A stretch of DNA of 64,000 nt from Hyphomicrobiales bacterium (lineage in GTDB: Bacteria > Pseudomonadota > Alphaproteobacteria > Rhizobiales > Xanthobacteraceae), in the NCBI GenBank assembly GCA_009377695.1, contig WHTP01000007.1, forward strand, positions 16,071-80,070, written 5' to 3'. Below, piece after piece: positions 1 to 64,000 of the stretch. A program made the translations under genes and the position numbers. The stretch's first letter is position 1. Every line of letters begins with the position of its first letter. The notes beneath the pieces were generated by a model that ran no database searches, was not told the DNA's origin, and saw nothing but the letters and a program-made list of their open reading frames with translations.

Positions 1-1179
1 CACGCGGACGGCGCGTTGCCGCTGCTGCGGCTGCCTGCGAAACATGACGACATTCATGACATCCGCACGACGGCGGCACGTCTCGCGAGCGACGCCACCG
101 ACATCGTCATCCTCGGCGTTGGCGGATCGAGCCTCGGCGGGCAGACGTTGGCCCAGCTTGCAGATTATGCGGTCGAGGGCGTCGGTGCGTTCCGACACGG
201 CCCGCGTCTGCATTTCATGGACAACCTGGACCCCGAAACTTACGTGACGCTGCTCGCTCAGCTACCGCTTATGACCACGCGCTTTGTGGCGATCTCGAAA
301 TCCGGCGGCACCGGCGAAACTCTGATGCAGATCACCGCAGCGATGGCGACGGTAAAGGCGGCCGGTCTCGCGGTGAAGATTCCCGATCTCTTTCTGGGGC
401 TCACCGAGCCGGCGAAGGGCGACAAGCGCAGTGGACTGCGCGTGCTGTGCGACGAGTACGACATCGCGATGCTGGAGCACGACCCCGGTGTTGGTGGGAG
501 ATTCTCGGTGTTGACCAATGTCGGCCTCCTTCCGGCGGCGGCCGCCGGGCTCGACATCGATGCGATCCGTGGCGGCGCTGCCGAGGCGCTCAAGCCGGTG
601 CTCGAAAAGCGGACACCGGCCGAGGTCCCTGCCGCGGTCGGCGCCGCGCTGTCGGTCGCGGTTGGAAAGCCAATCGCAGTCATGATGGCCTACGCCGACC
701 GGCTTGAGCGCTTCACCCGCTGGTACGTGCAGCTCTGGGCCGAGAGCCTCGGCAAGAACGGCAAGGGCACGACGCCGATCGCCGCGCGCGGGCCTGTTGA
801 TCAGCACAGTCAGCTCCAGCTCTTTATTGCCGGACCACGCGATAAACTCTTCACAATCATCACGACAGGCACCGCCGGCCGCGGCCCGCGCATCGAGCCC
901 GACCTCGCAAGGCTTGCGGGCGAGCCCGACTTCGCCGGCAAGACCATGGGCGACCTCGTGGCGGCGCAGGGCCGCGCCACCGCCGAGACGCTGGCGAAGA
1001 ACGGCTGCCCGGTCCGCACCATTCATATTGAGCAACTCGACGAGACAAGCCTCGGCGCGCTGCTGATGCATTTCATGCTGGAGACGATCATCGCCGCGCA
1101 TCTCCTCGGCGTCGATCCGTTCGATCAGCCGGCGGTCGAGGAAGGCAAGATCCTGGCGAAGCAGTACTTGAAGGGCTGA
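1..1179 (+). CDS. pgi: Glucose-6-phosphate isomerase (5' end truncated by window start)
   Basis: ORF open from base 1 in the frame of 16..1179; motifs GVGGSSLGGQTL, ISKSGGTGET, GKNGKGTTPI typical of bacterial PGI. Confidence 0.85.
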   Translation, partial: HADGALPLLRLPAKHDDIHDIRTTAARLASDATDIVILGVGGSSLGGQTLAQLADYAVEGVGAFRHGPRLHFMDNLDPETYVTLLAQLPLMTTRFVAISKSGGTGETLMQITAAMATVKAAGLAVKIPDLFLGLTEPAKGDKRSGLRVLCDEYDIAMLEHDPGVGGRFSVLTNVGLLPAAAAGLDIDAIRGGAAEALKPVLEKRTPAEVPAAVGAALSVAVGKPIAVMMAYADRLERFTRWYVQLWAESLGKNGKGTTPIAARGPVDQHSQLQLFIAGPRDKLFTIITTGTAGRGPRIEPDLARLAGEPDFAGKTMGDLVAAQGRATAETLAKNGCPVRTIHIEQLDETSLGALLMHFMLETIIAAHLLGVDPFDQPAVEEGKILAKQYLKG

Positions 1180-1196
1180 TCTGCTATTACCAGCGG

Positions 1197-1616
1197 ATGA
1201 TCCGGATCACCGATTCCATTGCCATCGACGAGAGCGAGCTGGATGAAGACTTCGTTCGCTCGTCCGGACCGGGCGGTCAGAACGTCAACAAGCTCTCGAC
1301 TGCCGTGCAGCTGCGCTTCGACGTGCGGCACTCGCCGTCGCTGCCGAACGATGTCGCGCTGCGGCTGATGCGGCTCGCCGGCAGCCGGCTCACCAAGGAG
1401 GGCGTGCTCGTCATCACAGCGCAGCGCCACCGTACCCAAGAGCGCAACCGGCAGGACGCGCGCGACCGGCTGGTCGAGATGATCCGACAGGCCGCGGTGG
1501 TCCCCGCCAAGCGCCGGCCGACCAAGCCGTCGAAGGCGGCCAAGGCGAAGCGCCTGGAAGGCAAGAAGCAGCGCGCCAAGATCAAAAATATGCGCGGACG
1601 GGTGTCGTTCGACTAA
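1197..1616 (+). CDS. arfB: Alternative ribosome-rescue factor / peptidyl-tRNA hydrolase ArfB
   Basis: GGQ motif in SSGPGGQNVNKLSTAVQLRFD plus basic C-terminal tail (KPSKAAKAKRLEGKKQRAKIKNMRGR). Confidence 0.9.
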   Translation: MIRITDSIAIDESELDEDFVRSSGPGGQNVNKLSTAVQLRFDVRHSPSLPNDVALRLMRLAGSRLTKEGVLVITAQRHRTQERNRQDARDRLVEMIRQAAVVPAKRRPTKPSKAAKAKRLEGKKQRAKIKNMRGRVSFD

Positions 1617-1840
1617 ATCGCGCGATCAGTGCCGCCGGCGCGACGCGTCAAAAACCTTCAGCTTCTTTTAGCAACAATTTCGCCAATTCTGACGAAGAGG
1701 CGGCCGCCCTTCTTAAGCCGGCATCAAAGGCCCGCGTCGCAGATTGCATCAACCAAGCCATTTCCCCACCTGCACAGTCAACTTGGAGCCGGCCGCCTTC
1801 TCGACCCGGCGCATCGCAACCCACAAGGAAGGATGCTGCC

Positions 1841-3469
1841 ATGAAACGGCGAACGTTCCTGACCAGCGGCGCGGCCGTCGTCGCCGGACTGAGCACCCGC
1901 TCGGCCGACGCACAATATGCGCCGCCCTCCCAGCCCTACACGACCGGCGTCGGGGTGCCGCTGGGCGCCGGAGACCTCGATGCAGCCGTCGCCCGCCTGC
2001 GCAGCCGCTTCGCCAAGGAGTTTGATCCGGCCTATGTCGAGCACGTGATCCTGCCGCACTTTCTGGTCTCGACCTACGAAGGCGAGCGGCCCGCGCTCCC
2101 CATGATCGACGTGAAGTTCACCAAGGAGAACGCGCTTCCCAACGACCTCTGGGGCATGCTGAGCGAAACCTGGCAGCCCAATCCCGAGGGCGGCGTCACC
2201 GTCTTCCTGCAGGGTCTCGAGAAACGCGGACCGGATAATCGACGCAAGCGCATCTACATGTCCGCCGTCACGCCGGATCTGTACGGGCCGATGTACCGCG
2301 AGAAGGTTCGAGACTTCTTCGACGAGCTCCTGGACAACAATAACGCTGGGCGACCCTTGATGCGGCCCTATCTCGAGCGATATTTCGACCTCTATTGGGA
2401 CCTGCATCTCGGCGTCACAGGCGACGCGATCCCCGCACGCGTGCGCCAGATCGGCGACAATTTCAACACCGTGCTCGCCTATCGCGATCCGACGCAAAAG
2501 ATCGTCTACGAAAACTACATGAGCGTGCGCGCGAACCTCGATTTCCTGAAGACGTGGATCGAGCAGCGGATCGGCGACCTCACCTCGGGAAAGACACCTG
2601 ATCCCGAGAAGACGTTCGCATACTACTGGATCAAGAACGCGGGCAGTGGCGAGCACTTCGCTCACAAGGACGTCGTGTTCGAATGCTTCCACAACTTCGT
2701 GGCCTTCAGCCAGTGGGGCAACACGATCTACAACATCATGCTCAAGCTCGGACGCAATACCGGCGACCCAGATGCCCGAACCTGGTTCAAGAAAACGATG
2801 GAAGGCAATTTCGACAGCGCCGGCGATTCCGCCTTCACTCCGCTTGATCGCTTGGTGATGGAGCTGTTCCGGGTGATTTCTCCGAATGGCGGCAGCATCT
2901 CGGCCGTCACAGAGGTCAGGCAGCCTCCGTTCGAACGGCACGGCTATGTCGTCAGCCCGCATCTCGCGAGCAGCGTCGACCCGCTTCACTGGAAGGACCC
3001 GCAAACGTTCGACCCCGATCGCTACAAGGCGGCGCCGACCAGCCATCAGATCGACGAGAGCAGATGCGAGCAGATCGGGTTCGCGCAATGTCCGTTCGAG
3101 CGCACCTCCTTTGATGTGAAGGACGGCCGCAAGGCGGTGCTGCACAACAGCGCCTTCGGCACGGTCTACGGCATCGTCGACGACAGGCCGCTGCCGGTCT
3201 GCGACACCGCCGGCTTCGCGCCGTTCGGCTTCGGCTACCGGCGGTGCCCCGGCGAGCAGCTCACGATCCAGGTGTTTGAGGACTTCCTGCGCAAAGTGTG
3301 GGAGAAGAAGATCGAGTTCGAGAAGTTCAACATCGCCAATCCGGAACGGCTCCCGATCGGCCCCACCACCGTCATTGATGACGATGTCGGCTTCAGCAAA
3401 GCAGCCGGGCAGTTGCCGGAACCGGAGACGAGGGGTCGCTGGCTCGCGAAACGGAGCCAGGGCCGATAA
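1841..3469 (+). CDS. Tat-signal-bearing cytochrome P450-like haem-thiolate protein
   Basis: N-terminal MKRRTFLTSGAAVVAGL (twin-arginine signal); ExxR-like MELFR; FDPDRY; Cys-loop FAPFGFGYRRCPGEQL. Confidence 0.7.
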   Translation: MKRRTFLTSGAAVVAGLSTRSADAQYAPPSQPYTTGVGVPLGAGDLDAAVARLRSRFAKEFDPAYVEHVILPHFLVSTYEGERPALPMIDVKFTKENALPNDLWGMLSETWQPNPEGGVTVFLQGLEKRGPDNRRKRIYMSAVTPDLYGPMYREKVRDFFDELLDNNNAGRPLMRPYLERYFDLYWDLHLGVTGDAIPARVRQIGDNFNTVLAYRDPTQKIVYENYMSVRANLDFLKTWIEQRIGDLTSGKTPDPEKTFAYYWIKNAGSGEHFAHKDVVFECFHNFVAFSQWGNTIYNIMLKLGRNTGDPDARTWFKKTMEGNFDSAGDSAFTPLDRLVMELFRVISPNGGSISAVTEVRQPPFERHGYVVSPHLASSVDPLHWKDPQTFDPDRYKAAPTSHQIDESRCEQIGFAQCPFERTSFDVKDGRKAVLHNSAFGTVYGIVDDRPLPVCDTAGFAPFGFGYRRCPGEQLTIQVFEDFLRKVWEKKIEFEKFNIANPERLPIGPTTVIDDDVGFSKAAGQLPEPETRGRWLAKRSQGR

Positions 3470-3514
3470 AGTCGGGCATCGCGAATCGGCACGCTGGGCA
3501 TCTCGGCGTCGGCC

Positions 3515-5356
3515 GTGCGAAGGATGCCCATGCCAGTCCGCCAGCTCAGCGAAGCCACCGTCAACCGCATCGCCGCCGGCGAGGTGGTCGAACGGCCGGC
3601 GAGCGTGGTCAAGGAACTGGTGGAGAACGCGCTCGACGCCGGCGCGACCAGAATCGAGATCGTCACCGACGGCGGCGGTCGCCGTCTGATCCGCGTCACC
3701 GACGATGGCGATGGCATGTCGCACGCCGATCTCGCGCTTGCGGTCGACCGCCACGCCACCTCGAAGCTCGCCGATGACGACCTGCTCGACATCCGCACGC
3801 TCGGATTCCGCGGCGAGGCGCTGCCGTCGATCGGCGCGGTTGCGCGGCTTTCGATCACCACGCGCCACAAGAACGAGCCGCATGCGTGGGCCATCGCCGT
3901 CGACGGCGGCGACAAGTCCGCGGTCAAGCCTGCGGCGCTCGGCGACGGCACACGCATCGAGGTGCGCGACCTCTTCTACGCAACGCCGGCGCGGCTGAAG
4001 TTCCTCAAGAGCGACCGGACCGAGGGCGAAGCCATCCGCGAGGTGGTGCGCCGCCTCGCCATGAGCCGGCCGGACGTCGCCTTCACGCTGGCCGGCGAAG
4101 AGCGCGCGCCCGTCACCTGGGCCGCCGCGCTGCCCGGCGCGTCCGGCCAGCTTGCGCGGCTTGCCGATATCCTGGGTCATGAATTCCACGCCAATGCGGT
4201 CGCGGTGCATGGCGAGCGCAATGGTGTGATCGTCGCGGGCTTCGCGGCGCTGCCGACGCACACCCGCGCCAATGCGCTCGGGCAATATCTTTTCGTCAAC
4301 GGCCGGCCGGTGCGCGACAAGCTCCTGATCGGCGTGGTGCGCGGCGCCTACGCCGACTACCTGCCGCGCGACCGCCATCCGATCGTCGCGCTGTTCGTCA
4401 CGCTCGATCCGCGGGAAGTCGACGTCAATGTGCATCCCGCCAAGGCCGAGGTGCGCTTCCGCGACCCGGGCCTGGTGCGCGCGCTGCTGATCACCTCGCT
4501 GCGGCAGGCGCTGGCGCGCGAAAGCCAGCGCGCCGCCACATCAGGCGGCAGCGCGACCATTGCAGCGTTCCGCCCTTCCTCAATTCCCGCAAGCGGGGGT
4601 CGCGGCTGGGACTGGCGCCGTTCGCCCGCGCGGCCTGACTCGCGCGGCTTTCCGTTACCTGCACACGGCAATGCTGCCATCGGCTTCGCGGAAGCGGCGC
4701 AGGCCGCCTTCGCGGTCGGCGATCCCTCCGCCGATGCACGGGTTGCGGTCGTCGACAGCGCGCCCGACCTCATTGACCGGCCGCTCGGCGCCGCCCGCGC
4801 GCAGGTGCACGAGACCTACATTGTCGCACAGACACGCGACGGCATCGTCATCGTCGACCAGCACGCCGCGCATGAGCGCATCGTCTATGAGCGCATGAAG
4901 GCGGCGCTGGAGAAGTCCGGCGTGGCGAGCCAGCTCCTGCTGATCCCGGAAATCGTCGAGCTCGACGAAGCCGACGTCGAACGCGTGCTCGCACGCGCAG
5001 GCGAGCTCGCGCGCTATGGGCTCGCGATCGAGCCGTTTGGCCCCGGCGCGGTGGCGGTGCGCGAAACGCCGTCGCTGCTCGGCGAAATCGACGCGCGCGC
5101 ACTGGTGCGCGATCTCGCCGAGCACATCGCCGAATGGGACGAGGCGCTGCCGCTGGAGCGCCGGCTGATGCACGTTGCCGCCACCATGGCCTGCTACGGC
5201 TCGGTGCGCGCGGGCCGCCGCCTCAAGCCGGAGGAAATGAACGCGCTGCTGCGCGAGATGGAAGCGACGCCCAATTCCGGCCAGTGCAACCACGGCCGTC
5301 CGACCTATGTGGAGCTGAAGCTCAGCGATATCGAGACCCTGTTCGGGCGGCGGTGA
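3515..5356 (+). CDS. mutL: DNA mismatch repair protein MutL
   Basis: GHKL ATPase motifs [52 protein letters not shown]-terminal [11 protein letters not shown] and [11 protein letters not shown]. Confidence 0.95.
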
Positions 5357-5616
5357 ATTCCAACTATGATGCGTGTCCCAGGCGCAGCGCAGCACGAGCC
5401 GTAAGCGCATCTTTGACCGCGCTATAGCGCAATGATGCGGGGATGATCCGGGACACCGGTTTCTTCGTGCGTGAGCGAGCCCCCGGCCGTTCGATCCCTC
5501 TGCTAGGACTTAAGTCTCCGAACAAGTGACGTCCGGCGGAGCATGCACTGCGGCCCTATTGCTCTTGATCAAAAGGCGCACGCAGGCGAGGGTCCCCCGG
5601 AATTAGGGAGACGAGA

Positions 5617-6591
5617 ATGAGCAAGACGACCATGGCCGCCACGGCCACCCTCATCACACTGACGGGCGCCATTTCCGCCCAGGATTGGCCAACGCGGCCC
5701 GTCACCATGGTCATCCCGTTCGCGGCCGGTGGCGGCATTGACGGCAGCGGACGCATCCAGGCGCAGCGTATGGGTGAAATGCTCGGCCAGACGATCGTGG
5801 TCGAGAATGTCGGCGGGGCGGCCGGAACGGTCGGGTCAGCGCGCGTCGCCAAGAGCACACCGGATGGCTACAGCTTCGTGATGGGAAATACCGGCACGCA
5901 CGCCTACAGCCAGGGCATGCGCAAGATTCCGTCTTACAACTCCGTCACCGACTTCGCACCGGTCGGGCTGGTGACGGAATCGCCGCGCATCTTGCTGGCG
6001 CGCAAGGATTTGCCGGTGAACAACCTGCAGGAGTTCGTCAAATACGTGAAGGCGAACCAGGCGAAGATGCAGTTCGGCTCGGCCGGCGTTGGATCCGGCA
6101 CGCATTTGCCTTGCGAACTCTTGAACTCGGTGCTTGGCGTCAAGGTCACGCATGTGCCCTTCAAAGGCGCCGGTCCGGTCATGCAGGAGCTGATGGCAGG
6201 TCGCATCGACTACTTCTGCGACACCATCCAGACGGGTGCAACTCAGGCCAAGGCCGGCACGGTGAAGGGCCTCGCCGTCATGTCACCCAAGCGCGTGCCG
6301 ATCATTCCAGAGCTCGCGACCACGGGCGAGCAGGGACTTCAGGGAGTTGAGGCAACTGTCTGGAACGGCTTCTTCTTCCCGAAGGGCACGCCGGATCCGA
6401 TCATCCGCCGGATGAACAAGGTCATGAATGCCATGATCGAGGAACCGGCGATCCGCAAACGGCTTCAGGACCTTGGGCTTGAAATCCTGCCGCCGGAGCA
6501 GCGCACGCCCGAATACCTTGCGAAATACCTGCCACAGGAAGTCGCGCGCTGGAAGAAGGTCATCATCGGGGCCGGCATTCAGGTGGAGTGA
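5617..6591 (+). CDS. Tripartite tricarboxylate transporter (Bug/TctC) substrate-binding protein
   Basis: Signal peptide then WPTRPVTMVIPFAAGGGIDGSGRI...QTIVVENVGGAAGTVGSARVAKSTPDGYSF, Bug family signature. Confidence 0.9.
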   Translation: MSKTTMAATATLITLTGAISAQDWPTRPVTMVIPFAAGGGIDGSGRIQAQRMGEMLGQTIVVENVGGAAGTVGSARVAKSTPDGYSFVMGNTGTHAYSQGMRKIPSYNSVTDFAPVGLVTESPRILLARKDLPVNNLQEFVKYVKANQAKMQFGSAGVGSGTHLPCELLNSVLGVKVTHVPFKGAGPVMQELMAGRIDYFCDTIQTGATQAKAGTVKGLAVMSPKRVPIIPELATTGEQGLQGVEATVWNGFFFPKGTPDPIIRRMNKVMNAMIEEPAIRKRLQDLGLEILPPEQRTPEYLAKYLPQEVARWKKVIIGAGIQVE

Positions 6592-6633
6592 CAAGCGGCG
6601 CGGCAAGCGCCCGGACATTCGGGGAGAAACGTC

Positions 6634-7608
6634 ATGATGCGAACAATCATCGCCGCAGCGGTCGCTTTCGCCGCTGCTGGTACCCCGGCGTACGCGCAAA
6701 GCTGGCCGACACGACCGATCAACTTGGTCGTGCCGTATGCGGCGGGTGGACCGGTCGACACCATCGCGCGCATTCTTGGCGCGCGCATGAGCGAGACGCT
6801 CGGCCAGCAGATCATCATCGAGAATGTCGGCGGCGCCGGTGGCATGAACGGCTCGCAGCGGGTCGCCAAGGCGACGCCCGACGGCTACTCGCTGCTGCTG
6901 TCAGGCAGCGCGGTCCTCGCCATCAACCAGACGCTTTACCGGCGGCCGCTCTACAATAGCCTCACTGATTTCGAGCACGTGGTACTGCATTCGGATTCAG
7001 CACGCGTCTTGATCGCGCGGCCGGACTTCCCGGCGAAGACGCTCCCAGAGTTTATCGCGTATGCCAAGGCCAATCAGGGCAAGATGCAATATGGTTCGGC
7101 GGGCGCCGGCTCCGGCACACATGTCTGCGCGGTGCTGCTCAATGTCGCCATGGGGACCAAGATCACCCATGTGCCCTATCGCGGCGCCGGCCCGGCCATG
7201 CAGGACCTGATCGCCGGCCGCATCGATTTCATCGCCGAACAAATCTCGACCGCGCTGCCGCAGATTCGGGCTGGCAAAGTGAAGGTGATCGCGACGCTTG
7301 GGCTCGACCGCGCGCCCGGCCTCGAAGACCTCGCGACCGCGGAAGAAGTCGGGTTGAAGGGGCTCGATTGCGGCTCCTGGGGATCGTTCTCATTCCCGAA
7401 AGGCACACCCGAAGCCGTCGTGCAGCGGCTCGCCGACGCCTCCAACGAGGCCGTCGAGTCGCCGATGGTGCGCGACCGCTTCAAGCAGATCGGCGTCGTG
7501 GTCCCGCCCAAGGAGCGCCGTACCCCGGCATACCTTCGCAAGTTCGTCGTGACCGAAACGGAGCGCTGGGCAGCGCCGATCAAGAACAGCGGTGCGGTGA
7601 TCGACTGA
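6634..7608 (+). CDS. Tripartite tricarboxylate transporter (Bug/TctC) substrate-binding protein
   Basis: SWPTRPINLVVPYAAGGPVDTIARI...ENVGGAGGMNGSQRVAKATPDGYSLL. Confidence 0.9.
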   Translation: MMRTIIAAAVAFAAAGTPAYAQSWPTRPINLVVPYAAGGPVDTIARILGARMSETLGQQIIIENVGGAGGMNGSQRVAKATPDGYSLLLSGSAVLAINQTLYRRPLYNSLTDFEHVVLHSDSARVLIARPDFPAKTLPEFIAYAKANQGKMQYGSAGAGSGTHVCAVLLNVAMGTKITHVPYRGAGPAMQDLIAGRIDFIAEQISTALPQIRAGKVKVIATLGLDRAPGLEDLATAEEVGLKGLDCGSWGSFSFPKGTPEAVVQRLADASNEAVESPMVRDRFKQIGVVVPPKERRTPAYLRKFVVTETERWAAPIKNSGAVID

Positions 7609-7697
7609 TGCCAAACGCGCCTCCTCCTTGAGGAGCCCGATCTGATCACGACGCCGCTGCGATCAATGACAGCGGTGCGTGCAAAAGGGAGAACGCC

Positions 7698-8675
7698 ATG
7701 ACAAGGATTCTCATCGCGCTGCTTTGGACGCTTGCCGCGGCTTGGCCGAGCGGCGCTGCCGCCCAGGATTGGCCGACGCGGCCGATCACCATGGTCGTGC
7801 CGTTCCCGGCCGGCGGTCCGATCGATTTCATTGGGCGGCTGATGGCGCAACGGTTGTCCGAGAAGCTCGGCCAGCAGGTCATCGTCGAGAATGTCGGCGG
7901 CGCCGGCGGCATGAACGGCGCGGCGCGCGTCGCCAAATCGCCTCCAGACGGCTCGACGTTCCTGTTCGGCAACCAGGGCACGCATACATTCAGCCAGATA
8001 CTTTACAAGAAGCCGCTCTACAACGCGGTCGCCGACTTCGCGCCGGTGGCCGTCGTGGTCGAGAATGTGAAGTTCCTGGCCACGCGCAAGGACTTCCCCG
8101 CCAAGACGCTGCCCGAGTTCATCGCCTACGCCAGAGCGAACCAGAAGACCATGCAATACGGTTCGGCCGGCATAGGTTCAGCCACCCACGCCACCTGCGT
8201 GCTGTTGAACCACGCGGCCGGCGTCGACATCACGCACGTGCCCTATCGCGGCACCGGGCCGGCGTTGCAAGACATGATCGCCGGACGCATCGACTACATG
8301 TGCGAGGTGACCTCGACGGGCGCGCCGCACGTGGCCGCCGATGCGATCAAGGCGCTCGCGATCCTGTCGCCGGCGCGCAACAAGGCGCTGCCGGGCGTTC
8401 CGACCGCGCATGAGCAGGGGCTGGCGAACTTCGACGCCGATGGCTGGAACGCGTTCTTCCTTCCGCGCGGCACGCCCAATGCAATCGTGCGCAAGCTCGC
8501 AGACGCGACCTCGTCGATCCTCGACGCGCCTGACATCCGGGCGCGGCTCGAGAAAGCCGGGCTCAACGTGGCGGCGCCGCAGCGGCGCAATCCGGACTAT
8601 CTCGGCAAGCTGGTGGCGAGCGAGCTCGACAAATGGGGCCCGCCGGTGCGCGCCAGCGGCGCGAGCGCGGAGTGA
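7698..8675 (+). CDS. Tripartite tricarboxylate transporter (Bug/TctC) substrate-binding protein
   Basis: DWPTRPITMVVPFPAGGPIDFIGRL...ENVGGAGGMNGAARVAKSPPDGSTFL. Confidence 0.9.
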   Translation: MTRILIALLWTLAAAWPSGAAAQDWPTRPITMVVPFPAGGPIDFIGRLMAQRLSEKLGQQVIVENVGGAGGMNGAARVAKSPPDGSTFLFGNQGTHTFSQILYKKPLYNAVADFAPVAVVVENVKFLATRKDFPAKTLPEFIAYARANQKTMQYGSAGIGSATHATCVLLNHAAGVDITHVPYRGTGPALQDMIAGRIDYMCEVTSTGAPHVAADAIKALAILSPARNKALPGVPTAHEQGLANFDADGWNAFFLPRGTPNAIVRKLADATSSILDAPDIRARLEKAGLNVAAPQRRNPDYLGKLVASELDKWGPPVRASGASAE

Positions 8676-8712
8676 ACCACCGCCCGCATCGCCGACTCGC
8701 GAAGTCTTGTCG

Positions 8713-8913
8713 TTATTTCGATGATCCTGCCGCGCCCGTGGGCTCGGTGATACGCACGGCAAGCTTCCACGCCAGCGGGATGACTCCAACAAACAACAAC
8801 AGAAACAGGAGCAAACTTATCTGCTTGGAAAATTGCTCTACGACTGCGCAGATTCCGACCGCGATGAGGTCGCCGACCAATACGGTAGCGGCGAAAGCAA
8901 TGAGCAGCGTCAT
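8713..8913 (-). CDS. Small hypothetical membrane protein
   Basis: Internal start in ORF 8713..9030: MTLLIAFAATVLVGDLIAVGICAVVEQFSKQISLLLFLLLFVGVIPLAWKLAVRI; two hydrophobic segments. Confidence 0.5.
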   Translation of the reverse strand: MTLLIAFAATVLVGDLIAVGICAVVEQFSKQISLLLFLLLFVGVIPLAWKLAVRITEPTGAAGSSK

Positions 8914-9050
8914 GACACAAGTTCCCCCGTATGTTGCGCGCCCCTGTACACCGTAACAACGCACACGCATGAACACGCGTTCACGGGACAAATGGTCGCG
9001 TGATGTCGCGGCGGTGCGATGTCGCACCACGTCCGTGATGCACCATCACC

Positions 9051-9101
9051 TGGCAGTGTTTAGGAACTGGCGGTGTTTAGGAACTGGCAGTATTTAGGAA
9101 G
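9051..9101. repeat. 17-bp tandem repeat, 3 units, spanning the rsmD 3' end
   Basis: tggcagtgtttaggaac / tggcggtgtttaggaac / tggcagtatttaggaag read directly. Confidence 0.85.
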
Positions 9102-9637
9102 ATGAGCTCGCTATCGTCATAGCGCCGCCGCTCGATCTCGGTGAAGCCTTCGGGTGCGGCGAAGGCGGCATCGGCCGCCTCCTCGATCACGATCAACGCG
9201 CCGGCGGTGAGCCAGCCGCCGGTCCGCGCCGAAAGCAGCGCCTGCTGTGCAAGGCCACGACCATAGGGCGGATCGAGAAACACCAGCGAGAACGGCTCGA
9301 TCGGATGCGCTGGACCGAGCTTGGTCGCATCGCGGCGGAAGATCTTGGTGGCGCCACCGAGCCCGAGCGTGGTCACGTTCTCGCGCAGCAGCGCCCGCGC
9401 TTCAGCACCGTCATCGACGAACAGCGCGAAGGCAGCGCCGCGCGACATCGCCTCGAGGCCGAGCGCGCCGGTGCCGGCGAACATGTCAAGGACGCGCGCG
9501 CCCGCCAGGGGGTCGCCATAGGCATGGACGAGCACGTTGAACAGGCTTTCGCGCAGCCGGTCGGAGGTCGGCCGGATGTCGCGCGTGCGCGGTGCCGCCA
9601 GCGTACGCCCGCGATGCCGTCCGCCGACGATGCGCAT
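9077..9637 (-). CDS. rsmD: 16S rRNA (guanine(966)-N(2))-methyltransferase RsmD
   Basis: MRIVGGRHRGRTLAAP, RPTSDRLRESLFNVL, VLDMFAGTGALGLEAMSRGA, LVFLDPPYG. Confidence 0.95.
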   Translation of the reverse strand: MRIVGGRHRGRTLAAPRTRDIRPTSDRLRESLFNVLVHAYGDPLAGARVLDMFAGTGALGLEAMSRGAAFALFVDDGAEARALLRENVTTLGLGGATKIFRRDATKLGPAHPIEPFSLVFLDPPYGRGLAQQALLSARTGGWLTAGALIVIEEAADAAFAAPEGFTEIERRRYDDSELIFLNTASS

Positions 9638-10743
9638 CAGCGCGGCTTGCCGCGGAACGGCCGCTTGCCGTGCTTGCGCTCCCGCCGGGCCTTTTCCGGC
9701 TCGCCGAGACGATCGGGGCCATGGCGGCGCTTCCGTCTTGAATCGAGACGCACACGAGGTGGTGCGGTCTCCCCTCCCCCCGCGCGCGCAGCGCGTGGCG
9801 GGGAGGGGTCGGGGGTGGGGGGAAATTTCTTCGATCCTCCAGGCCCCCCACCCCGGCTCGCTTCGCTTCGCCGACCCTCCCCTCCACTACGTGGGGGGAG
9901 GGAAACTCGCGCCTCGGCTCTCGATTCAGATCGGCGTCCCGAAGCCATGCGGCTTTGGTCTTCAATCGGCCCCGCGAAATCCAAGCCCGCCGCATTCGCG
10001 ACACGCTCGCCGACCTGCTCGCGCAGATGCCGCGTGCGGACCTCGTCGATCTCTCCTTCGGGCAGATCGCCGAGCTGGAACGGACCGAACGACACCCGGA
10101 TCAGGCGATTCACCGCCAGCCCGAGGTGGCCGAGGACATTCTTGACCTCGCGGTTCTTGCCCTCGCGCATCGCAAAGGTGAGCCACACATTGGCGCCCTG
10201 CTCACGGTCGAGCCGCGCCTCGATCGGCCCATAGGTCACGCCGTCGATCTCGATGCCGTGGCGCAGGCGGTCGAGCCTGACCTGCGTGATCTTGCCGTTG
10301 GCGCGCACGCGATAGCGCCGCGTCCAGCCGGTCGCCGGCAGTTCCAGGGTGCGCGCAAGCCCGCCGTCATTGGTGAGCAGCAGCAGCCCCTCGGTGTTGG
10401 CATCGAGCCGCCCGATGCTGATCAGCCGCGGCAAATGCTTGGGCAGCGCGTCGAACACCGTCGGGCGCCCCTGCGGATCGGAATGCGTGGTGACGAGGCC
10501 GCGCCGCTTGTGGAACAGGAACAGCCGCGTGCGCTCGCGCACCGGCAGCGACTTGCCGTCGACGACGATCCGGTCGGCCGACGTAATGTTCCGTGCCGGC
10601 GACGTGATCTTCTCGCCATTGACCATCACGCGGCCGGCCGCGATCCAGGCCTCCGCCTCGCGGCGCGAGGCAAGCCCGGCCCGTGCGATCGCCTTGGCGA
10701 TGCGTTCGCCGTGTTGCTGGTCGTTGCCGCTCTTGCCTGCCAT
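9637..10743 (-). CDS. rluB: 23S rRNA pseudouridine synthase (RluB/RsuA family) with C-terminal low-complexity extension
   Basis: S4 domain (RIAKAIARAGLASRREAEAWIAAGRVMVNG), GRLDANTEGLLLLTNDG, EGKNREVKNVLGHLGL; overlaps the rsmD start by 1 nt. Confidence 0.85.
   Translation of the reverse strand: MAGKSGNDQQHGERIAKAIARAGLASRREAEAWIAAGRVMVNGEKITSPARNITSADRIVVDGKSLPVRERTRLFLFHKRRGLVTTHSDPQGRPTVFDALPKHLPRLISIGRLDANTEGLLLLTNDGGLARTLELPATGWTRRYRVRANGKITQVRLDRLRHGIEIDGVTYGPIEARLDREQGANVWLTFAMREGKNREVKNVLGHLGLAVNRLIRVSFGPFQLGDLPEGEIDEVRTRHLREQVGERVANAAGLDFAGPIEDQSRMASGRRSESRAEARVSLPPRSGGEGRRSEASRGGGPGGSKKFPPTPDPSPPRAARAGGGETAPPRVRLDSRRKRRHGPDRLGEPEKARRERKHGKRPFRGKPR
9765..9910. repeat. GC-rich dispersed palindromic repeat inside the rluB-type reading frame
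   Basis: ctcccctcccccc...ggggaggggtcgggggtgggggg...ccccccaccccgg...ccctcccctcc...ggggggaggg; same structure at 41608, 46371 and 55546. Confidence 0.8.
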
Positions 10744-10768
10744 GACAGCGGCCTGATAGCAGAGTTGT

Positions 10769-10905
10769 TACCGCGTGTCCCGGACGCGGTGCAGCACGTA
10801 GTGATGCACCGCTGATCCGAGACCCCGGTTGCTTTCCGACTACAAAACCGGGGTCCCGGGTCTGCAACGCACCACTTCGTGCTGCGTTGCGACCGGGATA
10901 CAGAG
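10769..10905. repeat. Palindromic intergenic repeat between the divergent rluB-type and tadA genes
   Basis: accgcgtgtcccggacgcggt; ctgatccgagaccccggtt...aaaccggggtcccgggtctgcaacgcaccacttcgtgctgcgttgcg. A degenerate partial similarity (gcgtgtcccaggcgcagcgcagcac) is at about 5370. Confidence 0.65.
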
Positions 10906-10911
10906 GCCGCA

Positions 10912-11352
10912 ATGCCCACGTTCATGGACCTCGCCCTCGACGAAGCGCGCGCCGCCGCCGCCGCGGGCGAGGTTCCGGTTGGCTGCGTAATCGTGCGCGA
11001 CGGCGAGGTGATTGCGCAGGCGCACAACCGCACCCTCTCCGATCGCGATCCGACCGCGCATTGCGAGATGCTGGCGATCCGCCAGGCCGCGGAGGCGCTC
11101 GCCTCGGAGCGGCTGACCGATTGCGATCTCTACGTCACGCTTGAGCCCTGCGCGATGTGCGCGGCGGCGATTTCGTTTGCGCGTATCCGGCGGCTTTACT
11201 ACGGCGCTGCCGACGTCAAAGGCGGCGCCGTCGAGAACGGCGTGCGTTTCTTCACGTCGCCGACCTGCCACCATCGTCCCGACGTTTATGGCGGGATCGC
11301 CGAGGCCGAGGCGGCGGCGCTGCTCAAGGATTTCTTCCGCGCGCGGCGGTAG
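10912..11352 (+). CDS. tadA: tRNA-specific adenosine deaminase TadA
   Basis: CDA-fold motifs GEVPVGCVIVRDGEVIAQAHN, DPTAHCEMLAIRQA (HxE), LEPCAMCAAAI (PCxxC). Confidence 0.92.
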   Translation: MPTFMDLALDEARAAAAAGEVPVGCVIVRDGEVIAQAHNRTLSDRDPTAHCEMLAIRQAAEALASERLTDCDLYVTLEPCAMCAAAISFARIRRLYYGAADVKGGAVENGVRFFTSPTCHHRPDVYGGIAEAEAAALLKDFFRARR

Positions 11353-11455
11353 AGCATGATCCCGAAAAGCCTGCCCGGGACCTGATCCGGTGAACCAGTC
11401 TTCGGACGAGCCTGCTCTCGGGCTCGACCCCAGGGATCATGCTCACGCTCTGAGA
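11352..11455. repeat. Palindromic intergenic repeat with GAGCATGATCC...GGATCATGCTC ends
   Basis: gagcatgatcccgaaaag...cagggatcatgctcacgctct read directly as inverted ends. Confidence 0.65.
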
Positions 11456-11462
11456 AAGCGAA

Positions 11463-11693
11463 TCAACCGTGCCGCAGCCGGTTGCGTACGCAGCGTTCAA
11501 TGCCGCGCAGGCGCACACGCCACGACAGCGCGCGTGTCGGATTACGCCTGAACGACTGGTTGCAGCAATCGACCCAGACCCGTCCGCGTTCGGCCGACGG
11601 CCGACAGTTCATCGCCCGGTCCTGGGCAACGACCGGATCGCCGGTAGCAAGCACGAGCATCGCAATCAGCAAGACCCCGGCGTACGTCCGCAT
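11463..11693 (-). CDS. Small secreted hypothetical protein
   Basis: MRTYAGVLLIAMLVLATGDPVVAQ signal peptide followed by a Cys/Arg-rich region. Confidence 0.45.
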   Translation of the reverse strand: MRTYAGVLLIAMLVLATGDPVVAQDRAMNCRPSAERGRVWVDCCNQSFRRNPTRALSWRVRLRGIERCVRNRLRHG

Positions 11694-11849
11694 GAAATCC
11701 GCGACTCCTTGAACGGTCTTCAGTGGCGCTGCGCTCCGCCATGGACCGCAGGCTTGTCAACGGCCCGCCGGCGGCATTCGTCAACGGACGGTTCACCGAT
11801 TAGTATCCTTAACCCTTCGCCCCTGCCTACCGAAATCGAGGAGAGCTGC

Positions 11850-12140
11850 ATGCTGAAGACATCCGCTGCCGGTCTGGCTGCCTTGATCGTTGCATGGACA
11901 GCCACGCTGCCTGACCGCGCAGGTGCGCAGGTGCAGCAAACGTTCAAGAGCCTCGTCGGTCGCGGATTCGAGATCAAGAGCGTCACCTTTGCGAAGGGCG
12001 AAACGACCGGCGACCGGGAGACATTCGTGGTGACCTTGCAGCGCGAAAAGTCGGTTGCCGTGTGCTATTTTGCCGCAACAACCTGGATCAATCTGAGCAC
12101 CAACGCGCTTGAGGACGCAAGGCGCTGCGAGGTTCGCTGA
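11850..12140 (+). CDS. Small secreted hypothetical protein
   Basis: Internal ATG with upstream gaggaga: MLKTSAAGLAALIVAWTATLPDRAGAQVQQTFKSLVGRGFEIKSV. Confidence 0.65.
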   Translation: MLKTSAAGLAALIVAWTATLPDRAGAQVQQTFKSLVGRGFEIKSVTFAKGETTGDRETFVVTLQREKSVAVCYFAATTWINLSTNALEDARRCEVR

Positions 12141-12166
12141 CGGATCCCGCAGAGTACAAAGCGCCA

Positions 12167-12994
12167 TCAGCTCTCCAGCAGCGCGGTCAGCCGCTGCCTG
12201 ATCTCGGTCTTGGACGGCTCGCATACACGCAGGATCGCGCTCGCCTGGAAAAAATCGAGAGTGCGGAACAGTCCCACTTTCGGCCGGATGATCAGGTCGG
12301 GGGCGCCGTGCTTGAGCTTCTCGGTGATGATCGCCTGCCCCATCACCAGGATAGTGGCGAGGATCGCCTCCCAGGGCGATGGGAAATCGCCGCGGCCGTC
12401 ATTCGGCTCGCCGGAAATATCGACCGCGACAATGACGTCGGCGCACCCGCGCAACTGATCGAACGGCAGAGGATTGGTCGCACCGCCATCGACCAGCATT
12501 CGATCGCCGATGGCGATCGGCCGCACCAGGGTCGGCAACGCCATCGAGGCCGCCACCGCGCAGCGCAGCGAGCCCGACGACAGCACCACCTGCTCCCGCC
12601 GGTAGAGGTCCGAAGCGATCACCTTGAGTGGAATTTTGAGGTCGCCGAAATCCTTCGGGATCATCGCTGGAAGGAAGTGCTCGCAGAATTTCTCGCCGTC
12701 GACTTGCGTGGCGCTGCCGAACCCGCCCGAGAACAGGCTCGCAAAGCTGCCGGCGCGCGCCGCCATCAGCCGGCGGAGCACCTCGCTGCGGTCATGCGCA
12801 AGCGTGATGACGTGCCGCCTGATCTCGCGGCCAGACATGCCGGCGGCATAGGCGGCGCCGATCATGGCGCCAACCGACGTACCCGCGATGGCGGTCGGCC
12901 GCACGCCCAAATCGTCGAGCACTTCGAGCACCGTGATATGCGCAATGCCGCGGGCACCGCCGCCGCCGAGCGCAATCGCGAGTGATTTCGTCAT
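12167..12994 (-). CDS. Patatin-like phospholipase (RssA family)
   Basis: [14 protein letters not shown] oxyanion motif, [13 protein letters not shown] nucleophile elbow, DGGATNPLP catalytic Asp. Confidence 0.9.
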
Positions 12995-14277
12995 GGCGTC
13001 TGTGCCTGCTCCCGCTCGACCGCGCGCCAGCCGATGTCGCGGCGGCAGAACCCGTCAGGCCAGCGGATGCGGTCGACGGCCGCGTAGGCGCGCGTCTGCG
13101 CCTGCTCGGCGTTCTTGCCGATCGCGCAGACATTGAGCACGCGGCCGCCATTCGCGACGATGTGCCCGCCCTGCTCTGCCGTGCCGGCGTGGAAGATCTC
13201 GACACCCTCGACCTCGGCCGCCGCGTCGAGACCCTCGATCACCGAGCCCTTCCCGTAGCGACCTGGATAGCCCTTCGCCGCCATCACCACGGTGAGCGCC
13301 GTGTCGGGAAACCAGCGCAGATCAAGATGGCGCAACTGTCCTTCCGCCGACGCCAGCAACGCGGGAACGATGTCCGACATCAGCCGCAGCATCAGCACCT
13401 GGCACTCCGGGTCGCCAAAGCGGACATTGTACTCGATCAGCTTCGGCCCGGACTTGGTGATCATCAGTCCGAGATAGAGCACGCCGGTGAACGGCATGCC
13501 CATCTCCTTCATCGCAGCGACGGTGGGCAGCACGAACTCGTCCATGGCGCGGCGTTCCATGGCCGCGGTCATGACCGCCACCGGCGAATAGGCGCCCATG
13601 CCCCCGGTGTTCGGACCCTTGTCGCCGTCTGATACGCGTTTGTGGTCCTGCGCCGAGACCAGCGGAATCGCGGTCTCGCCATCGCAGAGCGCAAAGAACG
13701 ACGCCTCCTCGCCTTCAAGAAATTCCTCGATCACCACCTCGGCGCCGGCCTCGCCGAGACCGCCGCCGAACATCATGTCGATCGCCGCTTCCGCCTCAGC
13801 GACATTTTGCGCCACCACAACACCCTTGCCGGCGGCAAGGCCGTCGGCTTTCACAACGATCGGTGCGCCCTTGCTGCGGACGTAGGCCTTCGCCGGCGCG
13901 GCCGCCGCGAACCGCTCATAGCCGGCGGTCGGAATCCCGTACTTGCGGCAGAGGTCCTTGGTGAAGCCTTTGGAAGTCTCGAGCTGCGCGGCCGCCCGCC
14001 GTGCGCCAAATGCCTTGATCCCGGCCGCCGCCAGATCGTCGACGATTCCGGCCGCCATCGGCGCCTCCGGCCCGACCACGACAAGATCGACCCTGTGCGT
14101 ATGACAGAATGCAATGACCGCCGCGTGATCGCCCGGATCGAGGGCTACCAGCTCGCACTCGCGGGCGATCCCGGCATTACCCGGGGTGCAATAGAGCCGC
14201 TCTACCAGGGGGCTCGCCGCGATTTTCCAGGCCAGCGCATGTTCGCGGCCGCCGGAGCCGATAAGAAGGATGTTCAT
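12991..14277 (-). CDS. purD: Phosphoribosylamine--glycine ligase
   Basis: [52 protein letters not shown]. Confidence 0.97.
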
Positions 14278-14440
14278 TGCCTACAGTCAGGTGCTGTTGG
14301 GGCGGCGGCCGTGGTGTATCATCCCATGGGGCGCCGCAACAACCGGCACGTGGCTGTCTCCACGATCGCAAGGTGATCGCAACGGTGATCGCACAATGAT
14401 CGCAGGACAGTCGCGGCGGGATCGCAGCAGGTAGCAATTC

Positions 14441-15157
14441 ATGAGCCGCTTGGCACGCACGTTCATTGCCGGTCTTCTCGTCATCCTGCCTATCGTCCTG
14501 ACCATCGTTCTGGTGGTCTGGGTGGGAAATATCATCTTCACCTTCGTCGGCCCCCACAGCGTGTTTGGCACGATGCTGATTACGCTTGGGTTTGGATTCT
14601 CGGCGTCGACCTGGGTCGCCTATCTCTCCGGCGTGCTGATCGTGGCGTTGTGCATCTATGTGCTCGGCCTGATTATCGAGTCGCGGTTGGAGCACAGCGT
14701 CCATAACATCATCGGCAATGTGATGCAGCGCATCCCGTTGATCGGCTACATCTACGACTTGGCGAGGCGCCTGATCGCCATCGTCGAGCGCAAGGATGAC
14801 GGCACCTTCAGCGGCATGCGTCCGGTCTGGTGCTTCTTCGGCGGCGAAGGCGGCGCGGCGGTGCTGGCATTGCTGCCGTCTCCCGAGGCGGTCACGCTCA
14901 ATGGCGAGCGCTATCACGTCGTCCTCATCCCATCGGCGCCGGTGCCGGTCGGCGGTGCCCTGATCTATGTCCCGGCCAAATGGGTGAAGCCCGCCGACAT
15001 CGGGATCGAGGGGTTGATGAGCATCTATGTCGCGATGGGCGTCGCGCCGCGGCAGCCGGGCGTTGCGCCTGCGGTCATCAAGCCGCCCCCGGTCGTGCCG
15101 TCCGCACCCACGGTGCCCCAAGAACCGCCGCCGGCGGCGCCAGCGAAGCAGGAATAG
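14441..15157 (+). CDS. DUF502 family membrane protein
   Basis: GLLVILPIVLTIVLVVWV, GLIIESRLEHSVHNIIGNVMQRIPLIGYIYDLARRL, PVPVGGALIYVPAKWVKPADIGIEGLMSIYVAMGV. Confidence 0.8.
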   Translation: MSRLARTFIAGLLVILPIVLTIVLVVWVGNIIFTFVGPHSVFGTMLITLGFGFSASTWVAYLSGVLIVALCIYVLGLIIESRLEHSVHNIIGNVMQRIPLIGYIYDLARRLIAIVERKDDGTFSGMRPVWCFFGGEGGAAVLALLPSPEAVTLNGERYHVVLIPSAPVPVGGALIYVPAKWVKPADIGIEGLMSIYVAMGVAPRQPGVAPAVIKPPPVVPSAPTVPQEPPPAAPAKQE

Positions 15158-15261
15158 GCCGCGCGATTATCGCGGCCGATCGCACTGGCAAAGCTTCTGC
15201 TTCCAAGGAATAATATGTCCTGACAAGCGGCCGGTTAGGAGAGCCGCAGGCAGGAGAGGAA

Positions 15262-16248
15262 ATGACGATGAGGATCGTACGGACGATTTGCGCCATGCTG
15301 GCCGGCGCGGTCCTTTTCGGCGGCGTGTTCGCTAATTTGGCGCAGGCACAGACCTTCCCGAATCGCCCGATCCGCATCCTGGTGACGATCCCGCCGGGCG
15401 GCGCACCCGACATCTCCGCGCGCCTGCTGGCGCAGAGCCTGAACGAGACGCTCGGCTGGTCGGTCGTGATCGAGAACCGTCCCGGCGCCAACGGCAACAT
15501 TGCCGCGGAGGCGGTCGCGAAGGCCGATCCCGACGGCTACACGCTGCTGCTGCATGCCGACAGCGGCATCACCATCAATCCGCACGTCTACGGCAAGCTT
15601 CCCTACGATCCGCTCAAGGATCTCGTGCCGGTCGCGAGCGTAGCGACCAACCAGTTCATGCTGTCGCTCAATCCGCAGGTGCCGGCGAAGACGTTCCAGG
15701 AGTTTATCGACTATGCGCGCAAGACCACACCCCCACTACCCTATGCGTCGGGCGGCAACGGCAGCCAGCATCAATTGATGATGGAGATGCTCAAGCAGCG
15801 CGCAAAGATCGATCTCCTGCACGTGCCGTTCCGCGGCGCCGCACCGGCGACCACCGCGACGGTTGCGGGTGACACCAAGGTCTTGTTCTCAGGCTCGGCC
15901 AGCGCGTCGCTGATCCAGTCCGGTCAGTTGCGCGCGGTCGCGACCAGCGGCAAGAAGCGCGCCGCCCGCTTCCCCGACCTCCCGACCATCGGCGAGTTCT
16001 ATCCGGGTTACGCGGTCGATATCTGGCTCGGACTGTTTGCACCGGCCGGAACGCCGGAGCCGATCGTGACGCGGCTACGCACGGAAGTGCACAAGTTCCT
16101 GTCCGACGCCAAGTTCGCGAAAAAGCTAAACGTCTCCGGCAGCCTCGAGCCGCTGGTGCTCTCGCCGGCGGATTTTTCCAAGCTGATCCACGAGGACTAC
16201 GAGAAATACGGCGCGATCGTCCGGCAACTCGGCATCAAGATCAACTGA
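15262..16248 (+). CDS. Tripartite tricarboxylate transporter (Bug/TctC) substrate-binding protein
   Basis: FPNRPIRILVTIPPGGAPDISARLLAQSLNETLGWSVVIENRPGANGNIAAEAVAKADPDGYTLL. Confidence 0.9.
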   Translation: MTMRIVRTICAMLAGAVLFGGVFANLAQAQTFPNRPIRILVTIPPGGAPDISARLLAQSLNETLGWSVVIENRPGANGNIAAEAVAKADPDGYTLLLHADSGITINPHVYGKLPYDPLKDLVPVASVATNQFMLSLNPQVPAKTFQEFIDYARKTTPPLPYASGGNGSQHQLMMEMLKQRAKIDLLHVPFRGAAPATTATVAGDTKVLFSGSASASLIQSGQLRAVATSGKKRAARFPDLPTIGEFYPGYAVDIWLGLFAPAGTPEPIVTRLRTEVHKFLSDAKFAKKLNVSGSLEPLVLSPADFSKLIHEDYEKYGAIVRQLGIKIN

Positions 16249-16554
16249 TACCTCGTTCAGCAACTGATCGGTTTCCAGAGATCTGGGACTTCGAAAGCAG
16301 ATCGGCTTGTCCAAGCCGTGAGCTAGCCTTTTGCCTGCTCGCCGCCGAGCCCGAGTTAGGGGCCATAACCAGCGGTCCCCACTGGCCAGGCGACACCGCG
16401 CTTGACGGTCGCCGAGGAACCTCCGCGATGCCACGACTTTGGCGTATCGCCGCCCTGACCCGACCGTGAAAATGTCGGAACCCGGTGCTGACCTCTCAAC
16501 CGACGGGGCATCTCCGGGGATCAGGGAGCACGCGCGGGGACGCGTGACGGGTGG

Positions 16555-17631
16555 ATGCGGCGGACGCTGATCGTCCTCATTATCAACATCGGATTTGTAC
16601 TCGGCAGCCTTTGGCCCGTGGCATCGGCGGCTCCGCAGCGTGAGCTGCGGATGCTTGAATTGCTGACGCCGGATTCGGTGCTGCGCTGGATCAACGGCTA
16701 CCGGCAAAACCCCAACCCGGCCGGTGTCCCGGACGTGGTCAAGGCCTTAAGCCGCATGGGCGGGTTCAAGGACCCGGAGCAGGCCGGGCCCTATCTCGGC
16801 TTCATTGCCGGCGTGATCGGCACCGAACACGAGCGCGCCGGAGAGCTGATCGGCAAGATGCTTTCGGTGCCGGAGGAGAACCACTGGGTGATCGTGCGTG
16901 CGATCGCCTATTCGGCGCATCCCGACTGGAAGCATCTGCTGCGGGTATTTGCTCCGCGCATGCCGTCGCGCCAGGTGATGATCCGCAACTACCTCACCAA
17001 CCGGTCGCCGACGCTGTTCCAGGTCGCGCCGCGCCGAACCCAGACGGCGGCACAGCGGTTCCGCTCCTACTTCTCTTACGACACTTATTTCGGCGATGGG
17101 AAGAAGAAGGGCCCGCGCGAGGAGCTTGAGCCCTCGCCGGAGCTGCTCGACACGTTCTGGGGCTACTACTTCGCGAGCGGACGCTACCGGCCGGTCTCGC
17201 GCATCGTCGCGATGCTGCCGTATTCGAACGATGCCAACAACGTCGATCTGCTCACGCTTGGCAACATGGCGAAGTTCACACTGGCGAGCAACGCGGTGCG
17301 CGATATCAAGCTTCTGGACATGCTCCGGCAAGCGAATCAAGCGAACCCGCCGAAGCCGATCGCGACCCCGCTCAAGGAAGTCATCACCGCCGCCGAGACC
17401 GTCGAGACCTCGCGGCTGCGCAAGGAAGCGATGGCCTCGATCGAGGAGCTGCGGCGCAAGGGCCCGGCGTCCCGGCGAGAAGTGTCGAAGTGGGGCCAAG
17501 TCGGCATCGGCGCGCTATCGCTCGGCTGCGTCGGCGCCGCCGCCGTGGGCGCGGTCGCGCTTGGCCTGCCTTGCGTGGTCGGCGGCGCGCTGTCGTCAGC
17601 CGGGCTCAGGTACTACGAGATGCAACAGTAG
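16555..17631 (+). CDS. Uncharacterised exported protein with C-terminal hydrophobic segment
   Basis: N-terminal signal-like segment; C-terminal VGIGALSLGCVGAAAVGAVALGLPCVVGGAL; a partial copy exists at about 20460-20770. Confidence 0.65.
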   Translation: MRRTLIVLIINIGFVLGSLWPVASAAPQRELRMLELLTPDSVLRWINGYRQNPNPAGVPDVVKALSRMGGFKDPEQAGPYLGFIAGVIGTEHERAGELIGKMLSVPEENHWVIVRAIAYSAHPDWKHLLRVFAPRMPSRQVMIRNYLTNRSPTLFQVAPRRTQTAAQRFRSYFSYDTYFGDGKKKGPREELEPSPELLDTFWGYYFASGRYRPVSRIVAMLPYSNDANNVDLLTLGNMAKFTLASNAVRDIKLLDMLRQANQANPPKPIATPLKEVITAAETVETSRLRKEAMASIEELRRKGPASRREVSKWGQVGIGALSLGCVGAAAVGAVALGLPCVVGGALSSAGLRYYEMQQ

Positions 17632-17995
17632 CGCGGATTGACTGGCCGACACGGTGCCGGCAGGAGCAGTGAGGCGATGTTGCATGCCAAGCTGTGCCGG
17701 CGAAGGCCGTTGCGTGCGAGCGACAATCGGCGATCCCATCGGACGTTTGGAATTTGTTTCGGATCTCGCGCGGTTTCGATCCTCATCCGAGCAAGCTTGT
17801 ACATGGTCTCCACGCCTACCTTGCCGCTCCGATGCCGGAGTCTCGCATCGACACTCCGCGATGAGCCGGCCGGCATTGAACCGATGCAACGCTGAGATCG
17901 GCCCGCCACGCATTGGTACTAACCTACGCCGTGGCGAAGGGTGTTTCACTGTATGCATCGTTGACGTATTCCGAGAGCCTCGTGGGGTCCTCAAC

Positions 17996-18808
17996 ATGAG
18001 CCGACTAAGCAAATTCCTCAGGTGGACGGCCCCCGAACTCACGTCGAAAATCAGAGGACAGGCGCTAACTGCGCATTATCGCTTGATGGGCCCAAGACTG
18101 CCACCGAACTTTCGGACGGTCTTCGGAAAATCCATGCCGCGCAGCGGTCACCATTTCTTGGAGACCATGCTCGATCGTTATTTCGGTCGTGAGTATCAGT
18201 ACTGTGAGTTTTATCAGCCGCGGGGCTGCTGCCACTGTATTCCGTGCGTGCGCCGCTATGACCCCAACCGGGGCAACCGTTATTTCATGCAGAAAAGTCA
18301 CGATTTTCCGTTGAAGGATGATCCCGGCCTCAATGGATTGTACCTCATCCAGTTCAGATCCTTGATACCTCGCTTGCAATCGGATTTTGAAATGGTGGTC
18401 AGGGAAGGGGTGCCCAACAGACGAGATATGTTCGAGCAGTTCTGTGTCGGACGGACGGACTACTTCGTTCGGTTCTATGAAAAATGGATCAAGACCCCTG
18501 CTCCCAATCGCCTTGTAATCTCGTACGAGTCGTTGACCGAGGATACTTTTTCGTCGTTAGCAAGGGCGGTGCGCTTTGTATCTGGAGATGATCACGTGGA
18601 CGCCGCCTGGATTGCGGAAATCGTCGCGACTTCAAGGTCCAAGGTTGGAGCAACGAGCGTCGGTCCCGCGATTCGAGATCCACGCATTCACCGGTTCTAT
18701 GACGAAGACTTCTTCCGGAAACTGGAGACCGTCGTACTTGACCGATGCGGTGCGGTTTCAATGAGGTTCCATTTCATCACGCCAAGCAAGTCGCAGCCGT
18801 CACCATAG
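17996..18808 (+). CDS. Sulfotransferase-like protein
   Basis: GKSMPRSGHHFLETML resembles the 5'-PAPS-binding P-loop; LVISYESLTEDTFSSLARAVRFV typical of bacterial sulfotransferases. Confidence 0.6.
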   Translation: MSRLSKFLRWTAPELTSKIRGQALTAHYRLMGPRLPPNFRTVFGKSMPRSGHHFLETMLDRYFGREYQYCEFYQPRGCCHCIPCVRRYDPNRGNRYFMQKSHDFPLKDDPGLNGLYLIQFRSLIPRLQSDFEMVVREGVPNRRDMFEQFCVGRTDYFVRFYEKWIKTPAPNRLVISYESLTEDTFSSLARAVRFVSGDDHVDAAWIAEIVATSRSKVGATSVGPAIRDPRIHRFYDEDFFRKLETVVLDRCGAVSMRFHFITPSKSQPSP

Positions 18809-18964
18809 TCGCACCGCCCAGCGCCTTGCGGGCTATTCGGAGGCAAAAGGCGACCCTTTGTCGCTCGCAACCAATAGGCTGACGCGCACGACTGGACCAC
18901 GTCGACCGCGCGTGGCAGGTTCTACTCTCCGTCAAACGTTGGGCTGATCCAAGGGAGGAATGCC

Positions 18965-19600
18965 ATGGCCTACGTCGACTGGATGATCAAGGGACCGGAA
19001 CTAGGCACCTGCAACTGCGACTGGGGATGCCCCTGCCAGTTCAATGCGCTGCCCACACGAGGCAACTGCCGCGCGGTCGTGGCGCTGCGCGTCGACGAGG
19101 GCTATTTCGGCAACGTCCGGCTGGACGGACTGAAGGCCGCCGCGATCCTTGCCTGGCCGGGGGCTATCCATGAGGGTCACGGCGAAGCCTTGGCCATCAT
19201 CGACGAGCGGGCCGACGAGCAACAGCGTGAAGCCCTCCTGAAGATCCTGACCGGGCAGGAGACAGAGCCGTTCGCGACGATCTTCAACGTTGCCGCGGCG
19301 ATGACGGAGACCTTCCACGACCCGCTGTTCAAGCCGATCGAGTTCGAGGTCGACCAAGAGAAGCGGACAGGCCGTTTCTCGGTCGCTGGAATCATTGACG
19401 TCAAAGGCGAGCCGATTCGTAATCCTATCACCGGCGAAGAGCATCGCGCCAAGCTCGTGCTGCCGCATGGCTTCGAATACATCGAAGCAGAATTTGCGAG
19501 CAGCACGGCGAAGACCATGGGCACGATCGAGAATGACTGGACTGGCCGCCACGCGCATTTTTGCATGCTGCACATGGGGCCAAACGGACTGATACACTGA
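18965..19600 (+). CDS. DUF1326 domain-containing protein
   Basis: MAYVDWMIKGPELGTCNCDWGCPCQFNALPTRGNCRAVVALRVDEGYFGNVRLDGL. Confidence 0.8.
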   Translation: MAYVDWMIKGPELGTCNCDWGCPCQFNALPTRGNCRAVVALRVDEGYFGNVRLDGLKAAAILAWPGAIHEGHGEALAIIDERADEQQREALLKILTGQETEPFATIFNVAAAMTETFHDPLFKPIEFEVDQEKRTGRFSVAGIIDVKGEPIRNPITGEEHRAKLVLPHGFEYIEAEFASSTAKTMGTIENDWTGRHAHFCMLHMGPNGLIH

Positions 19601-19609
19601 GTTCCGGCT

Positions 19610-20458
19610 TTGACAGCCCGCGCGCTTGAATCCGTCCTGAGGCGCGACAGGCTCGTCGTCGCGATGAGCCTCGCCGGTCTCTGCCTGCTGTCCTGGCTCT
19701 TCTTGATCCATCTGGCGCTGCAGATGGAGACGATGGAGGGCATGGCGGCGCGGATGATGAGCATGCCGGTCGGGGATGCCGTATCGACGCTGCTCGGCAC
19801 CGTCCTGAGTCCGGGAGCAGCGGCGTTTGCGGACGCGACCGTCAACTTCGCCCTGGTCGCACTGATGTGGGCGGTGATGATGGTCGGCATGATGGTCCCG
19901 AGCGCGGCGCCGACGATCCTGCTCTTCTCGGCGTTGGAGCGGAAGCGCGCGGCGACGGACCGGATCGGCGGACGGACCGCCTCGTTCGTCGCCGGCTATT
20001 TCGCCATCTGGAGCGCATTCTCGATCGCCGCGGCGGCGGCGCAGACAGCGCTGGCGCACACGGACCTCATGTCCATGCAGATGGCGACGACGAGCGCCGC
20101 GTTGAGCGGCGCCGTGTTCATCGCGGCGGGGCTCTTCGAGTTCACGCCGCTGAAGGACCGCTGTCTCGTCCATTGCCGGTCGCCGCTCGAGTGGATCCCG
20201 CGTCACATGCGCCCGGGCCGACTGGGGGCGTTCCGCATGGGCGTCATGCACGGCGCCTACTGCGTCGGCTGTTGCTGGGCGCTGATGCTCCTGCTTTTCG
20301 TCGGCGGCGTCATGAACCTCATCTGGGTGGCGATCCTCGCAGCCGTCGTGCTTGTGCAAAAGGTGCTGCCAGGCGGAGTTATTCTCGCCCGGCTTGCCGG
20401 CCTTGTGCTCGTCGTCTGTGGCGTCGCGCTCCTCGCACGGCCGCTGATCTTTACGTAA
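19610..20458 (+). CDS. DUF2182 family predicted integral membrane protein
   Basis: AVMMVGMMVPSAAPTILLFSAL, GYFAIWSAFS, FTPLKDRCLVHCRSP, GVMHGAYCVGCCWALMLLLFVGGVMNL. Confidence 0.8.
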   Translation: MTARALESVLRRDRLVVAMSLAGLCLLSWLFLIHLALQMETMEGMAARMMSMPVGDAVSTLLGTVLSPGAAAFADATVNFALVALMWAVMMVGMMVPSAAPTILLFSALERKRAATDRIGGRTASFVAGYFAIWSAFSIAAAAAQTALAHTDLMSMQMATTSAALSGAVFIAAGLFEFTPLKDRCLVHCRSPLEWIPRHMRPGRLGAFRMGVMHGAYCVGCCWALMLLLFVGGVMNLIWVAILAAVVLVQKVLPGGVILARLAGLVLVVCGVALLARPLIFT

Positions 20459-20459
20459 G

Positions 20460-20770
20460 TCAAAGACCGCTTCGGGTCAGGCCGTGCCCTATCTCGGCTT
20501 CATTGCCGGCGTGATCGGCACCGAACACGAGCGCGCCGGAGAACTGATCGGCAAGATGCTTCCGGTGCCGGAGGAGAACCACGGGGTGGTCGTGCGTGCG
20601 ATCGCCTATTCGGCGCATCCCGTCGATAGGCGGGTCCCTTTCGGCGCAAGTCCTCGCACGAAGTGTCGAAGTGGGCCAGATCGGCACCGGCGCGCTGGCG
20701 CTCGGCTGCATCGGCGCCGCCGTTGCCGGTGCCGTCGCACTCGGCCTGCCGTGCGTGGTCGGCGGCGGGA
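20460..20770 (+). pseudogene. Deleted and frameshifted relic of the 16555..17631 gene
   Basis: 20487-20621 matches 16789-16923 over 135 bp with 4 mismatches; the next match (cgaagtgtcgaagtggg...ctgccgtgcgtggtcggcgg) is in another frame, with the intervening central region absent. Confidence 0.85.
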
Positions 20771-21222
20771 CCGCTGGGCGCGACGGGAGCGGGAGCCGAT
20801 GTTTACGCGGCGTTGCGTCCATAAGCGACACGGCATTGCGCACGGGCGCCAGCCGGCGATTCTTTTCTTGCTTTTTGCGCTCGGTGTCGAACCCTGCCTT
20901 GAATTTGTCCGACACATCTGACACAAGCACCGCCCGCTGGACGCGTTGCGTCTCGCGAATAGCCGCTGGCACCGCCACATAGTGAGCCATTTATAGTGAG
21001 CCATATAGTGATGTGTGTGTTGGCATGATGAGGAACCCGATGCGCCACCTTGGCACCATCAACGCGCTTAGCGCCGACGTCCGGTCGATCAGTCGACTGC
21101 GCGGTGGCCGCGTCATGCGCGCGTTCAAGCCGGGTTGCTCCTTGCAGATGCGATCCGGACCGAAACAACCGGATTAGCCGGCGGCGGGCCGCATCCCTCC
21201 GCCGAACAGGCAGGAGGGCACC

Positions 21223-21534
21223 ATGGCCCGCAACGACAACAGATATTTCAGGACTGAAGACTTCGAGCGTACGCAACAGCGCGCGGGCGTCGACACGGCT
21301 GCCGAATCCTGGCGCGCGCTCGCTAGTATCACGGTCGCATCGATGCTGGCGATCGCCGTCGTGATCGGCGCCTTCACACTCATCGACGCCGTCGTCTCGA
21401 CGCCGCCATCACTGCTGGCACGGAAGGCGCCTGCATCAAGCAAGATGCCGAGCCGGCGCGCCTGCGTGCTGCCGCCCGACAAGGACTTGAGTGCTCCAAT
21501 GCAGGTCGATCCTGCGTTGCTCGTGACTGACTAG
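21223..21534 (+). CDS. Small single-pass membrane hypothetical protein
   Basis: aggagg SD upstream; MARNDNRYFRTEDFERTQQRAGVDTAAESWRALASITVASMLAIAVVIGAFTLIDAVV. Confidence 0.6.
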   Translation: MARNDNRYFRTEDFERTQQRAGVDTAAESWRALASITVASMLAIAVVIGAFTLIDAVVSTPPSLLARKAPASSKMPSRRACVLPPDKDLSAPMQVDPALLVTD

Positions 21535-21606
21535 TGTTGCGGTTCAGACGTTCGCCCTGCCGTGCAGTTGGGTTGCGAGCGAACGTCTGGACCAAAGCCA
21601 CACTGG
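21531..21606. repeat. CTAG-bounded hairpin element, type A (copy R1)
   Basis: ctagtgttgcggttcagacgttcgc...gcgaacgtctggaccaaagccacactgg. Confidence 0.85.
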
Positions 21607-21803
21607 TCGCTCACTCATGGCGTCGACCTTCATACAGCTTTCGCTCACGCGCCAATTCCTCACCTTCGAGATCGAAGAACGCCTCACGCGCGCGCTCGAC
21701 CATGAACTTCGGCGCCCGCCCCGACAGAAATTCTCATTCCGCATGTCACATTCTGCTCGTCACAGTCGTCATGTCTCCGAAAGCCCCCAAAAAGGAGATA
21801 ACG

Positions 21804-23048
21804 ATGACACCTAGACGGAACCCCTTCACGGCCAGTCCCGCAGTGCCTGGCAAGATCCTGATTGTCGGCGGCGGCTTTGCCGGCTTCTGGGCTGCGCTCG
21901 CGGCCCGGCGAGTCGCCGGTCCCCAGGCAGAAGTGACCCTGGTGTCCCCCGAGCCGGTCCTCCAAATCCGGCCACGACTCTACGAGGCGAGGCCGGAGAC
22001 GCTCGGTGTCCCTCTACTACCGCTCCTGCGCAAGGTCGACGTCGGCTTCGTGCGCGGCGAGGCAGTCCGGCTCGACACCGCCGCCAAAGCCGCGACGCTC
22101 GCCGCGGGCGACCGCCTCGCCTATGACCGCTTGGTCGTCGCGACAGGCAGCCGCATGCGTCGGCCCCCGGTGCCAGGCGCCGAGGCGGCGTTTTCGGTTG
22201 ACACCCAAGTGGAGGCGATCGCCTTCGACCGACGTCTGGGCGAGATCGTCCGTGACGTCGCGGAGCCAACCATCGCCGTCGTCGGCGCTGGCTTCACCGG
22301 CGTCGAGCTCGCGCTCGAGCTGCGCGACCGGCTGTTGGCGCACGGCGCCAATGATGCGGCCGAGCGACTGCGCATCGTACTGATCGACCGTGCCGAGACC
22401 ATCGGGCCGGAGCTCGGGCCTGGGCCGCGTCCGGAGATCGAGGCGGCGCTGGCGGCCGCCGGTGTTGAACTGCGCCTCGGCGCCGCAGTGCGAGCCTTGG
22501 CGGCAGACCGCGTCAGCTTCACTGACGACAGTGTTCTCGCTGCCGACGCCGTGGTGCTGGCGACCGGCATGGCCGCCTCGCCTTTCGCGGCCCAAGTCCC
22601 CGGCAGGCGGGATGAGCTCGGCCGGGTCGTCGTCGATACTGCCCTGAGAGCGCCCGCCGCGCCCGAGGTCTTCGTTGCCGGCGACGCCGGGGCGGCTGAC
22701 ACCGGCGATGGGCACCGGACGCTGCAGTCGTGCCAGCACGCCGGCCAGCTCGGCCGCGTTGCCGGCGAGAACGCGGCGCGCGACCTGCTTGGCCTGCCGC
22801 TTATGCCCTACACGCAACTGCGTTACCTTACCTGCCTGGACCTCGGCCGCTCCGGTGCCGTCATCACCGAAGGCTGGGAGCGGCGGGTCGAGAAAACTGG
22901 CAGCGAGGGCAAGGCGGTGAAACGGCGGATCAATACGCAAGTCATTTATCCGCCGGCCGATGGCACGGCTGAAGCGCTGCTCGCAAGCTCCAGCACCAAC
23001 CTTGCCGAAAGGCAGGCGCCGTTGAAGCTCAAGACGAAGGCGGCGTAA
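21804..23048 (+). CDS. NAD(P)/FAD-dependent oxidoreductase (NDH-2-like)
   Basis: aaaggag SD; KILIVGGGFAGFWAALAA, ATGSRMRRPPVPG, IAVVGAGFTGVELALEL, EVFVAGDAG. Confidence 0.88.
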   Translation: MTPRRNPFTASPAVPGKILIVGGGFAGFWAALAARRVAGPQAEVTLVSPEPVLQIRPRLYEARPETLGVPLLPLLRKVDVGFVRGEAVRLDTAAKAATLAAGDRLAYDRLVVATGSRMRRPPVPGAEAAFSVDTQVEAIAFDRRLGEIVRDVAEPTIAVVGAGFTGVELALELRDRLLAHGANDAAERLRIVLIDRAETIGPELGPGPRPEIEAALAAAGVELRLGAAVRALAADRVSFTDDSVLAADAVVLATGMAASPFAAQVPGRRDELGRVVVDTALRAPAAPEVFVAGDAGAADTGDGHRTLQSCQHAGQLGRVAGENAARDLLGLPLMPYTQLRYLTCLDLGRSGAVITEGWERRVEKTGSEGKAVKRRINTQVIYPPADGTAEALLASSSTNLAERQAPLKLKTKAA

Positions 23049-23157
23049 TGGCACCGGCATCGAGCCGGGACGCGGCTGTCGAGATCCAGCCGCGTGTCGC
23101 CAGATCGCAAGTCGCGCTCGTGCCCATGTTCGTGCGAACCGACCACGCTATCCAGTG

Positions 23158-23478
23158 CCGAAGGAACGAGGTTTGGAGATCGCGGTAGCTTTCGCCGCGT
23201 CCCGCGACGGCGAGATGGAGCGCCTGCGTGCGCTGCTACGTGGCGCCGGTCGCCGGACTCGACAACGTCATGCGGCTGTTCGCGATGTTCGCGTCTGCCT
23301 TTGCCGAAGCCGGCCTCGCCTCGTGCGCTATGGCTTTGCCAACGGCCTGCCCGGGTTTATCACCATTGAGCGGGGCGACGTCCTCCAGACCACCGCTCTG
23401 GAGATTGGGCATGGTCGCATTGTCGGCGTTACGTGGTGCGAAATCCAGACAAGCTCAGACACATGGCGGAAAGGTAGT
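23158..23478 (+). pseudogene. Degraded SigJ/ECF41-type sigma-factor C-terminal region
   Basis: Fragments in three frames: FAASRDGEMERLRALL / DNVMRLFAMFASAF / VRYGFANGLPGFITIERGDVLQTTALEIGHGRIVGV / YVVRNPDKLRHMAER-stop. Confidence 0.75.
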
Positions 23479-23481
23479 GTC

Positions 23482-23676
23482 CTAATTTGAGCGAATAGAC
23501 TGCAATGCGCGGCCCATTATTGCTCCCAAGATTGCCCCGATAAACATATTGACTGTTGCGCGCCCAAGGCCGCCTGACGAAAAGTTTCCCCCGGATTCAA
23601 AGACGTACCAAGCGAAGGCGATTATTGCGCCAAAGATTGCCATGCGCCCGACAGTCCAAAACGCAGGATCGTCCAC
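23482..23676 (-). CDS. Small membrane hypothetical protein (element cargo)
   Basis: MDDPAFWTVGRMAIFGAIIAFAWYVFESGGNFSSGGLGRATVNMFIGAILGAIMGRALQSIRSN; stop codon lies in the left inverted repeat. Confidence 0.5.
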   Translation of the reverse strand: MDDPAFWTVGRMAIFGAIIAFAWYVFESGGNFSSGGLGRATVNMFIGAILGAIMGRALQSIRSN

Positions 23677-23687
23677 TTTCTACCTCC

Positions 23688-24116
23688 CTACTGCGAAGTT
23701 TGCTCCACCAATTCCTCTAGTAAGGAACCGCCCTAGAGTTCGTATTCGTTGCACTCCATCCACAATTTCCAACCGCCGGGCGTTGGCGGGGTCTTCGCTG
23801 TCGCTTACATCCGCCACAAATAGGAACGGTATCGGCAAGCCGATGAGCATCGACTCGATGAACCTTGACTGGTTCTTCTCGTACCAGACGAGTTCGCGTT
23901 GATAATCCGGTACATAATTTCGTTCTTTTCTTCTTCCCTGCCGATCAAATATTTTTGCACCACAACTTCGGCGGGGTACTCGCGAACAATGTACCTTACA
24001 TCACGGATGTTTTTGACTATCTCTGCTTCCGCTGAGTCGATCTCCGATGGAGTCCGAGTGGGTTTCTGTGAGGCAAAAAGATGCCCCTCATCGTCATCTA
24101 AGAAAAGGTCCGCCAT
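23688..24116 (-). pseudogene. Frameshifted, C-terminally truncated DUF262 (ParB/Srx-like, GmrS-type) fragment
   Basis: ORF 24116->23913 encodes ...VRYIVREYPAEVVVQKYLIGREEEKNEI, then in another frame VPDYQRELVWYEKNQSRFIESMLIGLPIPFLFVADVSDSEDPANARRLEIVDGVQRIRTLGRFL, the DUF262 N-terminal signature. Confidence 0.75.
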
Positions 24117-24178
24117 GCAACGCCTTCGTGACCCGCACGGCTATTATACCGTCAATCGAGGGTTGTGCTAGGGTAGTC

Positions 24179-24490
24179 ATGATGACCGGCGTTGGAGTAA
24201 CCAGCGATCAGCTAAAGCGTGCCGTAGAGACCCAACACGGTTGCACGGCCACGCTCGCCCAATCTGTGCCGGTCAAAGAAACGTTTGAAGGCAAGACTGT
24301 GTGGGAAGGCGTGGTGCATGTCTTCTCAATCCACGGCCACCCCAAAGCGAACAAGGCCTATGCTTGGTCATCCCCAATAGAGGGAAGCGATAAGCGGCGG
24401 TTTTTTGCCGTGCTGCATCAGCCGCCGGTTACGTCACCGGCGGAGGCCGTCAGGGCGGCAATAGTGGCAGAGCAAAGGGCGGCCCGATGA
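24179..24490 (+). CDS. Hypothetical protein (element cargo)
   Basis: MMTGVGVTSDQLKRAVETQHGCTATLAQSVPVKETFEGKTVWEGVVHVFSIHGHP...; overlaps the next ORF via ATGA. Confidence 0.6.
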   Translation: MMTGVGVTSDQLKRAVETQHGCTATLAQSVPVKETFEGKTVWEGVVHVFSIHGHPKANKAYAWSSPIEGSDKRRFFAVLHQPPVTSPAEAVRAAIVAEQRAAR

Positions 24491-24732
24491 GCACCTTCTT
24501 AGGCTGGGCACTCCTAATCTTTCAAATTCTATTCTGTGTCGCGGCTGTTGGCACGTTTGCGTATGCTAGGAGCGACGATCCACGCCTCAGAAATTATCTG
24601 GCGTCGGCAACGTCCCTTTCGGCCGCAGCCGGTTCCTTTTACCTTGATGCTTGGTGGCCGCTCGCCGTTGGTTTTGGACTTCTATGGGTCTACAAACTGA
24701 TGAGGTTGGACCCAGCCGGTGGACGTCGCTGA
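24487..24732 (+). CDS. Small membrane hypothetical protein (element cargo)
   Basis: MSTFLGWALLIFQILFCVAAVGTFAYARSDDP...; ATGA overlap with the upstream ORF; stops 3 bp before the right inverted repeat. Confidence 0.6.
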   Translation: MSTFLGWALLIFQILFCVAAVGTFAYARSDDPRLRNYLASATSLSAAAGSFYLDAWWPLAVGFGLLWVYKLMRLDPAGGRR

Positions 24733-24802
24733 AATTCAAATTAGGACACTACCGGCGGAAACTCTGCATTGACTTGAGCCGAGCTTCCGCCTGTATTCGC
24801 GA

Positions 24803-25819
24803 TCAGTCGACGAAGCCCTTGCCCGCGAGCCACTTCTGAATCAGCGCGGCCACCTCGTCGCTGTTGCGGTCCATCATGACCATATGGCTGTTGCCCCTGA
24901 GGCCGGCGTCAGGCAGATCGATAACATCGATGCTGCCGCCCGCGGCCTTGAGCACACCGGCATAGTCGACGCCGCCCTGGCGAATTTTGGACCAGCGCGG
25001 ATGATCCTTGGCGAAGTCGCCATAGATCATCGCGATGGGCGTCGACTTGATCGAGGCGACCTTGCTGCGGTCGCCGCCCCGTGTCGGCTCGACCGCCACC
25101 AGCGCCTTGACCTTGTCTGGCCGCGCTTCCAGCACTTGGTAGCCAAACGTGCCCGACTGGCTATGCACCATGACCACGCACGGGCACACCTTGTCGACCA
25201 GCGCGATATAGGCGGCCACGATCTGCTTGTCGGTCGTCACCCAGCGCGGCACGCCCTGCTTCATGAACTGCTCGTAGGCCTCGATCGGAAACTGCGTTCC
25301 CGGATAGGTCTTGCGCTTGGCCTTGTCCGGTGACCACGAACCGGCCGGGCCGATCCTGAACCGTTCCCAGGGATCGCCGAGCGGCAGGAAGACGGGCTCA
25401 CCTTTGAACTGATTGGTCCAGCCCGAGCGGCCGCGCTCCATCGCATCGGAGACGTAGACGTCCCAACCCTGACGCAGGAAGTAGTTCATCCATCCCGGCT
25501 TCCCGTCAGGCTTGGTCTCATAGGTGACGCCCGACAGGCCGCCGCCGTGCCACATCAAGAGCGGCAACTTGCCCTTGCGGTTCTGCACGAGGAAGTACTG
25601 AGAGTACATCTGCTCGACCTGATACGTCCCATTCGGGTCCACCTTGGCCGGCACGCCCCCCGGCGTGAACACGATCTCCTTGATCGGCTGTCCCGTGATC
25701 TCGATGTGCCTGCCGCCGACATGGAACGAGCCCATGTCGCGCAACGCAATCGGCTGCTGGGCGAGCGCAGTTGTCGCAATAAGCGCCGTCGCAGCGGCGG
25801 CCACAGCTATCCTCAGCAT
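24803..25819 (-). CDS. Secreted alpha/beta hydrolase (esterase family)
   Basis: Signal MLRIAVAAAATALIATTALAQ; PLLMWHGGGLSG, VVMVHSQSGTFGYQ (GxSxG-like HSQSG), SHMVMMD. Confidence 0.8.
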   Translation of the reverse strand: MLRIAVAAAATALIATTALAQQPIALRDMGSFHVGGRHIEITGQPIKEIVFTPGGVPAKVDPNGTYQVEQMYSQYFLVQNRKGKLPLLMWHGGGLSGVTYETKPDGKPGWMNYFLRQGWDVYVSDAMERGRSGWTNQFKGEPVFLPLGDPWERFRIGPAGSWSPDKAKRKTYPGTQFPIEAYEQFMKQGVPRWVTTDKQIVAAYIALVDKVCPCVVMVHSQSGTFGYQVLEARPDKVKALVAVEPTRGGDRSKVASIKSTPIAMIYGDFAKDHPRWSKIRQGGVDYAGVLKAAGGSIDVIDLPDAGLRGNSHMVMMDRNSDEVAALIQKWLAGKGFVD

Positions 25820-25926
25820 GGATCCCCTCCCGTTTTCTTGAGTCCCAGGCAGTCTTAGCACGTAGCCGCAAGGGTACACGACCCGACATCCTGGCGCGAC
25901 CACCGATCTTGATCATCGCGGCGTCG

Positions 25927-26361
25927 TCAGTCCACCAGCCCATGCCGGCGATAGACGCCCATCTCGTCGCCGGCGACGAACGCAAAAATCCGCGAGCGCC
26001 CGTCGCGCGTCTGCAGCATGTAGGTGAGGTCGAAATCAATGCTCACCGTTTCGCCGCTCTTCTTTTGATAATCGGCGCGATAGTGGACCTTCGCCATGTG
26101 ATGCCGGTCGTCGATCGGCGTCACCTCGACGCGCCGCACCGACATCTTCCGCGTGCCGATCGACTTGTAGAAGGCATAGCCGTTGTCGAGCGCTGCCCGG
26201 AAGCTGTCGTCGTTCTTGCCGCAGGCGACGCCGTCGGGCCCGGCAGCGACGAAGCAGTCGGCGAAGCTTGAAGCGATCGCATCGTAGTCCACGCGATCAC
26301 CGAGCGAGCGGTTATAGGCTTCGGCATAGTCGTGAAAGAAGCGATCGAAATCAGGTTGCAT
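25927..26361 (-). CDS. Hypothetical protein, SnoaL/NTF2-like
   Basis: MQPDFDRFFHDYAEAYNRSLGDRVDYDAIASSFADCFVAAGPDGVACGKNDDSFRAAL... Confidence 0.55.
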   Translation of the reverse strand: MQPDFDRFFHDYAEAYNRSLGDRVDYDAIASSFADCFVAAGPDGVACGKNDDSFRAALDNGYAFYKSIGTRKMSVRRVEVTPIDDRHHMAKVHYRADYQKKSGETVSIDFDLTYMLQTRDGRSRIFAFVAGDEMGVYRRHGLVD

Positions 26362-26514
26362 GTGCCCTCGCCATCAATGTCTTTGCGTCAACGCGGCGGC
26401 AAGCGGCAGGTTCGATTCCTAATCGAGCAGCGAAAGCGCGACGTTTGAAGCGCTCCGGCGTCTGGTCGCCGCCTGAGCGCCCTCATCAGTCAACATGGAC
26501 GCGCAGCCTCTGTC

Positions 26515-27360
26515 CTACGGCTTGTTTGCAGGCACCGCGCGCAGGGCGGGACGCGGCATTGACGTCACGAACGCCGCCACGTCCCAAGCCTCCTGCACGG
26601 TCAGGATCGGTTCGCGATAATCGGATCCGACCGGCATGTTGGCATGAATGAAGGCTGCCGCCCCGCCGATGTGGCTCATGCCGGCTCCAGAATTGAATGA
26701 GTTGTCACCCCAGAGCGGCGGAATCTCGTAGCCGAACGCTGGAGCCATCGCCGGTTCGCCCTGGCCGTCATCCTTGTGGCACTTCATGCAATGGCTGGCG
26801 TACACCTTGGCGCCTTCAACACGGTCAGGTGCGCGCGCCGGCGCGCTCAGCGGCGGCAGTCCCATGCCCGCGACGCGCACGCCCTGCGGCGTCTTCCTGC
26901 TGATGAACCGGAGATAGGCGACAAATGCCTCCATCTCACGGCCGTTCTCGGGCAACATTGATCCGTTCATGCTCCGTGTCATGCAGCGATTGATCCGCTG
27001 CGCGACAGACATGATATGCTCGTCGATCATCATGGGATAGCTCGCGAACGTCGACACCAACGGAAGGCCGAACGGCTTGAGGCCGCTGTTGATGTGACAA
27101 TGCGAACACGAAAGATCGTTGCCGGCATATCGCTTGGCGGGATCGGTGGCGCTCTTGCCGATATGGCGCGCGGTGTCGGAGACAAGCTGCCCCCCGTAAC
27201 GGATGAGGTCGGTTTCCGGTCCCGGCGGCAGCGCCGAGATGTCGTGGCCGGCATACCAGTTCGTGGGCCATCCCCAGATCGCGTAGCCCGTCGCGAGTCC
27301 CGCGCCCGCCGCGACAAGGACGGCAGCGACCGCTGCGGTCTTCTGAAAATTCGATCGCAT
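26515..27360 (-). CDS. Dihaem c-type cytochrome, TsdA-like (thiosulfate dehydrogenase family)
   Basis: Two CxxCH (CSHCH, CMKCH); DLSCSHCHINSGLKPFGLPLVSTFASYP, RINRCMTRSMNGSMLPENGREMEAFVAYLRFIS resemble TsdA. Confidence 0.75.
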   Translation of the reverse strand: MRSNFQKTAAVAAVLVAAGAGLATGYAIWGWPTNWYAGHDISALPPGPETDLIRYGGQLVSDTARHIGKSATDPAKRYAGNDLSCSHCHINSGLKPFGLPLVSTFASYPMMIDEHIMSVAQRINRCMTRSMNGSMLPENGREMEAFVAYLRFISRKTPQGVRVAGMGLPPLSAPARAPDRVEGAKVYASHCMKCHKDDGQGEPAMAPAFGYEIPPLWGDNSFNSGAGMSHIGGAAAFIHANMPVGSDYREPILTVQEAWDVAAFVTSMPRPALRAVPANKP

Positions 27361-27605
27361 CGCCCTGACCTCGGACTGACCTCGGAGAAGGGACGATAAC
27401 CGGCAAATCCTGAACGGATTGCACAACAAACATCGCCAAATTGCGCTTGCCTTGGCAAAGCCGGTGCATGCGTCTTCCTGGGATGGCGGATGTTGCAGCC
27501 CAAGCCCCTCCGCCGTCATTGCTGGCTTGCCCCGGCAATTCATCTTTCTCGCAAATGATGGAACGCGCCGGTCAAGCCCACGCGTGACCGAACTCAGATT
27601 CAATT

Positions 27606-28586
27606 CTAGATCTTGATCCCCGTCTCCCGGACGACGCGCCGCCACTTGTCGTAGTCGTGACGGATCCGGGCGTCGAATTCCTGCGGCGTGTTGACCTTCG
27701 CCGCCACGGCGCCGAGCTCTTGCAGGCGCTGGACGATCGCCGGCTCCTGCACGAATGTCGCGAGCGGCGCGGCGATCCTGGTGCGGATGTCGGCTGGCGT
27801 CCCGGCCGGCACCATGATGCCGAGCCATGAGGTGACGTCGAATCCCGGCAGCGTCTCGGCGATCGCGGGCAGGTCCCGCAGGAACGGTACCCGTTCGGCC
27901 GTCGTGACGCCGAGCGCGCGCAGCTTGCCCTGCTGCACCAGCGGCAGCACCGACGGCAGCGTGTCGAACATCATGTCGACATGGCCGCCGAGCAGTGACG
28001 GCAGCGCCGGTCCGCTGCCGGTGTAGGGAACATGCAGGATGTCGGTCTTGGTCAGCCGCTTGAACCATTCGGCCGAGAGGTGCGGCGACGCACCGAAGCC
28101 CGTGCTCGCGTAGCTGAATTTGCCGGGCGCCGCGCGTACCAACGCGATCAATGTCGCGACGTCCTTCGCCGGAACGCCGGAGCGCACGACCAGGAGATTG
28201 GGGAAGCTCGCGATCAGCGTAACCGCCGCGAGGTCGCGTTGCGGATCATAGGGCAGATCGCTGCGCAGATGCGGCAAGAGCGTCGTGGTGGTGCCGGTGC
28301 CCATCAGCAACGTGTGCCCATCGGGTGTCGCCTTGGTGGCAGCCGCCGTCCCGATCGCGCCCGCGGCGCCCGACACATTCTCAACCACCACGGCGCGCCC
28401 AAAGGCGCGGCTCAGGCGTTCGGCGACGAGCCGCGCCAGGATGTCCGTCGCGCCGCCGGCCGGGAACGGCACGATGATGCGGACGGTCTTTTCCGGATAG
28501 GTGGCGGCCGGCTGCGCCGACGTGCTGGAGACGGCGAGCATTGCCGCAAGCAATGCAGCGGTGCTTGCGGCCCGATGCCCATTCAT
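27606..28586 (-). CDS. Tripartite tricarboxylate transporter (Bug/TctC) substrate-binding protein
   Basis: YPEKTVRIIVPFPAGGATDILARLVAERLSRAFGRAVVVENVSGAAGAIGTAAATKATPDGHTLL. Confidence 0.9.
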   Translation of the reverse strand: MNGHRAASTAALLAAMLAVSSTSAQPAATYPEKTVRIIVPFPAGGATDILARLVAERLSRAFGRAVVVENVSGAAGAIGTAAATKATPDGHTLLMGTGTTTTLLPHLRSDLPYDPQRDLAAVTLIASFPNLLVVRSGVPAKDVATLIALVRAAPGKFSYASTGFGASPHLSAEWFKRLTKTDILHVPYTGSGPALPSLLGGHVDMMFDTLPSVLPLVQQGKLRALGVTTAERVPFLRDLPAIAETLPGFDVTSWLGIMVPAGTPADIRTRIAAPLATFVQEPAIVQRLQELGAVAAKVNTPQEFDARIRHDYDKWRRVVRETGIKI

Positions 28587-28615
28587 CGCTCGTCTCCCCT
28601 CGCGCCTATGCCCGC

Positions 28616-29587
28616 TCAATCGGACGGTTGGATCTTATTCTCGCGCACGACCTGACCCCAGCGCGCGATCTCATTTCGCAACGATACCTGCGCGGCCTGC
28701 GGCGAACGCTGATCCTTGGGAAACGGCGTGACGCCGGTGTCCGCCCAGGCCCGCACGATGGCCGGGTCGTCCATCACCCCAACCACCACGGCGTTGAGCC
28801 GGTCGATCACGGGCCTCGGCGTTCCGGCCGGCACGAACAAGGCATGCCAGTAGAATATCTCGAGCTTGGGCCCGAGCACGTCGACAAAGCTCGCAACATT
28901 CGGGAACAGCGGCGATGTCGCCTTCGATGTAATTCCGTAAGCCTTCATCTGTCCGTTGGCGACGGTCTGTACCACCGATTGCGGCGTGGCGAAGAACAAG
29001 TCGACATGCCCGCCGGCGATATCCTGGAGCGCCGGCGCCGCGCCGCGATAGGGCACATGCACGACCTCGACTTTCGCCTCATTGGCGAGCAGCGAGGTGG
29101 CGAGATGGCCGGTGCTGCCGGTGCCGGGATGCGCCATTCGCACCTGGGTCTTCTTCATCGTGGCAAGGAGTTCGCCGAGCGTGTTCGCGGCCAGCGACTT
29201 GCGCCCGACCAGGACCAGCGGGTTCCGGTTGATGAAGGCGACCGGCGTGAGGTCCTTCTCGGTGTCGAAGGTGAGCTTCGGATAGAGCGCGACATTCGCC
29301 GAGATCTGGAGGTTGTGCAGCAGCAGGGTGTGCCCGTCCTTCGCCCCGCGCGCGACCCGTCCGGTGGCGATCGTGGTGCCGCCGCCGCTGATGTTCTCGA
29401 CGATGAAATTCTGCCCGAGTTTCTCGGAGAATTTTGTCGCCAGCACGCGCGCGAGCTGATCGGTCGGTCCGCCGGCCGGATACGGCACGATGATCGTGAC
29501 CGTGCGGCTTGGGTAGTCCTGTGCAGCGGCTGCGGAGCCGAGCGCGACCAACAGGACAGCGAGGATTAGACGCACTGGCATCTTCAT
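28616..29587 (-). CDS. Tripartite tricarboxylate transporter (Bug/TctC) substrate-binding protein
   Basis: YPSRTVTIIVPYPAGGPTDQLARVLATKFSEKLGQNFIVENISGGGTTIATGRVARGAKDGHTLL. Confidence 0.9.
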   Translation of the reverse strand: MKMPVRLILAVLLVALGSAAAAQDYPSRTVTIIVPYPAGGPTDQLARVLATKFSEKLGQNFIVENISGGGTTIATGRVARGAKDGHTLLLHNLQISANVALYPKLTFDTEKDLTPVAFINRNPLVLVGRKSLAANTLGELLATMKKTQVRMAHPGTGSTGHLATSLLANEAKVEVVHVPYRGAAPALQDIAGGHVDLFFATPQSVVQTVANGQMKAYGITSKATSPLFPNVASFVDVLGPKLEIFYWHALFVPAGTPRPVIDRLNAVVVGVMDDPAIVRAWADTGVTPFPKDQRSPQAAQVSLRNEIARWGQVVRENKIQPSD

Positions 29588-29621
29588 GCAGCTCCTCCCT
29601 ATTACGTCTGCCGTTCCCCGC

Positions 29622-31352
29622 TTATGTTTGCGGAATAATCGGCAGCAGCAGATACGGCATCTTGTCGGCGGCGAAGTGTAGCACGTTGGTGCCGCCGAAG
29701 ATCGCGGGCGGCCGGTCGGCTGGATCGGTGTGCGTGAACGGGCCGACGCCCTTCATGGGATACATCGCATTGGGGAGCGCGGCATCGCCGCCGGCATATT
29801 CGTAGTCCTTGCCGCGCACCGTGAGACCGAGCCTGCAGCCCGGCGGTACGACAATCGAGGTCGGCCATACCTCGATGTCGAGTTCCACGGGTTTGCCTGG
29901 CTCGAGCGGCCATTCTTCGTCGTGGGTGTGCCAGGGCCGGTACGGCAACGTCTCGACCGGATCGAGTTTGCGATGTGAGGCACGCAGCCAGCCAAGTCCG
30001 ACCGGCGTGTGCGGGTCGTTCGAGCCGATGAACGTCACTTCTTTGCCGTCGGGATCGAACACGCGCAGCACCAGGAACACGTCGGCATCGGTCGTGTCGG
30101 AGGACAGCCAGAGCTTCGCCGCGACCGGTCCGGTGATCTCCAGCTCGTCAGCCATCGGAGGCGTATGGAAGGTGAGGCCGTCTCCCCTCGTCTCGTAGCT
30201 GATCGCACGCTCGTGCGTCGGCACGTCGGTGTCGAGCCTGCCACTCGGCCACAGATAGTACTTCGTCCACCGGGTACGGGCGAGCGGCCATTCCTTTTCC
30301 CCGCGCAACGTGAATGTTTCGCCGGGACGGCGGATGTTGAGCGAGACGCGTGGCTGCTGGTCCCAGCCGGTATCCTCGCCCTTCAGGAAATGACCGAAGA
30401 AGCGCTTCTGCAGCCCCATCCCGTAGTCGCTGTAGAAATGGGTGAAGTGCGTATCGCCGTGCACCTCGAGCCACTTCTGGGCGGAGCCGGCGCGCAAATA
30501 GCCTTCGAAATTGCCGCGCGGGTGCAGGCCAACGCCACCCCAATTTCCGGCCGAGAGCAGCGGCACGTCAATCTGCGCAAACGCGACCATGCGCGCGCGG
30601 TAGTAGTCGTCGATGAGGCGGCGCCGTGCAATCTCGCCGCCGGCATCGGCGCAATTCTTGGCGAGCTCCTCTGGTGGCAACGTGTCCGGCCCCGCCACCG
30701 GCTCGCCAGTGACCCGGCTGCGCAGACCCCTCTCGCCGACGCCGTGCTGAACGCGCAGCACCTGGCGCTTGTACCAGCTATTGGTGAAGCCTGAGAGGAT
30801 ACCGCCGTGGCGAGCGAGCTCGCGATAATAGTCGGCGAAGCCTTCCCAGATACACAGCGCCGCAAGGTGCGGCGGCCGAAGCGCTCCGGCCTGCCACTGA
30901 TTGGTGGCGAAATATGAGATGCCGTTCATGCCGACCTTGCCCGTGCTCCAGGGCTGCGTTCCGGCCCATTCGATGCACTGGTAGATGTCGAGCGCCTCGC
31001 GTGGCGACCAGATGTCGATGAACCCCGGCGAACGTCCTGCACCACGCGAATCCACGCGCACGCAGGCATATCCGTCCGGCACCCATTTCTCGGGATCGAC
31101 CAGCTCCCAGACCTGGTACTTATTGCTCGAGCCCTTGAGCACCTCGGGCGCTGCCTTGATGAGGCGCTCCCAGTTGCCCTTGTAGCCCTCCTGAAACGCG
31201 AGGCCTTTCGCATAGGGCCCGTAGCTCAGGATCACCGGATGCTTGCCGGCGCCGATGGGGCGGAACACGTCGGCACGCAGCACGGCGCCGTCATCCATCG
31301 GGATCGGCGTATCCCATTCGATCTGCATCCCGTCGCGCTGTTCGGTTTTCAT
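29622..31352 (-). CDS. CocE/NonD family hydrolase
   Basis: DTPIPMDDGAVLRADVFRP, YACVRVDSRGAGRSPGF, GKVGMNGISYFATNQWQ (nucleophile elbow), C-terminal jelly-roll LWLSSDTTDADVFLVLRVFDPDG. Confidence 0.88.
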   Translation of the reverse strand: MKTEQRDGMQIEWDTPIPMDDGAVLRADVFRPIGAGKHPVILSYGPYAKGLAFQEGYKGNWERLIKAAPEVLKGSSNKYQVWELVDPEKWVPDGYACVRVDSRGAGRSPGFIDIWSPREALDIYQCIEWAGTQPWSTGKVGMNGISYFATNQWQAGALRPPHLAALCIWEGFADYYRELARHGGILSGFTNSWYKRQVLRVQHGVGERGLRSRVTGEPVAGPDTLPPEELAKNCADAGGEIARRRLIDDYYRARMVAFAQIDVPLLSAGNWGGVGLHPRGNFEGYLRAGSAQKWLEVHGDTHFTHFYSDYGMGLQKRFFGHFLKGEDTGWDQQPRVSLNIRRPGETFTLRGEKEWPLARTRWTKYYLWPSGRLDTDVPTHERAISYETRGDGLTFHTPPMADELEITGPVAAKLWLSSDTTDADVFLVLRVFDPDGKEVTFIGSNDPHTPVGLGWLRASHRKLDPVETLPYRPWHTHDEEWPLEPGKPVELDIEVWPTSIVVPPGCRLGLTVRGKDYEYAGGDAALPNAMYPMKGVGPFTHTDPADRPPAIFGGTNVLHFAADKMPYLLLPIIPQT

Positions 31353-31356
31353 GTGA

Positions 31357-32550
31357 TCAACCGCCGGGCTTCAGCACGTCGCACACCCAGTCCCACATGG
31401 TGTGAACGCCAATCGTGATGTTGTCGACCTGGCAGTGGTGGAAGCCGCCCTCCTCGCGGGTGAACACCCTCAGCGTCTTCTCTCTGGAGCCGACGGCGTC
31501 GAACAGCGTGTGCGCAAGCGACAGCGAAATCTGCTCGTCGCCTTCGCCGTGCAGAAGCAGGAACGGGCACTTCATTTTCTGAACGATGCCGTCCAGGCGG
31601 AAGCCTTCGAGCACCTTGAGCGCCGCTTCCTGGCTGTCAACGCCGAGCACCCATTGCAGATGCTCGGGCGGCACCGACAGCGACAGCACCTTGCCGCTGG
31701 CGAGCTCTTCGAGCCGTTTCTTCCAGATCGCGTGATAGTCCCACTGCGCGCCCCAGGCGATGCAACAGGCATAACGTTGCTCGAGCGAGGCAGCGCGCGG
31801 CGCATAGTAGCCGCCCAGGCTGAGCGCCATCACACCGATGCGCTTGGGATCGAATTCGGGGCGCCCAGCGAGGTATTCGTAGGCCGGCGTCGCGTAGCGC
31901 TCGGTTTCCGCGATCAGCGGCAGATTGCGGAAGCGCACGCTCTCGCCATTGCCCGGCCCATCGACGATCAGGCAGCCGACGCCGCGCGCAGCAAGATCGG
32001 GCACCGCATAGCCGTAGCAGAGTTCCTTAGTAACATCGAAGCCGTCGAAATAGACCATGGCCGGCGCGGGACGGGAGCCGGCGGCGTCGCGATCGGGGTG
32101 CACGAGCAATGCCGGCAGGCTCGCACCCTCGTAGGGAATTTCGACGTGCTCGATGCGCGGGCGGCGGATGATCGCGGCCGCATCGCGGAACGTCTGCACG
32201 GACTTGGCATAAACCTCCATGCCGCGCTGCGATTTCGGCTGCAAAAAGCGCTCGCCGGTCTGGTAGTAGCGCGTCGCCCTGAGAAAGCAGGATGCTGCGG
32301 TGAGCTTGTGTCCGTCCCGCTGGGCGGCGCGGCCACGGGCGTCGATCGTGTCGCCCATGCGGGTCCATTCCACAAACCAGGCATCGTCATCCCCGACCTT
32401 GTCGCGGAGCGCGCGACCGACGCGGTTGACCTCGTCGATCTCGGCGCCGCCCCAGGGGGCGCCGCTGAGACAGATCAGCAATCCCATCGACCAACGGTAA
32501 TTACCGGGAAAATAAAGAAACGCCGGATCGTTCCTGCGGTCTGCCACCAA
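31357..32550 (-). CDS. Alpha/beta hydrolase (FrsA/dienelactone-hydrolase-like)
   Basis: PAMVYFDGFDVTKEL, IVDGPGNGESVRF, RIGVMALSLGGYYAPRAAS, CPFLLLHGEGDEQI. Confidence 0.82.
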   Translation of the reverse strand: MVADRRNDPAFLYFPGNYRWSMGLLICLSGAPWGGAEIDEVNRVGRALRDKVGDDDAWFVEWTRMGDTIDARGRAAQRDGHKLTAASCFLRATRYYQTGERFLQPKSQRGMEVYAKSVQTFRDAAAIIRRPRIEHVEIPYEGASLPALLVHPDRDAAGSRPAPAMVYFDGFDVTKELCYGYAVPDLAARGVGCLIVDGPGNGESVRFRNLPLIAETERYATPAYEYLAGRPEFDPKRIGVMALSLGGYYAPRAASLEQRYACCIAWGAQWDYHAIWKKRLEELASGKVLSLSVPPEHLQWVLGVDSQEAALKVLEGFRLDGIVQKMKCPFLLLHGEGDEQISLSLAHTLFDAVGSREKTLRVFTREEGGFHHCQVDNITIGVHTMWDWVCDVLKPGG

Positions 32551-32718
32551 TACCTCCCCGATGTCGACGGTCTGCGCCGTCCTGTTGTCGCAAGACTATT
32601 CCATAGAACACGCAATCCCGAAATGGCCTCCCATAACGCCCACAAAAATGCCAACGCCCGCTTGCGCGGGCGATGGACGCGTCGCGATAGCCGGCTGTCG
32701 ATACAGCGCGGATGACTA

Positions 32719-33027
32719 TCAGCAGCGGAAGTTGCGGCTCGAATACGGCCGATGACACCAGCGCGCCCTGGGGATAACACGGACAGGCGGCACCACCACG
32801 AGCCCACCCGGCGCAACCACGACGCCGCGGCGGTTGGGGCGGCAGCGGCCACGCGGTCCGCGGTGCCAGCCGCGGCCGCAGCCATCGGCGACCTGCTGGA
32901 TCAATCCCTCGCCGGTCTCACTGACGGCGGGGGCAAAGCCGGTCGGGCTTATGACTGAGACGGCTCCGGCGGGCGCGCTCAATGCCACAACGGCAGCCAC
33001 CACCAGACCTGGAACAAGCTTCCGCAT
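32719..33027 (-). CDS. Small secreted protein with GCG_CRPN-type motif
   Basis: MRKLVPGLVVAAVVALSAPAGA...VADGCGRGWHRGPRGRCRPNRRG. Confidence 0.65.
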   Translation of the reverse strand: MRKLVPGLVVAAVVALSAPAGAVSVISPTGFAPAVSETGEGLIQQVADGCGRGWHRGPRGRCRPNRRGVVVAPGGLVVVPPVRVIPRARWCHRPYSSRNFRC

Positions 33028-33185
33028 TGATTGTCTCCATTGTTTTTATCACCCACCCAAGGGCCTATCTGCATGAATCGCATTTGGTGCGCCAGCAGAT
33101 TTTGACGGCCATCGAATCGGGGATGAACTGTTGTTCAGCTACGGAGTTCTGGCGCGGATTTGGCGCGAGCGCGGAGCTGACTAGT

Positions 33186-33263
33186 CTAGTGTGGCGGTTC
33201 AGAAGTCCGCATCATTCTTGCGGCGAGTCCGACATGCGGACTTCTGAACCAAAGCCACACTAG
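33186..33263. repeat. CTAG-bounded hairpin element, type A (copy R2)
   Basis: ctagtgtggcggttcagaagtccgc...gcggacttctgaaccaaagccacactag. Confidence 0.9.
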
Positions 33264-33264
33264 A

Positions 33265-33339
33265 CTAGTGTCCTTCGATTCCGAAGTTCGTATAAGAGGC
33301 CGCCGCGAAATGGTACGAACTTCGGAATCAGGACACTAG
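33265..33339. repeat. CTAG-bounded hairpin element, type B (copy R3)
   Basis: ctagtgtccttcgattccgaagttcgta...tacgaacttcggaatcaggacactag. Confidence 0.9.
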
Positions 33340-35117
33340 CGCGCAAACGGCCAGAACAACGCGATCAGCGGCACGCCCACGACCAGCACGAAGATTGACA
33401 GCGGCGCGCCCAATCGGGCGTAGTCGCCGAAGCGATAGCCGCCGGCACTCATGACCAGTGTGTTGCACTGATGCCCGATCGGGGTCAGGAAATCGCAGGC
33501 CGCGCCGATCGCGACAGCCATCAGGAACGGATCGGGATTGTAGCCGAGATTCTTCGCAAAGCCCGCGGCGATCGGCGCCATCACCAGCACGGCGGCGGCA
33601 TTGTTGAGGAAAGGCGTCACCGCCATCGCCGCCGCCATCATCAACGCCAACGCGCCGGTCGGCGGCAGACCTTGCGACAACGCCGAGAGCCAGCCGGCGA
33701 TCAGATCGGTCCCGCCGGTCGTGCGCAAGGCGTCGCTGACCGGAATAATCGCACCCAGCATCACGAGCAGCGGCCACTCCACGACCTCATAGGCTTCACG
33801 CAGCGTTAGCGCGCGGATCAAAAGAATCACCACCGCCGCGCCGAAGAAGGCGATCGCCACCGGCACGGCGCCGACCGCCATCAGCAGCATCGCGAATGCC
33901 AGCACCGCCACCGGCAACAGGCCACGGCGGCCGCGGCCGAGCTGTACGTTGCGCTGCGCCAGCGGCAGGCAACGCAATTCACCAAGAGCTTCGGGCATCG
34001 TGTTGAGGTTGCCCTGCAGCACGATGACATCGCCAGCCCTGAGGCGGGTCGAACCGATGCGGTGCGGGATGCGGCGGCCGCTGCGGCTGACCGCCAGCAG
34101 ATTGACCTGATGATGCTCGTAGAGACGGTACTGTGTGGCGGAGCGGTCGACCAACGGCGACTGCTCGGTGACAATCGCCTCCATGACGCCGATGTCGTCC
34201 TCTGGGGCATCGATCTCGCCGGTGTTTTCACCGCGCACAAGCTTGAGCTTGGTCTCGTCTGTCACTCGTTTGAGCGCATCCGGCTGACCGACGAGAATGA
34301 GCATGTTGCCGGCGCGCAGTTTGGTCTTTGCCGGCGGCTGGTTGATGCGGACGCGCAGACGCAGCAGCGTGAGCACCTCGACCTCGCCTTCCGACAGCCT
34401 TTCGATCTCGCCGACGCTTTTCCCGACAAGCGGCGACTCGTCGGGAATGGTGACTTCGGTGGTGTAGTCTTCGAGATTGAAGGCCTCATCCATCGACGCC
34501 GCGCCTTTGCGATGGCCCGGCAAGAGACGCCAGCCGAACGCCAGGAAGATCACGCCGCCGAGCGCGAGACAGGCGCCGACCGGTGTGAAGTCGAACATCT
34601 CAAACGGCTCACCGAGAAGCTCCCCGCGCATGCGCGCGACGATGACGTTGGGTGACGTGCCAACCAGCGTGACGATGCCGCCGAGCAAGGCCGCGAATGC
34701 CATCGGCATCAGAAGATAGAACACGGATGTGTTGTTCTTGCGCGCCAGTTGGAATGCGACCGGCATCAGCATCGCGAGCGCGCCGATGTTCTTCACGAAG
34801 CCGGAGAGCAGCGCGACCAAGCCGGCGAGCACGGTGACCTGAGCGGTCGTGCTTGTCAGGCGCGGCGCGATCGGCCTTAGCAATATCTCCACAATGCCGG
34901 AGCGCTGCACCGCCGCGCTGACCAGGAGCGCGGAGGCAACGATGATGACGATGTCGTCCGAGAAGCCGGAGAATGCCTTATCGTACGGCACGATGCCGGC
35001 CACGACCGCGGTGAACAGCGCGAGCAGCGCGACCAGGTCGTAACGGAGCCGTCCCCACACAAACAGTGCCATCATCGCGCCGACGATAGCGAAGGCAAGA
35101 ATCTGTGGTGTGGTCAT
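33336..35117 (-). CDS. SLC13-family permease with TrkA-C (RCK_C) domains
   Basis: VFWGRLRYD..., SGFVKNIGALAMLMPVAFQLA, LVGTSPNVIV, RLRAGDVIVLQG, FLTPIGHQCNTLVMSAGGYRFGDYARLG. Confidence 0.88.
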   Translation of the reverse strand: MTTPQILAFAIVGAMMALFVWGRLRYDLVALLALFTAVVAGIVPYDKAFSGFSDDIVIIVASALLVSAAVQRSGIVEILLRPIAPRLTSTTAQVTVLAGLVALLSGFVKNIGALAMLMPVAFQLARKNNTSVFYLLMPMAFAALLGGIVTLVGTSPNVIVARMRGELLGEPFEMFDFTPVGACLALGGVIFLAFGWRLLPGHRKGAASMDEAFNLEDYTTEVTIPDESPLVGKSVGEIERLSEGEVEVLTLLRLRVRINQPPAKTKLRAGNMLILVGQPDALKRVTDETKLKLVRGENTGEIDAPEDDIGVMEAIVTEQSPLVDRSATQYRLYEHHQVNLLAVSRSGRRIPHRIGSTRLRAGDVIVLQGNLNTMPEALGELRCLPLAQRNVQLGRGRRGLLPVAVLAFAMLLMAVGAVPVAIAFFGAAVVILLIRALTLREAYEVVEWPLLVMLGAIIPVSDALRTTGGTDLIAGWLSALSQGLPPTGALALMMAAAMAVTPFLNNAAAVLVMAPIAAGFAKNLGYNPDPFLMAVAIGAACDFLTPIGHQCNTLVMSAGGYRFGDYARLGAPLSIFVLVVGVPLIALFWPFAR

Positions 35118-35340
35118 GCGATGTGCGTGTCTTCAGCCGGGATTTCAACGCGCGATGCGGAACCAAGGTTCCCGAGAGTGCCGCAACGATGGAGCAGTTT
35201 GATTGCCGCGAGATCGTGCCGCGAGTTCACCCTCCCACAAGGGGGAGGGTAACTCGCGGCATGATCTCGATTCATCAACACAGTAAAAATTGCGGAAGCG
35301 TTGGCGGTAGAAGACGAGCTCGGAGCGTGGACGCGCCGCC

Positions 35341-37677
<2,337 letters not shown>

Positions 37678-37746
37678 TGCATACCTCGCTTGTGGCTTAG
37701 ACGCGTCTGAGCGTCAGATTGCCTCATGCCATCGGCAAATGCGAGC

Positions 37747-37793
37747 GTCTAGAGCGCATTTCCGATGAAGTGGAATCGGGATGCACTCTAGAT
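37747..37793. repeat. Short palindromic repeat (tctagagcgcatttccgatgaagtggaatcgg...gcactctaga)
   Basis: Inverted tctagagcgcat / atgcactctaga around ttccgatgaagtggaa. Confidence 0.6.
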
Positions 37794-37820
37794 TCCTTGG
37801 TGGCACGTTGCGTTGCCGGG

Positions 37821-37896
37821 CTGGCGTCCCGAATCCGAAGTTCGCTTGACTGTGCTGCATATTCGTGGGCGAACTTCGGATTCAAAGGGACACCAG
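37821..37896. repeat. Degenerate CTGG/CCAG-bounded hairpin element, type B (copy R4)
   Basis: ctggcgtcccgaatccgaagttcgc...gcgaacttcggattcaaagggacaccag. Confidence 0.8.
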
Positions 37897-37910
37897 CACT
37901 TAATACGTTG

Positions 37911-37986
37911 CTAGTGCGGCTTTGGTTCAGAAGTTCGCTCCCAACCTGGCCACAAGATATGGCAAACTTCTGAACCGCCACACTAG
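37911..37986. repeat. CTAG-bounded hairpin element, type A (copy R5)
   Basis: ctagtgcggctttggttcagaagttcgc...gcaaacttctgaaccgccacactag. Confidence 0.88.
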
Positions 37987-38034
37987 CGCGCGGCCATAAG
38001 CAAGGCCGATTGCAGCGGTTTGGGAGATCAAGAA

Positions 38035-39051
38035 ATGCGCCGATTGGGCCAATGGGGATTGTGCATTGTGGCGCTGGCGGCGCCGGCGGGCGCGCAGGCG
38101 CAGTCGGTGGCGGATTTCTACAAGGGCAAGAATGTCACGGTGATCGTGGGCTACAGCGCCGGCGGGGGCTATGACCTTTACGCCCGCGCGCTCTCCCGCC
38201 ACATGGGCAAACACCTTCCGGGTAACCCGAACTTCATCGTTCAAAACCTGACCGGCGCCGGCAGCCTGAACGCGGCCAACAACATCTACAACGTGGCGGC
38301 CAAGGATGGCACCGTGTTCGGCACCTTTGGCCGCGGCCTCGCGATGGAGCCGCTGATCGGCACCGCCCGCGCGCAATACGACGCCACCAAATTCACCTGG
38401 CTCGGCAGCGGCACCAACGAGATTTCGCTGTGCGCAACCTGGCACACGTCGCCGGTGAAAACCTGGCAGGACGCGCTCAAGACGACCTTCGCGGTCGGCG
38501 GCGAAGGGGCCGGCTCCGACCCCGACACCTATGCAGCTTTCGTGCGCAACGTGTTTGGCGTCAAGCTGAAGCTCGTCACCGGCTACCACGGCACCTCCGA
38601 CATCATTCTTGCGATCGAGCGGGGCGAGGTTGACGGCCGCTGCGGCTGGTCTTGGTCGAGCATCAAGTCGACGCGTCCGACCTGGATCAAGGAGAAGAAG
38701 CTGAACTATCTCGTCCACATGTCCGACGTGAAGGCGCCGGAACTGCCGCACGTTCCTCTCGTCACGGACTTCGCGAACGAGCGGCAGAAGCGGATCCTGC
38801 GACTCGTCACCAGTCGCCAGACCATGGGCCGGCCGTTCGCGGCACCACCCGGCGTGCCCGCCGACCGCGCGCAGGCACTGCGCCGCGCCTTCGACGCGAC
38901 TTTCAAGGATCCGGCATTCCTGGCCGAAGCCGAGAAGCTCAAGCTCGAGGTCAATCCGGTCAGCGGCGAAGACGTGGCCAAGCTCATCGCCGAGCTCTAC
39001 GCGACGCCGAAGGACATCGTCGAAGAAGCGCGAGCGGCGATCAAGCCGTAG
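38035..39051 (+). CDS. Bug/TctC-like substrate-binding protein (divergent clade)
   Basis: QSVADFYKGKNVTVIVGYSAGGGYDLYARALSRHMGKHLPGNPNFIVQNLTGAGSLNAANNIYNVAAKDGTVFG. Confidence 0.82.
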   Translation: MRRLGQWGLCIVALAAPAGAQAQSVADFYKGKNVTVIVGYSAGGGYDLYARALSRHMGKHLPGNPNFIVQNLTGAGSLNAANNIYNVAAKDGTVFGTFGRGLAMEPLIGTARAQYDATKFTWLGSGTNEISLCATWHTSPVKTWQDALKTTFAVGGEGAGSDPDTYAAFVRNVFGVKLKLVTGYHGTSDIILAIERGEVDGRCGWSWSSIKSTRPTWIKEKKLNYLVHMSDVKAPELPHVPLVTDFANERQKRILRLVTSRQTMGRPFAAPPGVPADRAQALRRAFDATFKDPAFLAEAEKLKLEVNPVSGEDVAKLIAELYATPKDIVEEARAAIKP

Positions 39052-39059
39052 CGCGGCAC

Positions 39060-39181
39060 CGCCCTCATTCCGCCCTCATCCTGAGGAGCCCGCGCAGCGG
39101 GCGTCTCGAAGGATGGGGCGGCCCCAATCCGGGCGGCCCCATGGTTCGAGACGCCTGCCTTCGGCAGGCCCTCACCATGAG
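39060..39181. repeat. Palindromic intergenic repeat (CCTCATCCTGAGGAGC...GCGTCTCGAAGGATG / CATGGTTCGAGACGC...CTCACCATGAGG)
   Basis: Large imperfect inverted repeat between convergent genes, read directly. Confidence 0.75.
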
Positions 39182-39197
39182 GCCGATCGAGGTCGCG

Positions 39198-41561
39198 TTA
39201 TTGCTGCGCCGTTTTCCGCAGCAACTCTCTCACCCGCTGTGGCGTTACCGGCAGCCGCGTGATCGCGCCGGGCATGCCGAGCGCGTCATCGATGGCGGAG
39301 GCGATAACGCCGCCGGCGCCGTTGATGCCGCCCTCGCCCGCGCCTTTGAGGCCAAGCGGATGGTGCGGCGACGGCGCGTCCTCGGTCAGCAGCACCTCGA
39401 CATCAGGTACCTCGTGCAACGTCGGCATCAGGTAGTCGGCCAAGGTCGCAGACAACGGCTCGCCGGTCTCGTCATAGACGAACTCCTCCGACAGCGCGCC
39501 GCCGAGCCCCTGCACGCAGCCGCCGACGAGCTGTCCTTCGATCAGCAAGGGATTGACCGCGCGGCCGACATCGTAGGCCACCATGAAACGCTCGACCGCG
39601 ATCTTGCCGGTCTCGCGATCGACCCGCACGACCGCGAGATGCACGCCATAGGGAAACACGGTGTGGTCGGTATTGTACCAGCCGTGCGCCGCAAGCTGCG
39701 GATCACGCCCGCGCAACAACTTTGATCCTGGCGCGATGCGCTTGGCGATGTCGCCGAGCGAGATCGACGGGCCGCCTTCGTCCCCGCGCCGCATCACGGT
39801 GCCGTCGACAATGTCGAGCTCCGCGGCCGGCGTTTGCAGTAACTCCGCCGCGAATTCGATCGCCTTCGCGCGCACCATGGTGGCGGTGACATGCACGGCG
39901 CCGCCGGTGAGGACGGTCGCGCGCGCCGCATGCGCGCCGATACCGTGGTCGATCAGGTCGGTCTGGCCGTGGATGACGCGCACACGCCTGTAATCGACGC
40001 CGAGCGCCTCGGCGCAAATCTGCGCCATCGATGTCTCGAAGCCCTGCCCCAGCGACGCACCGCCGGTGATCAGCTCGACGGCGCCATCAGGATCGACTTT
40101 GATCTTCGCATTGTCGCTCGGTCCGCGGCCGCTTTCCTCCATGAAGATCGCGATGCCGGCACCGACCAATTCGCCCGCGGCGCGGCGGTGCTTCATATCC
40201 GCTTGCAGCTCGTCCCAGCGGAACGCCTTGAGCGCCTTCTCGAGCAGCGCCGGATAGTCGCCGGAATCGAATTCGAGCTCCTCGACGCCGGGCTCGTTGA
40301 ACGCGATGACGTAAGGCAGCTGATCCGCGGTGATGAGATTGCGCCGTCGCACCTCGACCGGATCGAGGCCAAGCTTGGCGGCGACCGCATCCATCAGCCG
40401 TGACCGCACGAAGGTGCTCTCATAACGTCCTGGAGCACGATAAGTCGCCGCCGGCGTCTTGTTGGTGAGCCTGACTCGGGCTTTCGCCCAATAAGCCGGC
40501 ACGTGATAGGCGCCGGTCATCATGCACATGGTGCGGTTCGGAACGTTCACGCCGTGGGTGCGGATGTAGGCGCCCTGGTCGTGGAAGATCTCATCCTCGA
40601 TGCCGAGGATGCGGCCGTCTTTATCCACCGCGATGCGCGCGAGGTGGCGCTGCTCGCGGCCCTGGTTGGCGCACATCAGGTGCTCGTGCCGGTCCTCGAT
40701 CCACTTCACCGGCCGCTTGAAGCGCATCGCCGCGACCAGCACCAGCAAGTCCTCGGGATATAGCTCGCCGCGGATGCCGAAGCCGCCGCCGACATGGCTC
40801 TCGTGCACGTGCAGTGACGACGGGCCACGGTTGAGCATGCGGCAGAGCGTCTCGCGATTGCGGTGCGGGATTTTTGCGGCGCCGTGCAACTCCAGCAGAT
40901 CCTTCGCCGCGTCGTAGACGCCTATCGCTCCTCGAGTCTCCAATGGCACGCCGGAATGGCGGCCGGTCTTGAGGTCAAGCTCGATCACGGCATGGGCGTT
41001 GCGGAACGCCGCATCGATGTCACCGAAGCTGTGATGCAGCACGATCGCTTCGCTCGAGCGGCCGGGCTCGAACTCGCCGGGCGGATCGCTCGCCGAGACG
41101 ACGACCGGCAGTTCTTCGATCTCGAGCACGACCTGTTCGGCGGCATCTTCGGCCACGTAAGGGTCCTCAGCGAACACCGCCGCGACCGGATCCCCGATGT
41201 AGCGCACGTAGGTGTTCGCCAGCGCCGGCTGGCGGAATTCGCGGATGCCGGTTGCGTTCTTGTCGGCGCGGAAATCGATCGGCGAGAGATCGGCGATATC
41301 GTCGTTGGTCCAGACGGCGACCACGCCCGGCATTTTGGTCGCGGCCGAGGCATCAATGGAGATGATCTTTCCATGCGCCTTGTTTGAGCGCACGATCCGC
41401 ATGTGAAGCTGGTGCGCGAAATTGATGTCACCGGCGTAGCGGCCATAGCCGGTGACCAGCGGGAGGTCCTCGATGCGCGTGACCGCATGCCCGAGCACGC
41501 GCCGCGCGGACGACGGCGGTGGGGAGGGATAGTGATCGTCGGTGGCTGCGCCCTGAGTCAT
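39198..41561 (-). CDS. Xanthine dehydrogenase family molybdopterin-binding subunit (large subunit)
   Basis: SSARRVLGHAVTRIEDLPLVTGYGRYAGDI, SHVGGGFGIRGELYPEDLL, GGASLGQGFETSMAQICAE, GGCVQGLGGALSEEFVYD, GLKGAGEGGINGA. Confidence 0.92.
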   Translation of the reverse strand: MTQGAATDDHYPSPPPSSARRVLGHAVTRIEDLPLVTGYGRYAGDINFAHQLHMRIVRSNKAHGKIISIDASAATKMPGVVAVWTNDDIADLSPIDFRADKNATGIREFRQPALANTYVRYIGDPVAAVFAEDPYVAEDAAEQVVLEIEELPVVVSASDPPGEFEPGRSSEAIVLHHSFGDIDAAFRNAHAVIELDLKTGRHSGVPLETRGAIGVYDAAKDLLELHGAAKIPHRNRETLCRMLNRGPSSLHVHESHVGGGFGIRGELYPEDLLVLVAAMRFKRPVKWIEDRHEHLMCANQGREQRHLARIAVDKDGRILGIEDEIFHDQGAYIRTHGVNVPNRTMCMMTGAYHVPAYWAKARVRLTNKTPAATYRAPGRYESTFVRSRLMDAVAAKLGLDPVEVRRRNLITADQLPYVIAFNEPGVEELEFDSGDYPALLEKALKAFRWDELQADMKHRRAAGELVGAGIAIFMEESGRGPSDNAKIKVDPDGAVELITGGASLGQGFETSMAQICAEALGVDYRRVRVIHGQTDLIDHGIGAHAARATVLTGGAVHVTATMVRAKAIEFAAELLQTPAAELDIVDGTVMRRGDEGGPSISLGDIAKRIAPGSKLLRGRDPQLAAHGWYNTDHTVFPYGVHLAVVRVDRETGKIAVERFMVAYDVGRAVNPLLIEGQLVGGCVQGLGGALSEEFVYDETGEPLSATLADYLMPTLHEVPDVEVLLTEDAPSPHHPLGLKGAGEGGINGAGGVIASAIDDALGMPGAITRLPVTPQRVRELLRKTAQQ

Positions 41562-41607
41562 GTCGCGCCCGTTGTTGCTTCTTCTTTGATAGCGGGCGCG
41601 CTCTCTC

Positions 41608-41734
41608 CGCTCCCCTCCCCCCGCGAAGCGGCGGGGAGGGGTCGGGGGTGGGGGGTGCTGAGATTACAGAAAGATCGCCCCCCACCCCTGACCCCTCCCC
41701 GCCATTCGCTGCGCGAATGGGGGGAGGGGCACCC
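41608..41734. repeat. GC-rich dispersed palindromic repeat
   Basis: ctcccctccccccgcgaagcggcggggaggggtcgggggtgggggg...ccccccacccctgacccctccccgccattcgctgcgcgaatggggggagggg. Confidence 0.85.
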
Positions 41735-41823
41735 CAGCATCCTGCTCACCTCACTCTGAATCATCGAGAGAGTTCGACTCCCATCGTTGAGTTTACTGCT
41801 GCATCATTGATTTTGACGCATCA

Positions 41824-42312
41824 TCATCGAGCAGCTTGGCCGCGCATCTGGTCGCGGGCGGCGCGCACCGCCTTGATGATGTTCTGGTAGCCGGTGCAAC
41901 GGCACAGATTGGACGACAGCACGTCGAGCAGTTCGTCGTCACCGATGTTCGGATTGTGCTCGAGCGCATTCGTCGCCAGCATCAGGAAGCCGGGCGTGCA
42001 GAAACCGCATTGCAGTCCGTGGTGATCGATGAAGGCCTGCTGCAGCGGAGAGAGCGTCTCGCCATCGGCGAGCCCCTCGACGGTGCGGATCTGGCGGCCG
42101 TCGGCCTGGATCGCGAACATCAGGCAGGCGCGGATCGCTTCGCCGTCCAAGATGATGGTGCAGGTGCCGCAGACGCCATGCTCGCAGCCGATATGTGTGC
42201 CGGTCTGGCCGCAGTCCTCGCGGATCGCGTCGACCAGCGTTTTACGCGGCTCGACCCGGATCGCGTGCGCGCGCCCGTTGATCGTGAGCGTGATGTCGAC
42301 TTTGTCACTCAT
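41824..42312 (-). CDS. (2Fe-2S)-binding small subunit of molybdenum hydroxylase (CoxS-type)
   Basis: [16 protein letters not shown] and [13 protein letters not shown]...[13 protein letters not shown] cluster ligands; start overlaps upstream stop (TGATG). Confidence 0.93.
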   Translation of the reverse strand: MSDKVDITLTINGRAHAIRVEPRKTLVDAIREDCGQTGTHIGCEHGVCGTCTIILDGEAIRACLMFAIQADGRQIRTVEGLADGETLSPLQQAFIDHHGLQCGFCTPGFLMLATNALEHNPNIGDDELLDVLSSNLCRCTGYQNIIKAVRAARDQMRGQAAR

Positions 42313-43517
42313 CAGCGCGGCAGGATGTCCTTGAACCGCGCCAGGATCTGCTGGTCGAGTTCCTTTGAGTTGCGCACCACCCGCGGGAACGTGTCGCGGC
42401 GGCCGAACGGCTTGCAGGCGTCGATGACGACGCGCGCGTTGCGTGGATCGGTCTCGCCGTAGCACATGGGGTCGAGCACCGTGCTCCAGCAGCCGCGCAG
42501 CACTTCAAGCCCTTCACGCGGCTCGAAGCGCGTGCACATCGCCCACATCACCTTGTTCATGTCGGAGGGATCGATGTCGTCGTCGACCACCACCACGAAG
42601 CGGTTGGCGTAGGCGCCGGCGTGGCATTGCGAGGCGATGAGCCCGGCCTGCTTGGAATGGCCGGGATACATCTGCTTGATCGACACGTTGAGCCAGAGCC
42701 GGCTGCCGCCGGTCTCGTGCGACCACACGCCCTTCACCTCCGGCACGCCCGCTCCTTCGAGCTGGTTCCAGACCGCGCCCGAGCGATAGGTGCAGCGATA
42801 GAACGAATCGTCGTCCGGCGGGATGCCGGGCACCGCCCCGAGCAGCACCGGGTTGTCGCGATGCATGAAGCTCTCGACCCGGATCGCCGGCTCCTTCTTG
42901 TGCCCGCCGGCGTAGTACCCGGTCCACTCCCCGAGCGGGCCTTCGTCGATCAAATCGTCGAGCGAGACGTAACCCTCGAACGCAATCTCCGCATTGGCCG
43001 GGATCGGCAGCCCGGTGACCGGACCGGGAATGGTCTCGACCGACTCGCCGAGCAATCCGCCGGCTGCATCGTATTCGTTCTTGCCGTAGGGAATTTCGAG
43101 GCCGGCCACCATGAACAGCGCCGGGTGCATGCCGCACACCACCGCCACCGGGCATTTCTGGCCGAGCTCCTTATAGCGGTTGAGGATGAGGTTGCCGTGC
43201 TTGCCCTTCGAGCACATCACCGAAGCGAGCTTCTTGCCGTGCACCTGCACGCGATAGGCGCCGTAATTGATCCAGCCGGTGTCGGGATGGCGCATGATCA
43301 CCATGTCGCCGGTCCCGATGTAGTAGCCGCCGTCGTGCTCGTGCCACTTCGGCGCGGGAATCTTGGTGAGGTCGATGTCGTCGCCGCGATAGACGTTCTC
43401 CATCACCAACCCGGTCGGGACCTCGACCGGCGCAACGGTCTTGTTTTCCTTCATGTACTTCCGCCAATAATTGACGAGCTCCATGTCGGTCGCGTCGTCC
43501 GGCAGGCCGAGCGTCAT
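42312..43517 (-). CDS. UbiD family decarboxylase, C-terminal portion (separated by frameshift from N-terminal ORF 43538..43777)
   Basis: PVAVVCGMHPALFMVAGLEIPYGKNEYDAAGGLLGESVETI, IAFEGYVSLDDLIDEGPLGEWTGYYAGGHKKEPAI, VVVVDDDIDPSDMNKVMWAM. Confidence 0.88.
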   Translation of the reverse strand: MTLGLPDDATDMELVNYWRKYMKENKTVAPVEVPTGLVMENVYRGDDIDLTKIPAPKWHEHDGGYYIGTGDMVIMRHPDTGWINYGAYRVQVHGKKLASVMCSKGKHGNLILNRYKELGQKCPVAVVCGMHPALFMVAGLEIPYGKNEYDAAGGLLGESVETIPGPVTGLPIPANAEIAFEGYVSLDDLIDEGPLGEWTGYYAGGHKKEPAIRVESFMHRDNPVLLGAVPGIPPDDDSFYRCTYRSGAVWNQLEGAGVPEVKGVWSHETGGSRLWLNVSIKQMYPGHSKQAGLIASQCHAGAYANRFVVVVDDDIDPSDMNKVMWAMCTRFEPREGLEVLRGCWSTVLDPMCYGETDPRNARVVIDACKPFGRRDTFPRVVRNSKELDQQILARFKDILPR

Positions 43518-43537
43518 CTTGATGCGCTTGGTCGAGG

Positions 43538-43777
43538 TCAGGATTTGGCGAGCACGCGATAGCCGGACGGATAACCGGGCACGTCGTCGAACAGCACGGC
43601 GCGGTTGCCGGTCTGGCGCTGATAGAAGTCGACGATGCCGCCGATCTCGGTGTCGCGGTTGGCGCCGCGTACGACCTGGAGGTCGTTAGCGGCCTCCAGT
43701 TGCGCAAGCCAGGTACGCAGGTCCTGCTTGGGCGCATTGGCGAGCGACTTGGAGGTCAGATCGGCGGGCCGGTTCAT
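43538..43777 (-). CDS. UbiD family decarboxylase, N-terminal fragment
   Basis: QDLRTWLAQLEAANDLQVVRGANRDTEIGGIVDFYQRQTGNRAVLFDDVPGYPSGYRVLAKS-stop; homology continues as ILTSTKRIKMTLGLP in another frame. Confidence 0.8.
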   Translation of the reverse strand: MNRPADLTSKSLANAPKQDLRTWLAQLEAANDLQVVRGANRDTEIGGIVDFYQRQTGNRAVLFDDVPGYPSGYRVLAKS

Positions 43778-43792
43778 TGTTGGTCTTCCTTC

Positions 43793-44650
43793 TTAAGCTG
43801 CTGCGCTGTCGAGCGCCCGGCGTGTCATGGCGCGCACGAGATCGCGCCGATATTCGGCGCTGGTGTTGAAATCCTCAAGCGGATCGATCGCCGCGGCGGC
43901 GGCAACAGCGGCGGCCTGGAACGTCTCGGCATCCGGCGCTTTGCCGTCGAGCGCGGCTTCCGCCTCGACAATGCGGCGTGCATATGGCTCGGCGCCGCCG
44001 ATGCCGACGCGTGCATCGGCCATCTTTCCGTTCTCGATGCGGTAGGTCACCACGGCCATGCTCAACGCAAAGTCGCCGGCGCGGCGCGAGAATTCCTGGA
44101 AGCCGACCCGCGTGTCAGCGGGCAGGAGCGGCAGCCGCACCTCGGTGAGCAACTCGTCTTCTTCCAGCACCGTCGTCATAATGCCGGCGAAGTAGTCCTT
44201 GGCCGCAATAATGCGTTGGCCCCTCTTGCTCTGCGCCGCCACCTCACCGTCGAGCGTGGCGACGACGGTGCACCACTCCGATGCCGGATCGGCGTGCGCC
44301 ACGCTGCCGCAGAAGGTGCCACGGGTGCGGATCGGGTGGTGCGCGATGCTGCGCACCACCGTGGCGAGCAGCTTGCCCAGCGGCCCGTCGCAGACCGGCT
44401 CATAGAATGCCGCATGTCGCACGCAGGCGCCGATCCGAAGCTTGCCGTCGACGGCCGTGATCTGTGCCAGCTCCTTGATGCCGTTGATGTCGACGAGATG
44501 GGCCGGCTTTGCCAGCCGGAACGCCATAATCGGGACCAGGCTCTGCCCACCCGCCAGCACGCGCCCGTCGTCCGGGGCGACGTCCGCCAGCACCGCGACC
44601 GCCTCATGGAGGGTCTTGGGTGCATGATAGCGGAAGATGGCGGGTTTCAT
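43793..44650 (-). CDS. FAD-binding medium subunit of molybdenum hydroxylase (CoxM-type)
   Basis: FRYHAPKTLHEAVAVLADVAPDDGRVLAGGQSLVPIMAFRLAKPAHLVDING; SIAHHPIRTRGTFCGSVAHADPASEW. Confidence 0.92.
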   Translation of the reverse strand: MKPAIFRYHAPKTLHEAVAVLADVAPDDGRVLAGGQSLVPIMAFRLAKPAHLVDINGIKELAQITAVDGKLRIGACVRHAAFYEPVCDGPLGKLLATVVRSIAHHPIRTRGTFCGSVAHADPASEWCTVVATLDGEVAAQSKRGQRIIAAKDYFAGIMTTVLEEDELLTEVRLPLLPADTRVGFQEFSRRAGDFALSMAVVTYRIENGKMADARVGIGGAEPYARRIVEAEAALDGKAPDAETFQAAAVAAAAAIDPLEDFNTSAEYRRDLVRAMTRRALDSAAA

Positions 44651-44652
44651 CG

Positions 44653-44800
44653 GTTCATCTCGTCATTCCAAGGTGCGCCAAAGGCGCGAACCCATACCCT
44701 AAAAGCCCCCACTCATGGATTCCCCGGCTCGCCGCGGAGCTTGTCGTCGGGCGGGCGCTTCGCGCCGACCTGTTGCCGACGCCCCGAAATGACGACGGAT
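44653..44800. repeat. Intergenic repeat bounded by inverted CGTCATT(C)...(G)AATGACG ends
   Basis: tcgtcattccaaggtgcgcc...gcgggcgcttcgcgccgac...cgaaatgacgacgg between divergent CoxM-type genes. Confidence 0.55.
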
Positions 44801-44907
44801 GAGTTATGCGCCGCCGTCGCGTTCCATATTTGGGACTTTTATTATTTTTTGGATTCAGGCACGGTTTTGAGGTTATGTAAAGTCTCAGCGCCGCGAGCGA
44901 ACCCAGC

Positions 44908-45798
44908 ATGAAGCCACCGCCCTTCAGTTACCACGATCCGCGCACCGTCAGCGATGCCGTCGCCCTGCTTGGCAAGCTCGATAACGCCAAGCTGCTCGCC
45001 GGCGGGCAGTCGATGATGCCCATGCTCAACATGCGGTTCGTGCAGCCCGACCACATCATCGACCTCAACCGGGTGGACGGGCTCTCCTACATCCGCGAGG
45101 CGAACGGCGCGATCGAGATCGGCGCCATCGAGATCGGCGCCATGACCCGCCAGCGCGACATCGAGTTTTCCGACGTCGTGCGCAAGCGCTGCCCCCTCAT
45201 GTACGAGGCGATCCAGCACGTCGGCCACCGCCAGACCCGCAACCGTGGCACCATCGGCGGCTCGCTCTGCCATCTCGATCCGTCCGCCGAATTGGTGACC
45301 GTCGCCGCTGCGATGGATGCGACGGTGACGGTGCAGGGGCCGAATAGCATGCGCCAGGTTGAGTTCGCCGCATTCCCCGTCGCCTTCATGACGCCCGCGA
45401 TCGAGTTGAACGAGCTGGTGACGGCGGTGAGCTTCCCGATCTGGCCGGAGGGACACGGCTACGGCTTCGTCGAGTTCTCGCGTCGGCACGGCGACTTCGC
45501 CATCACCTCGGCGGCGGCGCTCCTGACCGAGGACGCATCCGGCAAGGTCACCCGCGCCTCCGTGACGCTTGGCGGCGTCGCGGTGGCGCCGATCCGCGCC
45601 ACTGAGGTGGAGCAGGTGCTGATCGGGCAGACGCCGGACGACAAGCTCCTGCGCGAAGCCTGCGAAGCCTGTCGCAAATACGAAGCCATCGACGACATCC
45701 ACGCGCCGGCCTCCTACCGGCAGCATCTCGCCACCGTGATGGCGCGCCGCGCACTCGAGCAGGCGCGCGCGCGGCTCAAAAGCCACTCCAAACATTGA
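44908..45798 (+). CDS. FAD-binding medium subunit of molybdenum hydroxylase (CoxM-type)
   Basis: MKPPPFSYHDPRTVSDAVALLGKLDNAKLLAGGQSMMPMLNMRFVQPDHIIDLN; HRQTRNRGTIGGSLCHLDPSAELVT. Confidence 0.92.
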   Translation: MKPPPFSYHDPRTVSDAVALLGKLDNAKLLAGGQSMMPMLNMRFVQPDHIIDLNRVDGLSYIREANGAIEIGAIEIGAMTRQRDIEFSDVVRKRCPLMYEAIQHVGHRQTRNRGTIGGSLCHLDPSAELVTVAAAMDATVTVQGPNSMRQVEFAAFPVAFMTPAIELNELVTAVSFPIWPEGHGYGFVEFSRRHGDFAITSAAALLTEDASGKVTRASVTLGGVAVAPIRATEVEQVLIGQTPDDKLLREACEACRKYEAIDDIHAPASYRQHLATVMARRALEQARARLKSHSKH

Positions 45799-45809
45799 AC
45801 GGGCGATCC

Positions 45810-46301
45810 ATGACCGAAACACGAAAGGTTGCCCTGACGGTGAACGGCAAGCGCTACGAAGCCGAAGCCGAAGTGCGGCTGACGCTCGCCGATTTCCTGC
45901 GCCACACCTTGGGCCTGACGGGCACGCATCTCGGCTGCGAGCACGGCGTGTGCGGCGCCTGCACCATCCTGTTCGACGGGATCAGCGCCCGCTCCTGCCT
46001 GATGCTCGCGGTGCAGGCTGACGGTCACGACCTCACGACGGTCGAGGGGCTCGCGCCCTCGGCGACGGAGCTGAGCCCGCTGCAGGAGGCGTTCCGCGAC
46101 AATCACGGCCTGCAATGCGGCTTCTGCACGCCGGGCATCCTGACCACGCTCACCGAATTCCTGCGCGATAATCCGGACCCGACCGAGCATGACGTGCGCA
46201 TTGCGATCTCCGGCAATCTCTGCCGTTGCACCGGCTACCAGAACATCGTCGCCGCCGCACTCGATGCCGCCAAAAGATTGCAGGCGAAAGCGCCGGCTTA
46301 A
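45810..46301 (+). CDS. (2Fe-2S)-binding small subunit of molybdenum hydroxylase (CoxS-type)
   Basis: [46 protein letters not shown]. Confidence 0.92.
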
Positions 46302-46370
46302 CGCGATAGAGCGTCGAATGACACACGACGCGCATGTGATGTTGCAGTGGCGACAGCTGGCGCCACAGCG

Positions 46371-46511
46371 TCCCCTCCCCCAGCAAAAGGGCGTTCACGC
46401 CCGTCTTAGACGGGCTATGCGGGGGAGGGTTAGGGAGGGGGCATGCTTGCGCTGCTTTCCGTTAGTCCCCCCGCCCCACCCCTCTCCCGCACGCGGGGTA
46501 GGGAGCAGACC
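46371..46511. repeat. GC-rich dispersed palindromic repeat
   Basis: cgtcccctcccccagcaaaagggcg...gcgggggagggttagggaggggg...ccccgccccacccctctcccgcacgcggggtagggagcagac. Confidence 0.8.
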
Positions 46512-46554
46512 CGTTGCGCGGCAACTACTGTGCCTCACATCTAGGCACTGACAG

Positions 46555-47436
46555 ATGCCCATCCGCTTCGACGATATCGGAAACCGGCTGAAGGCGTTTC
46601 GCCTCGGCTCGGGGCTCAGCGCCGACGAGATCGCCAATCGGCTCGGCATTTCCCGTACCGCGCTCTACCGCTTCGAGAAGGGCGAACTCGCTAAAATTGA
46701 AACACTCGAAAAGCTCTCCGAGCTGCTCGGCGTCTCGGTGCCGACGCTGCTCGGCGTCGGTGTCGAATACGTCGCATCGTCGGTCGCCTATTTCGAGCGG
46801 ATGCGCCAGATCGAGGAAACCAGCGAGCACATCATCGTGCTGGCCGGCCCGATCTCCTACCTGCTCGCCTCCGACGCCTTCGATCGCACGCTCGCCGAGG
46901 TGCTGCGCGAAAACGTCCCCGACCACTATGACGGCCGCGCCCGCGCGCTGGCCCAGGTCGACGAACTGATGGACGTGCTGCGCCAGCGCAAGGAAACCTA
47001 CCGCAGGCGCCAGCCCGGCATCGTGAACCTGATCTCCGCGTCAGAGATGGAGCGCTTCCTGCGCAACGGCATGGTCGGGCGCTACGACCTGCCGGAAGCG
47101 ACGCTCAAAGAGCGGCGCGTGCTCGCCCGCGCCGAAGCCGAGCACTTCACGGCCATGATGGCGGATGAGCCGATCGGCGTGCAGATCGGCATCGTGCCTG
47201 ACACGCTGCCGCATGCGAGCTTCCAGATCTTCCGCCAGCCCGACCGGCACCTGCTCGGACTCTCGCCATTCCGGCTCGGCGAGCAGCCCAACATCCGCGT
47301 CGGTGTCGCCATGATCACCTCGACTCCGGAGGCGCTGGCGCTGCACGACAAGATGGCCAAGGATCTGTGGTCGCGCGCGATCAAGGGGCCGGCGGCGGTG
47401 GCATTCATGCGCGACCAGCTCGCGCGGACGGAATAG
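46555..47436 (+). CDS. XRE-family transcriptional regulator with C-terminal sensor-like domain
   Basis: GNRLKAFRLGSGLSADEIANRLGISRTALYRFEKGELAKIETLEKLSELLGVSVPTLLG HTH motif. Confidence 0.88.
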   Translation: MPIRFDDIGNRLKAFRLGSGLSADEIANRLGISRTALYRFEKGELAKIETLEKLSELLGVSVPTLLGVGVEYVASSVAYFERMRQIEETSEHIIVLAGPISYLLASDAFDRTLAEVLRENVPDHYDGRARALAQVDELMDVLRQRKETYRRRQPGIVNLISASEMERFLRNGMVGRYDLPEATLKERRVLARAEAEHFTAMMADEPIGVQIGIVPDTLPHASFQIFRQPDRHLLGLSPFRLGEQPNIRVGVAMITSTPEALALHDKMAKDLWSRAIKGPAAVAFMRDQLARTE

Positions 47437-47476
47437 CCGCCGCAGTGTGTGACGGGGACGCCTTATACCCTGCGCC

Positions 47477-48424
47477 TCATACGCCCGCGGAGGCGGCGAC
47501 GAGCGTGTCGGTCTCCATGTCATGGTCGCGCACGGCGCCGATCAGCTCCGTCACCTTTTTGATGCCGCGCTCGTCGCACCAGGCTTCGAGATCTTCGATG
47601 ATCGAGACCAGCGTCGTCGGATTGCGGAAGCCGGCATAGCCGATGCCGACCGCGCTCGCGCCCGCGAGCATGTATTCGACCACGTCCTCGGCCTTGGTGA
47701 CGCCGCCGATGCCAATGATCGGGATTTTGACCTGCTTGGCCACCTGATAGACCATCCGCAGCACGATCGGCTTCAAGGCCGGCGAGACGAGGCCACCGAA
47801 CTTGTTGCCGAGCGCGGGACGGAAGTTGTCGGTGCGGATCTTCAGCGAGAGGAACGTGTTGGCGATCACCAGCGCATCGGCGCCGGCGTTCTCCGCTGCC
47901 TTGGCGATCGACACGATGTCTCCGGCATTGGGCGAGAGCTTCACCCATAGCGGCTTTTTGGTCTTGGCGCGGATCGCCGTGATGCAGTCCCGCGTGTAGT
48001 CTTCGTGCATCGCGAAGTTGCCGCCGCTCGCGTTGCGGGTCGGGCAGGAGATATTGGCTTCGATAACGTCAACATCCGGCACGCTCAGCTCTTCGGCGAG
48101 CGCGGCGAAATCCTCGATGCTTTCCGACGACACGCTGACGATCAGCGGCGGCGTGAATTTGGCGTATTCGGGAACGATGTGCTCGACGAAATATTCGATG
48201 CCCTTCCCTGGCAGCCCGATCGACTGGATGATCCCGGCTTCGGTCTCGGCCATGCGCGGCGTCGGATTGCCGAGGCGCGGCTCACGGCAGATCGTCTTGG
48301 CAACGAGGCCACCGAGCCGATTGAGGTCGATGACGTCATTGTACTCCCAAGAGAAGGCCCCGGATGCGGGCGTCACCGGGTTCTGCAGCGTGATGTCCCC
48401 GATCTTGACGGAAAGATCTACCAT
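47477..48424 (-). CDS. pyrD: Dihydroorotate dehydrogenase, class 1B-type catalytic subunit
   Basis: MVDLSVKIGDITLQNPVTPASGAF, VIEANISCPT (catalytic Cys), FGGLVSPALKPIVLRMVYQVAKQVKIPIIGIGGVTKAEDVVEYMLAGASAVGIG. Confidence 0.88.
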   Translation of the reverse strand: MVDLSVKIGDITLQNPVTPASGAFSWEYNDVIDLNRLGGLVAKTICREPRLGNPTPRMAETEAGIIQSIGLPGKGIEYFVEHIVPEYAKFTPPLIVSVSSESIEDFAALAEELSVPDVDVIEANISCPTRNASGGNFAMHEDYTRDCITAIRAKTKKPLWVKLSPNAGDIVSIAKAAENAGADALVIANTFLSLKIRTDNFRPALGNKFGGLVSPALKPIVLRMVYQVAKQVKIPIIGIGGVTKAEDVVEYMLAGASAVGIGYAGFRNPTTLVSIIEDLEAWCDERGIKKVTELIGAVRDHDMETDTLVAASAGV

Positions 48425-49287
48425 CCGACCGCCTCCTGCATGTTGAAGACCGGACCATCCCGGCAGACGCGCTTGAGCACGCGTTTGCCGTCGACCTCGA
48501 AGGTGCGCACGCAAACATAGCAGGCTCCGAAACCGCAGACCATGATCTGCTCCATGGCGACCTGCCCCGGAATGTTGTGCTTCTTCCCGAGCCGCTGCAT
48601 CAGCTTCAGGAGCCGGTTGGAGCCACAGGTGAAGAAGGCGTCCGCCTTGCCGTCCGCAATCAGCTCCTCGAGGATCCGCTCGACGTTCTCGACGGCGCTG
48701 CTTCCGTCCGAGTCGAGCACCGTGATAGTGCGCGCGCCGAGCTCCGCGAACAGCGCCTTCGACATCACGACACCTTCATGGCGCGCGCTCAGGATCGCGG
48801 TCACGCCGACACCCTGCTCGGCCGCGAGCTGCGAGAGCGGCGCGAGTGTCGCGAGCCCGACGCCGCGCCCGACCACCACGATGTTTTTCCAGGAGGGCCG
48901 CAGCTTGAAGCCCACACCCAGCGGACCCGCGATGTTGAACTCGTCGCCCGGCTGCAACATCGCCATGCCGCGCGTGCCGCGGCCTTCGGTCTTGTAAAGG
49001 AACTCGACCTCGCTTGCCGCCTTGTCGACCCGGTAGACGCTCATGGGCCGGCGCATCCACACCTCGGCGCCGTCTGGCGACGGGCAAAGCAGGTGGAACA
49101 TTTGGCCCGCATAGGCCTTCAATGCCTGCTCATGCACCTTGAGCACGAGGTGCTTGTATTCGTCGTTGATCCGCGCGTTGGAGACCACGATCCCGATGAA
49201 CTCGCCCACGTGCCGCTGCGGATAGAGGTCGACGTCCCCGACCCGCAAGGCGGCGTTGGTGTAGTTGTCGTTCAGTTCGAGCGGCAT
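48418..49287 (-). CDS. pyrK: Dihydroorotate dehydrogenase electron-transfer subunit (PyrK-like)
   Basis: FAD/NAD reductase fold (MRRPMSVYRV, PLGVGFKLRP, VVVGRGVGLATLAPL) and 2Fe-2S ligands CGFGACYVCVRTFEVDGKRVLKRVCRDGPVF. Confidence 0.85.
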   Translation of the reverse strand: MPLELNDNYTNAALRVGDVDLYPQRHVGEFIGIVVSNARINDEYKHLVLKVHEQALKAYAGQMFHLLCPSPDGAEVWMRRPMSVYRVDKAASEVEFLYKTEGRGTRGMAMLQPGDEFNIAGPLGVGFKLRPSWKNIVVVGRGVGLATLAPLSQLAAEQGVGVTAILSARHEGVVMSKALFAELGARTITVLDSDGSSAVENVERILEELIADGKADAFFTCGSNRLLKLMQRLGKKHNIPGQVAMEQIMVCGFGACYVCVRTFEVDGKRVLKRVCRDGPVFNMQEAVGW

Positions 49288-49403
49288 CGATCGTGCATCT
49301 CATGGGGCAGGACCGTCCTGCCAGCGGCGGCGGCCCTTCGGTTCGGTCATGCCCGCGTTTCCCAGGGGCATGATGTCTTGTATAGGGACGACAAGCGGGT
49401 GTG

Positions 49404-50771
49404 TCAATTTTGGAACAGCACGGAACCGAGCAAATCTTTGGCGAGGCGAGCCAGCGGCAAACCGTAGAGCAGAGTCAGATTTATCCTGTGATTCTCGTAA
49501 CTTGATGCGAATTCCGGGCGATCGGAGTGATGGAAGAGGCGCGATTGGAAGAGCACGGCGCGGTTCTGGCGATAGGGCACGACGAGGCTGTCAACAGCCT
49601 TTTGTTCCAAAAATGTTACGATCCGCTCCCGGTCCGCGTCGTAGTCCTTGATCTCCCAATCATCGGGCGGCGGCGCGCGGCAGACGACGAGGCCGCCGCG
49701 CCCGGGGGCGAGGTTGGCTTCCGTCGGCGTCACCCAGAAATTGACGCTGACGGCGGCATCGTCGGCGTGAACGTCGACGGCCGCCTGCGCCTGCAGGCCT
49801 TTGAAGGCCCAGGCCTGGCACAGGGAGTGCTTGCCGAGAACGTCAGGAAAGGCGCTCCGGAGCTCGTCCGCGATCTGCAGGAGCAGCGGGCAAGCGAGGC
49901 CGTCTTCGAGATAGGATGCGACGAAGCCATCGATATGGGAGAAGTCGTGCCAGATTGTGCTCTCCAACAAAAACCGCCGCAATAGATGGAGCGCCTGCGG
50001 CGTGAGCAGATCGTCGACACAGACCGCCCCTTGCTCCTCGAACTGTGCGGTCAGCGCAACCCGATCCGTCCGTTCGTTGACGGCGCGTCCCGCGACCTCC
50101 GGCGCTGCACTCAGATGGATCGGCGTGTTGTAGTTCTCGCCCAGCGCGTCGATCTGCACATCGGACAAAGTGGTCACCTCGTCCGGGACCTGCTTCGCAA
50201 TCTCGCGGTAGCTGCGCGCGAGCAGCTCGAAGCGCGGACGATCCCGAGTTCGCTGCGACAGGTAGAGTAACTGATCGGCATCGTGTTCGAGCTTGTGGCG
50301 CGTCGCTGTCGTCAACGACTTCCGTGCGATGGTGGTCCGGTCGTCGCCGCGCCTGAGCTCGTAGGTGCGCGCAAAATGATCGAGCGCACGCCCCCGTTCG
50401 CCTTGCGACAGCCAGAGGAAGCCGAGTGCGCGATGAGCCTCGTAGTGCTGCGGCTCAAGCGTCGAGGCACGGCTGAAGGCCTTGATCGCCGGCTGCGTCT
50501 CGCCGAGCGCCATCAGCGCGACGGCCCGGTTATAGTGAGCCGAGACGAAGTCGGGGTCGGCCTTGAGCGCCTCATCGAAACAGCCGACGGCAGCCCCGTG
50601 ACGGCCCTGGGCGGCGATGGCCACGCCGAGGTTGTGCGTGACCGCCGGATCGCGTGGAACGATGGCCAGTGCGGCCCGATAGGCACTCTCGGCTTGCGCT
50701 ATCCGCCCCCCTTGAAAATGGGTCATGGCGTCGGCGACGAGCGCGCGAAATTCTGCTGACTGCTTCGCCAT
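49404..50771 (-). CDS. TPR-repeat protein with C-terminal 2OG-Fe(II) oxygenase-like domain
   Basis: TPR region (AESAYRAALAIVPRDPAVTHNLGVAIAAQGRHGAAVGCFDEALKADPDFVSAHYNRAVALMALGE) followed by VDVHADDAAVSVNFWVTP...NRAVLFQSRLFHHSD (HxD...H). Confidence 0.78.
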   Translation of the reverse strand: MAKQSAEFRALVADAMTHFQGGRIAQAESAYRAALAIVPRDPAVTHNLGVAIAAQGRHGAAVGCFDEALKADPDFVSAHYNRAVALMALGETQPAIKAFSRASTLEPQHYEAHRALGFLWLSQGERGRALDHFARTYELRRGDDRTTIARKSLTTATRHKLEHDADQLLYLSQRTRDRPRFELLARSYREIAKQVPDEVTTLSDVQIDALGENYNTPIHLSAAPEVAGRAVNERTDRVALTAQFEEQGAVCVDDLLTPQALHLLRRFLLESTIWHDFSHIDGFVASYLEDGLACPLLLQIADELRSAFPDVLGKHSLCQAWAFKGLQAQAAVDVHADDAAVSVNFWVTPTEANLAPGRGGLVVCRAPPPDDWEIKDYDADRERIVTFLEQKAVDSLVVPYRQNRAVLFQSRLFHHSDRPEFASSYENHRINLTLLYGLPLARLAKDLLGSVLFQN

Positions 50772-50975
50772 GGGTTGCTCCCGCGATCCCATTTAAACCC
50801 GCCGTACAAAAATTGGAAAAAATTTTGATTTTGGTACACCGCGCGCTAGAGTGGCGGTCAATCCATTGCGGCCGCGCCCGACCTCACGGGCTGGAAGTCG
50901 CTGCGGCCCTTATTGTTGCATTCCGGATAGCACCAAGCGCGTCAGTTCCTCCTGTTAGAAGTGTATCGGCTCTCC

Positions 50976-52022
50976 ATGACGACCCGCATCACGATCCGTA
51001 AGCCCGATGACTGGCATCTGCATGTGCGCGACGGCGAGATGCTCAAGGCGGTGCTGCCCTACACCGCGAAGAATTTCGGCCGCGCCATCCTGATGCCGAA
51101 CCTGATCCCGCCGGTGACCACCACCAGGGACGGGATCGCCTATCGCGAGCGCGCGACGGCGGCGCTGCCGAAAAGCTCGACCTTCAAGCCCCTGATCACC
51201 TGCTATCTCACCGACGACACCGATCCCAACGACGTCGAGCGCGGCTTCAAAGAGGGCGTGTTCACCGGCGTGAAGCTCTATCCCGCCAACGCCACCACGA
51301 ACTCCGCCGCCGGCGTTACCGATTACAGGAAGATCATGCGCGTGCTCGAGCGCATGGAAAAGATCGACATGCCGTTCCTGATGCACGGCGAGGACGTCGA
51401 TCCCGCGATCGACGTTTTCGACCGCGAGGCGATGTTCATCGAGCGCTATTTGTCGAAATGGACGCGGCAGTTTCCCGGCCTGCGCATGATCCTCGAACAT
51501 CTGTCGTCCAAGGACGGCGTCGACTTCGTGAAGAGCACGGCGCCGCAGGTCGGCGGCACCATCACGCCCTATCACATGATCCTCACCCGCACCGACTGGT
51601 TCGGCTGGGGTTTGAAGCCGTACATGTACGTCATGCCGGTGATCAAGACAGAGAAGGACCGCATCGCACTGCGCAAGGCGGCGACCTCGGGCGAGGCCTG
51701 CTACTTCCTCGGCACCGATTCCGCGCCGCATCCGGTGGCGAAGAAGCTCGCACTCAACGGCATTCCCGGCATCTTCAACGCGCCGGTCGCGATCGAGACC
51801 TATGCCAGGGTGTTCGAGGAGGAAGGCGCGCTCGACAGGCTCGAAGCCTTCGCCGCGCTCAACGGACCCAGGCACTACAAGCTGCCGCCCAACGAAGAGC
51901 GGATCACGCTGGAGAAGTCGCCCTGGACGGCGCCCGAAGAGGTGAAGGTCGCCGGCCCCGACGAGCGGGCGCTGGTCTACCGCGGCGGTGAGACCATCGA
52001 GTGGCGTGTGGTGGAGGGTTGA
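50976..52022 (+). CDS. pyrC: Dihydroorotase (PyrC, E. coli type)
   Basis: TIRKPDDWHLHVRDGEMLKAVLPYTAKNFGRAILMPNLIPPVTTT, TGVKLYPANATTNSAAGV, FLMHGEDVD, FLGTDSAPHP. Confidence 0.96.
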   Translation: MTTRITIRKPDDWHLHVRDGEMLKAVLPYTAKNFGRAILMPNLIPPVTTTRDGIAYRERATAALPKSSTFKPLITCYLTDDTDPNDVERGFKEGVFTGVKLYPANATTNSAAGVTDYRKIMRVLERMEKIDMPFLMHGEDVDPAIDVFDREAMFIERYLSKWTRQFPGLRMILEHLSSKDGVDFVKSTAPQVGGTITPYHMILTRTDWFGWGLKPYMYVMPVIKTEKDRIALRKAATSGEACYFLGTDSAPHPVAKKLALNGIPGIFNAPVAIETYARVFEEEGALDRLEAFAALNGPRHYKLPPNEERITLEKSPWTAPEEVKVAGPDERALVYRGGETIEWRVVEG

Positions 52023-52232
52023 TCGCACTGTGAGCGGCGTCGTTACCACTAGCCAACTCCGACCGCCCAGCTTTGCACCTGACTCGCAAGGCGCGGATTT
52101 CTGCGACTCTCTGAAGCAGGACGGCCGACGATCGAAATGGCCTTCAAGAGATTACAATCAGAAGCAAGCGGCGCGCTCCGCTGCGCTGTCCAGCGAGCGG
52201 GCTCGATCTCGTGTTTCGCAGGGAGAAACCTC

Positions 52233-53429
52233 ATGACATCAGCACCGCACCTGCATCGCCGGCATTTCATCATCGCCGCCGGAACGGCTGGCGTGCTCGC
52301 GACATCCCGGGACGGCGGCCTGGTGTCCGCGGTCCAAGCGAAAGAAGCGAAAGCACTGCCGCCTTATGTGGCTTGGAAAGACCCCCAAGCAGTAATCGTG
52401 CATTCGACCAACACGATCGAGACCAAGCGGGATGCGTTCGGAACAACCGGAATGACGCCCGACGAAGAACTTTACGTTCGCAACAACCTTCCCGCACCGA
52501 GCGAGAAGATCGTTAAGGATCGCGATGCCTGGCAGCTCTCGATCGAAGGTGTGCGCCAGCCACGGACGATGACACTCGGAGAATTGAAGAAACTCGGCAT
52601 CGAGTCCATTATCGCGGTGTTGCAATGCTCGGGGAACGGCCGGGCTTTCTTCGACCACAAGGCCAGCGGAACGCAATGGTCGGTCGGCGCCGCCGGCAAC
52701 GTGTTCTGGAGTGGCGTTCCTTTGCGCACCGTCGCCGAAGCGCTGGGCGGGGTGGCCGATGGCCGCATGTTCATTACCGGGACCGGCGGCGAGACATTGC
52801 CCGACGGCATTGATCCGAAGAAGGTAATCGTCGAGCGCTCGGTTCCAGTCGAGGCGATGGAACACGGGCTTCTCGCATGGGAGATGAACGGCCGGCCGGT
52901 GCCGCTTGCCCATGGCGGGCCGTTGCGGCTCGTCTTGCCGGGATACTATGGCGTCAACAACGTCAAGTATCTCAAGCGGCTGGCGTTCACGAAAACAGAA
53001 AGCGAAGCATCTATCCAGCAAACCGGCTATCGGGTGCGCCCCGTGGGTGTCAAAGGGGCGCCGAGCCAGCCCTCGATGTGGGAAATGGACGTGAAGTCGT
53101 GGGTGACTCACCCGTTGAAAGAAACCGACAAGGGTCCGGTCCAGATCTATGGCGTGGCATTTGGTGGAAACCAGTCGGTGGCCCATGTCGATGTCTCGAC
53201 CGATGGCGGCAAGACCTGGAAACGCGCGCAGTTCCTCGGTCCGGACCTTGGTCGCTTTGCGTGGCGGCCATTTGTGCTCGCAGCCGATCTCAAGCCGGGA
53301 ACCTATACCGTCGCAAGCCGTGCAACTGACGCCAAAGGAAGCACGCAGCCCGAGCAGTTCGAGCCGAATGAGCGCGGCTATGGACACAACGGCTGGCGTG
53401 CGCATGCGGTCGACGTGACGGTAACGTAA
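52233..53429 (+). CDS. sorA: Sulfite oxidase-type molybdopterin oxidoreductase (SorA-like)
   Basis: Tat-like RRHFIIAAG; AVLQCSGNGRAFF (Moco Cys), VPVEAMEHGLLAWEMNGRPVPLAHGGPLRLVLPGYYGVNNVKYLKRL, Mo-co dimerisation domain. Confidence 0.85.
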   Translation: MTSAPHLHRRHFIIAAGTAGVLATSRDGGLVSAVQAKEAKALPPYVAWKDPQAVIVHSTNTIETKRDAFGTTGMTPDEELYVRNNLPAPSEKIVKDRDAWQLSIEGVRQPRTMTLGELKKLGIESIIAVLQCSGNGRAFFDHKASGTQWSVGAAGNVFWSGVPLRTVAEALGGVADGRMFITGTGGETLPDGIDPKKVIVERSVPVEAMEHGLLAWEMNGRPVPLAHGGPLRLVLPGYYGVNNVKYLKRLAFTKTESEASIQQTGYRVRPVGVKGAPSQPSMWEMDVKSWVTHPLKETDKGPVQIYGVAFGGNQSVAHVDVSTDGGKTWKRAQFLGPDLGRFAWRPFVLAADLKPGTYTVASRATDAKGSTQPEQFEPNERGYGHNGWRAHAVDVTVT

Positions 53430-53496
53430 GTCCGATCATCCAGTCCTGCCTCTCGGAAGAAAGCACGCCGAACCGTCTGCAAAGCGGCCTTGCGAA

Positions 53497-53814
53497 ATGT
53501 CAGTTGCGCTCCTGCGGACCATCCTGCTGCTGCTGCTGTCGCATTTGTATTGGGCGGAGGCGCAGGCGCAAGGCAACGAACGAGGCAAAGAAATCTTCAA
53601 GAGCGCCACGCCATCTTGCGCGATCTGCCACACGTTGGCGGACGCCGGCGCAACCGGCGAAATCGGCCCCAATCTGGACGAACTGAAACCGACCGACGAA
53701 CGAGTACGCAAGGCCGTGCAAAGCGGCGTTGGCGTGATGCCCGGCTATGACGCCTCCCTCAGTGACGCCGAAATCGCCGCCGTCGCCCAATACATAGCGC
53801 AGGCCACCAAATAG
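53497..53814 (+). CDS. sorB: Mono-haem c-type cytochrome (SorB-like)
   Basis: Signal peptide and CAICHT haem motif; immediately downstream of the SorA-like gene. Confidence 0.8.
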   Translation: MSVALLRTILLLLLSHLYWAEAQAQGNERGKEIFKSATPSCAICHTLADAGATGEIGPNLDELKPTDERVRKAVQSGVGVMPGYDASLSDAEIAAVAQYIAQATK

Positions 53815-54029
53815 CGACGGCACGCGTCTCGCAGACCTCCGATCGAGCGGACCAGACGGGCTTTACCAGTCCGAGCCGGTGCATCCGGACGCCGGCTATC
53901 GCATGTCAGCTCTGACCAGTTTGTCAGCGACGAATAAGAAGGCTAAATGATGCCGGCGCTGAACGTCACGATCAGCAGGTGTAGTTGGAATTGTCACGGG
54001 CTCGCGGCCCGCTCGGCTGAGGAGAAAGA

Positions 54030-55508
54030 ATGTCTGAGTACGACGTGATTGTTGTGGGCGGCGGCAATGCAGCGTTCTGCGCGGCGCTGGCGGCGCAGGA
54101 GCAGGGCGCGAAGGTCGTGGTGCTGGAAGCCGCGCCGGAGGACGAGGCCGGCGGCAACAGCCGCTTCACCGCGGGCTCGATCCGCGTGGTCTATAACGGC
54201 GTCGACGACATCAAGACGCTGGTCCCCGATCTCACCCCGAAGGAGATCGAAGAGACCGATTTCGGCACCTATACCGCCGAGCAGTTCTTTGACGACATGG
54301 CGCGGGTGACGCAGAACCGCGCCGATCCCGATCTCGTCGAACTCCTGGTCACGAAGAGCTTCGACACGCTCAATTGGATGCGCGAGAAGGGCGTGCGCTT
54401 CATCCCGATCTATGGCCGGCAGGCCTTCAAGATCGATGGCAAGTTCAAGTTCTGGGGCGGCCTGACGATCGAGTCCGTCGGCGGCGGTCCTGGCCTTGTC
54501 AACATGCTGACCGAGTCCGCCAAGAAGCGCGGCATCGAGATCCGCTACCAGACCCGCGCGCTCTCGCTCATTCACAGCGGCGACCGCGTCGAGGGCGTGC
54601 GCATCCGTCACGACGGCCGGGAGAGTGACATCCGCGGCAAGGCAGTCGTGCTCGCCTCCGGCGGCTTCCAGGCCAATCCGGAATGGCGCACGCGCTATCT
54701 CGGTCCGGGCTGGGACCTCGCCAAGGTGCGCGGCACCCGCTTCAACACCGGCGACGGCATCCGCATGGCGCTGGAGATCGGCGCGAGCCCGTGCGGCAAC
54801 TGGTCGGGCTGCCACGCCGTGCAGTGGGAGATGAACGCGCCGGAGTTCGGCGATCTCGCGGTCGGCGACCAGTTCCAGAAGCACTCCTATCCGTTCGCGA
54901 TGCTGGTCAACGCCACCGGCAAGCGGTTCGTCGACGAAGGTGCCGACTTCCGCAACTACACCTATGCGAAGTACGGCCGCGTGGTGCTGGAGCAGCCCGG
55001 CCAGTTCGCCTGGCAGGTGTTCGATCAGAAGACGAAGCATCTGCAGCGCGACGAATACCGCATCCGCCAGATCACCAAAGTCGTCGGCAACACCATCGAG
55101 GAGTTCGCGTCGAAGCTCGAGGGCGTGAACGCGGAGCAATTCATCAAGACAGTCGCGGAGTGGAACAAGGCGGTCCGTCAGGACATCCCGTTCAATCCGA
55201 ACGTGAAGGACGGCCGCTGCACCGAAGGCCTCGCGATCAACAAATCGAACTGGGCAAACACGCTCGATACCCCGCCCTACGAAGGTTACGCCGTCACCTG
55301 CGGCATCACCTTCACCTTCGGCGGCCTGCGCGTGAACACCGACTGCGAGGTCTTGAACACCGACTACCAGCCGATCCGTGGCCTCTATGCGGCGGGCGAG
55401 CTGGTCGGCGGCGTGTTCTACTTCAACTATCCGGGCGGCTCGGGGCTGTGCTCCGGCGCGGTGTTCGGCAAGATCGCCGGCACCTCGGCAGGACGCGCGG
55501 CGAACTAG
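54030..55508 (+). CDS. tcuA: FAD-dependent tricarballylate dehydrogenase-like protein (TcuA)
   Basis: YDVIVVGGGNAAFCAALAAQEQGAKVVVLEAAPEDEAGGNSRFTAGSIR; VLASGGFQANPEWRTRYLGPGWD; GGLRVNTDCEVLNTDYQPIRGLYAAGELVGG. Confidence 0.85.
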   Translation: MSEYDVIVVGGGNAAFCAALAAQEQGAKVVVLEAAPEDEAGGNSRFTAGSIRVVYNGVDDIKTLVPDLTPKEIEETDFGTYTAEQFFDDMARVTQNRADPDLVELLVTKSFDTLNWMREKGVRFIPIYGRQAFKIDGKFKFWGGLTIESVGGGPGLVNMLTESAKKRGIEIRYQTRALSLIHSGDRVEGVRIRHDGRESDIRGKAVVLASGGFQANPEWRTRYLGPGWDLAKVRGTRFNTGDGIRMALEIGASPCGNWSGCHAVQWEMNAPEFGDLAVGDQFQKHSYPFAMLVNATGKRFVDEGADFRNYTYAKYGRVVLEQPGQFAWQVFDQKTKHLQRDEYRIRQITKVVGNTIEEFASKLEGVNAEQFIKTVAEWNKAVRQDIPFNPNVKDGRCTEGLAINKSNWANTLDTPPYEGYAVTCGITFTFGGLRVNTDCEVLNTDYQPIRGLYAAGELVGGVFYFNYPGGSGLCSGAVFGKIAGTSAGRAAN

Positions 55509-55545
55509 TTTGGATTGGTGGCACAGGGGCGCAGCAAATTCGGTG

Positions 55546-55655
55546 CGTCCCCTCCCCCGCTTGCGGGGGGAGGGTTAGGGAGGGGGCAGGTAAGCACGGC
55601 CTGAGCAAATCCACCCTCTCCCCACCCCTCTCCCGCAAGCGGGAGAGGGAGCAGA
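55546..55655. repeat. GC-rich dispersed palindromic repeat
   Basis: gtcccctcccccgcttgcggggggagggttagggaggggg...ccctctccccacccctctcccgcaagcgggagagggagcagac. Confidence 0.85.
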
Positions 55656-55693
55656 CCGAGTCCGCGACACTGTTTTGCTAAGGCAAGTCGATC

Positions 55694-56974
55694 ATGAGTA
55701 ACCTCAATAAGCTCTCCGCCGCCGACATCGCACGCGGCATCGCGGCGAAGAAATTCACCGCCGAGGCGGTCGTGCGCGACTGCCTTGACCGCATCGCCGA
55801 CCGCGAGCCGACGGTGCACGCCTGGGCGACAATCGATCCCGACTACGCGCTGATGCAGGCGCGTGCGCTCGACCGGATGCCGTCCTCGCGCGGCGCGCTG
55901 CACGGCGTGCCGATCGGCGTGAAGGACATCATCGACACCGAGTACCTGCCGACCGAAATGGGCTCCGCGATCTACAAGGGCCACCGCTCGTTCGGCGACG
56001 CCGCCTGCGTCGCGCTCGCGCGCATGGCCGGCGCTGTCATCCTCGGCAAGACCGTCACCGCCGAGTTCGCCGGCATGTCCCCAGGCCCCACCACCAATCC
56101 GCACAATACTGCGCACACACCGGGCGGCTCGTCGTCGGGCTCGGCGGCGGCGGTCGCGGATTTCATGGTGCCGGTCGCCTACGGCACACAGACCGGCGGC
56201 TCGGTGCTGCGCCCCGCATCATATTGCGGCTGCGTCGGCTACAAGCCGACGTTCAACCTGATCAACCGTCAGGGCATCAAGTTCGCCGCCGAGACGCTCG
56301 ATACCATCGGGCTGATCGCGCGCACCGTCGACGACGTCGAGCTCGTCATGGCCGTGCTCATCAACAAGCCGCCGCGCTATCTCCGGCGCGACGCCCCGCC
56401 CCGGCTCGGCCTGTGCCGCACGCCGCTGTGGGACACTGCGGAAGAACCGACCATGCAGGCGGTCGAGGACGCCGCCAAGCGGCTCGCCGCCGCCGGCGCC
56501 TCGGTGAAGGAAATCGTGCTGGGCGACGAATTCACGAAGCTCTATGAGACGGCGCGCGAGACCATCAACAATTACGAACGCTCGAAGAGCATGGCTGCCG
56601 ACTGGCAGCATCATCCGGACAAGATCAGCAAGGTGCTGGGCGGCCGCATCAAGGAGGGCCTGGCGATGAAGCACGAGGACTACATCGCGGCGCTGCAACT
56701 CGCCGAGCGTTGCCGGGCGCGCATCGACGACGCCTATGACGGCATCGATGCGATCATTTCGCCTTGCGTGAAGGGCGAAGCGCCCGTGGGCATAAGTTAC
56801 ACCGGCGAGCCGGGGTTCCAGCAGTTCTGGACGGTGCTGAACGGTCCCGCGATGTCACTGCCGACCCACCAAGGGCCGCAGGGCCTGCCGGTCGGCATCC
56901 AGCTGGTCGCGCCGAGATATCACGACGACCAGCTCTTCGCCTGCGCGCGCTGGGTGATGGAGCGCCTGGTTTAG
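55694..56974 (+). CDS. Amidase (amidase signature family)
   Basis: GVPIGVKDIIDTEYLPTEMGS, GKTVTAEFAGMSPGPTTNPHNTAHTPGGSSSGSAAAVADFMVPVAYGTQTGGSVLRPASYCG. Confidence 0.94.
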   Translation: MSNLNKLSAADIARGIAAKKFTAEAVVRDCLDRIADREPTVHAWATIDPDYALMQARALDRMPSSRGALHGVPIGVKDIIDTEYLPTEMGSAIYKGHRSFGDAACVALARMAGAVILGKTVTAEFAGMSPGPTTNPHNTAHTPGGSSSGSAAAVADFMVPVAYGTQTGGSVLRPASYCGCVGYKPTFNLINRQGIKFAAETLDTIGLIARTVDDVELVMAVLINKPPRYLRRDAPPRLGLCRTPLWDTAEEPTMQAVEDAAKRLAAAGASVKEIVLGDEFTKLYETARETINNYERSKSMAADWQHHPDKISKVLGGRIKEGLAMKHEDYIAALQLAERCRARIDDAYDGIDAIISPCVKGEAPVGISYTGEPGFQQFWTVLNGPAMSLPTHQGPQGLPVGIQLVAPRYHDDQLFACARWVMERLV

Positions 56975-57376
56975 GCCGTAAGCACCTCGGTAGGCTTGAG
57001 ACGGGAGCGACGGTAGACAAGCCGCTTTGCCGGCATCGCATGCGGCATCGTCATCATCTGTCGTAGTCCATGCCACGGTGCAGCTGATCAGCGGCTCCGG
57101 TATCTTGATATAGACCACGCTCGGCTTGCCCGAGTGAACCCACCTGCGGAACTTTCTTGACGGTTGCTTAGGACGACCTGCGATCTCGTGCACCGCAGCA
57201 AACTGCATTCTCAACTCGATTTGTTTCATCGGTGTGCGCGAGCGTGACCACAAGCCGCACGTGCGTGCGACCGCGGCGACATGCCGAGGGCAGCCGCTGA
57301 GGCATATTTATATCGTTGACCGCAAGTCCCTCGCGAAAGGTCAGGTCCAGCCGCAGACACCAGGGAGAGCCAGGTC

Positions 57377-58393
57377 ATGAAATATCCACACGTGATATCG
57401 GCCTTGTTCGCTGCTGCGTTATTTGCAGTACCGAGCTTGGCAAGCGCCGAATCGAAGCTGGTTGTGGCAATGCCCACAACGCCGCCGAACATCGTTCACA
57501 TGCCGATCCACATTGCCCGCGACCTTGGGCTCTACAAGAAGCTGGGCTTGACGGTCGACACCGTCCAGCTCGAGGGCGGTGTGAAAACGTATCGCGCCAT
57601 GGTGGCTCGCAACGCCGACATTGCCTCGGCGTCAGGCCCATTCTCGATCGTCGGCTTGGCCAGAGGCGCGCCCACCAAGGCCATTCTTGCATATGCGCCC
57701 AAGCTCGAAGCCTCGATGATCGTGAATAAGGACATCAAGACCATGGCCGACCTCAAGGGCAAGCGCATCGGCATCCAGCAGCCAGGAGGCTTTGCGGACG
57801 TTCTGGCGCGCGCCGTGCTGCGCGCCGCCAAAATAGATCCCAAGGAGGTGCACTTCGTCAGCATTGCGTCCGAGGACGTGCCGGCACTGGTCGCCAATCA
57901 GATCGACACCGCCATCCTGCATGTTGAGCAGGAGATCGTGGCCCAGAGCAAGGTTCCAGGCCTGCATGCGATCGCAAGGCTTTGGGAAATCCAGCCGAAG
58001 AACCTCTACAATGTGATGGCGGTGACCGACAAGACCGTCAAAGAAAAGCAGGCGGCACTGCAAGCCTTCGTTACAGGAACGATCGAAGCCACCCGCCTGA
58101 TGTACACCGACAAGGCCAGGGTGCTGCCGGTTCTGGTCAAGTACACCGAACTTCCGAAGGACGTGGTCGAGAAGGCTTACGACTTCATGGTGAAAAACTG
58201 CATTTGGGACGCCAATCACGGTCTCGACCGGAATCGGGTGAACTTCACCGCCAGCCTGATGACAAGGGTCGGCAACATCCCGCAGGGCAAAACGCCAAAG
58301 TACGAGGACATCGTCGAGCTGTCGTTCGCAAACAAGGCGCTCAAGGAACTTGGCGACTGGAAGGGGCCGATGTGCATGGCCCACGCCAGCTGA
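57377..58393 (+). CDS. ABC transporter substrate-binding protein (NitT/TauT/SsuA-like)
   Basis: Signal peptide; IARDLGLYKKLGLTVDTVQLEGGVKTYRAMVARNADIASASG; first gene of an SBP-permease-ATPase set. Confidence 0.88.
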   Translation: MKYPHVISALFAAALFAVPSLASAESKLVVAMPTTPPNIVHMPIHIARDLGLYKKLGLTVDTVQLEGGVKTYRAMVARNADIASASGPFSIVGLARGAPTKAILAYAPKLEASMIVNKDIKTMADLKGKRIGIQQPGGFADVLARAVLRAAKIDPKEVHFVSIASEDVPALVANQIDTAILHVEQEIVAQSKVPGLHAIARLWEIQPKNLYNVMAVTDKTVKEKQAALQAFVTGTIEATRLMYTDKARVLPVLVKYTELPKDVVEKAYDFMVKNCIWDANHGLDRNRVNFTASLMTRVGNIPQGKTPKYEDIVELSFANKALKELGDWKGPMCMAHAS

Positions 58394-58517
58394 CGACAGC
58401 AGCCGACGTAACCGGGGCGGATACGGCCGTTGTAGTCCCCGCCTCCGCCCGCTTCTTCGTTGTCGTCGGCGGCATTGGTACGTAGCGAACGCCTAGCGCC
58501 GCGACAGGAGCAATCGC

Positions 58518-59354
58518 ATGAGCGCAGTCAATGAGGCCCCTGCTGGCGCCGCCACAGTAGGACAGCGGCCCACAGCGGCGGCAAAAAAGGATCGCCCGCC
58601 AATCTGGCAACGGTCGGCCTTTTACCGATATGGCTTCCTGATCGTGATCCTGCTGCTTTGGGAAATCCTAGGTCCCCTGGTCAATCCAATCTTTTTTTCC
58701 TACCCCAGCAAAATTGCAGTCGCCTTCGTAAACCTGACGCTCTCCGGTGAACTGATCTATTATCTGCTGCAAAGCTTGCAGGTGTTGTTCTACGGCCTGA
58801 GCTTCGCGATCGTGATCGGAATTCCGCTCGCCGTCCTGATGGCGCGCGTCAAGCCGGTCGATTGGGCGCTCGAGCTGCCAGTCAACGCGCTTTACGCCAC
58901 ACCAATGGTTGCGCTGGTGCCGATCCTGGTGTTGTGGTTCGGCATCTACATGACGGCGAAGATCATCGTCGTGTTTTTGTTCGCGGTGTTTCCGATCCTG
59001 ATCAACACCTATCAGGGCGTGCGCGAATGCGACAAGAACCTGCTCGAAGTGGCGCGCTCGTTCCGCTCCAGTGAATGGCAGACGTGGAAGGAGGTGCTGC
59101 TGCCGTTCGCGGTGCCGTATATCGCGGCTGGAATCCGGCTCGCGATTGGCCGCGGCCTGGTGGGCATGGTGATCGCCGAGTTCTACACCACGATCTCAGG
59201 TCTTGGATACATGATCACGCGCTACGCCAACATCTTCGAAATGGACAAGACCTTTGTCCCAGTGATCCTGCTGATGTTCCTCGGCGTGACCTTGACGGCG
59301 CTGCTTAAGCGGCTGGAGCGGCGCATCGCGCCCTGGAGCCGTGCCGACACATGA
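58518..59354 (+). CDS. ABC transporter permease (NitT/TauT type)
   Basis: Hydrophobic; ARSFRSSEWQTWKEVLLPFAVPYIAAGIRLAIGRGLVGMVIAEFYTTISGLGYMI. Confidence 0.9.
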   Translation: MSAVNEAPAGAATVGQRPTAAAKKDRPPIWQRSAFYRYGFLIVILLLWEILGPLVNPIFFSYPSKIAVAFVNLTLSGELIYYLLQSLQVLFYGLSFAIVIGIPLAVLMARVKPVDWALELPVNALYATPMVALVPILVLWFGIYMTAKIIVVFLFAVFPILINTYQGVRECDKNLLEVARSFRSSEWQTWKEVLLPFAVPYIAAGIRLAIGRGLVGMVIAEFYTTISGLGYMITRYANIFEMDKTFVPVILLMFLGVTLTALLKRLERRIAPWSRADT

Positions 59355-59376
59355 CGCCGACAGAAGGCAGCAACCT

Positions 59377-60207
59377 ATGAGCATGACCACGGAAACTGCG
59401 TCGGCGGGGTTTGCGGCTCGGCCCGGGTCGTCGCTAGAGCGTATCCGGGTGCGCCGGCTTGCGAAGAATTTCGGCGCGCTCGAAGTGTTCCGCGACGTCA
59501 ATTTCGACCTTGGCGAGCGCGAGATCGTGACCATCGTCGGCCCGTCGGGCTGTGGCAAGACCACGCTGCTGCGCTGCATTGATGGTCTGCTGCCGGTTGA
59601 CGAGGGCGAAATCTGGTGCGGCCGCGAGCAAATCACAGAGCCGATTGCCGGCGTAGCGATGGTGTTCCAGCATTTCGGCTTATTTCCCTGGAAGACGGTC
59701 TACGACAACGTCGCCTATGGGCTGCGCATGGCGGGAGTCTCCGCTGCCGAGCTCGCCGAGCGCGTGCCGCAATTCATCAAGCTCGTCGGGCTCGGCGGCT
59801 TCGAGCACGCCTACCCCTGGCAAATGTCCGGTGGCATGCAGCAGCGCTGCGGGCTCGCTCGCGCGCTGGCAATCGAACCAAGTGTGCTCTTGATGGACGA
59901 GCCGTTCGCTGCGGTCGATGCCCAGACCCGCGAAATTCTGCAATTCGAGCTGCTGCGCATCTGGGAAACCCGTCCGACCAGCATGATCTTCGTGACGCAT
60001 TCGATCGAGGAGGCGGTGCTGATGGGCGACCGTGTATTTGTGCTCAAGGGCCGCCCGAGCAATATCGCCAAAGTGGTCGACATCGACCTCCCGCGGCCGC
60101 GCAGCCGCGAGACGCTGCGCGCAGCGCGCTTCACCGAGCTGCGCGAACTCGTGTGGAGCACGCTGATGAAAGAAGCGCGCGAGGCCGAGTTCCACCTCGA
60201 GCGCTGA
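59377..60207 (+). CDS. ABC transporter ATP-binding protein (NitT/TauT type)
   Basis: Walker A VGPSGCGKTTLLRCIDG, LSGG-type MSGGMQQRCGLARAL, Walker B VLLMDEPFAAVDAQTRE. Confidence 0.95.
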   Translation: MSMTTETASAGFAARPGSSLERIRVRRLAKNFGALEVFRDVNFDLGEREIVTIVGPSGCGKTTLLRCIDGLLPVDEGEIWCGREQITEPIAGVAMVFQHFGLFPWKTVYDNVAYGLRMAGVSAAELAERVPQFIKLVGLGGFEHAYPWQMSGGMQQRCGLARALAIEPSVLLMDEPFAAVDAQTREILQFELLRIWETRPTSMIFVTHSIEEAVLMGDRVFVLKGRPSNIAKVVDIDLPRPRSRETLRAARFTELRELVWSTLMKEAREAEFHLER

Positions 60208-60334
60208 TCGAACCGCCGATCAAACCCTCTCCCGTCATAGTCAGGCTTGTGCCGGTCCATCCATCTGACCCGGGTTCAAATCGGTTCGAACGTCAACTCC
60301 GATTCGCACGCTGATGGGTCATGTGCTCGATCGG

Positions 60335-61330
60335 CTACCGCACCAGCTTGACGCCGCTCTGCACCAGAATCGCGCGCAGTTGCTTCTCGTAGTCGCCGAG
60401 GAAGGCGGTCGTCGCCTTCGCGTTGAGGTAGGCATCGTCGAGCTGATTGGTTTGCAGGAATTTCTGCCAAGTCGCTGACCGAGCCATCTTCGACAGCAAG
60501 TCCTCGTAATAGGCCACCGCGTCGGCGGGCATGTCGGGCGGGCCGATGATGCCGCGCGCTTGCGGCACGTTCGGCACCTTGAAACCCGCCTCCGGCAATG
60601 TCGGCACGTTCTCGAAACCAGGCAACCGCTTCTCGGCGATCTGAACCACCGCGCGCAATTTACCGGCGCGGATCAGTTCACCCGCTTCCGGCGGCTCAAG
60701 CAGCACGAAATCGACATGCCCGCCGAGCACCGCCGCAATGCGCTCGCCGCCGCTCGGGAACGAGACGAACGCCCACTTGGCTCCGCTCTCGGCCATGAGA
60801 AGCTGGCGCACCAGCGCGTCGCGCGCGAGCGGCGAACCGCCCGCTTGCCTGATCTTGGAGCCCTCCTTGAGCGCCGCGTTCATGACATCGCGCAGCGTCT
60901 TGAACGGCGAGTCCGCGCGCACCACGATCACCGCCGGTTCGACCACCAACCGTGAGATCGGCGTCATGTCGACGACCTTGGTGCTCGCCGCCTGCTGCAC
61001 CATCGGGTTGGTCATCCAGACGCTGGTGAAGGCGCCAAGGACATGGGAGTCGCCCCTGCGCCCGACCATGTAGTTCGCAGCGGTGACGCCACCGCCGCCG
61101 ACCTTGTTCGATACCTGGAAGCGCACCGGCGCAAGCTTCTCCTGTTCGATGGTCTGCGCGACGGTGCGACCGAAAATATCGGGACCGGAGCCTGGGCCGT
61201 TGTGAACCACGATCTCGATCGGCTTGGTCGGATTGAACTGCGCCGACGCAGGCGTGGCGCCAATGGCGGCGATCAGCCCGGCCGCTGCGAGCGCGAATCT
61301 CTGAAGCATCATCATCTCCTCCCGACCCAT
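60335..61330 (-). CDS. Tripartite tricarboxylate transporter (Bug/TctC) substrate-binding protein
   Basis: FNPTKPIEIVVHNGPGSGPDIFGRTVAQTIEQEKLAPVRFQVSNKVGGGGVTAANYMVGRRGDSHVL. Confidence 0.85.
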   Translation of the reverse strand: MGREEMMMLQRFALAAAGLIAAIGATPASAQFNPTKPIEIVVHNGPGSGPDIFGRTVAQTIEQEKLAPVRFQVSNKVGGGGVTAANYMVGRRGDSHVLGAFTSVWMTNPMVQQAASTKVVDMTPISRLVVEPAVIVVRADSPFKTLRDVMNAALKEGSKIRQAGGSPLARDALVRQLLMAESGAKWAFVSFPSGGERIAAVLGGHVDFVLLEPPEAGELIRAGKLRAVVQIAEKRLPGFENVPTLPEAGFKVPNVPQARGIIGPPDMPADAVAYYEDLLSKMARSATWQKFLQTNQLDDAYLNAKATTAFLGDYEKQLRAILVQSGVKLVR

Positions 61331-61373
61331 TTCTTCTCAGTCGCCGGCATGCTCGCCGACCTGACGTCCTGCT

Positions 61374-62756
61374 TCAAGCGCAAAGATCGATGAGCTCGCG
61401 CGCGTCGCCGAGCTTGTCCAACCGCCACGCCGTCGCTGCGATCTGCCGCGCGCGCGCGTCGCCGATCACAGGCGCGGCGTTGGCGAGGAATTTGTTTTCG
61501 ATGGCGCGGTCGGACATCGGATTATCCACCGTGCCGCTGGCGTGCGCGACGCGCGCTTCGACGCGCTCGCCAGACACCGTCACGAGCGTCGCCTGCGCCT
61601 GATCCTTGCGGAAGCTCTCGTCGGTCGTCACCTCGATCTTGCCGCGTAGCGCGACGACATCAGGCGCCGATGCCCGCGCATCGGAGAATTGCGCGATGCC
61701 GGCGCCGCGGTCGAGATAGGCGACCGCGCCCGCATGGTAGATGCTGAACTTCGACTGCAGTCCGGTCTTCGGATCGCCGAGGCCGGTGATCCGAACGGCG
61801 AGCGGAAGCACACGCGCCTCGATGCGCGCGATCCCGTCGGGCTTGAGCGCGCGCTGCTGGCCAAGCGCCACCATGGCATCGAGGATCGGATGCAGCACGA
61901 CGCCGCAAGCATAAGGCTTGTAGCCGTTGCGCTCGATCTCCCAGCGCGTGCCGAGCTGGTCGAGCACCGCCTCCGGCCTCGCGATCGTACTGTAGATGCG
62001 CGCGAAGCCGCGTTTACCCTCGATGATCTCTTCCGAGCTATCGAAACCTCCTTGCGCAAGCAGCGCAGCCAGAAGTCCGTTCGAGGCCGCGCGGCCAGCG
62101 TGGAACGATTTGCACATGGTGCCGCGATTCTGCTGCATGCCTGCCGCCTGCGTGGCGGCGATGCCGAGCGCGTGCGTCATTTGCTGTGCGTCGAGGCCAA
62201 GCAATTTTCCCGCCGCCGCCCCGGCCGCGATGGTGCCGATGGTGCCGGTGAGATGCCAGCCGCCATCGTGGTGGCCGGGCGCCGCCTGCCCGGTGCGCAC
62301 GCCGGCCTCGAACCCGGCCGCATAGGCGCAGACGAGCGCGCGTCCGTCCACGTTGCCGCGTTCGCAGAGCGCGAATAGCGCCGCGAAGATCGGCGACGAC
62401 GCGTGCAGCACGACGCCGCCCATGTGGGTGTCATCGAAATCGAGCACATGGCCCATCTGGCCGTTGGCGAGCGACGCCTCCGTCAATCCGAGCTTCAGTT
62501 TGTGCCCGAACACCGTCGCCTGCGGCTGCGCATTCAGCATCTTCAGCACCGGCAACAATGTCTCGACCGTCCGATGCCGGCTGCCGGCGAGCGCGCAGCC
62601 GATCCAGTCGAGCACGCCGCGACGCGCCTCATGCACCGCGGCCTCGGGCAAGTCTTCGAAGCGGAAGCGCGCCAGGAACGCCGCGAGGTCGCGCGTGACG
62701 TTCAGCCCAAGCGGCGCCGCGCCGTAGTCGGATTTGGTGGCGGGTTGCACAGCCAT
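61374..62756 (-). CDS. MmgE/PrpD family protein
   Basis: VLDWIGCALAGSRHRTVETLL, ASLANGQMGHVLDFDDTHMGGVVLHASSPIFAALFAL, KSFHAGRAASNGLLAALLAQGGF. Confidence 0.93.
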   Translation of the reverse strand: MAVQPATKSDYGAAPLGLNVTRDLAAFLARFRFEDLPEAAVHEARRGVLDWIGCALAGSRHRTVETLLPVLKMLNAQPQATVFGHKLKLGLTEASLANGQMGHVLDFDDTHMGGVVLHASSPIFAALFALCERGNVDGRALVCAYAAGFEAGVRTGQAAPGHHDGGWHLTGTIGTIAAGAAAGKLLGLDAQQMTHALGIAATQAAGMQQNRGTMCKSFHAGRAASNGLLAALLAQGGFDSSEEIIEGKRGFARIYSTIARPEAVLDQLGTRWEIERNGYKPYACGVVLHPILDAMVALGQQRALKPDGIARIEARVLPLAVRITGLGDPKTGLQSKFSIYHAGAVAYLDRGAGIAQFSDARASAPDVVALRGKIEVTTDESFRKDQAQATLVTVSGERVEARVAHASGTVDNPMSDRAIENKFLANAAPVIGDARARQIAATAWRLDKLGDARELIDLCA

Positions 62757-62767
62757 CGCGCGCCCTC

Positions 62768-62844
62768 CTAGTGCTCCGAACCCGAAGCTCGCAATGCGCT
62801 TGCATCGAGTCGGACTGCGAGCTTCGGGTTCAAAGGAGCACTAG
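62768..62844. repeat. CTAG-bounded hairpin element, type C (copy R6)
   Basis: ctagtgctccgaacccgaagctcgc...gcgagcttcgggttcaaaggagcactag. Confidence 0.9.
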
Positions 62845-62857
62845 AACTATTGAATTC

Positions 62858-62934
62858 CTAGTGTCCTGCGATTCCGAAGTTCGTTTCCGAATTTGCCGCG
62901 AGACCATACGAACTTCGGAATCGCAGGACACTAG
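62858..62934. repeat. CTAG-bounded hairpin element, type B (copy R7)
   Basis: ctagtgtcctgcgattccgaagttcgt...acgaacttcggaatcgcaggacactag. Confidence 0.9.
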
Positions 62935-63677
62935 GGCATGAACAAGCCGCCGCTCACATGAATAGTCTGGCCGGTGATGTAGCCGTTCTCCGGCTGGCAC
63001 AAGAGCCGCACCAGCGATGACACGTCATCAAACGTGCCTTCGCGACCAACCGGCGGATTGTGACCGATGCCCTGCCCTGACGTCGCCGAGCGCTGGCCGC
63101 CGATGCGCCCGGGCACGATGCAGTTCACCGTCACGCCATGCGGCGCAAACTCCGATGCCAGCGCGCGCGTGAAGCCGACGATACCGGCCTTGCCGGCGCC
63201 GACATGAGCGCGGCCCGGCGCACCGAGGTGGCTCGATACGCCGCCCATATTGATGATGCGTCCGAACTTGTTGCTGACCATGTGTGGCAGCGCCGCGCGC
63301 GAACATAGGAACGCGCCGTCGAGGATGACGCCGAGGATGTCGCGCCACTGCTTGTAGCTCATCTCGAGGAACGGCGCCTCGGCGCGATTGGCGGCGTTGT
63401 TGATCAGGATATCGACGCGACCGAATTTGGCCACGGTGGCGTCGACCATCTTGTTGACCGCGGCCTCGTCGGTCACGTCGGTGAGGTAGACCATCGCCTT
63501 GCCGCCGGCGGCTTCCACCTCGGCGGCAGCCTTGTCGGCCTCATCGCGCGAGGATCGCGCGTTGATGACGACCGATGCGCCGTCGCGGGCGAATGCCAGC
63601 GCCATCCCCTTGCCGAGACGCCGGACACCGCCAGTGACGATCGCGACCTTGCCTTCCAATGGACGTTCCTGACTCAC
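62931..63677 (-). CDS. SDR-family NAD(P)-dependent oxidoreductase (GTG start)
   Basis: KVAIVTGGVRRLGKGMALAF, ILINNAANRAEAPF, SSHLGAPGRAHVGAGKAGIVGFTRALASEFAPHGVTVNCIVPGRI; gggaggga SD upstream of GTG at 63677. Confidence 0.92.
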   Translation of the reverse strand: MSQERPLEGKVAIVTGGVRRLGKGMALAFARDGASVVINARSSRDEADKAAAEVEAAGGKAMVYLTDVTDEAAVNKMVDATVAKFGRVDILINNAANRAEAPFLEMSYKQWRDILGVILDGAFLCSRAALPHMVSNKFGRIINMGGVSSHLGAPGRAHVGAGKAGIVGFTRALASEFAPHGVTVNCIVPGRIGGQRSATSGQGIGHNPPVGREGTFDDVSSLVRLLCQPENGYITGQTIHVSGGLFMP

Positions 63678-64000
63678 AGTCCCTCCCAACGACAAATCCG
63701 TTTCAATCGAGTACCGATAGCCGACTGGTCGTCGTTTGCGCAATGACCCCTCACCCATTGAGTGCGCTGATATGAATGTGCAGCCCTCTCCCTCAAGGGG
63801 AGAGGGCGCAATAACTACGGCCAGCACTCATGGGCATCGCCGCGTAGACGATGCGCATCAATGCGCCCTTGTAACTGTGAATTCCGCGACTCGGATAGGC
63901 TCCGGGTTGCGGTGACGGGCGGGAGGCCGCAGTGCCCTGGGTCCTTGAAGACCGTGGGAGAGCTTGGCGCCCCGCCTGTCAGTCCATTGAACCCGAACAG

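Follow-up and report, generated by a model that had tools for sequence, protein, structure and literature searches.

A transposase-less cargo element in a Hyphomicrobiales genome, very probably a non-autonomous copy from an IS1-related transposon group with a conserved companion gene

The window analysed here, a 64,000-bp stretch of DNA from a Hyphomicrobiales bacterium, contains a short segment enclosed by inverted repeats. Which kind of transposon does this segment come from, what could move it, and why does it keep the genes that it carries? The original prediction was that of a gene-carrying element without a transposase, and our analysis supported it. The locus has the following features (positions in the window).

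23465-23472, no strand: left copy of the target-site duplication, GGCGGAAA, identical to 24754-24761; 45 related elements follow the same 8-bp rule
23473-23490, plus strand: left terminal inverted repeat, GGTAGTGTCCTAATTTGA; the identical 18-mer occurs across many phyla
23482-23676, minus strand: 64-aa ORF with a GTG start, its stop codon within the left repeat
23680-23949, minus strand: DUF262/GmrSD_N remnant (NsnA / PD-T4-2_A type), the 3' part of the reading, with an early end at 23680
23805-24116, minus strand: ORF in a different frame from 23680-23949; its own 5' part is the probable N-terminus of that DUF262 gene
24179-24490, plus strand: acc, 103 aa (alignment A1 of 32; AlphaFold2 pLDDT 92)
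24487-24732, plus strand: 81-aa small hydrophobic ORF, with an ATGA overlap with acc (24487-24490), ending 3 bp short of the right repeat
24736-24753, minus strand: right terminal inverted repeat, reverse complement of the left end
24754-24761, no strand: right copy of the target-site duplication, GGCGGAAA

Sequence inspection bore out the predicted 18-bp inverted repeats, which are perfect. Immediately outside both ends lies the exact 8-bp direct repeat GGCGGAAA; the target duplication is these 8 bp and not the TA that had been proposed, and the element bounded by it is 1,281 bp long. Exact matches to GTGTCCTAATTTGA (14-bp core) in the 5.8-Mb draft genome were restricted to the two ends of the element. 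The predicted AT-rich interior was confirmed by a GC content of 0.536 versus 0.642 for the whole window, a value below those of all the 1,281-bp stretches sampled from it. The ATGA overlap, the ORF ends and the tight packing between the repeats were also as described, and a six-frame search with a sensitive profile agreed with the prediction in detecting no transposase, decayed or otherwise, inside the element. The inverted repeat is a real boundary of a true transposon copy, and we hold this with high confidence for the element and for its transposon group. The repeat doubles as a stop codon: because it supplies TCA AAT TAG, terminal ORFs facing outward often end ...SN* (23482-23490 in the window; right ends of L011, L081, L102, L114 and L136).

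When the element and one copy of GGCGGAAA were removed, the open reading ...VVRNPDKLRHMAETLH* was restored, and the element therefore lies within the final codons of a gene. This target gene, which we take to resemble the C-terminus of an ECF sigma factor, is itself frameshifted, and a Pfam search with it gave no match. The empty site for the window copy would read ...CACATGGCGGAAACTCTGCATTGA. A search of relatives for further copies and empty sites had been proposed as a check. No second copy was found in 60 relatives, and no orthologous empty site was found either, as the joined flanks gave only one-sided matches in 7 congeners and no relative has both flanks. For one relative, L110, a paralogous site in the same genome is unoccupied and has only one copy of the target. 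The cognate transposase was not found in the window's genome assembly (95% complete, 235 contigs), so the present mobility of the element is putative. Another contig of this genome carries a truncated IS1595-type transposase (L010:1396-1755), which is unrelated to the element. A plasmid origin was considered and dropped: the plasmid collection gave no DNA match, and only partial acc matches were obtained, in two Methylocystis plasmid records.

The ends occur in other genomes. The 18-mer (at most one mismatch) was present in 20 of the 399 genomes of the same family, with none for a reversed-pattern control, and a scan of bacterial and archaeal genomes returned at least 118 stretches carrying it. 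Among the matches listed, the phyla were Verrucomicrobia, Acidobacteria, Planctomycetes, Bacteroidetes, Alpha- and Deltaproteobacteria, Chloroflexi and others, and 37 viral contig stretches contain the 18-mer as well. Over all loci, 45 elements with both ends and an exact 8-bp duplication were recovered, from 36 bp to 6 kb in size. In an earlier set of related loci the duplication was exact at 41 of 706 end pairs tested versus 0 of 2,824 shifted-flank controls, and chance is therefore excluded. The conservation of the ends drops after about base 18. In the open-access literature, the 18-bp end was not printed in a transposon context among the matches listed, and such an IS1 group was not found described there, although a named ISfinder entry may exist.

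Several arrangements of these ends deserve mention on their own. Elements of 36-40 bp, consisting of two 18-bp ends back to back with an exact 8-bp duplication (L066:3115-3150, L104:1409-1447 and L099:3997-4036), are among the smallest transposon-like units; when such back-to-back end pairs were looked for as a recurrent class, 340 genomes from another phylum contained no exact example. A hybrid element (L045:6334-6590) has a left end of the sister-clade type (GGTAGTGTCTCAGTTTGA), a right end of the window clade and an exact 8-bp duplication, which suggests cross-recognition of ends between the two clades. At L095:1684-3652, two elements stand in tandem with three copies of one 8-mer, GCCGCTTT, between and around them, and the first carries HigBA.

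The search for elements with the same ends and a transposase of their own, likewise foreseen, was successful in relatives. Thirteen duplication-bounded elements encode a full DDE transposase of ~275 aa and measure 2.3-6.0 kb with their cargo. D66, D137 and E201 are invariant in the family alignment, and the predicted structure (pLDDT 87.5) had DDE transposases as its top fold matches. Two cognate transposases scored 41 and 33 bits against Pfam DDE_Tnp_IS1 (PF03400), above its cut-off of 24, and 66.5 and 66.7 bits against the NCBIfam IS1 equivalog, below its cut-off of 100. Public records annotate their relatives as 'IS1 family transposase'. Only weak HTH matches were obtained in Pfam and the zinc-finger domain was without match. 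The parent transposon group is evidently related to IS1. An IS1595 affinity was tried and rejected: the cognate transposases have no PF12762 match, and the sole IS1595-type fragment of the genome lies elsewhere. IS1595 elements likewise give 8-bp duplications. The transposase profile matched 125 of the 399 genomes of the family; cognate enzymes are present in relatives of the window genome, which itself gave no match.

The transposase tree has two main groups. Elements of the first have window-type ends and acc, whereas those of the second lack acc and have ends such as GGTAGTGGGTCAGTTTGA. The sister clade without acc (L285:1249-3697, L295:156-3314, L299:78-2710 and L308:70-3186; ends GGTAGTGGGTCAGTTTGA or similar) consists of elements of 2.4-3.2 kb with 8-bp duplications and cargo, and one gene of L308 is similar to the P63C cargo found in L136. 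In L058, L130 and L156, transposases stand beside one 18-mer copy and acc was not seen within the stretch covered around them; these elements are undelimited and neutral for the acc rule.

The companion gene acc was full-length in all 13 duplication-bounded elements with a full transposase. It had been counted as one of two small plus-strand cargo ORFs in the original prediction; the ATGA coupling of the two stands, while 24179-24490 is a conserved companion gene rather than ordinary cargo. Its product is ~100 aa long in the transposon group. Of 14 loci, 8 have acc and the transposase gene overlapping by 4-14 bp and five others have them on opposite strands, and acc points toward the nearer end in nearly all duplication-bounded elements. 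The distances of acc and transposase are correlated (Mantel r 0.66, p 0.0001, n=16), a value that includes common ancestry. Among relatives the dN/dS of acc was mostly 0.1-0.2, and between the window acc and its nearest relatives pN was 0.12-0.13 and pS 0.65-0.69; judged by these values, acc is evidently under purifying selection. Searches with acc only found it in 10 of the 399 family genomes, with the 18-mer adjoining it in 8 of the 10. In another phylum, 11 of 340 genomes contained acc, and the five strongest matches were all at an end or adjoining the transposase.

No family match for acc was found in Pfam, NCBIfam, PHROGs or PADLOC, nor a sequence match in PDB, and none was found in phage records. 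AlphaFold2 predicted an alpha-beta4-alpha fold, for which no structural match was obtained at E 0.001 among PDB folds and viral folds. Most members have a net charge close to neutral, which offers no indication of DNA binding. Distant acc-like proteins (30-37% identity) were seen in two genomes, at L176:1435-1785 and L177:1333-1770, just downstream of glutathione S-transferase-like genes and without transposon ends; they are possible chromosomal relatives of acc. Four duplication-bounded elements keep acc without a transposase, namely the window element (L001), L077, L207 and L249.

The remaining genes of the window element are small or broken. The DUF262 fragment that had been predicted is real (Pfam GmrSD_N 63 bits for the reading 23683-23949, minus strand; in PADLOC, NsnA E 6e-20 and PD-T4-2_A E 7.5e-14), with the correction that it is a frameshifted remnant. 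It spans only positions 62-126 of the 385 in the NsnA profile, and the frameshift is near 23930. The ORF 23805-24116 had no PADLOC match of its own; its 5' part probably represents the N-terminus, as the length fits the missing ~61 profile positions. Since the gene is frameshifted and about two thirds of its length is missing, it is a remnant. The DUF262 gene is broken in L061, another non-autonomous relative, too. The 64-aa ORF has two hydrophobic stretches (by eye) and no family match, and the 81-aa ORF had no family match above cut-off. In 7 further acc loci, this ATGA-coupled slot after acc holds another small ORF instead. Other elements carry AIPR/AbiU-like (L249), Fic (L079), HigBA (L095), SocA/Panacea antitoxin (L253), HTH plus M78 peptidase (L114), AlbA_2 (L150), P63C (L136 and L137) and DNA methylase (L179) genes, a purely descriptive tally of cargo.

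Taken as a whole, the window element is very probably a complete non-autonomous copy of an IS1-related cargo transposon group, with the transposase lost and acc kept; it is regarded as a derivative because the parents encode both transposase and acc and, of these two, the window element holds only acc. In the mechanism that we propose, another copy would supply a ~275-aa DDE transposase that recognises both 18-bp ends. The enzyme would cut the target, the final codons of a gene that had already decayed, in a staggered way and join the ends to it, which would leave the 8-bp duplication GGCGGAAA. A deletion or an exchange of cargo probably removed the transposase from the left end, the place where relatives of the same layout (L136, L137, L114 and L150) have it. 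At the right end, acc and the coupled small hydrophobic ORF would have been retained, and the broken DUF262 restriction/defence gene would be old cargo. The element would move only when the cognate enzyme is supplied, and such movement in trans is likely.

The family assignment changed. IS630/Tc1-mariner-type elements duplicate TA, and TA does stand at positions 3-4 of each repeat. However, nearly all of the 82 ends that were scored have the preceding GG as part of their conserved sequence, and the exact 8-bp duplication lies outside the 18-bp ends, for which reason the TA/IS630 reading was rejected. Furthermore, the cognate transposase scores as IS1, so that the chance of an IS630-type element is negligible. 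A second alternative is that the window element is a fossil, an old immobile insertion retained by chance only. The broken DUF262 gene, the decay of the target gene and a genome without transposase would agree with that, whereas the two ends match perfectly, as do the two copies of the duplication, and acc is an intact gene whose pN to its nearest relatives is far below pS. We consider the fossil unlikely.

The function of acc is harder to decide. Its presence in 13 of 13 elements, the gene overlap, the co-divergence, the selection and the acc-only searches support a core role, and we lean slightly towards acc acting with the transposase, as a helper or regulator, and in trans for derivatives such as the window element. 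More tentatively, acc may be an undescribed transposition partner (helper, regulator or target-choice) that would define a trans-phylum IS1-like cargo clade and be retained for the element's own movement. It is not needed for transposition chemistry as such, because sister-clade transposases lack it. This absence, together with the four elements that keep acc without a transposase, makes cargo the main rival: acc and the coupled small ORF could be a small pair of, for instance, defence, anti-defence or toxin-antitoxin genes, and the element an ordinary mobile insertion cassette. An acc intact and conserved where the transposase is lost, a variable small hydrophobic ORF translationally coupled to it at 8 loci, and neighbouring cargo that is defence- or toxin-antitoxin-like would all fit. 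However, cargo varies between elements whereas acc is in every one with a full transposase, it shares bases with the transposase gene at 8 of 14 loci and co-diverges with the enzyme, and it has no PADLOC or PHROGs match; the cargo reading is a doubtful one, though to be taken seriously.

If the partner reading of acc is true, non-autonomous copies would keep acc as a promoter of their own movement once a transposase arrives. As a conserved gene without known family or fold, acc has a tie to transposition that is directly testable. A compact two-gene chassis of IS1-like transposase and acc, with near-identical ends, recurs in many bacterial phyla and swaps small loads of restriction, abortive-infection and toxin-antitoxin genes. 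The 18-bp end and 8-bp duplication offer a simple search key for cargo limits, hidden elements and transposase-less copies in genomes.

Among known systems, the IS1 family is like the parents in having a DDE transposase that matches the IS1 catalytic profile, short inverted ends starting with GG and an 8-bp duplication (8-9 bp in IS1). The parents differ in scoring below the NCBIfam IS1 cut-off and in having a single ORF of ~275 aa, in which Pfam gave no match to the N-terminal zinc-finger domain of IS1; they are 2-6 kb long with cargo and a second core gene, while IS1 is transposase only, about 0.7-1.1 kb. Mobile insertion cassettes, such as MIC231 of Bacillus cereus and mic-qnrD (PMC3913671), share with the window element two transposon ends, passenger genes and a target duplication without a transposase. 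In fact, cognate inverted repeats, a target duplication and passenger genes with no internal transposase were all found here, and the element is ordinary as such a cassette. Unlike the cassettes with IS231-type ends, it has IS1-like ends and keeps a conserved parental gene besides its cargo. 'Transporter IS', which PMC3129680 (citing Siguier et al. 2009) describes together with the IS1595 family, are IS-like with unrelated passenger genes, as are the autonomous relatives here; they differ in transposase family and in the second gene that every autonomous copy has here. Tn7-like transposons with defence cargo (PMC8649781) similarly carry exchangeable defence and toxin-antitoxin genes, but with the Tns protein set, whereas the group described here has one small transposase plus acc and is much smaller. 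What is new is an IS1-like group that carries cargo and extends across phyla, together with the conserved companion gene of this group.
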